Shown one piece after another: positions 1 through 43,304 of a stretch of DNA of 43,304 bases (its first letter is position 1; every line of letters begins with the position of its first letter). The position numbers and the translations under genes were made by a program. Location of the stretch: positions 1 to 43,304 of IMG/VR virus record IMGVR_UViG_3300044684_000228, one strand, 5' to 3'. The notes below the pieces were generated by a model. That model had not been told where the DNA came from. It saw only the letters and a list, made by a program, of their open reading frames with translations, and searched no databases. Source of the stretch: a virus.

Positions 1-77
1 ATAATTTTCCGTCGTATCGCCCGGCACAAGCCGGCGGGTAAGGTGGGTCAATAGCCCCCACCACCACGCCCTTCGGG
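1..77. other. Left host flank
   Basis: Short GC-rich sequence outside the prophage. One minus-strand frame is open throughout, but I do not recognise a product. It does not look like the other half of the transporter gene seen in the right flank. Confidence 0.5.
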
Positions 78-124
78 TGTAGCGGGACAAAAGCTTTTAG
101 AGTGCGGGACAAGACATTTTAGAG
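78..124. repeat. Phage attR: terminal tandem transposase sites
   Basis: The terminus TGT at 78-80 is followed by two tandem 21-bp elements on a 22-bp period, at 82-102 and 104-124. Each has GCGGGACAA at the left and TTTTAGAG at the right. In phage Mu the late end (attR) also carries abutting 22-bp MuA sites, R1 and R2, so this layout independently marks this side as attR. Assignment as MuA sites is by analogy. Confidence 0.85.
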
Positions 125-184
125 CAAAATGCATTTGAGCGAGGGAAGGCGGCTGCCTTGCTTCAAACACTCAGATCGCTTATC

Positions 185-235
185 TTCCGCGCGAGCGGAG
201 GACGGGGGTTCAAATCCCTCCTTGGGGACTTTCGG
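185..235 (+). other. tRNA-like 3' half (relic)
   Basis: A possible long variable arm (CTTCCGC, GCGA loop, GCGGAGG) is followed by a 5-bp stem around a T-loop-like TTCAAAT and a possible 3' acceptor strand CTTGGGGA. No matching 5' acceptor strand and no well-paired anticodon arm are found upstream, and there is no CCA. It may be a decayed Leu/Ser-type tRNA or coincidence. Confidence 0.25.
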
Positions 236-295
236 GTCCGTGACGAACACGGGTAGCCCACCGCACGCAGCTCGGCCAGAAGGAGCACCGCTTTG

Positions 296-325
296 CAAAG
301 GCCCCGGAGTGATCCGGGGCCTTTG
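296..325 (-). terminator. Late-operon terminator at the prophage end
   Basis: A perfect 13-bp stem, CAAAGGCCCCGGA at 296-308 and its complement at 313-325, closes a 4-nt loop. It lies 10 bp past the stop codon of the last late gene (Dam methylase) and can act in both directions because of its A- and T-rich stem ends. It would stop late transcription before attR and shield the phage from host readthrough. Confidence 0.8.
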
Positions 326-335
326 TCATTGGCAG

Positions 336-1139
336 CTATCGCAACCGGCTGATGATCAGCTCTCGCGCCGGCACAGAACCAGAGCCGATGCTATACTTCA
401 GGGACACGGGCTTCAGGTCGAACTCCGCGAACAGCTCTCGGACCTCGGGGCGGTCGTTTAGGGTCATGATAAACGACCCTTTGAGCCGTCCTAAGAGGCT
501 CTTAAGCTGCCCGAAATCCTCCCGTCCAAACATGCCGGCGCCATAATCGTTCTCGTTGCCCCAGTACGGCGGATCGAGGAAGAAGAGTGTCGCGGGTCTG
601 TCGTAGCGTTCGATGAACGTCTGATAGGGCAGGCGCTCGATCGTGACCGAGGCCAGACGCTCGTGCACGTCCTCCAGGATCGGCACCAACCTGGTGATGT
701 CGAGCCTTGCCGGCCGGTCGACTGACACCCCGAAGCTTCGGCCGTTGACCTTTCCCCCAAACGCGGTGCGCTGGAGATAAAGGAAGCGGGCAGCGCGCTC
801 CAGGTCGGTCAGCGTGCTCGGATCGGTGGCCAGCAGGCGCTCGAAATCTGACCGCGTGGTGAGCTGGAAACGAAGCATGTCCAAGAACGCCACATAGTGG
901 CGCTGAAGGATACGGTAAAAGGTCGCGATATCCTGCGACCAGTCGTTGATGATCTCGGCCTTGGGCCGGGATGTGCGCTTCAAAAAGATGCCACCCATTC
1001 CAACGAAAGGTTCGGCATAGGTGAGGTGATCGTGCCCGTCAATCAGCGGCACAAGGCGTTTGAAGAGCGCCTTTTTGCCGCCGATGTAAGGGGCAACGGG
1101 TGACACAGGTGCCACCCGCGCTTTGTATGTGGACTCCAC
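336..1139 (-). CDS. DNA adenine methylase (Dam family)
   Basis: SAM-dependent N6-adenine methyltransferase of the D12/Dam class, 267 aa, full length. Visible motifs in class order are PYIGGKKAL (residues 17-25), the SAM-binding AEPFVGMGG (42-50), an IINDW block (63-67) and the catalytic DPPYW (189-193). It is the last late gene before attR, the position held by the DNA-modification gene mom in Mu. By analogy it could modify phage DNA late in infection to evade host restriction. The target sequence cannot be read from the gene; GATC is typical of close Dam relatives but is not shown here. Confidence 0.9.
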   Translation of the reverse strand: MESTYKARVAPVSPVAPYIGGKKALFKRLVPLIDGHDHLTYAEPFVGMGGIFLKRTSRPKAEIINDWSQDIATFYRILQRHYVAFLDMLRFQLTTRSDFERLLATDPSTLTDLERAARFLYLQRTAFGGKVNGRSFGVSVDRPARLDITRLVPILEDVHERLASVTIERLPYQTFIERYDRPATLFFLDPPYWGNENDYGAGMFGREDFGQLKSLLGRLKGSFIMTLNDRPEVRELFAEFDLKPVSLKYSIGSGSVPARELIISRLR

Positions 1140-1286
1140 AGTAGATTCACTCTTTCAATGATCTCGCCACCGCGCGTGGCGAGGGGGCTTTAGGCGGATC
1201 ATGACCGCCAAGGGTGCAGGCTTTCGGCCCTGCGGGTTCGGGCATTGCAGTGCCCCAACCTCCCCTCCCTTCGGAGGGAAGGCATC
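1140..1286. other. Intergenic region with hairpins between tail fibre and dam
   Basis: An 8-bp stem, CTCGCCAC/GTGGCGAG (1163-1170 and 1176-1183), and a second hairpin CCCTCC-CTTC-GGAGGG near 1264-1280 lie here. Neither has a T-tract on the minus strand, so I do not call them intrinsic terminators. They may modulate or process the message between the tail-fibre and methylase genes. No Mor-type palindrome is present. Confidence 0.4.
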
Positions 1287-1964
1287 TCAAAAGCCGACGG
1301 CCCACCAGGGGATATCGATCGTCGGGTTATTGTTGACCTGCTGGTTGCCCAGCGTGCATTGCGTCTTCGTCGGTATTCCGACCAACTGCGCGAAGGCGTC
1401 CGAGCCGCTGTTCCAGGCCGAAATGCGTGAACCGGGATAGACGCCCCAGCAGGCGTTCGGGAACGGCACGGGAAAATTGAGGACGCTTGTGGCGTCGGGC
1501 CCGACCGTGCTGACGACGCCGCCCTGGACGATGACGTCGACCACGGCGCCGGCGATATTGACCGGAATGGTGACCGACCAGTTGCCGCCCCATGCGCCGC
1601 CACCGGAGACACCCGTCAGGCCGAGGTTGCCGAGCGCCGTCGGCAGGCTGGCGAGGTCGCCAAGGTTCGACGCCTTGGCCAGGCTCGCCGCCTCGGCATT
1701 AGCCTGCGCCGTCGAGGCGTAGCCGGCCGCCGTAGTTTCGGCGGCATTTTGCGCTTCCGAGATCAGGTAGTTGATGCCATCCAGGACCTGGTTCTGATCG
1801 GCGCCGGTCTGATCGAGCGCAACGCCGGGCTTGGCCAGCGCGACATTGCACAATTCGCCCTGCACCACGTTCGGCCATTTGGCGCCGAGCCGCGTCGCCT
1901 GTTGGCCTGGCGCCGGCAGAACGAATTCGCCACCGACATTTCCGGGTTCATCTACCTTAAGCAT
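1287..1964 (-). CDS. Tail fibre protein with gp53-like C-terminus
   Basis: A 225-aa virion protein. The start at 1964 is chosen because AGGAACGACC precedes it. The N-terminus is probably the baseplate-attachment part, the middle (about 75-125) is an Ala-rich predicted helix, and the C-terminus contains FPVPFPNACWG and ends in WWAVGF, the pattern of gp53-like tail-fibre tips. It follows the gp48-like baseplate gene, where Mu carries its fibre gene S, so it is probably the receptor-binding fibre. It is short for a complete fibre, and no chaperone (U-like) gene follows. Which receptor it binds cannot be told. Confidence 0.75.
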   Translation of the reverse strand: MLKVDEPGNVGGEFVLPAPGQQATRLGAKWPNVVQGELCNVALAKPGVALDQTGADQNQVLDGINYLISEAQNAAETTAAGYASTAQANAEAASLAKASNLGDLASLPTALGNLGLTGVSGGGAWGGNWSVTIPVNIAGAVVDVIVQGGVVSTVGPDATSVLNFPVPFPNACWGVYPGSRISAWNSGSDAFAQLVGIPTKTQCTLGNQQVNNNPTIDIPWWAVGF

Positions 1965-1972
1965 GGTCGTTC

Positions 1973-2503
1973 CTAAGCAAAAAAGACGGTGGTGTGCGCG
2001 GGCTTGTCGCGGGTGATGACGCACTGCAGGTTCAGGCCCGTGCCGGCGTCGGCCAGGACATTGACGCGCCAATAGAAGGCCCAGCTGTCGTCATAGAGCG
2101 GCTGGTCGACCGTAGAGGCGGTGGTGAAGGCCTGAAACTCGTCGATCGAGATGGTGTAACCGAGCTTGGCTGCCTGCGCCGTGAAGTAGGGAATGGACTG
2201 ACCGCCGACCGCCGTCTGCTTTTGCCAGACGGCCGCCTGACGGGCGTCGGTGGTCGAGGCGATGACGTTGCAGCTGTCGGGAAGCCCGAACTCGGCTTCC
2301 CATTCGGGAAGTGCCTCGACGGCCATGCGCGGGCGCGCCTCCGTCATCAGCTGCTGGACGCGGTCACCTATGCGCGAAAAGGTGAGGGCCACGCCCGCGA
2401 ACAGCTTGCCGATGGTGCTGCCGGCCTCGCGGGCACGCGTCCAGGCATCGCCCCTGGGGAGGAGTTGCAGGGCCTGATGGGTATAGTCGTCGCTTGTCGC
2501 CAT
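1973..2503 (-). CDS. Baseplate protein, Mu gp48-like (DUF2313)
   Basis: A 176-aa protein of the DUF2313 family, which links baseplate and tail fibres in Mu-like phages. The N-terminal HQALQLLPRGDAW and the central MTEARPRMAVEALPEWEAEFG segment are typical of the family. It starts one base after the stop of the gp47-like gene and is followed by the tail fibre, the order seen in Mu. Function is by family; the sequence shows no catalytic motif. Confidence 0.85.
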   Translation of the reverse strand: MATSDDYTHQALQLLPRGDAWTRAREAGSTIGKLFAGVALTFSRIGDRVQQLMTEARPRMAVEALPEWEAEFGLPDSCNVIASTTDARQAAVWQKQTAVGGQSIPYFTAQAAKLGYTISIDEFQAFTTASTVDQPLYDDSWAFYWRVNVLADAGTGLNLQCVITRDKPAHTTVFFA

Positions 2504-2504
2504 G

Positions 2505-3572
2505 CTACCAGCCTGTCACCCCGCCAAAAGTCGGAAGGTAGCCGGCCGCGGTGACTACATCGGCGGCCGGCGCCGTCAGCGCATAGTCGTCGATGCCGGC
2601 GGTCTCGCCGATCGCGTCACGCATATGGCTCAAAAGGATTGCCCCCCCTTCGGCCGTGCCCTCGCGGACGATCAGGTCGGCGAGCGATCCTTCCACGGCC
2701 GTCCTGAGCAGCGCATTGTCGGGTGAGATCGTCAGCGTGAAGTCGATCGGGCTGGCGATCGGCGCAAACGGCACGACACGCGCAGTCACCGGCCGAAGCG
2801 GTGCGATATAGGTGCTCATGGCCGTAAGATCATCGCTGGTCGGGATGATATTGGTGCGGCGGTCGAAGACGAAGCCCAGGCCGACACTGCCGACGCCGTC
2901 CCAGCCGGGAATAACCCATGAACGAGTGATCCCGCTTATCGCGGCCGACACCCATTGCTCATAGTCGGACTGAGATCCCCCTTGCGGCGGGTTGCGCTTC
3001 CTCTGCTTCACCCGGGCGCGCAGGCTGTCGATCGTCTCCTGGTCGACCCCGCCGGCCACGCCGCCTGCGGCGACCGTCGCCGAGCTGCTGACGCCCGCGA
3101 CCGGCGAGACGAAGGTCAGGATGGTCCCCGCGGCGAGGTTGCTCGCGACACCGCCCTGGGAGGCCGCCACGGCGACCACGGCCACGCCGCCGGCAATCGT
3201 CGCATCGGCCGTTGTGGTGTACTGCAAGATATTGCCGGCGGCGTCCTGGTACTGCAGCGCCGCGCCGGAGAGCACCGTGTTGCCGTCGGCGCCCGTGAGA
3301 TCGATATTGCCGCCGGCGAAGCTGGCCGGCGTCAGGGACAGGCCGTAATCCGCCGCCTGCTCCAGGACATGGGCGTCATCGGCCGAGTCGATGAACAGGT
3401 TCTTCCAGTTGGCGATGATGAAGCCATAAAGCGCGAACGCCAGCCCGCAGAGCACCCGCACGATGACACTCAACATCGAGCGGCGCAGCCGGCTGTCGGC
3501 GCCGGTCAGCTTGCCGTCGATATCGCTCTCGGCGGCGGCGATCAGGCTGGAAAGTGTGGGTCGGCTAACCAT
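2505..3572 (-). CDS. Baseplate J-like protein, Mu gp47-like
   Basis: A 355-aa baseplate wedge protein of the gpJ/gp47 family. It has the N-terminal SRPTLSSLIAAAESDI segment, a central beta-rich part with repeated small-residue stretches (about 100-180), and the QRKRNPPQGGSQSDYEQWV block near 190-210 typical of the family. It overlaps the gp46-like gene by 8 nt and is coupled to gp48. It should form the ring that contracts with the sheath and carries the fibres. Confidence 0.9.
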   Translation of the reverse strand: MVSRPTLSSLIAAAESDIDGKLTGADSRLRRSMLSVIVRVLCGLAFALYGFIIANWKNLFIDSADDAHVLEQAADYGLSLTPASFAGGNIDLTGADGNTVLSGAALQYQDAAGNILQYTTTADATIAGGVAVVAVAASQGGVASNLAAGTILTFVSPVAGVSSSATVAAGGVAGGVDQETIDSLRARVKQRKRNPPQGGSQSDYEQWVSAAISGITRSWVIPGWDGVGSVGLGFVFDRRTNIIPTSDDLTAMSTYIAPLRPVTARVVPFAPIASPIDFTLTISPDNALLRTAVEGSLADLIVREGTAEGGAILLSHMRDAIGETAGIDDYALTAPAADVVTAAGYLPTFGGVTGW

Positions 3573-4017
3573 TGAGCCCCTGCCATACGTAGCTGAATTC
3601 GGAGTTGTTGCCGCCGGGCTTTGTGATGACCGCGGTCAGAAGGATGCCGGCCGTCGACTGGGCCCCGGCCGAGACGTCGACCGCCGCCGCAACACCGTCG
3701 GCGATCATCCACTGCAGGCCCTCACGGGCATAGTCGGCCGCCAGCCGAATGACCTCCGCCGTGCGCTTGCTGCGCTTTAGCAGCCAGAGGCGCGACCCGA
3801 TGCGGTCGCCGTCGACTCGAGCATTGTAATCACCCCACCATCCGCGGCCGTCGTTCGTGCCGTCCGGGATGACGTCGCCGGGCTTCGCCGGCGCGTCGGT
3901 GAACCAGCTCATATAGATGGCGGTGGCGAGGCCGGTTTCCGATTTCAGGTCCGCACCGTCCAGGGCGGCATCGAAGTCCATGGTATCGGGGTCGAAGATC
4001 AGGGCGATATCGGTCAT
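3565..4017 (-). CDS. Baseplate protein, Mu gp46-like
   Basis: A 150-aa protein of the Mu gp46 (GpW/gp25-like) baseplate family, with DIALIFDPDTMDFD at the start and the conserved RGWWGDYN and GSRLWLLKRSK segments (about 57-83). It lies between the spike and the J-like genes, exactly as in Mu. The start forms an ATGA overlap with the spike gene. Confidence 0.85.
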   Translation of the reverse strand: MTDIALIFDPDTMDFDAALDGADLKSETGLATAIYMSWFTDAPAKPGDVIPDGTNDGRGWWGDYNARVDGDRIGSRLWLLKRSKRTAEVIRLAADYAREGLQWMIADGVAAAVDVSAGAQSTAGILLTAVITKPGGNNSEFSYVWQGLNG

Positions 4018-4568
4018 TTCGCCTTCACCGTCGTCGCTGGACTGTCATCCGAAAGCTTGACCTGTTTCACGGCGCCATTGCCGAGGGTCGAATTGCCTTT
4101 GACCTGCAGATCGCCCTGGAGCGTGGCCGTGTCCGTCACGGTCAACTTGCCGGTAATCGTGGTGTCGGCCGTGATCGCCAGCGACGCGGCCTGCAAGGTG
4201 ACCGGTAGGGAGGTAGCGATCGAAATGCCATCCCGGCCGAGGTGAACGACCTGGCCCTGGTCATCGGCCAGGGCGACATCGCCATTGGCCAGGTTCTTCA
4301 GCCGGTACCGGCGATCGTGGGTGGCGATGACCACGCCATGGCTGCGCACGCCGCCCAGGCAGGCGACGACCGCCTCGGCGCCGGGCTTCGGGCGGGAATG
4401 GAAACCATAGAGGCCGAAGCTCTCCATGCCGTCCAAGGTCTCGTCCGCCAACGCGTTAGCCTGCACCGTCTGGAAGCTGCCGGCATCATTGGTCAGGGCC
4501 ACGACGGCCCGGCTTATCAGAAGCCGAAACTGCCGTTTCATCGGGTCTAAAAGACGTTTAAGGCTCAT
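4014..4568 (-). CDS. Baseplate spike protein, Mu gp45 (V)-like
   Basis: A 184-aa central spike protein. The start at 4568 forms an ATGA overlap with the upstream hub gene; a longer in-frame extension would run back into that gene and is rejected. An OB-fold-like N-terminal half (RPKPGAEAVVACLGG) precedes a beta-helical half with repeated short strands (about 120-165), as in Mu gpV. It should pierce the outer membrane when the tail contracts. Confidence 0.88.
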   Translation of the reverse strand: MSLKRLLDPMKRQFRLLISRAVVALTNDAGSFQTVQANALADETLDGMESFGLYGFHSRPKPGAEAVVACLGGVRSHGVVIATHDRRYRLKNLANGDVALADDQGQVVHLGRDGISIATSLPVTLQAASLAITADTTITGKLTVTDTATLQGDLQVKGNSTLGNGAVKQVKLSDDSPATTVKAK

Positions 4569-5689
4569 TTTGCCGCAAACCCCTTTTCGATGATCGTACC
4601 GGGCTGAAGGCCGGACATAAGGTCGCCGCTGCCCTTGGATTTCGAGGTTTGCGGTCCGGGATCTTCTTCGTCGAGCGGCTCGATGGTGAAGGCTTCCTTC
4701 CTTACGAGGCTCAAGCGGCTGTATTTGCCTTTCGAGCCGTCGACAACGAACTCGACCTCCGAGATCATCAGCGTCATGTCGACCTCGTCGGACGGCGCAT
4801 GCACCGGGATCAAGGTGCCGGTTTCCCACAGCTTGCCCTCGTCGTCGCGCCAGCCGCGGACCTCGATCGTGATGTTCTGCGACTTGGCGGACCGGGTGGT
4901 CGCCTCCCACCTGGCCCGCGTCTTCAGGCTGGCCGGCGTGCCCTGTTCGTCGGCGATGATGACGGTCGGCCGATAGCGGGTGACGCCGATATCCTTGGCA
5001 CTTCCGCTCGGCGCGGCGGCGTCATCCGGCGTGTTGTCATCTCCGCCCTGGGCCTGGCCCTTGGCCACATAAACGCTGAACAGATCCTTGGCATCGTCCT
5101 TGACGTCGATGTCCTGTATATTGCGGCCTTCCTCCAGCGACCCCTTGACCAGGCGCAGCGACGGCGTGAACAACAGGACGTCGCCGGCGTTGTCGGTGCC
5201 GACAATGACGCCGCGCATGCGGCAGGCGCGGGTGATGGCGGCGAAGACCTCTTCGCCCGGCTCGGCCGCGAATATCTTGAAAGCCGTCCCGGTCGACGTC
5301 TGGACTTTCAGCTTCAGGCCGAACGGCTTGATCAAATCGGCGGCGATGCGCTCCAGCTTTTGGCCCTTCCAGGTGGTCGGCGTGCTGGCGATCGAACAGT
5401 CGATCAGGTCGCAGGTGATATCGCGTCCAGACACCGTGATCGTGTGGGTCTTCGCATCGCGCTTGCGATTGCGCTCCTCGATCCAACCGGTGATGAGCCG
5501 CTCCTGGCCGATCCACACCTCGCAGCGCGCGCCGATCCGGACGGACTGGCGGCTCAGCTGCCCCGGCCAGCGTTCGGTAATGGTAAGGCGGAAGGTGCTG
5601 GCCAGCGCCGCCAGTACCTGACGCACCGACACGGCCTCCCAGCCGCCATAGACCGTCCCCTCGATCTTCAGGACGATTTCGTCAGCCAT
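4565..5689 (-). CDS. Baseplate hub protein, Mu gp44 (P)-like
   Basis: A 374-aa hub protein of the gpP/gp27-like family. The segments GQERLITGWIEERN and SGRDITCDLIDCS (about 61-100) are characteristic of Mu gp44. It should form the trimeric hub on which the spike sits. It overlaps gp43 by 8 nt and the spike gene by 4 nt. Confidence 0.88.
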   Translation of the reverse strand: MADEIVLKIEGTVYGGWEAVSVRQVLAALASTFRLTITERWPGQLSRQSVRIGARCEVWIGQERLITGWIEERNRKRDAKTHTITVSGRDITCDLIDCSIASTPTTWKGQKLERIAADLIKPFGLKLKVQTSTGTAFKIFAAEPGEEVFAAITRACRMRGVIVGTDNAGDVLLFTPSLRLVKGSLEEGRNIQDIDVKDDAKDLFSVYVAKGQAQGGDDNTPDDAAAPSGSAKDIGVTRYRPTVIIADEQGTPASLKTRARWEATTRSAKSQNITIEVRGWRDDEGKLWETGTLIPVHAPSDEVDMTLMISEVEFVVDGSKGKYSRLSLVRKEAFTIEPLDEEDPGPQTSKSKGSGDLMSGLQPGTIIEKGFAAK

Positions 5690-6911
5690 CGGTCAGCACC
5701 TCCAGCGCGTGGCCGCCCGGCACGAAGCCCGGATGGACGATGCCGTTGCGGGCGACGATATCGGCGTAATTGTCTTCCAGGCTGTCGATCTCGGCGAACA
5801 GGCGCGCGGCCAGAAGGAGGGCCGGAATCGTTCCGGCCGGCGTGAAGCTATAGAGGTGCTGCAGCGAGCCACCGCGCGCCGTGACATCGGCGACCATGGC
5901 CTGGCGGGCGGCCTCTATCGCCGCGAAGGCATCGTCCTGGAACGCATCGGCCGCCGCGATCGCCAAGGTGTCCATCGCCTCGTCCAGGGCATCACGGGCC
6001 GACACCGCGTCCTCGTAGCTGCTGAAGGACGTATTGGCGACGGCCCTCACCGAGGCGGCGGCGGCGCCACGTTGAACGAAGGCGACCATGGCCGCCTGAT
6101 TGGCGGCTTGCTGGACGCGCGCCGGCGTCGAACCGTCGACCGGCAACAGGTCGACGCCGAAGGACATCAGAGGAGAAAGCACGCCGATCAGCGCCTGAGG
6201 CGTGGCCGCGATCTGAGAAAGCCCCTGGATCAGGCTGCTTAGCTTCGCGCCGAGGGTCACGGGCGACTCGGCCAGGCCGAGCAGGTCGCCCTTGATGGCC
6301 AGAGCCTGAGATACGAAGCTGTCGAGCGGCTGGCCGTAGCCTGTCAGCTGGGCGGCCGCGCTGGAAATAGTCTGCTGGGCCTTGCCGATCATATCTTCCG
6401 CGGCCGTCGCCACGAAGGACGGCTGCCCGGTGATCGACAGGTTGGCGCCGAGATCGGTCTGGTTCTGGACGTCCAGGACGTCGGCGGCATCGAGCGCGAC
6501 AAAGTTGGTGTCGACCGCTCTCGCTGGCTGCGTCTTGGCTTGGGCAATCTCGGTGAACTCAAGCCGGAACCGGCACCATCCACCCTCCTCGGCATGGTGG
6601 GTCACCGTACACGGGCCGGGCAGCACGTACTTCTGACCGAAATAGGGATGGATCAGGAAGCCCGCCGTGGCCTGGTCCTCGATCACCGACATCAGCGCAT
6701 CGCGACGCGCCATGAAGTCGTCGCCGGGCTTAACTACGGCTTCGAAGGTGTATTTGCGGGCCTTTTTGCCGAGATCCTCGCCGTCGGCGTCATCACGGAA
6801 GGGGTATTCGTGGGTGAGGTTGCGGCGGCCGAACGGCAGTTCGTCCGTCAGCACCTCGAAGGGCACGGCTTTGTAGGAGGCCGGCCGCAGATTGTCGCGC
6901 CAACTGGCCAT
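5682..6911 (-). CDS. DNA circularisation/tail hub-associated protein, Mu gp43 (N)-like
   Basis: A 409-aa protein with the WRDNLRPASYKAVPFEV start and an FGRRNLTHEYPFRDD block, typical of the DNA_circ_N family (Mu gpN). In Mu it is a tail component near the hub, not an enzyme, despite the family name. The start at 6911 makes a TGATG overlap with the tape-measure stop; a longer in-frame extension would run back into the tape-measure gene. The C-terminal half is Ala-rich and predicted helical. Confidence 0.88.
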   Translation of the reverse strand: MASWRDNLRPASYKAVPFEVLTDELPFGRRNLTHEYPFRDDADGEDLGKKARKYTFEAVVKPGDDFMARRDALMSVIEDQATAGFLIHPYFGQKYVLPGPCTVTHHAEEGGWCRFRLEFTEIAQAKTQPARAVDTNFVALDAADVLDVQNQTDLGANLSITGQPSFVATAAEDMIGKAQQTISSAAAQLTGYGQPLDSFVSQALAIKGDLLGLAESPVTLGAKLSSLIQGLSQIAATPQALIGVLSPLMSFGVDLLPVDGSTPARVQQAANQAAMVAFVQRGAAAASVRAVANTSFSSYEDAVSARDALDEAMDTLAIAAADAFQDDAFAAIEAARQAMVADVTARGGSLQHLYSFTPAGTIPALLLAARLFAEIDSLEDNYADIVARNGIVHPGFVPGGHALEVLTDG

Positions 6912-8800
6912 CAATGCGCACCCTGAAAGCCGTTGAGCGCCTGATGGACGGCCGTCTCGACCCCGTCCGAAGCTGTGACGCTTTTGACCGTCCCTGGCCC
7001 ATGCACGACGATATCGGCGCGCAGATGGTTCTTGCCCGTCGCGGCGCCCGGGGGTGTGGTGGCCGATCCCGTCCCATTGAACAGGCTCGACCAGGGGCCG
7101 GCCTGCGAGGGCTTCATATTCGGCCCGTTGTGCAGCGGCATCCACATGCTGCTTCCAGGCAGAACGGTGTCCATCGCCGCCGTGCTGGCGGCGTACGAGA
7201 TTGCGTCACGCAGTGGCTTCGGGATGGAATTCCACATCCTGTTGATCGCCGCGCCGACGTCGTCGAAAACCTTCACCACCTCGTTCCAATGGGTGACGAT
7301 CTGGTAAGCGCCCAGCATGAGCTGGTGTATCCAGTCCGGCACGAAGGGGCTTGTCGTCAGGAAGTCGAGGAAACCGGCGAACCACTTCTTGACGGTGTCC
7401 CAGTGCGTGACGACCAGGAAGGCCGCCGCCGCCAGCGCCGCGACAGCGAGGATGATCAACCCGATCGGGCCCATCGCCACGTCAAGGCCGAGGAAGGCGG
7501 CGCCGGCGGCGATGACGGCCGGCACAACGCCTTCAGCTGCAGCCATGACCTCGGCGATCGCGGTTCCCACTTCGTATAGCATCACGCCGATACGGAGCGT
7601 CTTGAAGAACAGCCACCCCGCGATGAACCCTTCGATCACATTGGTGAAACCGCCCAGCTTGTCGACCAGCGCCGTGACACCACTGACCAACTCGGCGAAG
7701 TCGGAGATCAGCTTGATCCAGTCGATTTTCGTGACTAACTCGCGAATTGCGAAATAGATCTTCACGGCGCCAGCGGCGATCTTATCGGCCCACTTCTGCA
7801 AGATGGCGTCATGAGCTGGATTGCCGAGCCAGTCGGAAAGCTTAGCCAGGTCATCTTTTAGGGCGTTCCAAACGCCGGAATTAGCGACCATTGTCGCGAA
7901 GCGCCACCATGCACTGGTGAGATTGGACATGAGACCGTCCCATGTCCTGGCATAGAGGGCCATGCCGCCTGCAGAGGTGCTTTCGAAAGCCTTCACCACC
8001 AAAGCCGCGACCGCATCGCTGCCTTTTTGAGCAAAGCCCGCGTGCCATTGTCCGGTTTTGGGGTCGACCCAGGACAGCCGCACCTGGTTCTTGTCCTCTT
8101 TGGCATGGATGCCGAAAAGTTTTAACTCCCTATACATGCCATTCACCGCGTCGACCATGGCGAGGGAACCTTGCCACAGCTTTTTGCCGTGTGCCCCCGA
8201 CGCATCCGCGACGGCCTGAAGAGCGCCTTGTTCCGGTTTAAGGCCGTACGACTGCAACTGCGTATAGGTATCAGCGACCTGTTCGTAGTCGTAAGGCGCC
8301 TTACGCTCGAACATGCTGATCCATTTCATCGCACGGTCGGCGCCGGCGGCGCTGCCTGTCGTGGTGGTCAATGCGGCGCGAAAACGATCCTGTGTGGCAT
8401 TGATGTGGATGAAGTCGCGGCCCAGCTCATAGGCGCCGAAAGCGCCCAGAAAGCCGAGCCCCATGCCGAACAAGCCACCACGGCCACCCTGCTTCCGCAT
8501 GCGGTCTGCAGTGAACCCGTATTTTTCCAGCACCTTCTGGGCGGCGGAAATTCGTTGCGACATCGTCGTGACCGCCGGCGTCACCTTATCGGCCGCCTTT
8601 TCGATGAACTGGAACGATAAGGCGGTGTTGCGCGCCGTGCGGCTGACGGTATCAAAGCTCTTCGATGCGCCCGCGCCGGCCTTGTCCGCCGCGTCGAAGG
8701 CTTTCGACGTGCCTTTGAGGACGTTGTCGATGCCTTTCAGCGGCGCCGTGATCTTGTCGATCAGGGAAAAGACGGCTTTGAGGTTAAACTGGGCGCTCAT
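6911..8800 (-). CDS. Tail tape-measure protein
   Basis: A 629-aa protein that should set tail length and pass into the host envelope. It has an N-terminal helical/coiled region, a conserved central part (GFLGAFGAYELGRDFIHINA, about 118-137) and two or three hydrophobic segments between about 380 and 470 (for example GLIILAVAALAAAAFLVV), as in tape-measure proteins. It follows the frameshifted chaperone gene, with which it overlaps by 17 nt. At 1,890 nt it is short, suggesting a fairly short contractile tail. Confidence 0.9.
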   Translation of the reverse strand: MSAQFNLKAVFSLIDKITAPLKGIDNVLKGTSKAFDAADKAGAGASKSFDTVSRTARNTALSFQFIEKAADKVTPAVTTMSQRISAAQKVLEKYGFTADRMRKQGGRGGLFGMGLGFLGAFGAYELGRDFIHINATQDRFRAALTTTTGSAAGADRAMKWISMFERKAPYDYEQVADTYTQLQSYGLKPEQGALQAVADASGAHGKKLWQGSLAMVDAVNGMYRELKLFGIHAKEDKNQVRLSWVDPKTGQWHAGFAQKGSDAVAALVVKAFESTSAGGMALYARTWDGLMSNLTSAWWRFATMVANSGVWNALKDDLAKLSDWLGNPAHDAILQKWADKIAAGAVKIYFAIRELVTKIDWIKLISDFAELVSGVTALVDKLGGFTNVIEGFIAGWLFFKTLRIGVMLYEVGTAIAEVMAAAEGVVPAVIAAGAAFLGLDVAMGPIGLIILAVAALAAAAFLVVTHWDTVKKWFAGFLDFLTTSPFVPDWIHQLMLGAYQIVTHWNEVVKVFDDVGAAINRMWNSIPKPLRDAISYAASTAAMDTVLPGSSMWMPLHNGPNMKPSQAGPWSSLFNGTGSATTPPGAATGKNHLRADIVVHGPGTVKSVTASDGVETAVHQALNGFQGAH

Positions 8801-8939
8801 TGGTCACACGTTGCGCCTGGTCGAGCCAAGCCTGCATTTCGACCAGGTCGAACTGGTCCAGTTCCGGGGGCTGGAAATGGAAGACGGCGGCTATGACGCC
8901 GATGACGTCTCGCCAGTTTCCGGGTCTTTGGGCAAAAAA
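8784..8939 (-). CDS. Frameshift extension of the tail assembly chaperone
   Basis: An open frame one base behind the upstream gene starts at the heptamer T TTT TTG (8939-8933) and runs to TAA at 8784. It encodes a segment including FHFQPPELDQFDLVEMQAWL, which resembles the second half (E', T part) of tail assembly chaperones. It has no start codon or ribosome site of its own. A -1 slip would give the long product, as in P2 gpE+E' and many other tailed phages; here it is inferred from the sequence. Confidence 0.75.
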   Translation of the reverse strand, partial: FFAQRPGNWRDVIGVIAAVFHFQPPELDQFDLVEMQAWLDQAQRVTNERPV

Positions 8940-9214
8940 CGGCCGATGATCTCGTTGATGGCGTTGAAATCCACCATCGAAAGCTTTTCGATGACGGCCT
9001 CGGATTGCCCGGTCAGCCGGGCGGCCAGGACGATGGCGCCCGCGATCTTCTTGTCACGGTAGGCGTCCATGACCTTCATATCGCCGACAACCATCGGGCG
9101 GATACGAACAGTCTCGACCCTTTCGACGCGGTCCTCGGCGGCCGCCTTCTTAAAGATCATCTCGACGGGAACCGTCAGCTCGTAGTCGACGGGTTCGTTG
9201 ACGAATTGGGCCAT
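8891..9214 (-). CDS. Tail assembly chaperone, Mu gp41-like
   Basis: A 107-aa protein of the Mu gp41 tail assembly chaperone family, made only to help the tape measure and tube assemble. It lies between tube and tape measure. Near its end the codons CGT TTT TTG form a slippery T TTTTTG site, after which a -1 frame continues to 8784. The start makes a TGATG junction with the tube gene. Confidence 0.82.
   Translation of the reverse strand: MAQFVNEPVDYELTVPVEMIFKKAAAEDRVERVETVRIRPMVVGDMKVMDAYRDKKIAGAIVLAARLTGQSEAVIEKLSMVDFNAINEIIGRFLPKDPETGETSSAS
8933..8939 (-). promoter_or_regulatory. Programmed -1 frameshift site TTTTTTG
   Basis: The minus strand reads G TTTTTTG here, in frame as T TTT TTG relative to the chaperone gene. 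This is the same heptamer used by phage P2 for its gpE/E' shift. The -1 frame is open for about 50 further codons. Confidence 0.75.
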
Positions 9215-9573
9215 CAGATCATCTCCTCAGCGGGCTCACCTTCAATGGTGATCTTGGTTTTGCCCCCTTCGCTCAGGCTTGGCGTCGTGGTGCTCCACGC
9301 GTTGGGGATCACGTAATTCTGGCCGGTGTCCGTCTGGACCTCGACCATTTGCCCAGCGAAATTGAAGGTCTCGACGCTGTCGCCGACACCGAATTCGGCT
9401 TCGAACTCCAGCTTCGATTGGGCGAGCTTCTCGGTGTAGCCGAGCACCCTGGTCGATCCGACCTGGGTGTCGCGCGCGTCGCCTCCGGTGTCGAAGGTTG
9501 CACCGGGGAAATTTCCGACAACAACACCGGCGATCTTGATCGTCGTTTTGCCGTAGAGCTTCTTGGCAGCCAT
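9214..9573 (-). CDS. Tail tube protein, Mu gp40 (M)-like
   Basis: A 119-aa major tail tube protein. It has the KKLYGKTTIKIAG start and the central GATFDTGGDARDTQVGS segment (24-40), matching the Mu gpM family. It is next to the sheath gene, as expected. It polymerises into hexameric rings inside the sheath. Confidence 0.9.
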   Translation of the reverse strand: MAAKKLYGKTTIKIAGVVVGNFPGATFDTGGDARDTQVGSTRVLGYTEKLAQSKLEFEAEFGVGDSVETFNFAGQMVEVQTDTGQNYVIPNAWSTTTPSLSEGGKTKITIEGEPAEEMI

Positions 9574-9582
9574 GGCCGCTCC

Positions 9583-11055
9583 TTAAAGGACGAACTGGAT
9601 CTGGGACGCCAGAACCAGGAATTGGTTGATGATGTTGGGGCTGTCGATCGTCAGCACCGTGTTGAGGTCCGTCGTGCTGCGCTGAACGACCAGAGAGGTC
9701 TTGTAGGTCGGCAGATCGTCCTCGATCAGGGCCGCTTCGATCCACGCCTTGTACTGGGTGACGATCGCCGCCTTGATCGTCTTGGGCGTGGCAACCTTCT
9801 GACCGGCGCCGTAGTTCGTGCCGTCATTGCCCAGCTTGTAGCGCTGGAAGGTCGTCGCGATCATGTAGCGGCGCGACCAGCGCAGATAGGCCAGCGTCGT
9901 CATGGTGGTGACGTCGCGATAGGTCGGGTCCGGGAAGCCCAGGCTGTTGAGCGTGTCCGTGGTGACCAGGCGCTCGATGCAGACATTGCCGGCGTCGTCG
10001 ATCGTATAGGTCCCGATGCCGTCCTCGAGGCAGTATTCCCGCTCCTGCCGCGTCATGCGGTCGGCCGGCGCCGGCGCCTTGATGCCGACCAGGACGAGGC
10101 CGGTCAGGGGCTGGGCCGGGTCATTGCTGGTCGACTGATGCGCCTGGGCGGCCGTGGCCGCCGCCAGCTCCCAGCTGGGGCTCGGCAATGCCCGGATGCC
10201 GCCGATGACGGTGAACGGGCTGTTGCGGCTCTGGCCGAGCGTTTCGAGGTTGCCCACGACGTCGACCGACGCCGTATAGGCGAGGCCGTCATTCTGGTAC
10301 ATGCCGCCGAACCGGGTGAGCAGCCAGTTTTCCAACGTCGTCAGGTTGGTGGCATCGCTGAACGCGTGAACGATCGAGGCGAAGGGCTGATCGCCGATCG
10401 CGGTGATCGCCGCGGTGATGTCGGGAACGCCGGTACCGGCGTTCGCCACAGCGATCGCATAGGTCACCCCGGCCGGCACGGCATCCTGCGGATCGTAGCC
10501 GACACGGATGTCCAGCCCGTTGCCGATCGCGCCCTTGTGGGCGAAAGTGATGGACACCACGCCCAGGGCGGAGGTCGCCGTCGCCGGCAGGTCGAGATCC
10601 GCGTTGATGGCGGCGGCAATCGCCGTGGCGATCGAGGCGACACTGGCGCCCGATTGCACCGCGACCGGATAGGACTTGCCGCCGATGTAGAGTGGCAGCG
10701 TGCCGTTCGCGGTCGGCTGGGTCGAGACGGTGAACGTCCAGGACGCCTTCGAGCCGGAGACCAGATCGTTGACGGCCACCATCCACAATTCGGACGACGA
10801 GTCGTTCGCCTTGTACCGGGCGATCATGTTGGCCAGGATCGAGCCGGCGCCGGCGAGCTGCTTGCCGAGGTCGGCCGAGTCGACGCGAACCAGCGTGTTG
10901 ATCGCGGCGGTACCGGAGGCCAGGCGCTGGCCGATGATGACGGCGCGTCGCCGCGGCACCGGCAGCCCGCGGAAGGCTTTGGAGCCGTCGATCTCGATAT
11001 AGACGCCAGGCGTCAGAATGTTGGCCGGAATGGTGTTGAAGCTGATCTCGGGCAT
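9583..11055 (-). CDS. Contractile tail sheath protein, Mu gp39 (L)-like
   Basis: A 490-aa tail sheath subunit. The N-terminus (ISFNTIPANILTPGVYIEID) and the segment RAVIIGQRLASGTAA (38-52) are typical of Mu gpL, and the C-terminal half carries the conserved RWSRRYMIATTFQRYKLGND block (about 395-414). Its presence means the particle is a myovirus. DUF2635 lies upstream and the tube gene downstream, in Mu order. Confidence 0.93.
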   Translation of the reverse strand: MPEISFNTIPANILTPGVYIEIDGSKAFRGLPVPRRRAVIIGQRLASGTAAINTLVRVDSADLGKQLAGAGSILANMIARYKANDSSSELWMVAVNDLVSGSKASWTFTVSTQPTANGTLPLYIGGKSYPVAVQSGASVASIATAIAAAINADLDLPATATSALGVVSITFAHKGAIGNGLDIRVGYDPQDAVPAGVTYAIAVANAGTGVPDITAAITAIGDQPFASIVHAFSDATNLTTLENWLLTRFGGMYQNDGLAYTASVDVVGNLETLGQSRNSPFTVIGGIRALPSPSWELAAATAAQAHQSTSNDPAQPLTGLVLVGIKAPAPADRMTRQEREYCLEDGIGTYTIDDAGNVCIERLVTTDTLNSLGFPDPTYRDVTTMTTLAYLRWSRRYMIATTFQRYKLGNDGTNYGAGQKVATPKTIKAAIVTQYKAWIEAALIEDDLPTYKTSLVVQRSTTDLNTVLTIDSPNIINQFLVLASQIQFVL

Positions 11056-11057
11056 GA

Positions 11058-11363
11058 TCAGTTGTCCTTATCGTTGTCGGTCTTGGGCGCCTTCAGCGCC
11101 GGCGCCGGCGGAGGGGGCGGGGGCGCGGGCGGCGCCGGCGGCGCGGCCGGAACGTCCTGGGCGTCCGGATCGGGCTGGGGGTCGCTGACGACGACATCGC
11201 CGTCCAGGCGCCGGCGTTCCCAGTAGACGGACCATTCGACCCAGTCGCCCTTGGCCGGCAGGTTCTGCTTGCCGTGGTCGGGCGAGCGGACGGTGCGGCC
11301 GTCGCCGGGTTTCACATGGACGCGGCCGGAATAGACGACCGGGTCTTTTTCTTCGCTGGCCAA
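11058..11363 (-). CDS. DUF2635 protein, Mu gp38-like
   Basis: A 101-aa small protein with the DUF2635 core (VHVKPGDGRTVRSPDHGK followed by a WVEWSVYWERRRLDGDV block). The start is TTG at 11363, preceded by GAGGAGG and lying one base after the gp37 stop; the longer in-frame reading overlaps gp37 without its own ribosome site. The C-terminus is an unusual Pro/Ala-rich tail with a run of six prolines, then an acidic end. Role unknown; in Mu it lies between gp37 and the sheath. Confidence 0.8.
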   Translation of the reverse strand: MASEEKDPVVYSGRVHVKPGDGRTVRSPDHGKQNLPAKGDWVEWSVYWERRRLDGDVVVSDPQPDPDAQDVPAAPPAPPAPPPPPPAPALKAPKTDNDKDN

Positions 11364-11364
11364 G

Positions 11365-11988
11365 TCAGGCCTCCTCTTGCGGAACGTCGATGACGTCTTC
11401 GGCATCCGGCACCCAACCGGCCGGCTTCGGGTTGGTGAAAGGCGGGACGTCCCATTTGACGTCCATCACCTGAAGCTGGCCTTCGAACTCGCCGGTCAGG
11501 TCGAGATAGTCGGGCTCGAGCATGAAGCGGGTGGTGAACTCGACGGCCAGCATGGACAGGCCCAGCTCGCGCATCTTCGGCGTCGACTGGACGAACTTAA
11601 GGGCTTGGAACGAGCAGGCCTCGATCCAGTTGAGATCCAGCTGCGAGCCGTTGATCATGGCGATGACATCCGTCGCCAGCTGGTAGCTGCCGGGCTCGTT
11701 CGGCAGGCCTGGAGTGCCTTGGCGGCTGAAGGTCTCGTTGCGCAGGTTCTTGGCCGCCACAACGACGCCGAAATGGGCCATGACGTAGCTGCCGGCGCCG
11801 ACGCGGTCGATCACCGTCAAGCCGCCGAAGGTGACCCAGACGGCGGGATAGTCCAGCCTCTTATTGGCCAGATAGGCGTCCCAGTCAGCCGGGTAGGTGT
11901 CGAAGTCGCGGATCTTGTATCCGAGCACCCCGGCATCCGATGCCTTTTTCAGGCGGGCAACGACCGCGTTTTCCAGTTCACCGAACAT
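11365..11988 (-). CDS. Mu gp37-like tail protein (DUF1834)
   Basis: A 207-aa protein matching the DUF1834/gp37 family: it starts MFGELENAVVARLKK and has a YPAVWVTFGG block near 48-57. In Mu-like phages the family is a head-tail or tail terminator component. It starts one base after the gpG stop and is followed by DUF2635 and sheath. Confidence 0.85.
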   Translation of the reverse strand: MFGELENAVVARLKKASDAGVLGYKIRDFDTYPADWDAYLANKRLDYPAVWVTFGGLTVIDRVGAGSYVMAHFGVVVAAKNLRNETFSRQGTPGLPNEPGSYQLATDVIAMINGSQLDLNWIEACSFQALKFVQSTPKMRELGLSMLAVEFTTRFMLEPDYLDLTGEFEGQLQVMDVKWDVPPFTNPKPAGWVPDAEDVIDVPQEEA

Positions 11989-12480
11989 CTACGCCCCCAC
12001 CGCGAGACCGAAGTCGTCGATGATGATGTCGCCGATATGGGCCTGGTCGTTGTCGTTGAGGCCGATGAACGGCCGCGCCGGCAGCGTGACGTGATGGGCG
12101 AAGACGAGCCCGATGCCCGGCAGCTGAAACGCCAGCGCCTTGGCCGTTCTGGGCTCGATCGTGCCGCCGGTCTGCTGGATATTGGCGTAGACCATATTGG
12201 TGCCGACAACGGCTTCCGTTCGGGTCGCCTCGTTGGTGACGCTCTGCATCAGGTTGGTCGACAGGATCAGCGTCTTGCCGCCCTCGGCCTGGACGCGCTT
12301 CGAGGGCGCCCACGGCACGCCGTCGGGACCGACGCCGGCCTGGAAGCGCAGCTTGGTCGACTCCTCCATGTAGCGGCCGACATTCTGCATGGTCGGCAGC
12401 GGATCGTGGCCCCAGGCGATGGCGCGATTGACGGCGGCCATCAGGGCCGGGAAGTTCTGCAGGGAGACGGTCTGTTGCAT
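11989..12480 (-). CDS. Virion morphogenesis protein, Mu gpG-like
   Basis: A 163-aa protein of the phage virion morphogenesis family (Mu gp31/G), with NVGRYMEESTKLRFQAGVGPDG (34-55, shown by its ends) and a conserved PARPFIGL near the C-terminus. In Mu, G lies next to F in the head cluster; here it is after gp36, next to the tail genes, as in several Mu relatives. It probably acts at the head-tail connection. Confidence 0.85.
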   Translation of the reverse strand: MQQTVSLQNFPALMAAVNRAIAWGHDPLPTMQNVGRYMEESTKLRFQAGVGPDGVPWAPSKRVQAEGGKTLILSTNLMQSVTNEATRTEAVVGTNMVYANIQQTGGTIEPRTAKALAFQLPGIGLVFAHHVTLPARPFIGLNDNDQAHIGDIIIDDFGLAVGA

Positions 12481-12896
12481 CAGAGCCCCCTCAGGCTGTC
12501 GCGGCTGAAGGTGCGGTCCGTGCTGGTCAGCTCAATGACCTCGTCCTTCGGCGCGGGCTCGATGCCGGCGACGTCCAGCTTGGCGACGCCCTTGGCCAGG
12601 GACTTCAGCCAGTCGACGGCCGAGGTGCGGGCGGACGTGACGTGCTCGGGCGGCGGGTTCTTGTAGAGATTGAAGCGGGCGAGCGCGACGCACGGCCCGA
12701 TCAGGACAGTGGGCACGGTGGCCAGCGGCAACAGGTACTGGGCGCCGATATAGGTGTCCATCATGTCGCTGGCGTCGTTCAGTGCGGCGGTGAGCTTGGC
12801 CTGATCGATCACGCCTGCGCCCGCTTCGTCGGTGAGCTGGATCAGCTCATCGTCGTTGATGCGGTCGCGCATGTTCTGAAGGGTGGCGTAGCTCAC
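12480..12896 (-). CDS. Mu gp36-like head-tail protein (DUF1320)
   Basis: A 138-aa protein of the DUF1320 (gp36) family: MSYATLQNMRDRINDDELIQL at the start, a helix with MMDTYIGAQYLLPL (about 50-63) and a conserved VALARFNLY. It probably joins head and tail. The start is GTG at 12896 with GAGGA five bases upstream. It is the first gene after a strong terminator (12912-12940), so its expression needs readthrough or antitermination. Confidence 0.85.
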   Translation of the reverse strand: MSYATLQNMRDRINDDELIQLTDEAGAGVIDQAKLTAALNDASDMMDTYIGAQYLLPLATVPTVLIGPCVALARFNLYKNPPPEHVTSARTSAVDWLKSLAKGVAKLDVAGIEPAPKDEVIELTSTDRTFSRDSLRGL

Positions 12897-12911
12897 GAAA
12901 ATCCTCGGTTC

Positions 12912-12940
12912 AAAAAAGCCGGCGGCGCGATACCGCCGGC
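12912..12940 (-). terminator. Strong intrinsic terminator downstream of the membrane-protein gene
   Basis: On the minus strand GCCGGCGG, a 7-nt loop, CCGCCGGC and then TTTTTT: an 8-bp GC stem followed by six T. It lies between the small membrane-protein gene and gp36, inside what should be one late operon. Confidence 0.85.
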
Positions 12941-12967
12941 TTTGCTTATTTGGGCCTTTGGCCCCGC

Positions 12968-13291
12968 TTAATTGCCCATCGCGGCGCGCATGCGCGCTTG
13001 CCGGGACTGGACGTCATGCTGAATGCGGCGCGACTCATAGGCCACGCGACGTGCGTTCAAGATGATGCCCAGGGCGAACTGGAAGGCGACAATCGCCGGA
13101 TGCCGGAACTGGATGACGGTTGCCACGACCAGGACGGACAGGGCGGCAAAGGCCAGGATCGGCACGACCGTGGGATAGGCGTAGACCATGGCGGGTTCAC
13201 CGGCCATCGCCGCGACTGCGCCGACCGTGGCGGCGCAAAGCACGCCGATCAGGCCGACGCCGATACTGGTGATGTTGAGACGACGGTTCAC
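12968..13291 (-). CDS. Small membrane protein between two terminators (candidate moron)
   Basis: A 107-aa protein with three hydrophobic segments (about 8-32, 37-62 and 65-83) and a basic, soluble C-terminal tail rich in R, Q and M. The start GTG at 13291 is preferred over TTG at 13306 because AAGGA lies seven bases before it. I do not recognise the family. It stands between the capsid-cluster gene and gp36, with a terminator on each side (13305-13342 and 12912-12940), the layout of an inserted moron. No separate promoter is evident. It could be a superinfection-exclusion or envelope protein, but nothing in the sequence shows this. Confidence 0.7.
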   Translation of the reverse strand: MNRRLNITSIGVGLIGVLCAATVGAVAAMAGEPAMVYAYPTVVPILAFAALSVLVVATVIQFRHPAIVAFQFALGIILNARRVAYESRRIQHDVQSRQARMRAAMGN

Positions 13292-13304
13292 GAACGTTTC
13301 CTTC

Positions 13305-13342
13305 AAAAAATGGGGCGGCGGCTATTCAGGGAACCGCCGCCC
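13305..13342 (-). terminator. Intrinsic terminator after the capsid gene cluster
   Basis: On the minus strand GGGCGGCGG (13342-13334), a 12-nt loop, CCGCCGCCC (13321-13313), then CAT and a T-tract. It directly follows the gene downstream of the major capsid and could set capsid message above tail message. Confidence 0.82.
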
Positions 13343-13360
13343 AGGTCAACAGGGAGGAAA

Positions 13361-13759
13361 TCAGGCCTGCGGCTCGTCCTGGGACTTGTCGTCGGCCTTC
13401 GCATCCGGCGTGTCCGGCGCCGGGGTGCTGGGGTCGCGCTCCAAGGTCGGCTCGGCCGTCGGGAGCACGGTGTTGATCGCGTCCTGGGCGCTTTCGGCGT
13501 CCTGGGCAGCTTCGAGGCGGCCGATGCCGGCCTGGATGACGTCGGGCGCCGGCAGCGGGAGCCAGTTGCCGTCCTCGTCCTTGCCGTGGACCTTGACGCC
13601 GGGCTCCAGGGTCAGGGCGAGCAGCTTCTTGAAGCCGTCGACCGTGCACTGGATCTCGTGCTCGGCCCAGGCGCGGGCGGTCCCCAGGACCAGGCCGGCG
13701 CGGATCTTGACGCCGGTCGACTGGGTGCGGATGGTGAGGGTTTGGGGGGCTTCGAACAT
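13361..13759 (-). CDS. Hypothetical protein downstream of the major capsid gene (gp35 position)
   Basis: A 132-aa protein starting MFEAPQTLTIRTQSTGVKIR with a TGATG overlap to the capsid stop. The first 85 residues look folded (beta strands, then a helix with FKKLLALTLEPG); the last 45 are acidic and rich in P, A and D, so probably disordered. The place matches Mu gp35, a head-cluster protein of unknown role. I do not recognise a named domain. Confidence 0.65.
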   Translation of the reverse strand: MFEAPQTLTIRTQSTGVKIRAGLVLGTARAWAEHEIQCTVDGFKKLLALTLEPGVKVHGKDEDGNWLPLPAPDVIQAGIGRLEAAQDAESAQDAINTVLPTAEPTLERDPSTPAPDTPDAKADDKSQDEPQA

Positions 13760-14652
13760 CAGGGAAGCCTCATCGAGCCGTCGATCAGCTCGACATCCTG
13801 GTAATAGATATTGGACGCGCCGGCGGCGTTGAACTGCGCCTTGATCAGCTGCAGGGCCGCCGACCGGTTGCTGGCGCCGTAGACCAGGTGCGTCGGCTTG
13901 ATGCCGAGCGGCCGCCCTTCGTCGTCGGTCAGGGACGTCATGGCCGCCAGCATCGCCGCATAGTTGGCGGCGTTCAGCGGGCCGTCGCAATACGAGGCGT
14001 AGTGCGGGAACGAATAGCCGGCGACCGAACGGGCGAACGAGCCGATCGGGATCTTCCGGTTATTGAAGACGTAGGAGTCCGCCGGGTTGGTGACCATGGT
14101 GAACTCGGGCGCCTTGCGCTCCTGGTAGATGAACGGCTTGATCTCCTGGTTCAGGGCGACCAAGTACCAGGGGTTACCAGACCCGTCGCCGAACTTGTTG
14201 GAGAAGACCGCGCCGGCATCGCCGACCGGATGATCGGGATCGAAGAAATGCTGGCCGTCATAGCAGAGCGTTGTCAGGCCGGCCTTCAGAGCGGCGGCGA
14301 TCTGGATTTCCGGCAGTTCGCCGGAGCCGGTCTGGCCCCACTTGGCGACGATGCCGGTCCAAATGCCGAGCTTGTCGTCCTCGACCTGTTCGATCGGAAT
14401 TTCGGCCGTCTTTTCCCAGCTCTGGTTGATCAGGATATAGTCCTTTTCGGCGAAGGACTTGTAGTGACGTTCGCCGAGGAACGGGCGCCACTGCGGCATG
14501 GCGGCCAGCCAGCCATAGGTTTCGAGCTTCGCGGTCGACTCGACGCGCGTGGCCAGTTGCGCGAACGGCGACTGGGCCGGCTGAAGCGCATTCTGGAAGG
14601 TGGTCTGGAAGCCGACATTGATGGCTTCGAGAGCGGCCTGGGTTACGAGCAT
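13759..14652 (-). CDS. Major capsid protein, Mu T-like
   Basis: A 297-aa capsid subunit of the Mu gpT family (HK97 fold by family). Diagnostic stretches are ALEAINVGFQTTFQNAL (7-23), YGWLAAMPQWRPFLGER (46-62) and LINQSWEKTAEIPIEQVEDD (74-93). A good ribosome site (AAGGATCAGCT) precedes the ATG. The protease/scaffold and decoration genes are directly upstream. Confidence 0.93.
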   Translation of the reverse strand: MLVTQAALEAINVGFQTTFQNALQPAQSPFAQLATRVESTAKLETYGWLAAMPQWRPFLGERHYKSFAEKDYILINQSWEKTAEIPIEQVEDDKLGIWTGIVAKWGQTGSGELPEIQIAAALKAGLTTLCYDGQHFFDPDHPVGDAGAVFSNKFGDGSGNPWYLVALNQEIKPFIYQERKAPEFTMVTNPADSYVFNNRKIPIGSFARSVAGYSFPHYASYCDGPLNAANYAAMLAAMTSLTDDEGRPLGIKPTHLVYGASNRSAALQLIKAQFNAAGASNIYYQDVELIDGSMRLP

Positions 14653-14669
14653 AGCTGATCCTTAGAGGC

Positions 14670-15089
14670 TTAGCGGCCCGGGCCGCAGTTGACCCAGACT
14701 CCGTCGGCGTCGACATCGACAATGATGCCGCCGGTGATGCGGGTATTGGTGGCGGAGGTGAGTGCAACCGTCTGGTCGTCGACCAGGTAGCACTGGGTGC
14801 CGACGGCGGCGTAGGTGATGAGGTCCGCGTTCGCGGAGTTGACGAAGAGCGCAACGCCGAAACGGACCTTCGCCGTAATGGCGCCGGCGGCGCCGGCCGA
14901 GTTATCATAGGTCTGCTCGGCGTAGCCATAGGCGCGATCGGTGGTCGACGCGCGGGCGGGGCGGAGGTTGCCGGCATTGTCGATCACGACGCGGGCACCG
15001 GCATAGATGACGACGCCGGCGGCGACCGGGCCGGTGGCATAGTCACCCTTGCGGGTTTGGAGCTTGCGGGCGGCGGCCAGCGCGGTCAT
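14670..15089 (-). CDS. Head decoration/capsid-stabilising protein (DUF2190-like)
   Basis: A 139-aa beta-rich protein between protease/scaffold and capsid. The opening (RKLQTRKGDYATGPVAAG) and the many short Val/Ala-rich strands resemble small head proteins such as DUF2190 or decoration proteins in Mu-like phages. It starts with an ATGA overlap to the protease stop. Role inferred from place and fold type. Confidence 0.65.
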   Translation of the reverse strand: MTALAAARKLQTRKGDYATGPVAAGVVIYAGARVVIDNAGNLRPARASTTDRAYGYAEQTYDNSAGAAGAITAKVRFGVALFVNSANADLITYAAVGTQCYLVDDQTVALTSATNTRITGGIIVDVDADGVWVNCGPGR

Positions 15090-15628
15090 TGGCGACCCTC
15101 CAGACCCTTGGCATAGTCAGCGGGCTTGATGCCCAAGGCCGACGCCGCCTGCCGCTGGACCGTGGTCAGGCCGAGAACCGGATCGCCGGCCGGCGCGCCA
15201 CCCGTCACGACCGAACCGGCGGCGACGATGACCGGCGCGGTGCCGAGATAGGCCTGGAAGGTGGCGAAGTCCTTGCGCGCCCAGGCCAGCATGCTTTCGC
15301 GGCTGGCGGGGACGATCTTGCCGTCCTTGACGGCCTGGTCGACCACGGCGGCGACCTTGTCGCCCTCCAGGGCGCCGAGGCGCGTCTGCATGTCGGCGAA
15401 GACCGAGGCGGGCACGATGACATCGCCCTCGCCGGCGACCTTTTTGGGGTCGGGCTTGAGCGCGGCGCCGGCGGCGGCGATTTGTTCGGCCGTGGCGTCG
15501 GAGGCGACGCCCAGGGCGGCCGAGGCCGCCGACAGGCGCGCGGCCTGGGCGGTCTGGGCAGCGAGGATCTGATCCAGCGTCGCGTCAGCGGGCAGGCCCA
15601 GGCTCACCGCCAAAGCGGAGAGGTTCAT
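15086..15628 (-). CDS. Scaffold protein from an internal start (Mu Z-like)
   Basis: In the same frame as the protease gene, ATG at 15628 is preceded by AAGGAACCCGAA, a good ribosome site with about seven bases of spacing. The product is the last 180 residues, starting MNLSALAVSLGLPADATLDQ. In Mu the scaffold Z is made from an internal start in gene I; this site is the matching signal. Confidence 0.7.
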   Translation of the reverse strand: MNLSALAVSLGLPADATLDQILAAQTAQAARLSAASAALGVASDATAEQIAAAGAALKPDPKKVAGEGDVIVPASVFADMQTRLGALEGDKVAAVVDQAVKDGKIVPASRESMLAWARKDFATFQAYLGTAPVIVAAGSVVTGGAPAGDPVLGLTTVQRQAASALGIKPADYAKGLEGRQ

Positions 15629-16147
15629 TTCGGGTTCCTTGGTGGAGTGGAAGCGCGACGCGGCGACGCGGGTAAGCCCCGCGATCGCCGGGTCGTTGGT
15701 GAGGCCGCCGCCGTAAAGCCCGGTGACCTCGCCGTTCTTCACCCCCATGAGGGGCGAGAAATACTTGTATTGCTTGCCGGTGATCGCCGCCGCCGCCTGC
15801 GGCGTCCAGTCGATGTCGTTGGCATAGACGCCGTCGGCCTCGGCCGAAAGATTGGCGGTCTTGACCCAGCCGGACGCCGGGGCCTGCCCACCCGGGCCGC
15901 CCTTGGTTATGGTGTTCAGCGTCTGGTGGTCGAAATCCAGCGGCATATCTTCGGGCGACCAATAGGCCGTGGCCGCGGCGACCACCTTGGCCGGATCGAC
16001 CCTCAGCGGCGCGCGGCCGTCCTTCAGCTTCACAACGCCGGCGGGCAGGACGCGGATGCGGCGCAGGGGCTGACCGTCGGCGCCGGCCACGGAAATGGCC
16101 GACGCGCTTACGATCACTTCTTCATGGGAGGAATTCCCCTTAGACAC
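15086..16147 (-). CDS. Prohead protease and scaffold, Mu I-like
   Basis: A 353-aa Mu gpI homologue. The N-terminal half (to about 170) is the protease part, with PLDFDHQT (69-76), ASGWVKTANL (91-100) and QYKYFSPLMG (126-135), all conserved in the family. The C-terminal half is Ala-rich and helical, as expected for scaffold. The start appears to be GTG at 16147. An internal ATG at 15628 with its own ribosome site should also give the scaffold alone. It is the first gene after the palindromic late promoter. Confidence 0.9.
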   Translation of the reverse strand: MSKGNSSHEEVIVSASAISVAGADGQPLRRIRVLPAGVVKLKDGRAPLRVDPAKVVAAATAYWSPEDMPLDFDHQTLNTITKGGPGGQAPASGWVKTANLSAEADGVYANDIDWTPQAAAAITGKQYKYFSPLMGVKNGEVTGLYGGGLTNDPAIAGLTRVAASRFHSTKEPEMNLSALAVSLGLPADATLDQILAAQTAQAARLSAASAALGVASDATAEQIAAAGAALKPDPKKVAGEGDVIVPASVFADMQTRLGALEGDKVAAVVDQAVKDGKIVPASRESMLAWARKDFATFQAYLGTAPVIVAAGSVVTGGAPAGDPVLGLTTVQRQAASALGIKPADYAKGLEGRQ

Positions 16148-16164
16148 AGCCGATTTGCCCCGAT

Positions 16165-16234
16165 AAGCATCCGTTACCAGGGCAGAATAGACAGGGCTGG
16201 GAGGGGGTTTTAACCCTGAACAGGTTCAGGGTAA
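16165..16234 (-). promoter_or_regulatory. Late promoter for the protease/capsid operon, with palindromic activator site
   Basis: CCCTGAAC-AG-GTTCAGGG (16215-16232) is an 8-bp inverted repeat with a 2-nt centre. On the minus strand it is followed after 25 nt by TATTCT, a -10-like box. The palindrome would sit at about -53 to -37, matching the place where Mor binds in the Mu middle promoter. A nearly identical arrangement stands before the lysis operon. Inferred to be activated by the phage Mor protein. Confidence 0.72.
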
Positions 16235-16241
16235 CGGGCCT

Positions 16242-17927
16242 TTAATGGCCGCTTTGGTCGCCCTTAAGCGGCACCACGTCGAAGGTCCAGGCGCCCTTGG
16301 AGAAATCCACGGTGACGCGCCGATTGTCAATGTCCTTCGTGTATCGGCGCACGATCGCGTAGAGTTGCGGCCTCGGCGCACCATTGCCTTTACCCGCCGT
16401 ATCGATTACGATCGCCGCAGCCCCGGCATCGGTTTGGACGTCGAGGACGAGGCGCTTGGCAATGTCCAGCGCATCGGCCGTGCCGGGGTACTTCCACAAA
16501 GTCTTTGCCGCCAACAGCCACCGTCCGCGCCGCAGCTCGGCGATGTAGACATAGACGCCGGCGCGCGACTTCGAGACGAACCCGATAAGGTCGGCACCCA
16601 GTCGGCTCTTCATCCCATAGACGACGTGATCCGGAGCGGCGACGATTCCGGGCAGACGCTGCAGATCCGCTGCGCCGATCGGCAACTGGCCGCGCAGACC
16701 TTCGCGCAGGCTGCCGTGTTTCTTGAGGATATGCCGGACGGCCGAGGGGTCGAGCGCATGATCGAAATCGGCGATCTCGACCTGGTGCTTGGCCGATAAG
16801 TCCGACAACCAGGTCGGCACCTTGGCGAAGCGGACTGTCCCGGCCTGATCGCCGCGCTTACCCGCCTCCTGGACGACGCTGTCGATCGACGCGTCGGTCG
16901 CGCGGCTGCCGGCGGCGCGCGGCTCCCACGTCCACTCGGCCTTGTCGTAGCTCTTCAGCGCCTGGGCGGCGTCGGGCAGATGATGGAGCAGATCCGGACG
17001 CGGCACCGCCAGCCCGCCGGCGTCGTTGCGGAACATCCCGTCGCCGATCGCCAGCGGCCAGCCGTCCTTATCCTTGATGACCTTGCCGCCCTGATCGCCG
17101 AGCTTCAGCCCGAACTCCTCGAGGAAGGCATCCTTGGCGGCGCCCAGCTCGGCATCGTCGACCACGGCCGTCTCGCCGATCGGCGCGGCCGGCGCCGGCA
17201 TCATGCCGCGCAGAGGGGCCTTGCCGACGTTGTAATTCCATCCGGCGTCGATGCCTTCCTCGATGCGCGAGATCTCGCCGGTGCGCGGATTGACATAGGT
17301 ACGCAGCGGGAACTGGGTCGGCCGCTCCGTCACCTTCAGCCCGCGCTGATCCAGCATGCGCTTCGAGAGGCTGTGAACCGAACAATTGCACCCCCACGCG
17401 CACGGCGGATAGTGCGTATCCCACCACGGATCGTCGATTGGCAGGCAAGTGCCGGACCACGCCACATGCTGCGGCCGGGGATATCGGTCCGAGTTGTGCT
17501 GGAAGACCATGTACGGGAAAGCCGCTCTGGTCGCCCAGGCGCGCTGCCAGTTCCCGACAGCGTAAGAGACGCGCATATTGGTCTGGAAGATCGTCTTCAG
17601 GCGCCGATCGGAGCCGAGCTGGACGCGCACGGCCTTTCCGGTCAGCGGGTCGGTCAGGGTCTTGCGGCCCCACCAACCCTTTTGCTGCAGCAAGGGCGTC
17701 AGGCCGGCCTTGAACTGCTCCAGGGTTTTCCCGTTGGCCAGGGCATCGTCGAAGGCATTGCGGATGTCCTCCAGGACGTCGCGGTTCATCGCCTTGGCGA
17801 CCGTGAAGGCCCGTGCATGCTCCTCTTGCCAGACGTCCTGCCAGGCGAACGACGGCGACAACCCCTTCTGCCGAAAGTAGGCCAGGGCGTCCTTCGGCGG
17901 AAGGGGTGTCAGTGAGACGGGCGTCAT
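16242..17927 (-). CDS. MuF head protein fused to a C-terminal nuclease-like domain
   Basis: A 561-aa protein. Residues 1-240 are the Mu gp30/F head morphogenesis domain, with the typical TNMRVSYAVGNWQRAW (116-131), QHNSDRYPRPQH and PCAWGCNCSV blocks. Residues about 255-345 (around GWPLAIGDGMF) resemble part of the phage Barnase-EndoU-ColicinE5/D-RelE-like (PBECR) domains found after MuF. Residues about 378-482 form a second such module: DFDHALDPSAVRHILKKHG, then DLQRLPGIV, VVYGMK and WLLAAKTLWK. H390, H399 and H404 are candidate catalytic residues. MuF proteins enter the capsid, so the tail domain may be injected as an effector. The domain assignment is from pattern only. Confidence 0.78.
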   Translation of the reverse strand: MTPVSLTPLPPKDALAYFRQKGLSPSFAWQDVWQEEHARAFTVAKAMNRDVLEDIRNAFDDALANGKTLEQFKAGLTPLLQQKGWWGRKTLTDPLTGKAVRVQLGSDRRLKTIFQTNMRVSYAVGNWQRAWATRAAFPYMVFQHNSDRYPRPQHVAWSGTCLPIDDPWWDTHYPPCAWGCNCSVHSLSKRMLDQRGLKVTERPTQFPLRTYVNPRTGEISRIEEGIDAGWNYNVGKAPLRGMMPAPAAPIGETAVVDDAELGAAKDAFLEEFGLKLGDQGGKVIKDKDGWPLAIGDGMFRNDAGGLAVPRPDLLHHLPDAAQALKSYDKAEWTWEPRAAGSRATDASIDSVVQEAGKRGDQAGTVRFAKVPTWLSDLSAKHQVEIADFDHALDPSAVRHILKKHGSLREGLRGQLPIGAADLQRLPGIVAAPDHVVYGMKSRLGADLIGFVSKSRAGVYVYIAELRRGRWLLAAKTLWKYPGTADALDIAKRLVLDVQTDAGAAAIVIDTAGKGNGAPRPQLYAIVRRYTKDIDNRRVTVDFSKGAWTFDVVPLKGDQSGH

Positions 17928-17936
17928 CGGCGGCCC

Positions 17937-18926
17937 TTAGGGATATCCGGCCGGGCTGGTGAAGGTGTCGCCGTAGAGTTTGGCCGTGGCAGCGAAGGTC
18001 CGAACGTTGCCGGCGCTGTCGGTCGCCGTGAACGAACCGCTATTTGCGTTAGCAGCATTATACATGGCCAGATCGCGCGCCTGCACCTCCGCGTACCGTT
18101 GCGCGGCCGTGATTGCCGCCCCACCAGCGTAACCACCAGCGGCAGCGCTTACCGTCAGGTCTTCGAGATAGCAGCGGTAGAAAATCTGCGACGGTCCAAC
18201 GTGCAGGCCTGAGAAGGCGCCGCCCTGCCCACCAAATTGGAAGGGGATAGCATTGAAAGTTCCAATAGTTCCTGCGTGCTGGTTGACACCATACTGCAGG
18301 AGAGACGCACCTGTAATGAGGCCCCCAGAGCCGACGCTGTTATATCCAATATTGTGGCTACCTGGCGCAAACATGGCCGCAGTACCGGCACCCCCGACTT
18401 GAAGACTCATGATGCCGATGCCCGTGTTGGTGCCGAACATCGCATAGCCTGGATAGGGGGAACCGGAGGTGGTGGCCGCGCGCGTAAAGTATTGCCAGAT
18501 TGAGAGGTAATAGGAGTGATCGGGGTTCGCGAGCATGTAGCTCGCGATGGCCGACGCGGCAGTGATTTCATATTGTTTGCCGGCGACATCATTCACTTGG
18601 CTGCGGATCAAGTGCAATCCGTTTTTCGGTGTGCGCTCCGCGTAGGGGAAACTTGCGGAGCTTGTAGCGCCCGCCGTTAATGCGTCGGCTGACGATACGA
18701 CTCCTCCCAGGGCGGATTGCCCTGGCGCGCCCGAAACAATGGCATTGGCAGTTGTCCAGGCGATATTCGGGATCGTTGCCGAATTGGCGGGGATACCAGC
18801 AAAGCCGCCGAGGGAATGGTTCACATCGTGAAGGATAAGGGAACCCGCCCCCATGATTGCGTCGTCATAGAGAATGGGCAGCCCTGTTCCGGTGAACGTC
18901 TCGGTGAGAGCGATTTTCTGGCCCAT
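17937..18926 (-). CDS. Hypothetical structural protein, partner of the fibre
   Basis: A 329-aa protein rich in G, A, S and T with few charged residues, looking like a secreted or virion beta-structured protein (for example a jelly-roll or concanavalin-like fold). It starts 10 bp after the fibre/SGNH gene and ends 10 bp before MuF. Its DNA is clearly less GC-rich than its neighbours (about 50% around 18240-18700), which suggests recent exchange. A host-range or surface-binding role is suggested by place only. Confidence 0.55.
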   Translation of the reverse strand: MGQKIALTETFTGTGLPILYDDAIMGAGSLILHDVNHSLGGFAGIPANSATIPNIAWTTANAIVSGAPGQSALGGVVSSADALTAGATSSASFPYAERTPKNGLHLIRSQVNDVAGKQYEITAASAIASYMLANPDHSYYLSIWQYFTRAATTSGSPYPGYAMFGTNTGIGIMSLQVGGAGTAAMFAPGSHNIGYNSVGSGGLITGASLLQYGVNQHAGTIGTFNAIPFQFGGQGGAFSGLHVGPSQIFYRCYLEDLTVSAAAGGYAGGAAITAAQRYAEVQARDLAMYNAANANSGSFTATDSAGNVRTFAATAKLYGDTFTSPAGYP

Positions 18927-18935
18927 AGGGCACTC

Positions 18936-21900
18936 CTAAAGAACGTTGGTTGTAAGGAAATTCGCCAGCGCGGCCGCGAGGTATTGGCCGCCCTGATTGG
19001 CACCCGAACCTTGGTGCGTCTGATCTGCGTAGTATGGCGTCCACGTGCCGGCGTTGTTGATCAGCAACGTCCCGACCGGCCAATTGCCACCGTTGTAGGT
19101 GGGGGTCGCGCTGCCGGTGAACGTCTGCGCGGTAGAAAGCGTATAGCAATCGCCGGCGGCGCCGCCGGACGGCAGCGATGACGTGCCCCAATATCCTTTC
19201 AGGCTGAGGGCGGATAACGCGTACGGCCAACCTCCAGACGGCGGATTCCAGAACGAAAGTGGCACCCATCCGTAGGTGGAGGCGGTCTGCGCTTCGGTCA
19301 TGCCAGATCCAGGGTACCGCGCATCCGGAATCGTACTATTTGCCGCCGCGCTCAGCAGCGCCAGGCGGGGCGAGATCCATTGCCCAGGGAACATGGTTGC
19401 GTACCATTGCTCCAACTGCCACAGCACGTGGTTTTGGGTGGCGCCGGCAAACATCGCCTCATGTTGGGTGACGTGAATTCGGGTACCGTCGAAGGTCATC
19501 GCATCGATGCCTAGGATCGACAGGAAGCAGAAACGGCGATCGCGCGTGCCGATCAGGTCGATGACGCGAAGCGCGGTTTCAGTGATCTGCGACCAGTTGG
19601 CGTCACCGAACGCGGAGGGCTGATTATTCTGGCCTTGCCAAAGGAAGGTGAACTCGCCCCTGTAAGGGTCGCCCCCGTTCGCGATATAATTCTCGAAGGT
19701 CGAAAGCACATTGCGTGACGTGCCGCCACCGCGGGTGATCAGGTTCACCGTTCGAGGTGTGACCAGGGCCTGAAGCTGCGCCTGGACGCCTGGCACGCCG
19801 AACATCGAGTCGGAGAGAAGCAGGATGGTATCCGAGCTGCGACGCGGACCCAGTTGGCGCCGGCAATAGGCGCCGGCGCCAACCACAACCGTGCTTTTGT
19901 CCGCCCGCCGTACCTCCCATTCCGAAGCGCTCGTGTTGCAGGCCAGGGCGGGAATGATGGCCCCGGGCGCGACGGTCGTAATTGCACTATTCGCGATTTG
20001 GCACCATGCGCCGTCATAAAGCGCATAATCTCCGACCGCGAAGGTCAGTCCCGAGGTCGTATCCGTGCCGGCGGCGCTTGCCTGATATAGATCGCCTTGT
20101 GCGGGGGAGCCCGGAAGCGATCCGGTACCAGGAACGAACTCGCCATAATAGAAGCATTCCCCGTTCCCGGGCTTGCCGTGATACCACATGGCCCAGCCGG
20201 TACCGGCATAGCTGTCAAAGCCGATATAGACGATGCGGTCGCCCGCGGTATAGGCAACGCCGTCGAAGGTTCCGGTCGCGGAAACCGACCACCAATCTCC
20301 CTCCGCACGGGCGCCGAAGGGCGCCGTGTTGGCGGTATAGGCCGGACCTTTTTGAACGACCCAGGACGTGCCATTGTCGACGACCAGGTCACCCATGATC
20401 AAAGTTTGGCCGCCGTATGAAAGCGTGACTTCGGACGCGTACCGGTAATAGTTCCCGACCGTGCCGGCGGCCGGCAGCGCCGCGGACGCGGAATTGCTGG
20501 TCGAGAGCCCGCTGGAAAAGTTGTAGACCGAGCCTTTGAACGTGGTCGACGCCACGTTGTTTACCGCGATCGGGCTCCAGGCGCCCCCGCTACGCTTACC
20601 CTTGACATGGAGGCCGGCCGACCGCCGGAACTGCAGCGACGTGCCGCTGGTGTTCGGACCGCGAAGTGAGCGGGTACGCACATTCGGGAACCGCGACCAA
20701 GCGGTTCCGTCGGCAGCGGTCTGAACCGAAATCTGCCCATAGCTGGCGCGCCAGGTGTCCGGCTCGACTTCGACGACATCACCGACATGGGGAACAGCCA
20801 AGCGGTCAATCACCGGGTCCAGTTTCGCCTCAGTCACCGCGCCATTGGCGAGGTAGGACGTGAGAACCGACCCGGCCGACATTGAACCGGCAACCCTGCC
20901 GACGACAGTGCCGTCCGCCTGGATGCCGAGGCCAATCTTGCCGCTGCCATCGACAACGCCCCAGACATAGCCGCTTTCGGCCGGCATCGGTTTTGCGACA
21001 TAGGTGGCTAGATTGGCCGTCAACTGCGCGAAATCGACCGACCCGGCGCCCAAAGTCATCTTCGGCGCAACCACCGTGCCGTCGTGCTTGATCCCCAAGG
21101 CAAGCTTGTCCGCGGCGTCGACGATGCCCCAGGCGTAGTCACTCTCCGGTGCCATGAGGGTCGGCAGGAACTGGCCGACTGTGGTCTGGTCGAGCTTGGT
21201 CGCGGTGACAGCTCCATCCGCAAGCTTCAGGGTGGTGACGGCCTGGGCGGCAAGCGCAGTCGTCGGAACAGATCCCGCCGCATATTTGAATGCCGTGAAA
21301 CTGCCGTCGGTGCCGACCGCGAACGACGCCTTCAGATTGGCGTCCAGGGCGGCGAACACATAGCCCGTCTCCACCGCCATCGGCTTAAGGACGATGGATG
21401 TCGTCAACATCGTCGTCAACGTCGATGCCGCGTTGCTCGCGGTAGTGGCCGAGCCGGCGGCGGCCGTTTGAGATGCCGAGGCCGCGCTGGCCGACGAAGC
21501 GGCCGCGGCCTGGGCGGAGGTTGCGGCCGAGGTCACATCGGTGAACAGCAGCCACGGCGCCGTCGGAGGCACGACTCCGGTGATCGTGCCACTATAGCCG
21601 TTCGGCAGATAATAGGCCGAGCCGGTATAGGACACGAGATCGCCGGCGCCGTAGTTGGCCGCGTTGTCATAGGCCCCGCGCGGCACGAGCGTGCCGCCCG
21701 ACGCCCCTTGGGGCCCTTGGGGACCTTGCGCGCCCTGCGGCCCTTGTGGGCCCGCAGCCCCGGTATCGCCTTTCAGACCCTGCGGCCCTTCCGGCCCTTG
21801 CGGCCCTTGAGGCCCGGCGACACCCTGCGGACCGGCGGGGCCTTGAGCGCCATCCGGCCCTTGCGGGCCGATGGCACCTTGAGGGCCGGCAGCACCCGCG

Positions 21901-22643
21901 GGACCTGCAGGGCCTTGCGGCCCATCGGCACCTTGAGGCCCGGCCACACCTTGGGCGCCGGCAGGCCCTGCCGGACCGGCCGGGCCTTGCGGGCCGTCCG
22001 CGCCGATATCGCCCTGGTCGCCCTTTGGGCCTTGCGGACCGGCGGGGCCGGCCGGGCCTATGGCGCCATCGGCGCCGGTATCGCCCTTGGGGCCCTGCGG
22101 GCCGGCCGCGCCGGCGGGACCTTGCGCACCCACTGCGCCGTCGGCGCCGGCGGCGCCTTGGGGACCGGCGGGGCCTGCAGGGCCGGCCGGCCCGACAGGA
22201 CCCACGTTGCCCTGCGGGCCGATATCGCCCTGGTCGCCCTTGTCGCCTTTCAGGCCTTGCGGCCCCTGCGGACCGACCGCCCCGTCCGCGCCTTGAGGAC
22301 CGACGGCGCCTTGCGGGCCGGCCGGGCCGGCCGGGCCCTGGATCCCCTGCGGACCGTCGGCGCCCTGGGGGCCTTCGGGACCGGCTGGCCCTTGAACACC
22401 CTGCGGCCCCTGAGCGCCCTGCACACCTTGATCGCCCTTGGCGGCCAGCACGATCCAGGGCGAGGCCGGCGGCGCGACACCGATCACGGGGATCAGGGTG
22501 TAATACGAACTCCCGTCGATGCTCACACCGTCGCGGGCTTCGTACTGTACCGCCGGATCAAAGGGGCCGCGCATAATGGCGCCGGGCGCGCCCTGGGGAC
22601 CCGGAACCAGCAGCTCGATAACCTTCGGCGTGACATCGGTCAT
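18936..22643 (-). CDS. Collagen-like fibre with C-terminal SGNH hydrolase
   Basis: A 1,235-aa protein, the longest gene here. Residues 70-316 are about 82 uninterrupted Gly-X-Y triplets, which should form a collagen-like triple helix. Residues 380-415 are an Ala/Ser helix; about 421-590 carry three related repeats ending [17 protein letters not shown] and GIQADGTVV. About 728-885 carry three GD-type beta modules. The end (935-1235) reads as an SGNH hydrolase: LSDSMFG (S946), GGG (972-974), GQN (N1006) and DQTH (D1207, H1210). A fourth GD-type module (about 1150-1205) interrupts it before the DxxH. It could deacetylate host surface sugars. It lies among head genes, so it may be a head fibre or a displaced tail fibre. 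Confidence 0.78.
21683..22441 (-). repeat. Collagen Gly-X-Y coding repeats
   Basis: About 82 codon triplets of Gly-X-Y type, dominated by GPQ, GPA, GAD and GDx, make a degenerate 9-bp period over some 740 bp of very GC-rich DNA. Such stretches commonly change length by slippage or recombination. Confidence 0.9.
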
Positions 22644-22972
22644 TAGCCCACAATCCCCGTTGCAGTGATGACGCCGGTCGCCCAGGCCTCGCGCACGCCG
22701 TCACTCAAGCGAAGGAGCGTGTAGCGGGAGGCCTGGCCCGCCGGCAGCGATGCCGTCTGGTCCGGCGTTAGATCGAAGCGGATGATCCCGTCGGCCGGCG
22801 TGCCGATCGACACGGTGAGCACCGGCACGCCGACCAGATCGACGATGTCCAGCTCAAAGGTCGAGCCCGACAGATCGATCGGCGCCGGGTTGGCGACGTT
22901 GGCCAGGCCTTCGAACCAAATCGGGCCGTCGACGCCGCGCTGAATGGAAATGTCGATGGTGACCGGCGTCAT
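22643..22972 (-). CDS. Hypothetical protein between portal and fibre
   Basis: A 109-aa protein starting [20 protein letters not shown] with an ATGA overlap to the portal stop; the longer in-frame extension runs into the portal gene and is rejected. The body is beta-strand-rich ([19 protein letters not shown], 40-58, and [19 protein letters not shown] near the end), like small tail- or fibre-attachment proteins (BppU-type N-termini look similar). It directly precedes the fibre gene and might anchor it. Confidence 0.6.
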
Positions 22973-24690
22973 TGGCCACCGTCTTTCAGCGACAGGCCGG
23001 TCTCGGCCGCCAGCCGCGCCGCGAAAGTCGACCGGGCGAGCAGGGTCGTCAGTTCGCTTTGATCCATGTTGGCGAGATCCAGCAGCCGGCCGCGCAGATC
23101 GTCCGGCGAGGTCGCGGCGGCGACCGTCTCCTCGAGCAGCTCGATCATCGGATCGGTGATGTCGGTCCAATGGGCCGACGCGGCCATTTCGTCGATCGCC
23201 GCGTCGATCGCGTCCTGAGACGGTGGCGTCTGGCGCCCTGCCGGACTTAAGTGGCGTTTAAGCCCTCGTAAAAGGCCCTGGAAGGCGCTCGCGGCGGTGT
23301 GTGAGGCCTCGACAGGCCGGACCCCCGTCTCGCCGTTCTTGGGCGTCGTCATGGCCGACGGCTTCAGAAGCTTCGGCGGTTGCCCGTCGGCGGTCTTTTC
23401 GGGCGGGTCGGGCAGCCCCAGCTTGTCGCGGATCACCGACTGTTCGACCTCGCCGCCCATCGAAATGAACGACTCGACCATGGCCATCTGATCCTTGGTC
23501 CACGCCTCGGCCTGACCGATCTTCAGCTTCGGATAGTTGCCGTCCGCCGGCACACCGAAGTTGAAGTCCATCATCGGCTTGACCAGGTCGCGCTGCAGCG
23601 TGGCCGCCAGCTGCTTCGCGTCGGCGCGCTGGATGTCGGCGCGGACGTCGTTGTGCACGTTCGCCTGCGAGCCGCCCAGGCCGCCGGCGACGGCGTCCGT
23701 GGTCGAGGTCTGGCCCAGGACGGCCTTCGACATCTGTTGGTCGAGATAGGTGCAGAGCTTCTCGAAGACTTCGTAATTGCCGGCCTGCATCCCGGAAACG
23801 AACTCGATCATCATCGAGGCGGGGATAATGGCGGCGGCGTCGGTTCCGATGCTCTGGACGGCCTGGAGCAGCTTGCGTCTGTCTGCGTCCGTCGCGCTCG
23901 GCCCGTACTTCCCGACGCGCACGGGCAGTCCGTACACCTCGGCAAAGATGACCCAGTCTTTCAACGCATAGTTCTTGAACAGATACGTCCAGGATATCAG
24001 CCGCGCCAGACCGCCGCGCACGGGGATGCCGGTCTTCAACTTCGGCGTATGGACGATGAACTTGTTCGCCGGCAGCGGCTGGAAGGTCCCGTCGTCGGCC
24101 TTCAGGAGCGGCGTCTCGCCGTCCGCCATGTCGAAGCGGAACCAGCGCGGATGCCGGGTCTTCAGCGCCTTCGGCAGCCAGTACTTGCCCGCCGTGTCCC
24201 AGACGATTTCGGTATAGGAGATGCCCTTACCGAGCGCGTCGAGGATATCGTAGACCTCGTCCTCGACGGTCGGCCGCTCGAAATAGTCGCGCAGGAACTG
24301 GGCCTTCGCCTCTTCGGCCTCGCTGTCGTCGACCGACTCGATGGTGATCGGCAACTGCGACACGGCGCGCTTCCGCGTTCCCATGACGGAGGCGTATTGG
24401 GTATCGCGCTCCTCCATGTCCTCGGCGACGTCGAAATAGAGGTCGGCGTTGTAGTTCTCGGCCGAGCGCAGGATGCTGACCAGGCGCTCGGGCGTCAGGC
24501 CCTGGGCCGGGTGCGCCGAGATGACATTGCGGATACCGCCGAGCATCGGCGCCGAGATCTCGCGGCCGAGGACGTCCTTGTCCGGCTCGGGGCTGACCGG
24601 CGCCTTGATGTCGAAGCCGGCGCCCAGGCCGCTGGCCGCGCGCCGTGCCTTGCGGTTCAGCCCGGCGAATTGAGGAAGACGCTTGGCCAT
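22969..24690 (-). CDS. Portal protein, Mu gp29-like (DUF935)
   Basis: A 573-aa DUF935 portal protein. It forms the dodecameric ring through which DNA enters the head. The central segments DTQYASVMGTRKRAVSQLPI (94-113), GIPVRGGLARLISW and AVLGQTSTTDAVAGGLGGSQ are family hallmarks. The start makes a TGATG overlap with the terminase stop, so the packaging genes are coupled. Confidence 0.92.
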   Translation of the reverse strand: MAKRLPQFAGLNRKARRAASGLGAGFDIKAPVSPEPDKDVLGREISAPMLGGIRNVISAHPAQGLTPERLVSILRSAENYNADLYFDVAEDMEERDTQYASVMGTRKRAVSQLPITIESVDDSEAEEAKAQFLRDYFERPTVEDEVYDILDALGKGISYTEIVWDTAGKYWLPKALKTRHPRWFRFDMADGETPLLKADDGTFQPLPANKFIVHTPKLKTGIPVRGGLARLISWTYLFKNYALKDWVIFAEVYGLPVRVGKYGPSATDADRRKLLQAVQSIGTDAAAIIPASMMIEFVSGMQAGNYEVFEKLCTYLDQQMSKAVLGQTSTTDAVAGGLGGSQANVHNDVRADIQRADAKQLAATLQRDLVKPMMDFNFGVPADGNYPKLKIGQAEAWTKDQMAMVESFISMGGEVEQSVIRDKLGLPDPPEKTADGQPPKLLKPSAMTTPKNGETGVRPVEASHTAASAFQGLLRGLKRHLSPAGRQTPPSQDAIDAAIDEMAASAHWTDITDPMIELLEETVAAATSPDDLRGRLLDLANMDQSELTTLLARSTFAARLAAETGLSLKDGGQ

Positions 24691-26162
24691 CAGTAAGCCC
24701 CTCCGCGGCCGACGCCATGGCGGGTCATTGCGCCGGCGCTGCGTTGGCCAAAGCGTTCGCCCCAGCCGTCATGGTCTGGGTCATCGTTCGACCGCGGTCG
24801 GATCGCCTCATAGCCGTATTCCACAATTCCATCCTTCGCCGCGCTGTCGGCCAGGGCGCCGGCCCAAAACATGTCCGGGTGCACTTCGCCTTCAGCCAGC
24901 GCCTTATTGTTGCGGCTGGCGCGCTTCAGGCTGCGGTGGTCGGCGCGGATCTTCGGGTCCTTCGGCAGCCGAATTGTGCAGGTCTCGAAGCGCACCCGAT
25001 AGCTGGTCGCGAGATCCAGCCGGTTCGGCGCTGTGAACAGCACGCCTTCAACCAGGTCGCCGTGACGCACCTTCGCATCTTCGACTACCTTTTCGCCCAT
25101 GCCGGTCTGGTCGATCTTCGCCTTCATCGTCCGGAAACGGCGGATCATCCCGTCCATGACCTCGTCCTGTTCCGCGAAGGTGGCGTTGACGGCTTCCCAT
25201 CGGTCGCGCAGCCACAAGACGCCGTCGACGTCCTCGAAGGCCCAGACGACGCTCTTGTCATTCCGGCGCGATACGTCCCGGCCGATATAGACGGGACCGC
25301 CTTGGTACAGCTCGGGCTTGCCGGCGTCGTCATGCTCGCAGGCGGCGTAATCGCCCGGATTGATCCAGGATCCGCCGCCTGATTTCGGAATGACGTCCAG
25401 TTCTTCGCCCGCGTTGTCGCCATAGGTGTCGCGGATATCCTGTATCCACTCGGCCTTTGGGGGGATTGCCTTGGGTGACATCAGCGCCACGCGCTCATAA
25501 AGGCCGTCGGCGATTGCGTCATCAAAGGTGATCTTCAGCCAACCGCCCTTACGTTTTCCGGCCTTGATGTCGTCGAGAAGGAGGTTGAACGGGTTGTCGA
25601 TCCCGTCATGGGTCGAGATGACGATCACCCGGCCGCCCCAGATCATGAGCGCCAAGGCCGCCTTAAGCACCTCTTCGAGGCCGCTCATGAATGCGGCTTC
25701 ATCCAAGATCACGAGGCCCTGTTTGCCACGGAGGGCGCGGGCGACCGACGGCAGCGCGACGATCTCGAAGCCGGAGGCGAAGGTGATACGGAAGGCCTTG
25801 ATATCCCCTTCCGGATCTCGCAGCGTGATCTCGGTCGGATCGCCAACCGCATGGCCGAACGCTTTTGCCCACATGCCGCAGGTGTCGATGAACTCCCTGC
25901 TCATCTCCATGTCATAGCCCATGTACCAGACCTTCATCCCGCCGGCGGCGCGGGACGAGGCGGCGGTCATCACGGCGAGGGCGGCGATGCCCCAGGTCAG
26001 GCCGATCCGGCGCGACTTTTCGATGACCAGCAGCGAATGGATGCTGGTCTGGTTGATGGCACGGCGCTGGTACGGCAACAGGACTTCGTTGTCGTTGACC
26101 GCCTGCAGCCGGGCCAGGGCGTCGTCATACGGATCGACGGCGGGTTCGGGGCGCAGCTTCAT
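24690..26162 (-). CDS. Terminase large subunit, Mu gp28-like
   Basis: A 490-aa DNA-packaging motor. The start at 26162 gives an ATGA overlap with the small subunit. The ATPase half has a Walker A-like VIEKSRRIGLTW (46-57), Walker B GLVILDEAAF (149-158) and coupling motif STHDG (183-187). The nuclease half has YIGRDVSRRNDKSVVW (292-307, with the catalytic-type D296) and a QTGMGEKVVEDA block. In Mu, packaging starts at the phage end and takes host DNA by headful. Confidence 0.93.
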   Translation of the reverse strand: MKLRPEPAVDPYDDALARLQAVNDNEVLLPYQRRAINQTSIHSLLVIEKSRRIGLTWGIAALAVMTAASSRAAGGMKVWYMGYDMEMSREFIDTCGMWAKAFGHAVGDPTEITLRDPEGDIKAFRITFASGFEIVALPSVARALRGKQGLVILDEAAFMSGLEEVLKAALALMIWGGRVIVISTHDGIDNPFNLLLDDIKAGKRKGGWLKITFDDAIADGLYERVALMSPKAIPPKAEWIQDIRDTYGDNAGEELDVIPKSGGGSWINPGDYAACEHDDAGKPELYQGGPVYIGRDVSRRNDKSVVWAFEDVDGVLWLRDRWEAVNATFAEQDEVMDGMIRRFRTMKAKIDQTGMGEKVVEDAKVRHGDLVEGVLFTAPNRLDLATSYRVRFETCTIRLPKDPKIRADHRSLKRASRNNKALAEGEVHPDMFWAGALADSAAKDGIVEYGYEAIRPRSNDDPDHDGWGERFGQRSAGAMTRHGVGRGGAY

Positions 26163-26713
26163 TTCGCGACCCCGACGACGGCATCCCACAGCCGCTTCTT
26201 GGTTTCCGCGCCCCAGCCCTCGGCCGTGGCGACCTCGTCCACGGCCTTTGCCGCTTCCTTGGCGATCTCCTCGCGCATCTTAAGGGCGCGGTCCTGGTCG
26301 GTCTTCTGGGCCGACGCCAGTGATTGCAGAGAGCGCGAAAGGAACATGACCTGTTCGGCATCCAGCTCGACCGGCATCATCTCGCCGGTTTCCTCGTTGA
26401 TCTGCTGGCGGGTCATCACGTCCAGGACGAGGGAGTGCATCATTTCGAGGTTCAGCCGGGCCAGGCGGTTGTCGGGCTCGGCGCCGAAGCGGTCGACCAG
26501 GGCGGTGGCCATGTCGCGGCTAAGCTTCATCCGCTCGCCGATGGCCGCCTGTTTCTGAAGGTGACGGCCAAGCGCGGAACGTGAGACTTCCACGTCCATG
26601 GCGCGCAGCTGATTATTGATGTCGTCGATCGTGCGGCCCTGGAGGCGCAGTTTACCGATGAGCGCTTTCGTCTCTTCGGGCAGACTATCGATCGACGATG
26701 GACGGTGGGCCAT
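26159..26713 (-). CDS. Terminase small subunit, Mu gp27-like (DUF3486)
   Basis: A 184-aa DUF3486 protein, the small terminase of Mu-like phages, which recognises the phage end for packaging. The N-terminal region has a helix-turn-helix-like LRLQGRTIDDINNQLRAMD (22-40) followed by VSRSALGRHLQKQ, and the C-terminal half is helical. It starts two bases after the gp26-like gene stop. Confidence 0.88.
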   Translation of the reverse strand: MAHRPSSIDSLPEETKALIGKLRLQGRTIDDINNQLRAMDVEVSRSALGRHLQKQAAIGERMKLSRDMATALVDRFGAEPDNRLARLNLEMMHSLVLDVMTRQQINEETGEMMPVELDAEQVMFLSRSLQSLASAQKTDQDRALKMREEIAKEAAKAVDEVATAEGWGAETKKRLWDAVVGVAK

Positions 26714-26715
26714 GA

Positions 26716-27018
26716 TCAGCCCTTCTTGTTCGGAACGGCGACGCCCGACACTTCGATGCGCCCTTGGGCGACGAAACGGCCGCGTTCGGTCAACGTCGCG
26801 ACCTGGACGTTGCGGCCGAGGTCTTCCAGGTCGATCAGGCTCAGATCCTTCAGCCAGCGAAGTTCATTTACCACCTTGTCGCGCAATACGACAAAGCCCA
26901 GCTCTTCCTGGACCAGGAGGTGCAACACACTGGCGTTCGCGCTTTCACCCGGTGCCTCGCGGATCAGGCGAAGAAGGCCGAGACGGAGGCTGCTGTTATA
27001 ATGGTCCTGGTAGCTCAT
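26716..27018 (-). CDS. Mu gp26-like winged-helix protein
   Basis: A 100-aa protein with a winged-helix pattern: LLRLIREAPGESANASVLHL (15-34), LRDKVVNELRWLKDLSLIDL (45-64) and a wing around VQVATLTERGRFVAQG. This matches the gp26 / VpaChn25_0724 family that always precedes the terminase in Mu-like phages. Its role is unknown; DNA binding is likely. Confidence 0.78.
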   Translation of the reverse strand: MSYQDHYNSSLRLGLLRLIREAPGESANASVLHLLVQEELGFVVLRDKVVNELRWLKDLSLIDLEDLGRNVQVATLTERGRFVAQGRIEVSGVAVPNKKG

Positions 27019-27351
27019 TTAACCGACACCCTTGCGAAGGAAGTAGTCTTCGATCCGGCCGACGGCGCCGGCCACGACTTTGATCTGCCCGGCCACACCG
27101 TCGATCTTGGCATTCATCGTGCTTTCGATCCCGCCGATCTCGGCGCGAAGCGCGTCGATGTCGCCCTTCGTCGCCAGTTCTTTCGTCTCGTTTTCGAGCA
27201 CGGCCAGGCGCTCGCCGTGGTCGGCGATGCTTTTCGTGATTGCCTTAGCTTCGTCGCTATTGCGCCAACGGTTGGCCTGCCAGAAGGTCAGGGCGGCGCA
27301 GATCGCCGACACGACCGCCGCGGCGGACCCGATGATTTCAGCTAAGGTCAA
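27019..27351 (-). CDS. DUF2730 membrane-anchored coiled-coil protein
   Basis: A 110-aa protein of the DUF2730 type (Mu gp25 position). It has an N-terminal membrane segment (LAEIIGSAAAVVSAICAALT) followed by a long coiled coil (about 30-95). The start TTG at 27351 overlaps the TraR-like stop as TTGA and has GGGGTGG upstream; the longer reading runs into the TraR gene. Function unknown. Confidence 0.72.
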   Translation of the reverse strand: MTLAEIIGSAAAVVSAICAALTFWQANRWRNSDEAKAITKSIADHGERLAVLENETKELATKGDIDALRAEIGGIESTMNAKIDGVAGQIKVVAGAVGRIEDYFLRKGVG

Positions 27352-27569
27352 TGCCCACCCCTGTCTTCCACGGCCTCTTGGCACGCAACGCAACGCCGGG
27401 CCGAAGGCATGGCCTTCAGGCGCTCGGCCGAAATCTGGTCGCCGCAGTCCAGGCAATGGCTGAAGCCGTGCATCTGGGCGGCAATGCGATGGCCGCACAC
27501 CGTGTCAGCGATGGCGGCCGCGCGGTTCTGCTCTTCGCGCTCCTGGGCGCGGTCAAAAATGTCAGTCAC
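27348..27569 (-). CDS. TraR/DksA-type zinc-finger protein
   Basis: A 73-aa protein starting at GTG 27569. It has a short helical N-terminus with an acidic DIFDRAQEREEQ segment and a C-terminal CLDC-x17-CVAC zinc finger, the TraR/DksA signature. Family members bind the secondary channel of RNA polymerase and alter promoter choice in the manner of DksA plus ppGpp. As a late gene it could shift host transcription, though many Mu-like phages carry it without a known role. Confidence 0.85.
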   Translation of the reverse strand: MTDIFDRAQEREEQNRAAAIADTVCGHRIAAQMHGFSHCLDCGDQISAERLKAMPSARRCVACQEAVEDRGGH

Positions 27570-27741
27570 TCGCGGTATCCATTCGCGGAAGTTTGAGCTG
27601 GATGCCGCGGGCGATCTCGATGAGTTCCCGGTAAACGGCCGCTTCCTTGAGCGTGACCGGAGTCTCGGAGATACCCTCAATCATCCCGTCCAGCGTCTTC
27701 ATCAGGAAATCCTTTTCCTTGGCGGTCAGCTGCTCACCCAT
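27562..27741 (-). CDS. Small hypothetical protein
   Basis: A 59-aa helical protein starting MGEQLTAKEKDFLMKTLDGM. The start at 27741 has GGGGG seven bases upstream; ATG at 27747 is an alternative. It overlaps the Rz1 stop by 8 nt and the TraR-like start by 8 nt, so it is part of the coupled run. I do not recognise it. Confidence 0.6.
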   Translation of the reverse strand: MGEQLTAKEKDFLMKTLDGMIEGISETPVTLKEAAVYRELIEIARGIQLKLPRMDTASD

Positions 27742-28063
27742 GGCCATCCCCCTGCACCTGACACGCGGAATGCGCGTCACTGAGGGTGCGATAGAGCCCG
27801 CTGGCGTAGGCGTAGAGAGCCGAAATCCAGCCCTGGCCCTGGTCGTTGCCGTTGATTACGGCGCCGTCCGGAACCTTGGGCGGCGCGATCGGCTCGGCCG
27901 ACAGCTCCGCCGGGCAGACGGGAACGACCTGAGTCTTGACGACGACGGCCGGCGCCGGCGCGTCAGTGAGCTGCGTCGGCCTCGAAGCGCTGGCGCAGGC
28001 ATTGAGCGTCACAATCGATAAGGCCATCAGGCTGGCGAGGCGCAGCGGCGAGCGCACGGGCAT
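27734..28063 (-). CDS. Rz1-like outer-membrane lipoprotein (o-spanin)
   Basis: A 109-aa lipoprotein in a frame shifted from Rz and overlapping its end by 101 nt, the classic Rz/Rz1 layout. It has a basic start (MPVRSPLRLASL), a hydrophobic segment and the lipobox LNAC (20-23), with C23 as the lipidated cysteine. The following region is rich in P, A and V. The o-spanin links to Rz and fuses inner and outer membranes in the last lysis step. Confidence 0.75.
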   Translation of the reverse strand: MPVRSPLRLASLMALSIVTLNACASASRPTQLTDAPAPAVVVKTQVVPVCPAELSAEPIAPPKVPDGAVINGNDQGQGWISALYAYASGLYRTLSDAHSACQVQGDGHG

Positions 28064-28463
28064 CTTGGGACTTCCTTTGGGCGTCGGTCGTCGCCCGGGC
28101 GGCAGCGCGGGCGATGGCCGCATCGCGATCGGCGACGGTGGATTGCAGTTGGGTTTTGAGGGTGGCGTTGACCGCGAACAGGTCGGCGACGGCGGCCGAG
28201 CATTCCGGCGCCAGGCCGCCGAGGGCCAGCCCCTTGTCGCAGGTCGCGTCATGCCGGGCGCGGTCGTAATAGACGATGATGGCCGGATCGCATTTGGTCG
28301 CGACATCGCCCTTGCCTCCGAGCGCGGCGATACAGGCATCGTGCTTGTCGATCTTTGCCTGGTCGGCGACTATGTCCTTGTGCCCGGCCAGCGCGAACAT
28401 GACCAGGGCAATAAAGGTGATCAGGCCGCCGATCGATACGCCCCATTTCAGGTCATCTAGCAT
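27963..28463 (-). CDS. Rz-like inner-membrane spanin (i-spanin)
   Basis: A 166-aa protein with an N-terminal membrane anchor (VSIGGLITFIALVMFALAG, 9-27), then a periplasmic helical region, with a coiled coil near 95-140 (ATLKQ...DRDAAIARAAARA type). Several cysteines (44, 59, 75, 87, 150, 155) could form disulphides. It overlaps the holin gene by 11 nt and contains the Rz1 start. Role as the i-spanin is inferred from topology and place. Confidence 0.75.
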   Translation of the reverse strand: MLDDLKWGVSIGGLITFIALVMFALAGHKDIVADQAKIDKHDACIAALGGKGDVATKCDPAIIVYYDRARHDATCDKGLALGGLAPECSAAVADLFAVNATLKTQLQSTVADRDAAIARAAARATTDAQRKSQDARALAAAPRQPDGLIDCDAQCLRQRFEADAAH

Positions 28464-28683
28464 TTGCGGCCCCCTTGATCTTCTCGGCCGTGCGGCCGGC
28501 GAAATAGACGATGACCTTGGTGACCAGGGCGCCGGCGACGAAGTCGCTCATGTAGGAACAGGCGACGTGCATCTGCATGGCCCGCAACGGCATGACCGCG
28601 TACTGGATGACAAGGATCGACACGACGGCCAGCACCGAGACCGGCCGCGTCGCGACCTGCAGAAGGGTGAGGAGCCTAAACAT
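28453..28683 (-). CDS. Putative holin
   Basis: A 76-aa protein with two predicted membrane segments (VSVLAVVSILVIQYAVMPL, 15-33, and DFVAGALVTKVIVYF, 47-61) and a basic C-terminus. The start at 28683 overlaps the endolysin stop by 8 nt. Size, topology and place between endolysin and Rz are those of a holin, which makes the holes that let endolysin out and times lysis. The sequence does not match a holin family I can name. Confidence 0.65.
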   Translation of the reverse strand: MFRLLTLLQVATRPVSVLAVVSILVIQYAVMPLRAMQMHVACSYMSDFVAGALVTKVIVYFAGRTAEKIKGAANAR

Positions 28684-29317
28684 TGCCGAGGCTCCGGGCT
28701 CGCGCGACCCAGCCGCCCAGGAATTCGCCCTGGTCGGGCCTCTCGGCGACGATCGCACGATAGCGGGCCTCGGCCGCGCTGCGATAGATCGACAGCAGGC
28801 GCCCCAGGGCCGACGCCGGATCGCCGGCACCGAGCGCGGTGTTCAAGGCCGTCAGGCTTTTCGGACCGAAATTGCCGTCGACGGCCAGGTTAACGCCGAC
28901 CAGCATGGTGTTGATGGACGTCTGCAACAGCTTGATCGCCGCGGCGGGACCGTCATTGACCGCCTGGTCGAATACAGCGCCGTCCAGTGTCGGCGGGATC
29001 ATGGCCAGGTCCAGGTGCAGCTCACGGCACCAGATGCAATGGAAGAACAGGTTCAGCACCTGTTGCGGCGTCAGGGCCTCGATATCGCCCGCGTCAATCT
29101 GGCCGTCCCCGTCGAGGTCGAACCATTGGGCGACCAGCGGATCGACCTTCGCTTCGTCCTGTAGCCAGGGCAGCGAGCAGCCGTACTTTGTCAGGCCGCC
29201 ATGGTCGCCGGGGACATTCGCCAAGCCGCCCTCGATGCCGAGGACGTGCGGGCCGACGACGGCATAGCGTCCGACGGATGCGTAAAGCGGTGTGTCAAAA
29301 GGATTTTGCCCAGCCAT
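28676..29317 (-). CDS. Endolysin, GH108 muramidase with EF-hand and peptidoglycan-binding domain
   Basis: A 213-aa cell-wall hydrolase. The N-terminal domain has the GH108 pattern IEGGLANVPGDHGGLTKYG (28-46), where E29 is the expected catalytic acid. A 12-residue EF-hand loop, DLDGDGQIDAGD (67-78), follows. The C-terminal part (AVDGNFGPKSLTALN, about 145-159) is a peptidoglycan-binding repeat. No signal peptide is seen, so export should depend on the holin. It is the first gene after the palindromic late promoter. Calcium control is suggested by the EF-hand but not shown. Confidence 0.88.
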   Translation of the reverse strand: MAGQNPFDTPLYASVGRYAVVGPHVLGIEGGLANVPGDHGGLTKYGCSLPWLQDEAKVDPLVAQWFDLDGDGQIDAGDIEALTPQQVLNLFFHCIWCRELHLDLAMIPPTLDGAVFDQAVNDGPAAAIKLLQTSINTMLVGVNLAVDGNFGPKSLTALNTALGAGDPASALGRLLSIYRSAAEARYRAIVAERPDQGEFLGGWVARARSLGNV

Positions 29318-29371
29318 GGAGCCGACGATAAGGCCGGGCCGGGGTCGGCTTAACCCTGAACAGGTTCAGGT
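29318..29371 (-). promoter_or_regulatory. Late promoter for the lysis/packaging operon, with palindromic activator site
   Basis: CCTGAAC-AG-GTTCAGG (29355-29370) matches the site at 16216-16231 exactly, and TTAACC also flanks both at the same side. On the minus strand TATCGT follows 24 nt later, against TATTCT after 25 nt at the other site. The endolysin ATG is just downstream. The palindrome would centre near -45, the position used by Mor in Mu. Confidence 0.75.
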
Positions 29372-29375
29372 ATGT

Positions 29376-29392
29376 GGGGCTTCCTCAGCCCC
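29376..29392 (-). terminator. Hairpin over the stop codon of the gene before the lysis promoter
   Basis: GGGGCT, five bases, AGCCCC: a 6-bp stem overlapping the stop codon. There is no T-tract, so it is at best a weak terminator separating middle from late transcription. Confidence 0.4.
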
Positions 29393-29684
29393 GAAAGAAG
29401 TGGTTTATTCCGTATTCCGTCTCCAGGGCCTGGCCGACTTTGTGGAATTGAAGCAGCTGAGTTTTAACTTCCTGCGCGCGGGCGTTCTTCGAAATGTCTT
29501 GCCCCTGCTGAAGACTCAGAGCGATCAAAAGGTCCAGCTCACTTTTGCACTCGTTAACGGCCCGAAGATTTTCATAAAGAGTTTTGGCATCGTCCTCGAG
29601 CTTAACATCCGGTGTCGAGGCGCCCTTCGCGGACCGTTTCAGTACGTTCTCGACTTCTTCCAGTCTGACGCTCAGTTGTGCCAT
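29385..29684 (-). CDS. Small coiled-coil protein of unknown function
   Basis: A 99-aa mostly helical protein (MAQLSVRLEEVENVLKRS at the start, then two more helices) with heptad-like spacing. The start at 29684 is chosen for its GGAGGGCAGGCAT leader. Together with the next gene upstream it forms a cassette of about 50% GC between mor and the lysis promoter. No family recognised; no signal peptide or membrane segment. Confidence 0.6.
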   Translation of the reverse strand: MAQLSVRLEEVENVLKRSAKGASTPDVKLEDDAKTLYENLRAVNECKSELDLLIALSLQQGQDISKNARAQEVKTQLLQFHKVGQALETEYGINHFFRG

Positions 29685-29730
29685 ATGCCTGCCCTCCATG
29701 CTGTGCGTCCCGAATGCTTGCAAACATTCC

Positions 29731-29988
29731 TCAGGAAGATGTCGCAAGGCGGAAATTTTCCAAGACTTCCTTGGGGCCCAACTTGCGCTCGACGCTTATA
29801 ATTAGGCCTTGCTCTTCCGGACCAAACGTATGTGTAATTTTGGTTACGACATAAGATTTGATCGAATCGTCGGCGCTGTCGTCGATATGAACATGGACAG
29901 TCTCGCCAACACGCGGAACGATTGAACCGTAGTTTGGGTTCGTGAAGATCGTTTGGTTGTATTCGTCCATTATCGCCATATCGACCAT
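29731..29988 (-). CDS. Small beta-rich protein of unknown function
   Basis: An 85-aa protein with an N-terminal MVDMAIMDEYNQTIFTNPNY segment and a predicted beta barrel-like core (VHVHIDD, SYVVTKITHTF, GLIISVERKLG). It is coupled to mor by a TGATG overlap, so it should be made with the activator. GC is lower than in neighbours. Not recognised; a role modulating Mor or the host polymerase would be speculation. Confidence 0.6.
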   Translation of the reverse strand: MVDMAIMDEYNQTIFTNPNYGSIVPRVGETVHVHIDDSADDSIKSYVVTKITHTFGPEEQGLIISVERKLGPKEVLENFRLATSS

Positions 29989-30353
29989 CAGAACAACCTC
30001 AATTGCTTGGCCTCGGGCTCTGACGCCCCCTCATCCTCCTGGACCTTATACACGTATCGCTCCGAGACGAAATAGGTTTTGGCGATATCCACCTTCGAGA
30101 CGCCGGCCGCCAGCGCCTGCCGGATCAGCGCCCGGCGCCGGGCGCCCGAAGGCAGGTCGAGACTGTCGCCGCTGAACCGGCCACACAGCTTGTCCGCGGC
30201 CTCCTGGCCAATCGCCTGGGTCAGGAAGTGGTCTTGACCTGCCTTGGCGGGCACGAAAATGCGCCGGCCGCCCAGGGCAGCCAGGAGCTTCCGATAAGCC
30301 TCAGGCCCAATCAGGCGGGCGGCCTCATCGATCTTGTGGACCTTCTCGGTCAC
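29988..30353 (-). CDS. mor: Mor-family transcription activator
   Basis: A 121-aa Mor/C family protein. The dimerisation part has LGGRRIFVPAKAG (27-39) and GQEAADKLCGRFSGDSLDLP (49-68), and the C-terminal helix-turn-helix is about 72-104 (RRRALIRQALAAGVSKVDIA, then VSERYVYKV). In Mu, Mor turns on the middle promoter and its relative C the late ones. Only one family member is seen here, so it probably acts directly on the two palindromic late promoters. The start is GTG at 30353, overlapping the upstream stop as GTGA. Confidence 0.88.
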   Translation of the reverse strand: MTEKVHKIDEAARLIGPEAYRKLLAALGGRRIFVPAKAGQDHFLTQAIGQEAADKLCGRFSGDSLDLPSGARRRALIRQALAAGVSKVDIAKTYFVSERYVYKVQEDEGASEPEAKQLRLF

Positions 30354-30577
30354 TCGCCGGCCTCCCGGCGCAGGCGCGCCAGTTGGCCTTCGGCCTGAAG
30401 GAGATGGTGGGTGGCATCGGCGTAAGCCTTCAGCCGCGCCCGATAGGTCCCGTGCGGCGCACAGCGCACCTTGCGCTCGGCCTGGTCACGCGCCTCCTGG
30501 GCGACGGCCACGATCTCGCGGGCCTCCTCCAGGGCGGCGTTGACGAACAGGTCGGGCTGGGGCGCCGGGTGGGCCAT
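30350..30577 (-). CDS. Small coiled-coil protein
   Basis: A 75-aa Ala/Glu/Arg-rich protein, predicted to be one long helical hairpin. The ATG is one base after the gemA stop, and the end overlaps the mor start by 4 nt. Place between gemA and mor is common for small unknown genes in Mu-like phages. No known motif. Confidence 0.6.
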   Translation of the reverse strand: MAHPAPQPDLFVNAALEEAREIVAVAQEARDQAERKVRCAPHGTYRARLKAYADATHHLLQAEGQLARLRREAGE

Positions 30578-30578
30578 G

Positions 30579-31178
30579 TCAGGCCTCGCCGCGTATCTTG
30601 CGGCCGAGAGCCTCCGCAGTCTCGTCGTACCATTTCAAGGTATCGTGCATGTAATACTCGGGGGGGATAGACATCCCCAATTTCTTCCATTGAGCGCGGA
30701 CAAGCCGCGCTTTGAGGGATTTCAGGTGATGCTCAGGCCTGCAGAGCTTCAGGTCCTGCGACCATCCGGCGCGCTCGGCCATAGCCTTCAGAGCCTCGAT
30801 CAGCTTGAACATCTGGCCTTCGTCGGCCCAGACCAGGCGCTCGACCCCGAGCTGGCGTCGCGCGAAGGCCTCTAGCGCACGCTCCGACCGGTCGCGGACC
30901 TCGCCGAGCTGCCATAGGCTGATCCACATGGCGCGGGCCTTCTTCGCGGTCGGGCTGTCGGCCGGCCGGCGCGCCGACGCCCCGCCTTTCCGGCCGCCAT
31001 CGACCACTTTGGGCTTCCATCCTTTGGCCTTCAGCTCTTCCAGGACCACGCCGATCTGCGCGTCAGTCAGCCCCTTGGCCGACCGTTGGCCCGTCAAGCG
31101 CTCCAGGATGGCGCGATAATCGTCATCATGGAGAGCCATTTCCTTCTTGGCGATCTGAAGCTTGGCAAGGGCGGTCAT
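30579..31178 (-). CDS. gemA: GemA-like protein, Mu gp16-like (DUF1018)
   Basis: A 199-aa protein of the gp16/GemA family. It starts TALAKLQIAKKEMALHDDDY (2-21) with the hallmark RAILERLTGQRSAKGLTDAQ (23-42), and ends in an Arg/Trp-rich half. In Mu, gemA affects host gyrase genes and DNA supercoiling. It precedes mor as in Mu. It overlaps the stop of a 53-aa zinc-ribbon gene as ATGA. Confidence 0.88.
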   Translation of the reverse strand: MTALAKLQIAKKEMALHDDDYRAILERLTGQRSAKGLTDAQIGVVLEELKAKGWKPKVVDGGRKGGASARRPADSPTAKKARAMWISLWQLGEVRDRSERALEAFARRQLGVERLVWADEGQMFKLIEALKAMAERAGWSQDLKLCRPEHHLKSLKARLVRAQWKKLGMSIPPEYYMHDTLKWYDETAEALGRKIRGEA

Positions 31179-31336
31179 TGCTGGAAATTCCTCGGATCAA
31201 AGTCTTCCTCGGCAAACATGCTTTCGCCGCCGCAACAGTCGCAGCACTCGAAGTCGATTTCCTCGATCGACAAGGGGGACTGACACACCGGGCACGAGGC
31301 CACGCCGTGGGACCAAAAGGGCTCGATCTCGCTCAT
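31175..31336 (-). CDS. 53-aa zinc-ribbon protein
   Basis: A short gene with ATGA overlaps at both ends: its ATG lies in the stop of the methyltransferase gene and its stop in the gemA start. The product starts MSEIEPFWSHGVASCPVCQS; CPVC (15-18) is paired with a CCDCC cluster (31-35), giving a C2-C4 zinc ribbon, and the tail is acidic. Both exact overlaps and the metal-binding pattern support a real gene. Function unknown. Confidence 0.7.
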   Translation of the reverse strand: MSEIEPFWSHGVASCPVCQSPLSIEEIDFECCDCCGGESMFAEEDFDPRNFQQ

Positions 31337-32052
31337 ATCTTCACGTCCTCGGGCTTGGTCAGCCGGGCGATGGTGCCCGGCGGGATGGGGAGGGTCTGGA
31401 AGGTGCCGCGGAAGCCGCGCTGGAAGTGGAACCAGGCGTAGTCGGTCGCCCCGCTGCCCTTCGGGTTGTAGTGGCCCAGGCAGACGTTCAGGCGGTCATA
31501 AAGCGGCAGGAAATGGGTCAGGTTGCCGATCGGGTTTTCGTGCATGAGCGCATAGCGCTTGCCGGTGACGAGGAACCCGAGCCGGCCGAAGACGATCACG
31601 TCGTCGCAGGACCCCTGCGCCTTACGGATCAGCCTCTCGGCCAGGGTCGGCTTGTCGGTGTTGTAATCGTCGTCGGTGAACGGCGGATTGGTGCACCAGA
31701 TGGAAAATTCGCGGGTATGGTGGGACTTGAAGTCCAGGGCGTCGGCGATCGGAAAGCCCTTGCCATGGTCGACCAGGTCGGACGGATAGACGGTGAAGCC
31801 GCGCTCGCGCAGCGGGGTCACGATATGGCCCAGGCCGGCGCAGGGTTCGAACCAGGCCCGGTCGAAGTCGACGAAGCCGTCAAGCGTTTCGAGCATGGCC
31901 CGCACGGCGGCCGGCGGCGTCGGGAAAAGCTGGACCCGACGCCACAGCGCCTTCTTTTCCTCTGATGTCAGGAGGTCGAGCTGCGTTGCCTTGGGAGCAA
32001 AACGGCCCCGACCTTCCATGACGCTGAGGGCATGCTCGGGGAACAGGCTCAC
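31333..32052 (-). CDS. Adenine-specific DNA methyltransferase-like protein
   Basis: A 239-aa SAM-dependent methyltransferase. It has FPTPPAAVRAML (43-54), a motif I-like FEPCAGLGHI (68-77) and the catalytic-type NPPF (122-125), an arrangement of N6-adenine methylases. It is an early gene, while the Dam-like methylase is the last late gene, so the phage has two modification enzymes at opposite ends of its programme. Substrate unknown; early modification of replicating phage DNA is the likely use. Confidence 0.78.
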   Translation of the reverse strand: MSLFPEHALSVMEGRGRFAPKATQLDLLTSEEKKALWRRVQLFPTPPAAVRAMLETLDGFVDFDRAWFEPCAGLGHIVTPLRERGFTVYPSDLVDHGKGFPIADALDFKSHHTREFSIWCTNPPFTDDDYNTDKPTLAERLIRKAQGSCDDVIVFGRLGFLVTGKRYALMHENPIGNLTHFLPLYDRLNVCLGHYNPKGSGATDYAWFHFQRGFRGTFQTLPIPPGTIARLTKPEDVKI

Positions 32053-32258
32053 GTGCGATCCCTCATGTCCTCGATCGCCAGCGGCTTCTTGCGATCGGCC
32101 GCCTTCTGGGCGCGGGTGGTCTCGCCCAGGTCGTTGAGGATCGAGGCCAGCTCATAGGAGTCGGAGACTTCGATCTCGATCTTGATGATCGATTTCGCGC
32201 CCTTGACCGCGGCGGAATAGGACTTGAGCCTCGCGGTTTTTCCGAAATAGATCGACAT
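32049..32258 (-). CDS. Small hypothetical protein
   Basis: A 69-aa protein starting MSIYFGKTARLKSYSAAVKG, basic, with two beta strands (IIKIEIEVSD) and a helix. It is joined to both neighbours by TGATG and 4-nt overlaps. No recognised domain; a role in early phage replication is suggested only by place. Confidence 0.6.
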   Translation of the reverse strand: MSIYFGKTARLKSYSAAVKGAKSIIKIEIEVSDSYELASILNDLGETTRAQKAADRKKPLAIEDMRDRT

Positions 32259-32557
32259 CACGCCGGCACCTCATCAAGGATCACGACGCCGCTCTTGCCG
32301 GCCAGACGGCCATTGTCAGGCCAGCGACGGATCAGCGGCGGCCGGCTCATGCGGTCGGCCGCCAGCAGGGCCAGCAGCGCCTGCCCCACGACGCACCATT
32401 CGGCGTCCGTGGTTTCGGCCTCGATGTCGAAGGCCAGGGCGCGCTCGTTGACAGCCCATAGGGTCTCGACCTCAAAGGCCGAGAGCACATGGGGGTGAGC
32501 CGCGTGGAGACGGCTCACCTTGATCAGGGTTTCGAGTTTGGCCTGGTCGAGCTTCAT
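32258..32557 (-). CDS. Hypothetical protein
   Basis: A 99-aa protein, helical, starting MKLDQAKLETLIKVSRLHAA. The start at 32557 forms an ATGA overlap with the small membrane protein before it. The middle (VETLWAVNERALAFDIEAET) and the end (GKSGVVILDEVPA) show no catalytic motif that I recognise; VILDE alone is too short to call a Walker B. Confidence 0.6.
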   Translation of the reverse strand: MKLDQAKLETLIKVSRLHAAHPHVLSAFEVETLWAVNERALAFDIEAETTDAEWCVVGQALLALLAADRMSRPPLIRRWPDNGRLAGKSGVVILDEVPA

Positions 32558-32733
32558 TTGAACACTCCCATCAGGTTGAGGATGCCGTCGATCGCGGCGG
32601 CCCATACGATGGCGCAGAAGACCAGGAAGAGGGCCATTCCCCACTTGAACCGGGTCTTGGCGGGGTCGCAGGCCCTCGGCGCCGGGAAGCGCCGAGGGGG
32701 ATGCGAAGGGGCTTTGAAACGGGGCGCGATCAT
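32554..32733 (-). CDS. Small single-span membrane protein
   Basis: A 59-aa protein with a basic, Pro-rich N-terminus and one membrane segment (MALFLVFCAIVWAAAIDGIL, about 34-53). It has ATGA overlaps on both sides. The basic end should stay in the cytoplasm. Function unknown; early membrane proteins in phages sometimes block superinfection. Confidence 0.6.
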   Translation of the reverse strand: MIAPRFKAPSHPPRRFPAPRACDPAKTRFKWGMALFLVFCAIVWAAAIDGILNLMGVFK

Positions 32734-33428
32734 GACGCGGCCACATCGATGGCGATGGGCTTCCAGTCTTCGTTCGCGTTGTCGCGGCGATAGCACCGGA
32801 CATAGCGCTTCGAACCGATGACGCGGATCGAGTCGGACAGTGCCTGCATAGCCCGCTGCCAGCGCTCGTCGGTGATGTTGAGCCGACGCAGGCCCAACAG
32901 CTCGCCGCGGTTGATCTTGCCTTCTTTGTCGACCTGGAAGGCGCGATCGATCAGCGCACGCAGCTCGGAGCGGGCACCGTCGGTCCAGTCGCGCAGGCAT
33001 TCGTCGACCAGCGCCTTCGCCGCCTGCAGCTCGGGGCCGAAGGCGATGTTGTCGCCGATCGCCACTTGCACCTTCAGGCAGCCGTCGAACGATGTCAGTG
33101 TCAGGTTGCCTTTCTGGCCGCCGAGTGTGACGCCGTAGTCCTGGGCGACGAGCGCCACGAAAGCGTCGACGTCGTCGAAGCTGTGCTGGCGGAAACGCGC
33201 GACCTGGGCGGCCAGCGGACTGGCGTAGCCGATGATCTTGCGCACGACCTGGTCCAGCAGCTGGTCGACCGGCTTGACCTGATCAAGCGGGACGAACCGC
33301 CCCTTGGCGTCCGTCATATAGGGGTCGCCGTTGAGAACGCTGACGCCGTGGTTATCGGCGAGCGCCTCTTCGGCTTCGTATGCTTCATGGGCGCGCTCAA
33401 GCACGCCCTTCTTGGTACAATCGTCCAA
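32730..33428 (-). CDS. DUF3164 protein
   Basis: A 232-aa protein of DUF3164, a family found in the early region of Mu-like phages. The segments YMTDAKGRFVPLDQVKPVDQ (37-56) and LRRLNITDERWQRAMQALSD (180-199) are typical. The start is TTG at 33428 with a perfect AGGAGG and about seven bases spacing, overlapping no other start. Role unknown; an early DNA-metabolism function is suggested by place. Confidence 0.8.
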   Translation of the reverse strand: MDDCTKKGVLERAHEAYEAEEALADNHGVSVLNGDPYMTDAKGRFVPLDQVKPVDQLLDQVVRKIIGYASPLAAQVARFRQHSFDDVDAFVALVAQDYGVTLGGQKGNLTLTSFDGCLKVQVAIGDNIAFGPELQAAKALVDECLRDWTDGARSELRALIDRAFQVDKEGKINRGELLGLRRLNITDERWQRAMQALSDSIRVIGSKRYVRCYRRDNANEDWKPIAIDVAAS

Positions 33429-33430
33429 GG

Positions 33431-33823
33431 TTAACCTCCTGTTTTTTGAGTGGGGACCGGGCGCGCGACGCCCAGGGTGAGTTTTTCGGACAGGTCGATG
33501 ACGGCGCTGGCCGCCTCGTCGATCTTCGGCAGTTCCTTGAGGGTCGCAGCATCGGCGGCGAGGTTGGCCAGGTACTTGACCAGCTGGCAGATGGCGTCGT
33601 GAGCCATCTCGGCCTCGACCGCGTTGATGCGGTCGGTCGGCAGCGTGGCCATGCCGTCGACGGCGGTCGCGATGGCCAGTTCATCCTTGACCATCGCCGT
33701 ATGGATGATGGCCAGGGCACGGCACCAGGTGCGGACCTGTTCGGCGTCGACGGGCCCGCCGGCGTTCGCGGCCGTGGTCATCCAGCCGCTTATGGTGCTG
33801 AGTGCGGAAGACGCCCGGTTCAT
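33431..33823 (-). CDS. Hypothetical early protein
   Basis: A 130-aa helical protein starting MNRASSALSTISGWMTTAAN with an ATGA overlap to the MuB stop. It has repeated Ala/Leu/Glu helices and a Pro-rich C-terminus. Its TAA stop lies within the AGGAGG ribosome site of the next gene, so the two are closely coupled. Not recognised. Confidence 0.6.
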   Translation of the reverse strand: MNRASSALSTISGWMTTAANAGGPVDAEQVRTWCRALAIIHTAMVKDELAIATAVDGMATLPTDRINAVEAEMAHDAICQLVKYLANLAADAATLKELPKIDEAASAVIDLSEKLTLGVARPVPTQKTGG

Positions 33824-34782
33824 GCCGCCAGCCCCGCGTTCAGGTCGTCGGCCGCGTCCTTCAAATGCAGGATCGACCGCGCCTCGTTGCCAGCTCGCGC
33901 CATCAGAGTGGCCTGTTCCAGCACCTTCGACATTTGGCGGAGCGCGCCGCCGCCGGGCAACAGGGCGATGCCCCTGAGGAAACGGGCCTCGGCATCGTTC
34001 TGAATGCCCCACGCCTCAAGCATGGTTTCGACGTCGCCCTTCATCGGGCCTGTCAGGTCGCCCCGCTTGCCGACCCGGGACGAGCGCTGGGCGAATTGCG
34101 CCGCGCGGTTGCCGTCTATCCGGACGGAAACCTCGCGATTGCCGCAGAACAGCAATCCGCAGCCGGTTTCGTCGTGAATGGACCGAAGCTCCTCAAGGAG
34201 TTTTTCGCTGAGGAATTGGGCTTCGTCGATAATGACCAGCGGCGCGCTGCGGAATTTCAAGACGCGGCGCACGCGGTCTGAAAGGACAGACGCCCTGTGA
34301 CTGGACGCGTTTACGCCCATTTCGACCAGCAGGGCCGGCAGGAAAGAGTGATAGGTCGACCGCGTCGGGGACGACGTGACGCTGAACACGTTGGAATTGG
34401 TTTGGGCGAAAGCCCGGAGACCAAACGTTTTGCCGACGCCGGGATCGCCGATCAGTGTGGCAATGTTGCCGAGCTTGGCATAGGTGGCCATGGCGAAGAT
34501 GTATTTCGCCGTCGCCGTCATCTGGAAGCCCGGCCTGACGTCCGTGTTGCCAAAAAGTTCCTGGGCCTCTTCGGTCCGGAACCATTTCGAAACCTCCAGT
34601 GCGACCGATTGATTGTCGCCTTTGTAGGTGCCTCCCGCGAAGGCCGAAAGCGTCGACTCGCCGAGACCCATATTCCCGGCGATGACCTTCCAGCTTTGAC
34701 CGCTGGTTTCCTTATATTCGACAAGGCGGGACTGAATGGATTTCAGTTCCTCCCTGTCGAGTTTGCCATCGGTGTTAATCAT
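33820..34782 (-). CDS. MuB-like transposition ATPase
   Basis: A 320-aa AAA+ ATPase. An N-terminal helix-turn-helix-like region (about 30-55) precedes Walker A GDPGVGKT (112-119), Walker B LVIIDEAQ (182-189) and a sensor-like CGNRE (about 213-217). MuB coats target DNA, activates the transposase and gives target immunity; the family members differ mainly in the N-terminus. It is encoded just after MuA, separated by 79 bp with a hairpin. Confidence 0.9.
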   Translation of the reverse strand: MINTDGKLDREELKSIQSRLVEYKETSGQSWKVIAGNMGLGESTLSAFAGGTYKGDNQSVALEVSKWFRTEEAQELFGNTDVRPGFQMTATAKYIFAMATYAKLGNIATLIGDPGVGKTFGLRAFAQTNSNVFSVTSSPTRSTYHSFLPALLVEMGVNASSHRASVLSDRVRRVLKFRSAPLVIIDEAQFLSEKLLEELRSIHDETGCGLLFCGNREVSVRIDGNRAAQFAQRSSRVGKRGDLTGPMKGDVETMLEAWGIQNDAEARFLRGIALLPGGGALRQMSKVLEQATLMARAGNEARSILHLKDAADDLNAGLAA

Positions 34783-34861
34783 GGTGTACTGATCCTCTGT
34801 GTTGACACCGGCGCGTGCGCCGGAAAGTTGAGAGGCGTGGAATGTTGCAGCCTTCCGCGCC
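34783..34861 (-). promoter_or_regulatory. Spacer with hairpin between transposase and MuB genes
   Basis: CCGGCGC-GT-GCGCCGG (34808-34823) is a 7-bp stem with a 2-nt centre and no T-tract. It is the longest gap in the early operon, where genes otherwise overlap. It may be an RNA processing or attenuation point that separates the levels of MuA and MuB. Confidence 0.45.
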
Positions 34862-36880
34862 TTATTTTTTCGGCCGTTCTGGCTCTGATTGCGGGGTCAA
34901 CCCACCATCGAAAACTTGGAAACGCGGGCGCCCCGCGTCGGGCGCCATGGCCGCCATGGCCGCGGTGAAGCGGTCGGCATAGGCCACGCGGTCTGTCCTG
35001 GGCGCCGGGGCGGCGGACCCGCGCGTGCGGATCGGCCGGACAACCGTCGGCGTCGGGATTTCGGGAATATCGGGCGTTGCCGCCAGCTGCTGGGCGGCGA
35101 GGTCCGCGGCGCTGATCAGGCTCTGCAGCTGGGCCGCCTTGCGGACGGACTTGCGCAGGTCGCCTTCCATCTTGGCCCGCGTCTTGGCGGCCTCGACGTC
35201 GTAGAAGCCGACCGCCGCCTGGATCGGCGCTTCGCACACGAACTCGCCAGAGGCCTTGTAGATAAAGGCGCTCCCCATCAAATCCTGGGGATCGAAACGG
35301 ACGGTCACCATCTGGCCGGCCAGGTCGAGCATCTCGCGGCCGTAATAGGTGTTGCCGTAGAGGGTGACCGCGCCCGTCCGCTTGTTGGCCCGCACATTCT
35401 CGGCGGCCAGCAACGCAAGCCGCAGCTGCTCCGGCGTTGCCCGGCCGACAGGATGGGCCGCATAGGACTCGGCGAAGGTCTGATCGAAACTGCGCCCGCG
35501 GGCGTTTTCCGTGGTGCGGCCCAGCTGGGCGTTATATTCGGCGATGCCGGCGGCGACGACGGCCTGGAATACGTCGAAGTCGATGGCGCGGGTGCCGTAG
35601 TCCTCGGGCTTGGCGTCGATATGATGGCCGGTATAGGCGCCCTGACAGGCCGGCGACATGCTGACGATCTCTTCGAGGTCGCCAAAGGCCCGCTCGATCG
35701 GCTTGGCCTGGCCGTGGTGGGGCTTTGCCCAGTGCACGCGGATGCCCAGTTGGGTCAGCAAGCCCAGGGGCTCATCGTCGCGGATGGTGAAGCGGAAGCG
35801 CGTCTTCGCGCCGCCCGTCATCCACTTCGAGGCAAAGGCCCGGCCGTTATCCAGAGTGAAGTCCTGGGGGATGCCCCAGTTCTTCAGCAGGTCCGCCGCC
35901 ACGAGGCGCGTCAATACGGCCGACTCGCTCTCACCGGTGCGCCACGCCAGGATCTTATTCGAATACAGATCCTGGATGACGACCGACACGGCGCGGCCGA
36001 CGCGTTCGGGCTGGCCGTTGCGCGCCGGAAAGCGCACGAAGACGTCCCACTTGTGCCCGTCGATATTCACCGCCTGCATCGCCGTCAGGTCGCGGCGCGT
36101 GCGCTTTTGCGGGGGCAACGTCTCGATCACCGCTTCCATGCCCTGGCGCTTCAGGATGATCACATCCTTTGGCACCTCGGCGCGCAGCCGGCGTGTCAAC
36201 GTCTTCGGATGCGGCAGGCTATCGGCGATGCCAAGACGCTTGGCCTCTTTGACTGTCTCGCGATAGGTGCGTTCAAAACCGACCGGCGAGGGCCGCAGAT
36301 AGAAGCTCTTGAAATAGGTCAGCAGGCGCGGGTCGATATCGGCCTTGACACCGCCGCCCTTCCGACGCGGCGCCAGAGCCGGCAGCCGGTTAGCCACGTC
36401 GACCCCTTCGACCAGGGCGAACCAATTCCAGATGGTCGCCTTGCTGATTTGCAGGTCATGGGCGATGCGGATGACCGCTGCGTTCTTCTTCAGGCCGCCC
36501 ATGACGGCCAGCTCGACCGCCTGGATGGCGATCAGGCGGCGCTTGGCCTCGTCCTTCGTCGTCTGGTTCTGCTGATCGAACCAGTCCCAGGTCGCGGGCG
36601 CAGTTTCCGCGCCGTCCTGGTCGTCATTAACGGCACCTTGGGGTACAGTTAGAAGCCCTCGGCGGGCCATTTCGAGGGCTGCCTGGGCGGGCAACAGGCT
36701 GACATGATACTCCAGGCCGCCGCCGCGGCCGGCACGGGGGCGCGCGAGGCGCAGGCCCTCCCGGTCGGTCCGTTCGGCCCAGTTTTGTGCGGCGGCGTAT
36801 TCCACGACCCGATTGCGCTTGCCCCCCACCCCTGGGAGGTCGAGCGCCGCGAAATCGGCGGCGCTATACCACTCTTTCAA
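34862..36880 (-). CDS. MuA-like DDE transposase
   Basis: A 672-aa transposase. The start is TTG at 36880, overlapping the upstream stop as TTGA with GGGAGGG before it; an ATG at 36925 would overlap that gene by 49 nt. The N-terminus has the MuA-type winged helix (LKEWYSAADFAALDLPGVGG) and a second end-binding part around AVIRIAHDLQISKATIWNWF. The DDE catalytic residues are D274 (VNIDGHKW), D344 (TLDNGRAFASKW) and E396 (KPIERAFGDLEE), counting from the TTG. It cuts and joins the phage ends for replicative transposition. The Pro-rich C-terminus probably binds MuB. Confidence 0.94.
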   Translation of the reverse strand: MKEWYSAADFAALDLPGVGGKRNRVVEYAAAQNWAERTDREGLRLARPRAGRGGGLEYHVSLLPAQAALEMARRGLLTVPQGAVNDDQDGAETAPATWDWFDQQNQTTKDEAKRRLIAIQAVELAVMGGLKKNAAVIRIAHDLQISKATIWNWFALVEGVDVANRLPALAPRRKGGGVKADIDPRLLTYFKSFYLRPSPVGFERTYRETVKEAKRLGIADSLPHPKTLTRRLRAEVPKDVIILKRQGMEAVIETLPPQKRTRRDLTAMQAVNIDGHKWDVFVRFPARNGQPERVGRAVSVVIQDLYSNKILAWRTGESESAVLTRLVAADLLKNWGIPQDFTLDNGRAFASKWMTGGAKTRFRFTIRDDEPLGLLTQLGIRVHWAKPHHGQAKPIERAFGDLEEIVSMSPACQGAYTGHHIDAKPEDYGTRAIDFDVFQAVVAAGIAEYNAQLGRTTENARGRSFDQTFAESYAAHPVGRATPEQLRLALLAAENVRANKRTGAVTLYGNTYYGREMLDLAGQMVTVRFDPQDLMGSAFIYKASGEFVCEAPIQAAVGFYDVEAAKTRAKMEGDLRKSVRKAAQLQSLISAADLAAQQLAATPDIPEIPTPTVVRPIRTRGSAAPAPRTDRVAYADRFTAAMAAMAPDAGRPRFQVFDGGLTPQSEPERPKK

Positions 36881-37221
36881 GCTGCCCTCCCTGCTCTCAG
36901 AATTCGGATGGTGCCGAGCTGCCAAAAGTCGGCTTGGCTCTCGGCCACGGCCTTCGCGACGGCGTATTCGATTGCGAAGATGTCGACGGACTTCAGCCGG
37001 AGGATCACGTCCTCGATCAGCAAGCCTTTACCTTCGGCCCTGCGTATGGTTTCGCGAACGAAGACCACTGCCCGCATCAATTCCAGTTCCCCGGTACCAG
37101 GCAGAGCGTCGTAGAGCCGGTAATTCAGATCGGCGAGGTGACCTTCCGGATCGAGAATGATCTCCAGCTGGCAATGGATGGGCCGTTGAACATGGGCATG
37201 GCGAATGCTGTTGCCGCTCAT
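36877..37221 (-). CDS. Hypothetical early protein
   Basis: A 114-aa protein starting MSGNSIRHAHVQRPIHCQLE with an ATGA overlap to the gene before it. A mixed alpha/beta pattern is predicted, with long helices around LELMRAVVFVRETIRRAEGK and VDIFAIEYAVAKAVAES. It directly precedes, and is coupled to, the transposase, so it could regulate or help transposition. Not recognised. Confidence 0.6.
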   Translation of the reverse strand: MSGNSIRHAHVQRPIHCQLEIILDPEGHLADLNYRLYDALPGTGELELMRAVVFVRETIRRAEGKGLLIEDVILRLKSVDIFAIEYAVAKAVAESQADFWQLGTIRILRAGRAA

Positions 37222-37682
37222 TGCCGCCCTCCGGTTTCGACAGAGGCCAGCAGGCGCCGCAGGTTGCTGCCGCGCCGGCGCTGGTGCACCCGTTCGGCTT
37301 CGAGAAGCCCGAGTTCTAGGTGGATCAACTCTTCGCCGACGACGATCTTCGCGCCGATCTTGTGCAGCAGCTCGTCCAGGACGTCGTAGCGGCGGGTGAC
37401 CGCGACCAGGGCCAGGAAGCGCCCCAGGCTGATGTTGTGGGTGTTTCTGGCCTCGGAGGCATAGGCGTCCAGCATGGCCTTCGACACGTCGGCGCCAAGA
37501 ATGGCCGACACCGACGCGGCCATTTCAATCCGCGGGCGATCGTCTTCCTTCAGGATGCGGGCGACGGCCTGGGCGACATCGCGATCGCCGTCCTTCAGCA
37601 TGCCGTCGGTCGCCTCGGGAAACTGGGCGCCGAGGGCCAGGAGGGCTTGACCAGGATTGGTGGGGGGCTGCTTCTTGCGCAT
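37218..37682 (-). CDS. Hypothetical early protein
   Basis: A 154-aa helical protein starting MRKKQPPTNPGQALLALGAQ at a TGATG overlap with the coiled-coil gene. No catalytic or metal-binding motif is seen. The C-terminal 30 residues are Arg-rich (VHQRRRGSNLRRLLASVETG), which could bind nucleic acid. Function unknown. Confidence 0.6.
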   Translation of the reverse strand: MRKKQPPTNPGQALLALGAQFPEATDGMLKDGDRDVAQAVARILKEDDRPRIEMAASVSAILGADVSKAMLDAYASEARNTHNISLGRFLALVAVTRRYDVLDELLHKIGAKIVVGEELIHLELGLLEAERVHQRRRGSNLRRLLASVETGGRQ

Positions 37683-38689
37683 CAATCCGCCACCTGAATG
37701 CCAAGGAAGGCGCACATGCGCTTGACGTCATGGTAAGTCAGGGCGCTGGCGCTCAGACCCAGTTCGCGGTTGACCCTGCGGGCGATTTCCTGGGCCGTGA
37801 GGCTTTGGCCGGCCAGCCGGGTAACATACTGGCCGTAGGCGCGGACCTGGTTGGCGGTCTGTTGCTGTTCATGAGCCTTGACCGCCGCCTTCAGCTTCGA
37901 AGAGCGGTCGGCCTGCGCTGGTGTAACAACCAGCTCAGGCGTTACGACGATGTCTGACTTCGGGGTCCGCGCGGCTGCAAGCTCGGCCTTCAGCCGATCG
38001 ATTTCGCCCTGCAGGCGCCCATTTTCGGCGACGATCGATGTCGTGTCGGCGCCATAGACCTGAAGCTTCTTTTGGGCCGACGCAAGTTCGACCTGGACAC
38101 CGCCCAGGGATGACTCGGCCAACTGGGCGCGAGCCAGCAAATCCCGGTTCACCTCAGCAAGTCTTGTCACGGAGGCCTTCCATTCGTCCCGATCGGCGGC
38201 AGCCTTCGTCAGATCCGCGCGGAGGGAGCCAACAGTTCCCTCAAGCGTCTCGATATGGGCGAGTGCTGCGACGTGCTCGGCCTGAGCATTGTTGAGGTCA
38301 AGGCGGACTTCGACGAGTTCGGTCTCGGCGACATCGGCGCGCTTGGCCTGATCGTCGATCATTGCCAAAAAGCGCTTCCGCTCCTCGGCCGAAGGTTCGT
38401 CGCCGACTTGCGCGGCCTTCAGTGCTGCCTCCGCCGTCTCGGCACGGGCCAGCAGTTTGGCCACCATTTCGTCGGCATTGGTCAGCTTGCCTTCGAGTTC
38501 GCGGACTTTGACCTGCAGCCGCCCATTGTCACGATCGCGGTCGTCGCGTGAGACTTGGTCCTGGTCGACAATAACAACAGGCTTGGCCGCGGCGGCGCCC
38601 AGCTGCAAGATGGCGTTCGCCATCCGCGAAAGTTCGGCCAGGACGGCGGCCTGATGTGCCGCGGTGGCTTTGAGGTCGCTGCGCTTCAT
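37682..38689 (-). CDS. Long coiled-coil protein with C-terminal helix-turn-helix-like end
   Basis: A 335-aa protein. Residues about 50-245 show heptad repeats and many Glu/Lys/Ala residues, a long coiled coil. The last 65 residues (QSLTAQEIARRVNRELGLSA, then LTYHDVKRMCAFLG) look like a DNA-binding helix-turn-helix. Architecture resembles KfrA-like or SMC-like DNA organisers with the domains reversed. It is coupled to the ParB-like gene, which suggests they act together on phage DNA. Confidence 0.6.
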   Translation of the reverse strand: MKRSDLKATAAHQAAVLAELSRMANAILQLGAAAAKPVVIVDQDQVSRDDRDRDNGRLQVKVRELEGKLTNADEMVAKLLARAETAEAALKAAQVGDEPSAEERKRFLAMIDDQAKRADVAETELVEVRLDLNNAQAEHVAALAHIETLEGTVGSLRADLTKAAADRDEWKASVTRLAEVNRDLLARAQLAESSLGGVQVELASAQKKLQVYGADTTSIVAENGRLQGEIDRLKAELAAARTPKSDIVVTPELVVTPAQADRSSKLKAAVKAHEQQQTANQVRAYGQYVTRLAGQSLTAQEIARRVNRELGLSASALTYHDVKRMCAFLGIQVAD

Positions 38690-39570
38690 TCCGCGGCCTC
38701 CAACTTGTCGGCGGCGAAGATGATCGACACGCTATCCGGCACCATCTTCGCCAGTTCGCGCAGTGCGATGATGCGCTCCTTGCGACCCATGCGTCCGTAG
38801 GTGTCCACGAAGGTCGACAGCCGCTTCGTTTCGGGCGCCAGTACCGGGATCTTCTTAACGATGGCGATGGCGTCGGCCAGCGACTTGCCATCCTCCATCA
38901 GCTTGATGAGATCGCCCTGGTCGGACCAGTGAAAGCCGGCCAGTTTGCGCAAGGCGGCGGCATTGTCCGCGATCTTGAGCTTCCGAACCCGTTCCTGAAG
39001 CGAGGGCGGAATGCCGTTCAGCGCCAGAGTGCGGCTAACCGAGGACCGATGGAGGCCTAGCTTTACCGCCACCGTCTCTTGCAGTCCGAGCGATTTGTGC
39101 ACGATGCACAAATCGTCATCTAACTGCTTTTTCTTGGCTTTTTCCGACCGGACGTCGGCATTTAATGCCCGCCCGTCCTGCGCGCCTTCGATGCCCAGTC
39201 GCGCTTTTTCGGTTTCGATCAGCTTAGTGACGAATCGCGCTTGGTCGAGAGGCGACAAATCAAGCCGCATGAGGTTTTCGGCCAGCTCGCGCGACATACG
39301 GTCCAACGCGTTCGCTGACCCGAGGAGTGCATCGACCTCGTCCCACTCGTTAATCCGATAGGCGGCCATCCGGTGTCCGCCGAACACGAGCCGAAAGCCA
39401 GATTTTCCGGGCATTTGGCAGACGTCGATTGGAACGAGCGGCCCATGTTCACGCATGTGGGCCGCGAGCGCGGCGGCGTAGTCCATGTCTATCGGACGAA
39501 GCCTTTGGGTGTCGTCGACCTCAGCCACTTTCACGCGGAGCAGGGTCTTGGGGGCAGGAAGCGCGGACAT
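38686..39570 (-). CDS. ParB-like DNA-binding protein
   Basis: A 294-aa ParB/Spo0J family protein (numbered from ATG 39570; GTG at 39582 is possible). The N-terminal ParB domain has FGGHRMAAYR (63-72) in place of the usual GERR motif, then ENLMRLDLSPLDQARF (98-113) and a helix-turn-helix ETVAVKLGLHRSSVSRTL (165-182). The family binds parS-like sites and, in ParB proper, uses CTP. No ParA is present, so it is more likely a regulator or DNA organiser than a partition protein. Confidence 0.8.
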   Translation of the reverse strand: MSALPAPKTLLRVKVAEVDDTQRLRPIDMDYAAALAAHMREHGPLVPIDVCQMPGKSGFRLVFGGHRMAAYRINEWDEVDALLGSANALDRMSRELAENLMRLDLSPLDQARFVTKLIETEKARLGIEGAQDGRALNADVRSEKAKKKQLDDDLCIVHKSLGLQETVAVKLGLHRSSVSRTLALNGIPPSLQERVRKLKIADNAAALRKLAGFHWSDQGDLIKLMEDGKSLADAIAIVKKIPVLAPETKRLSTFVDTYGRMGRKERIIALRELAKMVPDSVSIIFAADKLEAAE

Positions 39571-39572
39571 GT

Positions 39573-39899
39573 CTATTCGCACGCCTCAGATAGACGTTGC
39601 AGACGTGTATTCCGGCCCTTACGATATTCACGAACGTGAATAATGACGCGGCGACCTTTTTCGTCGTACCGGCTGGGCCAAATCTTATGGAGAGGAGTGT
39701 TCAATTGATCGGCGATGATCCGATCCGCTGTCGGAACAGCGACCTTTAGCGACTTGCGGCAAGCGCCTTCAGACAAGCCGTTCCTGCGGGCCAGCTCTGA
39801 AAGGGTTACGCCAGTCATGCGGACAGCTGCCTTGATCTGCTCGGCATGCCAATCCTTCTGTTTCGAACGCCTCGGACTTCCCATGATCGTAAATCTCAT
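39573..39899 (-). CDS. ner: Ner-like DNA-binding protein
   Basis: A 108-aa Ner/Nlp family protein. It has KDWHAEQIKAAVRMTGVTLS (14-33), the recognition helix region ELARRNGLSEGACRKSL, and the family end IWPSRY (near 75-80). The ATG at 39899 is chosen because the early promoter lies directly upstream and AAGG precedes it; an upstream in-frame start would lie inside the operator. In Mu, Ner shuts down the early and repressor promoters during lytic growth. A C-terminal basic extension of some 25 residues is encoded by DNA that contains a second operator. Confidence 0.85.
   Translation of the reverse strand: MRFTIMGSPRRSKQKDWHAEQIKAAVRMTGVTLSELARRNGLSEGACRKSLKVAVPTADRIIADQLNTPLHKIWPSRYDEKGRRVIIHVREYRKGRNTRLQRLSEACE
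39626..39641. promoter_or_regulatory. Operator inside ner: ATTCACGAACGTGAAT
   Basis: A perfect 7-bp inverted repeat, ATTCACG-AA-CGTGAAT, in the 3' part of ner. The same core (CACGAACGTGAA) is in the early promoter at 39923-39934. It is probably a repressor or Ner site. Confidence 0.7.
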
Positions 39900-39916
39900 T
39901 TCACCTTCGAGAAAAG

Positions 39917-39944
39917 AGATTACACGAACGTGAAAATTGATCAA
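39917..39944 (-). promoter_or_regulatory. Early promoter with operator in its spacer
   Basis: On the minus strand -35 TTGATC (39944-39939), a 16-nt spacer and -10 TAATCT (39922-39917). The operator TTACACG-AA-CGTGAAA (39920-39935) fills the spacer. It would drive ner and the early operon and be blocked when repressor binds. Confidence 0.7.
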
Positions 39945-39950
39945 GCGACC

Positions 39951-39966
39951 ATCACACGAGCATGGA
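39951..39966. promoter_or_regulatory. Possible weak operator over the repressor start
   Basis: ATCACACGAGCATGGA matches ATTACACGAACGTGAA at 12 of 16 positions and lies 32 bp (about three helical turns) from it. It covers the repressor start codon and could allow autoregulation. Confidence 0.4.
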
Positions 39967-40618
39967 AGAAAATATTTTCGACCCGGCCGCGTTTGCGACC
40001 CGTCTTCGAGACCTAATATATCCCGAAAAACATTCAGCTTTTGCCGTTCGCGCCGGGATCAGTATGTCTGTGCTCAGCAAATATCTCGCCGCTCCCGAGG
40101 GTCTCAACCCCAGCATCGACGTAGTCCTAAAGATATGTGATGCCACGGACGTGCAATTGGATTGGCTCGTTCGTGGAAAGGGTGATTCGCCGTCAAAGGA
40201 AGATGGCGTCGTCAAAGTGCCGATCTATGACGTGAAACTCGCGGCCGGCGCCGGATCGTTCGTCGACAGAGAGCGCCGATTGGGCGATATGCCGATTGAT
40301 AAAGCTCTTTTGGCGACGCTCGGCCTGCGCAATGCCGACGGTCTTGGCATCCTCACCGCCCAGGGCGACTCGATGGTTCCCCTGATCTCCGACAAGGCCC
40401 GTGTCCTCGTCAACTTCAACGACCGGCGCCTTGCCGAAGGTGTCTTCGCCTTCCGCGTCGGCGACGAACTGAGAGTGAAACGCCTCCGGCCGGTAGGGCT
40501 CGGAGGCGTCGAAGCTATATCTGAGAACCCGATTTACCCACCCGACCGGTTGTCCGGTGATGTAATGGAGCACTTCGAGATCGTCGGCCGCGCCATCTGG
40601 GCCGGCACTATCCTTTAA
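39962..40618 (+). CDS. Phage repressor with S24/LexA-type peptidase domain
   Basis: A 218-aa repressor. The N-terminal helix-turn-helix is about 25-43 (AFAVRAGISMSVLSKYLAA). The C-terminal S24 peptidase domain has a cleavage-type LAAGAGSF (93-100), catalytic Ser in GDSMVP (S137) and Lys in RVKRL (K173). In this family RecA-stimulated self-cleavage inactivates the repressor after DNA damage; Mu itself has a different repressor, without this domain. It is divergent from ner, with shared operators. Its 3' end overlaps by 4 nt the convergent LexA-boxed zinc-ribbon gene. Confidence 0.88.
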   Translation: MEENIFDPAAFATRLRDLIYPEKHSAFAVRAGISMSVLSKYLAAPEGLNPSIDVVLKICDATDVQLDWLVRGKGDSPSKEDGVVKVPIYDVKLAAGAGSFVDRERRLGDMPIDKALLATLGLRNADGLGILTAQGDSMVPLISDKARVLVNFNDRRLAEGVFAFRVGDELRVKRLRPVGLGGVEAISENPIYPPDRLSGDVMEHFEIVGRAIWAGTIL

Positions 40619-40893
40619 TCCTTGCAGATCATGAAGCGGAGGTCGCCGCCGCAGCCGTGACGTGGGCATTTCTCAGTCCTGTTCAACGTATCGACCGTTG
40701 CGAAAGGGCTGACGCCGGCGAGCAGCGCATCCGTAGCCGACATCGTGCGCTCAGTGTTGCAATCATCGCAGTAGCTCTTGATCAGCACGTCGCTGGAAAG
40801 CCGCTTCAGCGGTATATAGTGGCTTGCCTCCCCCTTATTCGGCTCCGCTTCGGCTTGCGGTTCTGCAATCAATTTCAATGTGGCTTTGGTCAT
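40615..40893 (-). CDS. Zinc-ribbon protein under a LexA box, convergent on the repressor
   Basis: A 92-aa protein starting MTKATLKLIAEPQAEAEPNK. The start at 40893 is chosen for the AAGGAGG six bases upstream. CDDC (42-45) pairs with C76 and C81 (CPRHGC) as a zinc ribbon. A perfect GTTC-N7-GTTC box 27 bp upstream overlaps its promoter, so it should be SOS-induced. Its stop overlaps that of the repressor by 4 bp. The place and control suggest an antirepressor or other inducing factor, but the family is not recognised and the role is inferred. Confidence 0.72.
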   Translation of the reverse strand: MTKATLKLIAEPQAEAEPNKGEASHYIPLKRLSSDVLIKSYCDDCNTERTMSATDALLAGVSPFATVDTLNRTEKCPRHGCGGDLRFMICKD

Positions 40894-40919
40894 TTTAACC
40901 TCCTTGGCTGACCCTCCAT

Positions 40920-40955
40920 GTTCTATATTTGTTCTCATTTTGGACATGGAGTCAA
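40920..40955 (-). promoter_or_regulatory. LexA-controlled promoter
   Basis: GTTC-TATATTT-GTTC (40920-40934) is the exact alphaproteobacterial LexA pattern. On the minus strand a TTGACT -35-like box lies at 40955-40950 and the LexA box covers the -10 region, so LexA would block initiation. Confidence 0.78.
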
Positions 40956-40991
40956 CGCGGCTTTGGCAGCATGTCGCCTGATGCTGACACT

Positions 40992-41037
40992 TTCAGGTTA
41001 ACCCCGGTTAACGTATACTGCCTTCCAGAACGGGGGA
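40992..41037 (+). promoter_or_regulatory. Promoter and ribosome site of the lipoprotein gene
   Basis: TATACT (41014-41019) is a good -10 box; the -35 is weak (TTCAGG at 40992-40997, 16 nt upstream). Around it lie two GTTAAC hexamers. GGGGGA (41032-41037) is the ribosome site. A prophage-expressed (lysogenic) gene is suggested. Confidence 0.5.
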
Positions 41038-41044
41038 TTTCCTT

Positions 41045-41587
41045 ATGAAACTGGCCTTTGCGTCTGCGGTTGCCTGCTTGATCGGTCTGGCCGCATGTTC
41101 CCAGCCCGCATCGCAGTCAGCTGCGGTCGAAAGCATCACTTCGAGCGCCAGTTCATTCAGGGTTGGCGACACCATGACGAACGGCGACCTGCAGCTGACG
41201 GTCACGAAGGTTGCGATCGCAAATTGGGTAGGCGAACGCTTCGCCCGTGAAAAGGCAGCCGACGGAGGCGAGCTTGTCGTCGTGGAGACAGCTATCAAAA
41301 ACGCCGGCCAAAAGCCGATTTCGGCTTTTGAGCTTCCGAAGGTGAAACTCGTCGATCCTACGGGAACGGAATATTCGGAAGACTATGGAAAAACGGCCGC
41401 GTTCCAGATGGCCCATCCTGAACTCGACCGTAAAATGGCGAGCGACCTTAATCCGGATATCACTGTCACGGATGTGGCTGTCTTCGAAGTTTCAAAGGCG
41501 AAATTCAGTTACGATTCCTGGTTTATAACCCCGGGTGGTGGCACGTTGATAGCTTTTAAGCCTTCCGATGGTTACACGGTCAAATAG
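41045..41587 (+). CDS. DUF4352-like lipoprotein (candidate lysogenic-conversion gene)
   Basis: A 180-aa lipoprotein with a signal peptide MKLAFASAVACLIGLAAC and lipobox LAAC (C18). The mature part is beta-rich in an immunoglobulin-like arrangement: RVGDTMTNGDLQLTVTKV (39-56), ELVVVETAIKNAGQKPISAF (75-94) and LVDPTGTEY, the DUF4352 pattern. It has its own promoter and lies outside the lytic operons. Such prophage lipoproteins often act at the cell surface, for example in superinfection exclusion; this is not shown here. Confidence 0.75.
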   Translation: MKLAFASAVACLIGLAACSQPASQSAAVESITSSASSFRVGDTMTNGDLQLTVTKVAIANWVGERFAREKAADGGELVVVETAIKNAGQKPISAFELPKVKLVDPTGTEYSEDYGKTAAFQMAHPELDRKMASDLNPDITVTDVAVFEVSKAKFSYDSWFITPGGGTLIAFKPSDGYTVK

Positions 41588-41589
41588 CG

Positions 41590-42192
41590 TTAGCCGACCT
41601 GGTACAGATGCTCTTCGCCCTTGCCGACGCGCACAACGCTGTGGGCCAAGGCGCCGGCCGGAAGATGTTTCAACAACTGCCCTTCATTGCCAGGCTGAAG
41701 GAACAGCCAGTCGGCCCATAGCTCCGGCCTCAGGATGACGATCTGCCGGTCATGATAGGGCGAGACGTCCGGGCCCGGCGATGTCGTCAGCATGGCGAAG
41801 GCGTTTTCTTCCGGCCAGTACCTGCCGGCGATCCCCATTATCGGCGCGCCCTGGAGGACGAAGCGGTGCTTGGTCTTTGGCGACTTTTCCCCAGTGAACT
41901 CGAAGAAGGCCGACGCCGGCACGATGCACCGCGGGCTGTCGGCAAAGTGCCGGCCCTCCGAGCGGAAATTGAACAGTGGCCCTTTGCCCGGTTGGGGCTT
42001 GCCGAAAGTGGCGCGCACGATCCGGGCGCCATTGCCTTCAGGGACGGCTACGGCGCCGCCCTGGCCGATACGGATGTCATCGGCGAACGGCATGGGGTCT
42101 TCGCCCTCGTAGGCCGGCAACCCGATGTCCAGCTGCTCCATGAGGGCTGTGTATTGCGAATAGGCGATATGCGACTCGTAGTCGTTGCACAT
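41590..42192 (-). CDS. SOS response-associated peptidase (SRAP/YedK family)
   Basis: A 200-aa SRAP protein. The start at 42192 puts Cys2 directly after Met, as the enzyme needs: Cys2 forms a thiazolidine with abasic sites and protects DNA. MCNDYES, the CIVPASAFFEF block (about 89-99, with the conserved Glu) and PYHDRQIVIL (about 147-156, with the conserved His) are all present. A perfect AGGAGG precedes the ATG and a LexA box lies 57-71 bp upstream, so SOS control fits the family. It could protect phage DNA from abasic damage or uracil excision. Confidence 0.9.
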   Translation of the reverse strand: MCNDYESHIAYSQYTALMEQLDIGLPAYEGEDPMPFADDIRIGQGGAVAVPEGNGARIVRATFGKPQPGKGPLFNFRSEGRHFADSPRCIVPASAFFEFTGEKSPKTKHRFVLQGAPIMGIAGRYWPEENAFAMLTTSPGPDVSPYHDRQIVILRPELWADWLFLQPGNEGQLLKHLPAGALAHSVVRVGKGEEHLYQVG

Positions 42193-42204
42193 GGGCGCCT
42201 CCTG

Positions 42205-42218
42205 TTCAGGGCCCTGAA
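42205..42218. promoter_or_regulatory. Palindrome TTCAGGGCCCTGAA upstream of the SRAP gene
   Basis: A perfect 14-bp palindrome in the SRAP leader. With its left flank it reads CCTGTTCAGGG, which also occurs on the minus strand of both late palindromes. The half-site order differs, so binding of Mor here is only a possibility. Confidence 0.4.
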
Positions 42219-42248
42219 GGTACTGCCTTGACTCTTGATCGGCAATTG

Positions 42249-42263
42249 GAACAAAGTGGGAAC
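42249..42263 (-). promoter_or_regulatory. LexA box between SRAP and the zinc-ribbon gene
   Basis: GAAC-AAAGTGG-GAAC, read on the minus strand as GTTC-CCACTTT-GTTC, is an exact GTTC-N7-GTTC box. It lies between divergent genes, 57 bp from the SRAP start and 17 bp from the plus-strand gene start, and may control both. Confidence 0.78.
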
Positions 42264-42280
42264 ATAATGGAGCGTGTCCC

Positions 42281-42775
42281 ATGTTGTTGCGTCCCGGTCT
42301 GTTGGTGGATCTCGAAGGCGATTGGCGCATTTACGAAGCCCAGCGCGTGCCGGGCCGAAAGGACGTCATCCGCGTTGGACAGCATCTCTATAATGACCGC
42401 TTCGAGCCGGTCAGTCCCGGTGCGCCGACGGTCGTCGACGCGATCGACGGCAACAGCGGCTGGAAGCAGCACAAGAAGGGCCGCGACGCCAAGCTTAAGC
42501 AGTGGGAAGACCGCATGGCCCGCGGCCGGGCCGAGGAAGCGCGGGCCAAGCTGCTGGCCAGCGCCGAGGGATGGAAGCACGACCGGCCGCTCAGCGCCTT
42601 TCCGCGTGAGGGGTTTCTCAAGATCACCTGCATCCGCTGCGGCCGGGTCCGCTTCGACCAGGTCGGCCGCGTTTGCGGCGAGGCGCGGCTCGGCAAGCTG
42701 ACCGTTGCGCAGCTGCAGGCCGTGGAGTACTGCTACGGCTGCCACGACGCGGTCAGGATCGACTGGGAAAACTGA
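42281..42775 (+). CDS. Zinc-ribbon protein of unknown function
   Basis: A 164-aa protein. The start at 42281 has GGAG eight bases upstream. The N-terminal half (LVDLEGDWRIYEAQRVPGRK) looks beta-rich; residues 65-100 are a basic helix; the C-terminus has CIRC (about 117-120) and CYGC (about 151-154), a split zinc ribbon. It is divergent from SRAP across a LexA box and is the last gene before the phage end. Not recognised; a role in DNA repair or damage response is possible from its place. Confidence 0.65.
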   Translation: MLLRPGLLVDLEGDWRIYEAQRVPGRKDVIRVGQHLYNDRFEPVSPGAPTVVDAIDGNSGWKQHKKGRDAKLKQWEDRMARGRAEEARAKLLASAEGWKHDRPLSAFPREGFLKITCIRCGRVRFDQVGRVCGEARLGKLTVAQLQAVEYCYGCHDAVRIDWEN

Positions 42776-42777
42776 AC

Positions 42778-42900
42778 CCGGTCAGTTCGCGCCGGTCAGT
42801 TAAGGCCCCTCGCGAGAGATTTTTCGCCGTTTTCCCGTGTTTTCAGCATCTTGTGAAACTGACCGGAAAATCCCAAACTGACCGCGCTTTCCGGTCAGTT
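42778..42900. repeat. Five copies of CCGGTCAGTT near the phage left end
   Basis: Copies at 42778-42787, 42792-42801, 42857-42866 (inverted), 42876-42884 (inverted, 9 of 10) and 42891-42900. Copies 3 and 5 form a perfect 10-bp inverted repeat. Spacing between the first two is 14 bp. They look like a cluster of protein-binding sites. Confidence 0.75.
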
Positions 42901-43130
42901 CGGCATGCTGTCGACCACCGTGACCGCCCGCTTTCGCGCCCTTTCGACGCCCCTCGACCCGCGCCTTAAACCCTATCTAAAAGGGCCTAAGCGACCGTTT
43001 AACGGCCTTCTAAGGGCCTATTGAGCGAGATCGGGCACAACGCCCGACTTTTCCAGCCAAGACCCCTTTCCGACGTCTAAAACGCCATTTACTCTAGACA
43101 CAGCTCATTTGCGGCCAGGATGCCGCAAAG
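42901..43130. other. Gene-free part of the phage left end
   Basis: No credible gene. It holds two near-copies of a TCTAA(AA)GGGCCTA motif (about 42978-43022), a plus-strand terminator (43031-43052) and further sequences resembling the transposase-site half TCTAAAA/ACTCTA (43076-43098) at distances from the end similar to Mu L2 and L3. Confidence 0.5.
43031..43052 (+). terminator. Intrinsic terminator before the phage end
   Basis: TCGGGC, loop ACAAC, GCCCGA, then CTTTT. A 6-bp GC-rich stem with a short T-tract on the plus strand; it would end transcription of the rightmost zinc-ribbon gene. Confidence 0.6.
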
Positions 43131-43154
43131 CGGGCGAAAACCCAACCATTTCAA

Positions 43155-43234
43155 AGGCCCGTCCCACGAAATCCCGGTTCGTCCCTCAAAATCCCACCCC
43201 ATCTGGGTACTCTAATCTCTTCTGTCCCATGACA
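43155..43234. repeat. Phage attL: terminal transposase sites
   Basis: Read inward on the minus strand: TGTCAT, GGGACA, AAG-N-GATTAGAGT. The first site (43209-43230) matches the left-end sites. Two further GTCCC cores (minus GGGACG) lie at 43180-43185 and 43160-43165. Unlike the other end there is no tandem 22-bp site, which agrees with the spaced L1-L2-L3 layout of Mu attL. Confidence 0.75.
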
Positions 43235-43304
43235 GCCGTGGCGCGCTGGCCGTGGCTGTTCGCCGTCAATATCCCGCTGGGCCTCGCGGTCCTGCTGTGC
43301 GGCG
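43235..43304 (+). pseudogene. Host gene fragment, DHA2-type MFS transporter
   Basis: The frame GCC GTG GCG CGC TGG encodes AVARWPWLFAVNIPLGLAVL, typical of the W-x-W-x-F-x-x-N-x-P-x-G motif around transmembrane helix 6 in drug-proton antiporters (DHA2 family). The reading is open to the window edge. The gene appears interrupted by the prophage, but its other part is not in the left flank. Confidence 0.7.

Follow-up and report, generated by a model that had tools for sequence, protein, structure and literature searches.

A LexA-boxed zinc-ribbon gene beside the repressor of a Mu-like phage belongs to an undescribed SOS gene family found mostly outside phages

Small proteins under LexA control act as antirepressors in several phages: Tum of 186, AntC of N15, and GfoA and GftA of the Gifsy phages, whose repressors are not cleaved (PMC3121763). 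Other small LexA-controlled proteins are partners of Y-family polymerases, including UmuD, YolD/YqjX of Bacillus, and stand-alone ImuB-C (PMC6511836, PMC3765255). Zinc is not mentioned in the main text of PMC6511836, which deals with these partners. Aravind et al. (2013) described Zn-ribbon-like domains in SRAP-Ku neighbourhoods, and the SRAP proteins of temperate phages (Bacillus SPBc2 and Burkholderia prophages) were proposed to serve as a damage sensor and lysis switch (PMC3765255). We found no literature on a LexA-controlled small zinc-ribbon protein.

We found a short gene with a LexA box, encoding a predicted C4 zinc ribbon, next to the repressor gene of a Mu-like phage. The DNA analysed (the window) is 43,304 nucleotides long and comprises positions 1 to 43,304 of IMG/VR record IMGVR_UViG_3300044684_000228. 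Like Tum, AntC and GfoA/GftA, the ribbon is a small temperate-phage protein under a LexA box and is predicted to be made upon DNA damage. Unlike them, it has homologues mostly outside phages, its putative repressor target appears to be fully self-cleavable, and there is no sequence match between it and these proteins. The apparent retention of the self-cleavage site also separates the window repressor from those of the Gifsy phages. Like UmuD, YolD and ImuB-C, the ribbon family includes short SOS genes in Y-family polymerase operons, with copies on mobile elements too. In contrast to UmuD and YolD, its members are predicted C4 zinc ribbons rather than SH3-like or S24 folds, and the phage copy has no polymerase. 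The ribbons of Aravind et al. (PMC3765255) are also Zn-chelating ribbon-like domains near SRAP in damage-response neighbourhoods; theirs, however, are in SRAP-Ku neighbourhoods, and we set them beside this family by description. Like SPBc2 and the Burkholderia prophages, the window phage is temperate and has SRAP, but here the SRAP gene diverges from one ribbon gene across a LexA box and another ribbon gene lies at the repressor.

The assignment to Mu-like phages is based on genes for a MuA-like transposase (34862-36925, minus strand), a MuB-like AAA protein (33820-34782, minus), a Ner-like HTH_35 regulator (39573-39944, minus; the first early-operon gene), a ParB-like protein and an S24 repressor, and on terminal repeats that resemble transposase sites. 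The right end, TGTAGCGGGACAAAAGCTTTTAGAG (78-102, plus), resembles the left end, TGTCATGGGACAGAAGAGATTAGAG (43210-43234, minus), and repeats are present at each end. We did not find a 5-bp target duplication at the ends (the flanks read TCGGG and GCCGT). The flanks are possibly from different insertions, so the missing duplication is no argument against the assignment. The host flanks (1-77 and 43235-43304) share no such duplication and are each only ~70 bp, consistent with a phage that transposes actively and whose flanks are mixed. Among sequenced genomes, those of Asticcacaulis, the probable host genus, encoded the closest transposases.

The ribbon gene (40615-40893, minus) encodes 92 amino acids with cysteines at C42-x2-C45 and C76-x4-C81. 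A strong Shine-Dalgarno sequence, AAGGAGG (40899-40905, minus), precedes it. A sequence-only reading had reported an exact LexA box over the promoter of this gene and a 4-bp overlap of its stop codon with that of the repressor, and we confirmed both. The box, GTTC-N7-GTTC at 40920-40934 (GTTCTATATTTGTTC), matches the LexA consensus published for Caulobacter (PMC12700426). Read on the strand of the gene as GAAC-N7-GAAC (GAACAAATATAGAAC), it lies 26 bp 5' of the start codon. A perfect -35 hexamer, TTGACT (40955-40950, minus), precedes it by 15 bp, so that the box covers the -10 region. The ribbon stop (40617-40615) and the repressor stop (40616-40618) share 40615-40618. The exact motif occurs three times in the window (1.37 expected; 16% of shuffled sequences reach three). 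It is thus common enough by chance that a single box proves little, and the case for LexA control is its conservation. A third exact match, at 15623-15637, lies within a late-region reading frame (15086-16147, minus) and was set aside as probably due to chance.

Searches with the 92-aa sequence alone against viral contigs, phages and species genomes found no direct relatives, so neighbourhood comparison and profiles were needed. There was no match at E ≤ 1 in Pfam, PHROGs or NCBIfam, and no similarity to a known antirepressor family in any of the three. Beside one of the two closest transposases, at locus L026, we found a 46% identical ribbon with its own box, convergent on a 64% identical repressor. 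The ribbon at the equivalent position in L027, a prophage of A. biprosthecium C19, resembles a second ribbon of the window (ORF 42281, below) more. Of 149 Caulobacteraceae genomes, 22 contained matches (37 in all) to a profile built from L026, L027-type and further ribbon members. Within Asticcacaulis, to which G002 (A. biprosthecium C19) belongs, 20 of 25 genomes had members, mostly at loci with no repressor, and a class-wide search of 385 genomes gave few matches beyond this genus. The profile similarity, and the alignment of C-x2-C ... C-x4-C in one domain, place the window gene in a family of SOS C4-ribbon proteins. This family is undescribed, and no curated family that we searched covers it. 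An AF2 model made from four sequences (mean pLDDT 78.8; ~90 for residues 30-90) predicts a small ribbon with a helical insert. Its comparison with the PDB gave nothing significant (best Foldseek E 0.16; best Z 3.7) and no useful fold match from which to take a function.

Conservation of the promoter made LexA control convincing. The 90 bp upstream of the start contained a box in 27 of 28 family genes, compared with 0.4% of random 90-bp segments from the same loci. In the remaining gene (L077) the box is slightly farther upstream of the chosen start. An overlapping set of 36 loci (116 kb) contained 41 boxes and one copy of a reversed control motif. TTGAC precedes the box by 13-16 bp in 26 of the 28 genes. 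The spacing is 14 bp in most chromosomal copies and 15-16 bp in the copies of Mu-like phages and those paired with SRAP. Judged from sequence, this is real LexA-type promoter architecture. The earlier proposal that LexA controls the window gene thus has strong comparative support; the gene would be induced by the SOS response in the host, and its product presumably binds zinc.

More distant members of the family are linked to translesion polymerases. These ribbons lie directly behind a Y-family polymerase gene (Pfam IMS), and the gene ends overlap or are a few bases apart. Such pairs were found in alphaproteobacterial genomes (L060, L063, L214, L215 and L220). All of these except L063 have a LexA box where the polymerase gene begins; L063 showed no exact box. 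Alphaproteobacterial plasmids (L225-L227 and L229-L231) of Yoonia, Maritalea, Shinella, Mesorhizobium and Agrobacterium also carry the operon, and on most of them the polymerase bears the annotation 'type VI secretion protein ImpB'. SRAP is near the operon in two of these, Maritalea and Mesorhizobium. The polymerase-linked ribbons are 82-84 aa long and end in a conserved GFVGG or similar, a tail that the phage copies do not have. A profile of the phage ribbons matched them with an hhalign probability of 95.7 (E 9e-9), and the polymerase-linked profile recovered the ribbon family with no decoys among the top 60. Each profile thus supports common ancestry of the phage ribbons and those linked to polymerases. 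The polymerase operon is limited to the distant branch, and the window phage gene stands alone.

Other relatives are chromosomal or paired with SRAP. Chromosomal family loci with no repressor are L044, L045, L077, L078, L080-L082, L084-L089, L091 and L093. In the window, the left arm (from the repressor to the left end) contains the ribbon gene, an accessory DUF4352 lipoprotein gene (41045-41587, plus), found beside the ribbon in L027 and L083 as well, a gene of the SRAP (HMCES/YedK) family (41590-42192, minus; Pfam SRAP E 2.5e-13), and ORF 42281 (42281-42775, plus). By alignment and tree, the 164-aa product of ORF 42281 has an N-terminal domain followed by the same C4 ribbon, and it has homologues in L042 and L076. 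The SRAP gene and ORF 42281 diverge (intergenic region 42192-42281) across a second LexA box, GAACAAAGTGGGAAC (42249-42263, plus), with a -35 sequence, TTGACT, at 42228-42233. We considered that these two genes might be host flank and rejected this: the left end and its repeats lie at 43234, and both genes are thus inside the phage. Ribbons that neighbour SRAP are ORF 42281 and those of L042, L076 and L095; for L042, SRAP is suggested by the layout only. Boxed genes resembling ORF 42281 and divergent from a SRAP-like frame were seen in Asticcacaulis genomes at L076 and probably at L042.

The contexts of the relatives make a damage-tolerance family the simplest reading. On this reading, to which we give about an even chance, the window gene is a phage-borne, SOS-timed member of such a family, carried as accessory cargo. 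LexA would repress the ribbon gene in the lysogen, and DNA damage would set off the SOS response and production of the protein. The ribbon would then act in damage tolerance as a small partner or regulator that works at sites of DNA damage or on a translesion polymerase, much as UmuD or YolD do with their polymerases. The phage would supply it as cargo during SOS, while self-cleavage of the S24 repressor would induce the phage. The conserved box and fixed -35 sequence, the homology to polymerase-linked ribbons, the pairing with SRAP, the loci with no repressor and the intact cleavage residues of the repressor all favour this reading. The repressor (39962-40618, plus; HTH and Peptidase_S24 by domain match) has S137 and K173, as originally noted, and by alignment these and the A95-G96 cleavage dipeptide are invariant across eight repressors. 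All residues required for RecA-stimulated S24 self-cleavage are present and the repressor is apparently self-cleaving, so the phage has a direct route to SOS induction, for which an antirepressor is not needed.

Some results speak against this reading, and the first of them is an arrangement that generic cargo would not require. In all six Asticcacaulis-type Mu-like phages (the window, L026, L027, L083, L090 and L094) the ribbon gene points at the repressor, and in four of them it is the immediate neighbour, with the stops separated by anything from a 4-bp overlap to a 19-bp gap. In L090 and L094 the two genes are ~500 bp or more apart; we found no transposase beside L094, which may therefore be a remnant phage. 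In addition to their lack of the GFVGG tail, the phage copies form their own branch (support 0.935), sister to the copies in P2-like prophages (0.87), in a tree made from a short domain alignment (~65 columns) whose split between phage and chromosomal copies is a guide only. The phage branch may thus have a phage-specific role.

One such role is the one that the sequence-only reading proposed: an SOS-induced antirepressor that binds the repressor and lifts repression, providing a second route to induction. We consider this unlikely, although parts of the proposal stood. The convergence on the repressor is real and was kept in the six Mu-like phages, and Tum, AntC and GfoA/GftA are precedents (PMC3121763). 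In the P2-like prophages (L043 and L079) the sister ribbon has two overlapping LexA boxes and is ~2 kb downstream of a repressor of the S24 type. Read by eye, this repressor has LVRLY where others have VKRL. The catalytic Lys is apparently replaced by Arg, so this repressor is probably not self-cleaving and a 186-like circuit would be needed there. (L043 is at G002:C2:1554270-1558420, and the prophage also holds a lipoprotein and SNase pair, as L027 does.) Against an antirepressor, most homologues, including the chromosomal and plasmid copies, are away from repressors, although they have not lost their LexA boxes, and the window repressor is apparently able to cleave itself. Among Mu-like prophages of other Caulobacteraceae, 11 related ones lacked this ribbon, and none was seen in the examined flanks of the 80 viral contigs that best match the window repressor, where SOS boxes were scattered. 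There was no PHROG match, and divergence of the ribbon was weakly correlated with that of the repressor S24 domain (rho 0.47, P 0.08; 15 pairs), a comparison in which six phages are too few to decide. A damage-tolerance role is more probable than a dedicated switch for waking the phage. A combination of the two, in which the ribbons are a mobile, new class of small partners of Y-family polymerases on plasmids and chromosomes, and one branch has become an SOS switch of Mu-like and P2-like phages acting on S24-type repressors, seems to us quite doubtful.

LexA boxes are frequent in the same arm of related phages. In 17 of 28 repressor-bearing Mu-like loci an exact box lay on the left-end side of the repressor, no more than 1.7 kb away. 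Outside the six phages the boxed products were other C4 ribbons, which may be distinct from the main family, YozE_SAM-like proteins, an 88-aa protein (L127) and two with no assignment. LexA-timed left-arm genes are thus common in the Mu-like group, and their products and orientations vary. These other C4 ribbons are in Caulobacteraceae Mu-like prophages (L122:5806-6177, plus; L124:5013-5327, plus; L125:7200-7568, minus) and point away from the repressor. The YozE_SAM-like genes are at L010:1154, L014:2365, L017:1938, L029:2321 and L030:4065, the last in a Mu-like relative in a Sphingomonas genome.

The promoter might matter more than the protein. An SOS transcript could run antisense through the repressor gene and continue into ner and the early operon, lowering repressor levels and bypassing the operator. 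The ribbon, ner, parB-like, A and B genes are all on the minus strand and we found no terminator-like site on either strand at 39500-41000, so SOS transcription could enter the early operon. None was found on the ribbon's strand in L026, L027 or L083 either, and a stop gap of at most 19 bp, as in four of the six phages, leaves no room for an intrinsic terminator. However, Rho would be expected to halt an untranslated antisense RNA, the two genes are well separated in L090 and L094, the boxed left-arm genes of other Mu-like relatives face away from the repressor, and the encoded ribbon is clearly conserved. We regard this explanation as rather improbable. Equally hard to favour is a pure hitch-hiker, a captured host SOS gene that helps the lysogen under DNA damage and has no part in phage biology: the other accessory left-arm genes (SRAP and the DUF4352 lipoprotein; SNase in L027 and L043) and the varied products under the 17 left-end-side boxes are as it would predict, but the fixed orientation beside the repressor in six phages and the phage-specific clade are not.

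Our results describe an unannotated SOS zinc-ribbon family with ties to SRAP and translesion polymerases. Chromosomes, plasmids and temperate phages of two kinds all carry it. Should its phage branch act on the repressor, phages would have made switches out of host damage-response genes. Otherwise, they would be carrying damage-tolerance factors whose expression coincides with prophage induction.
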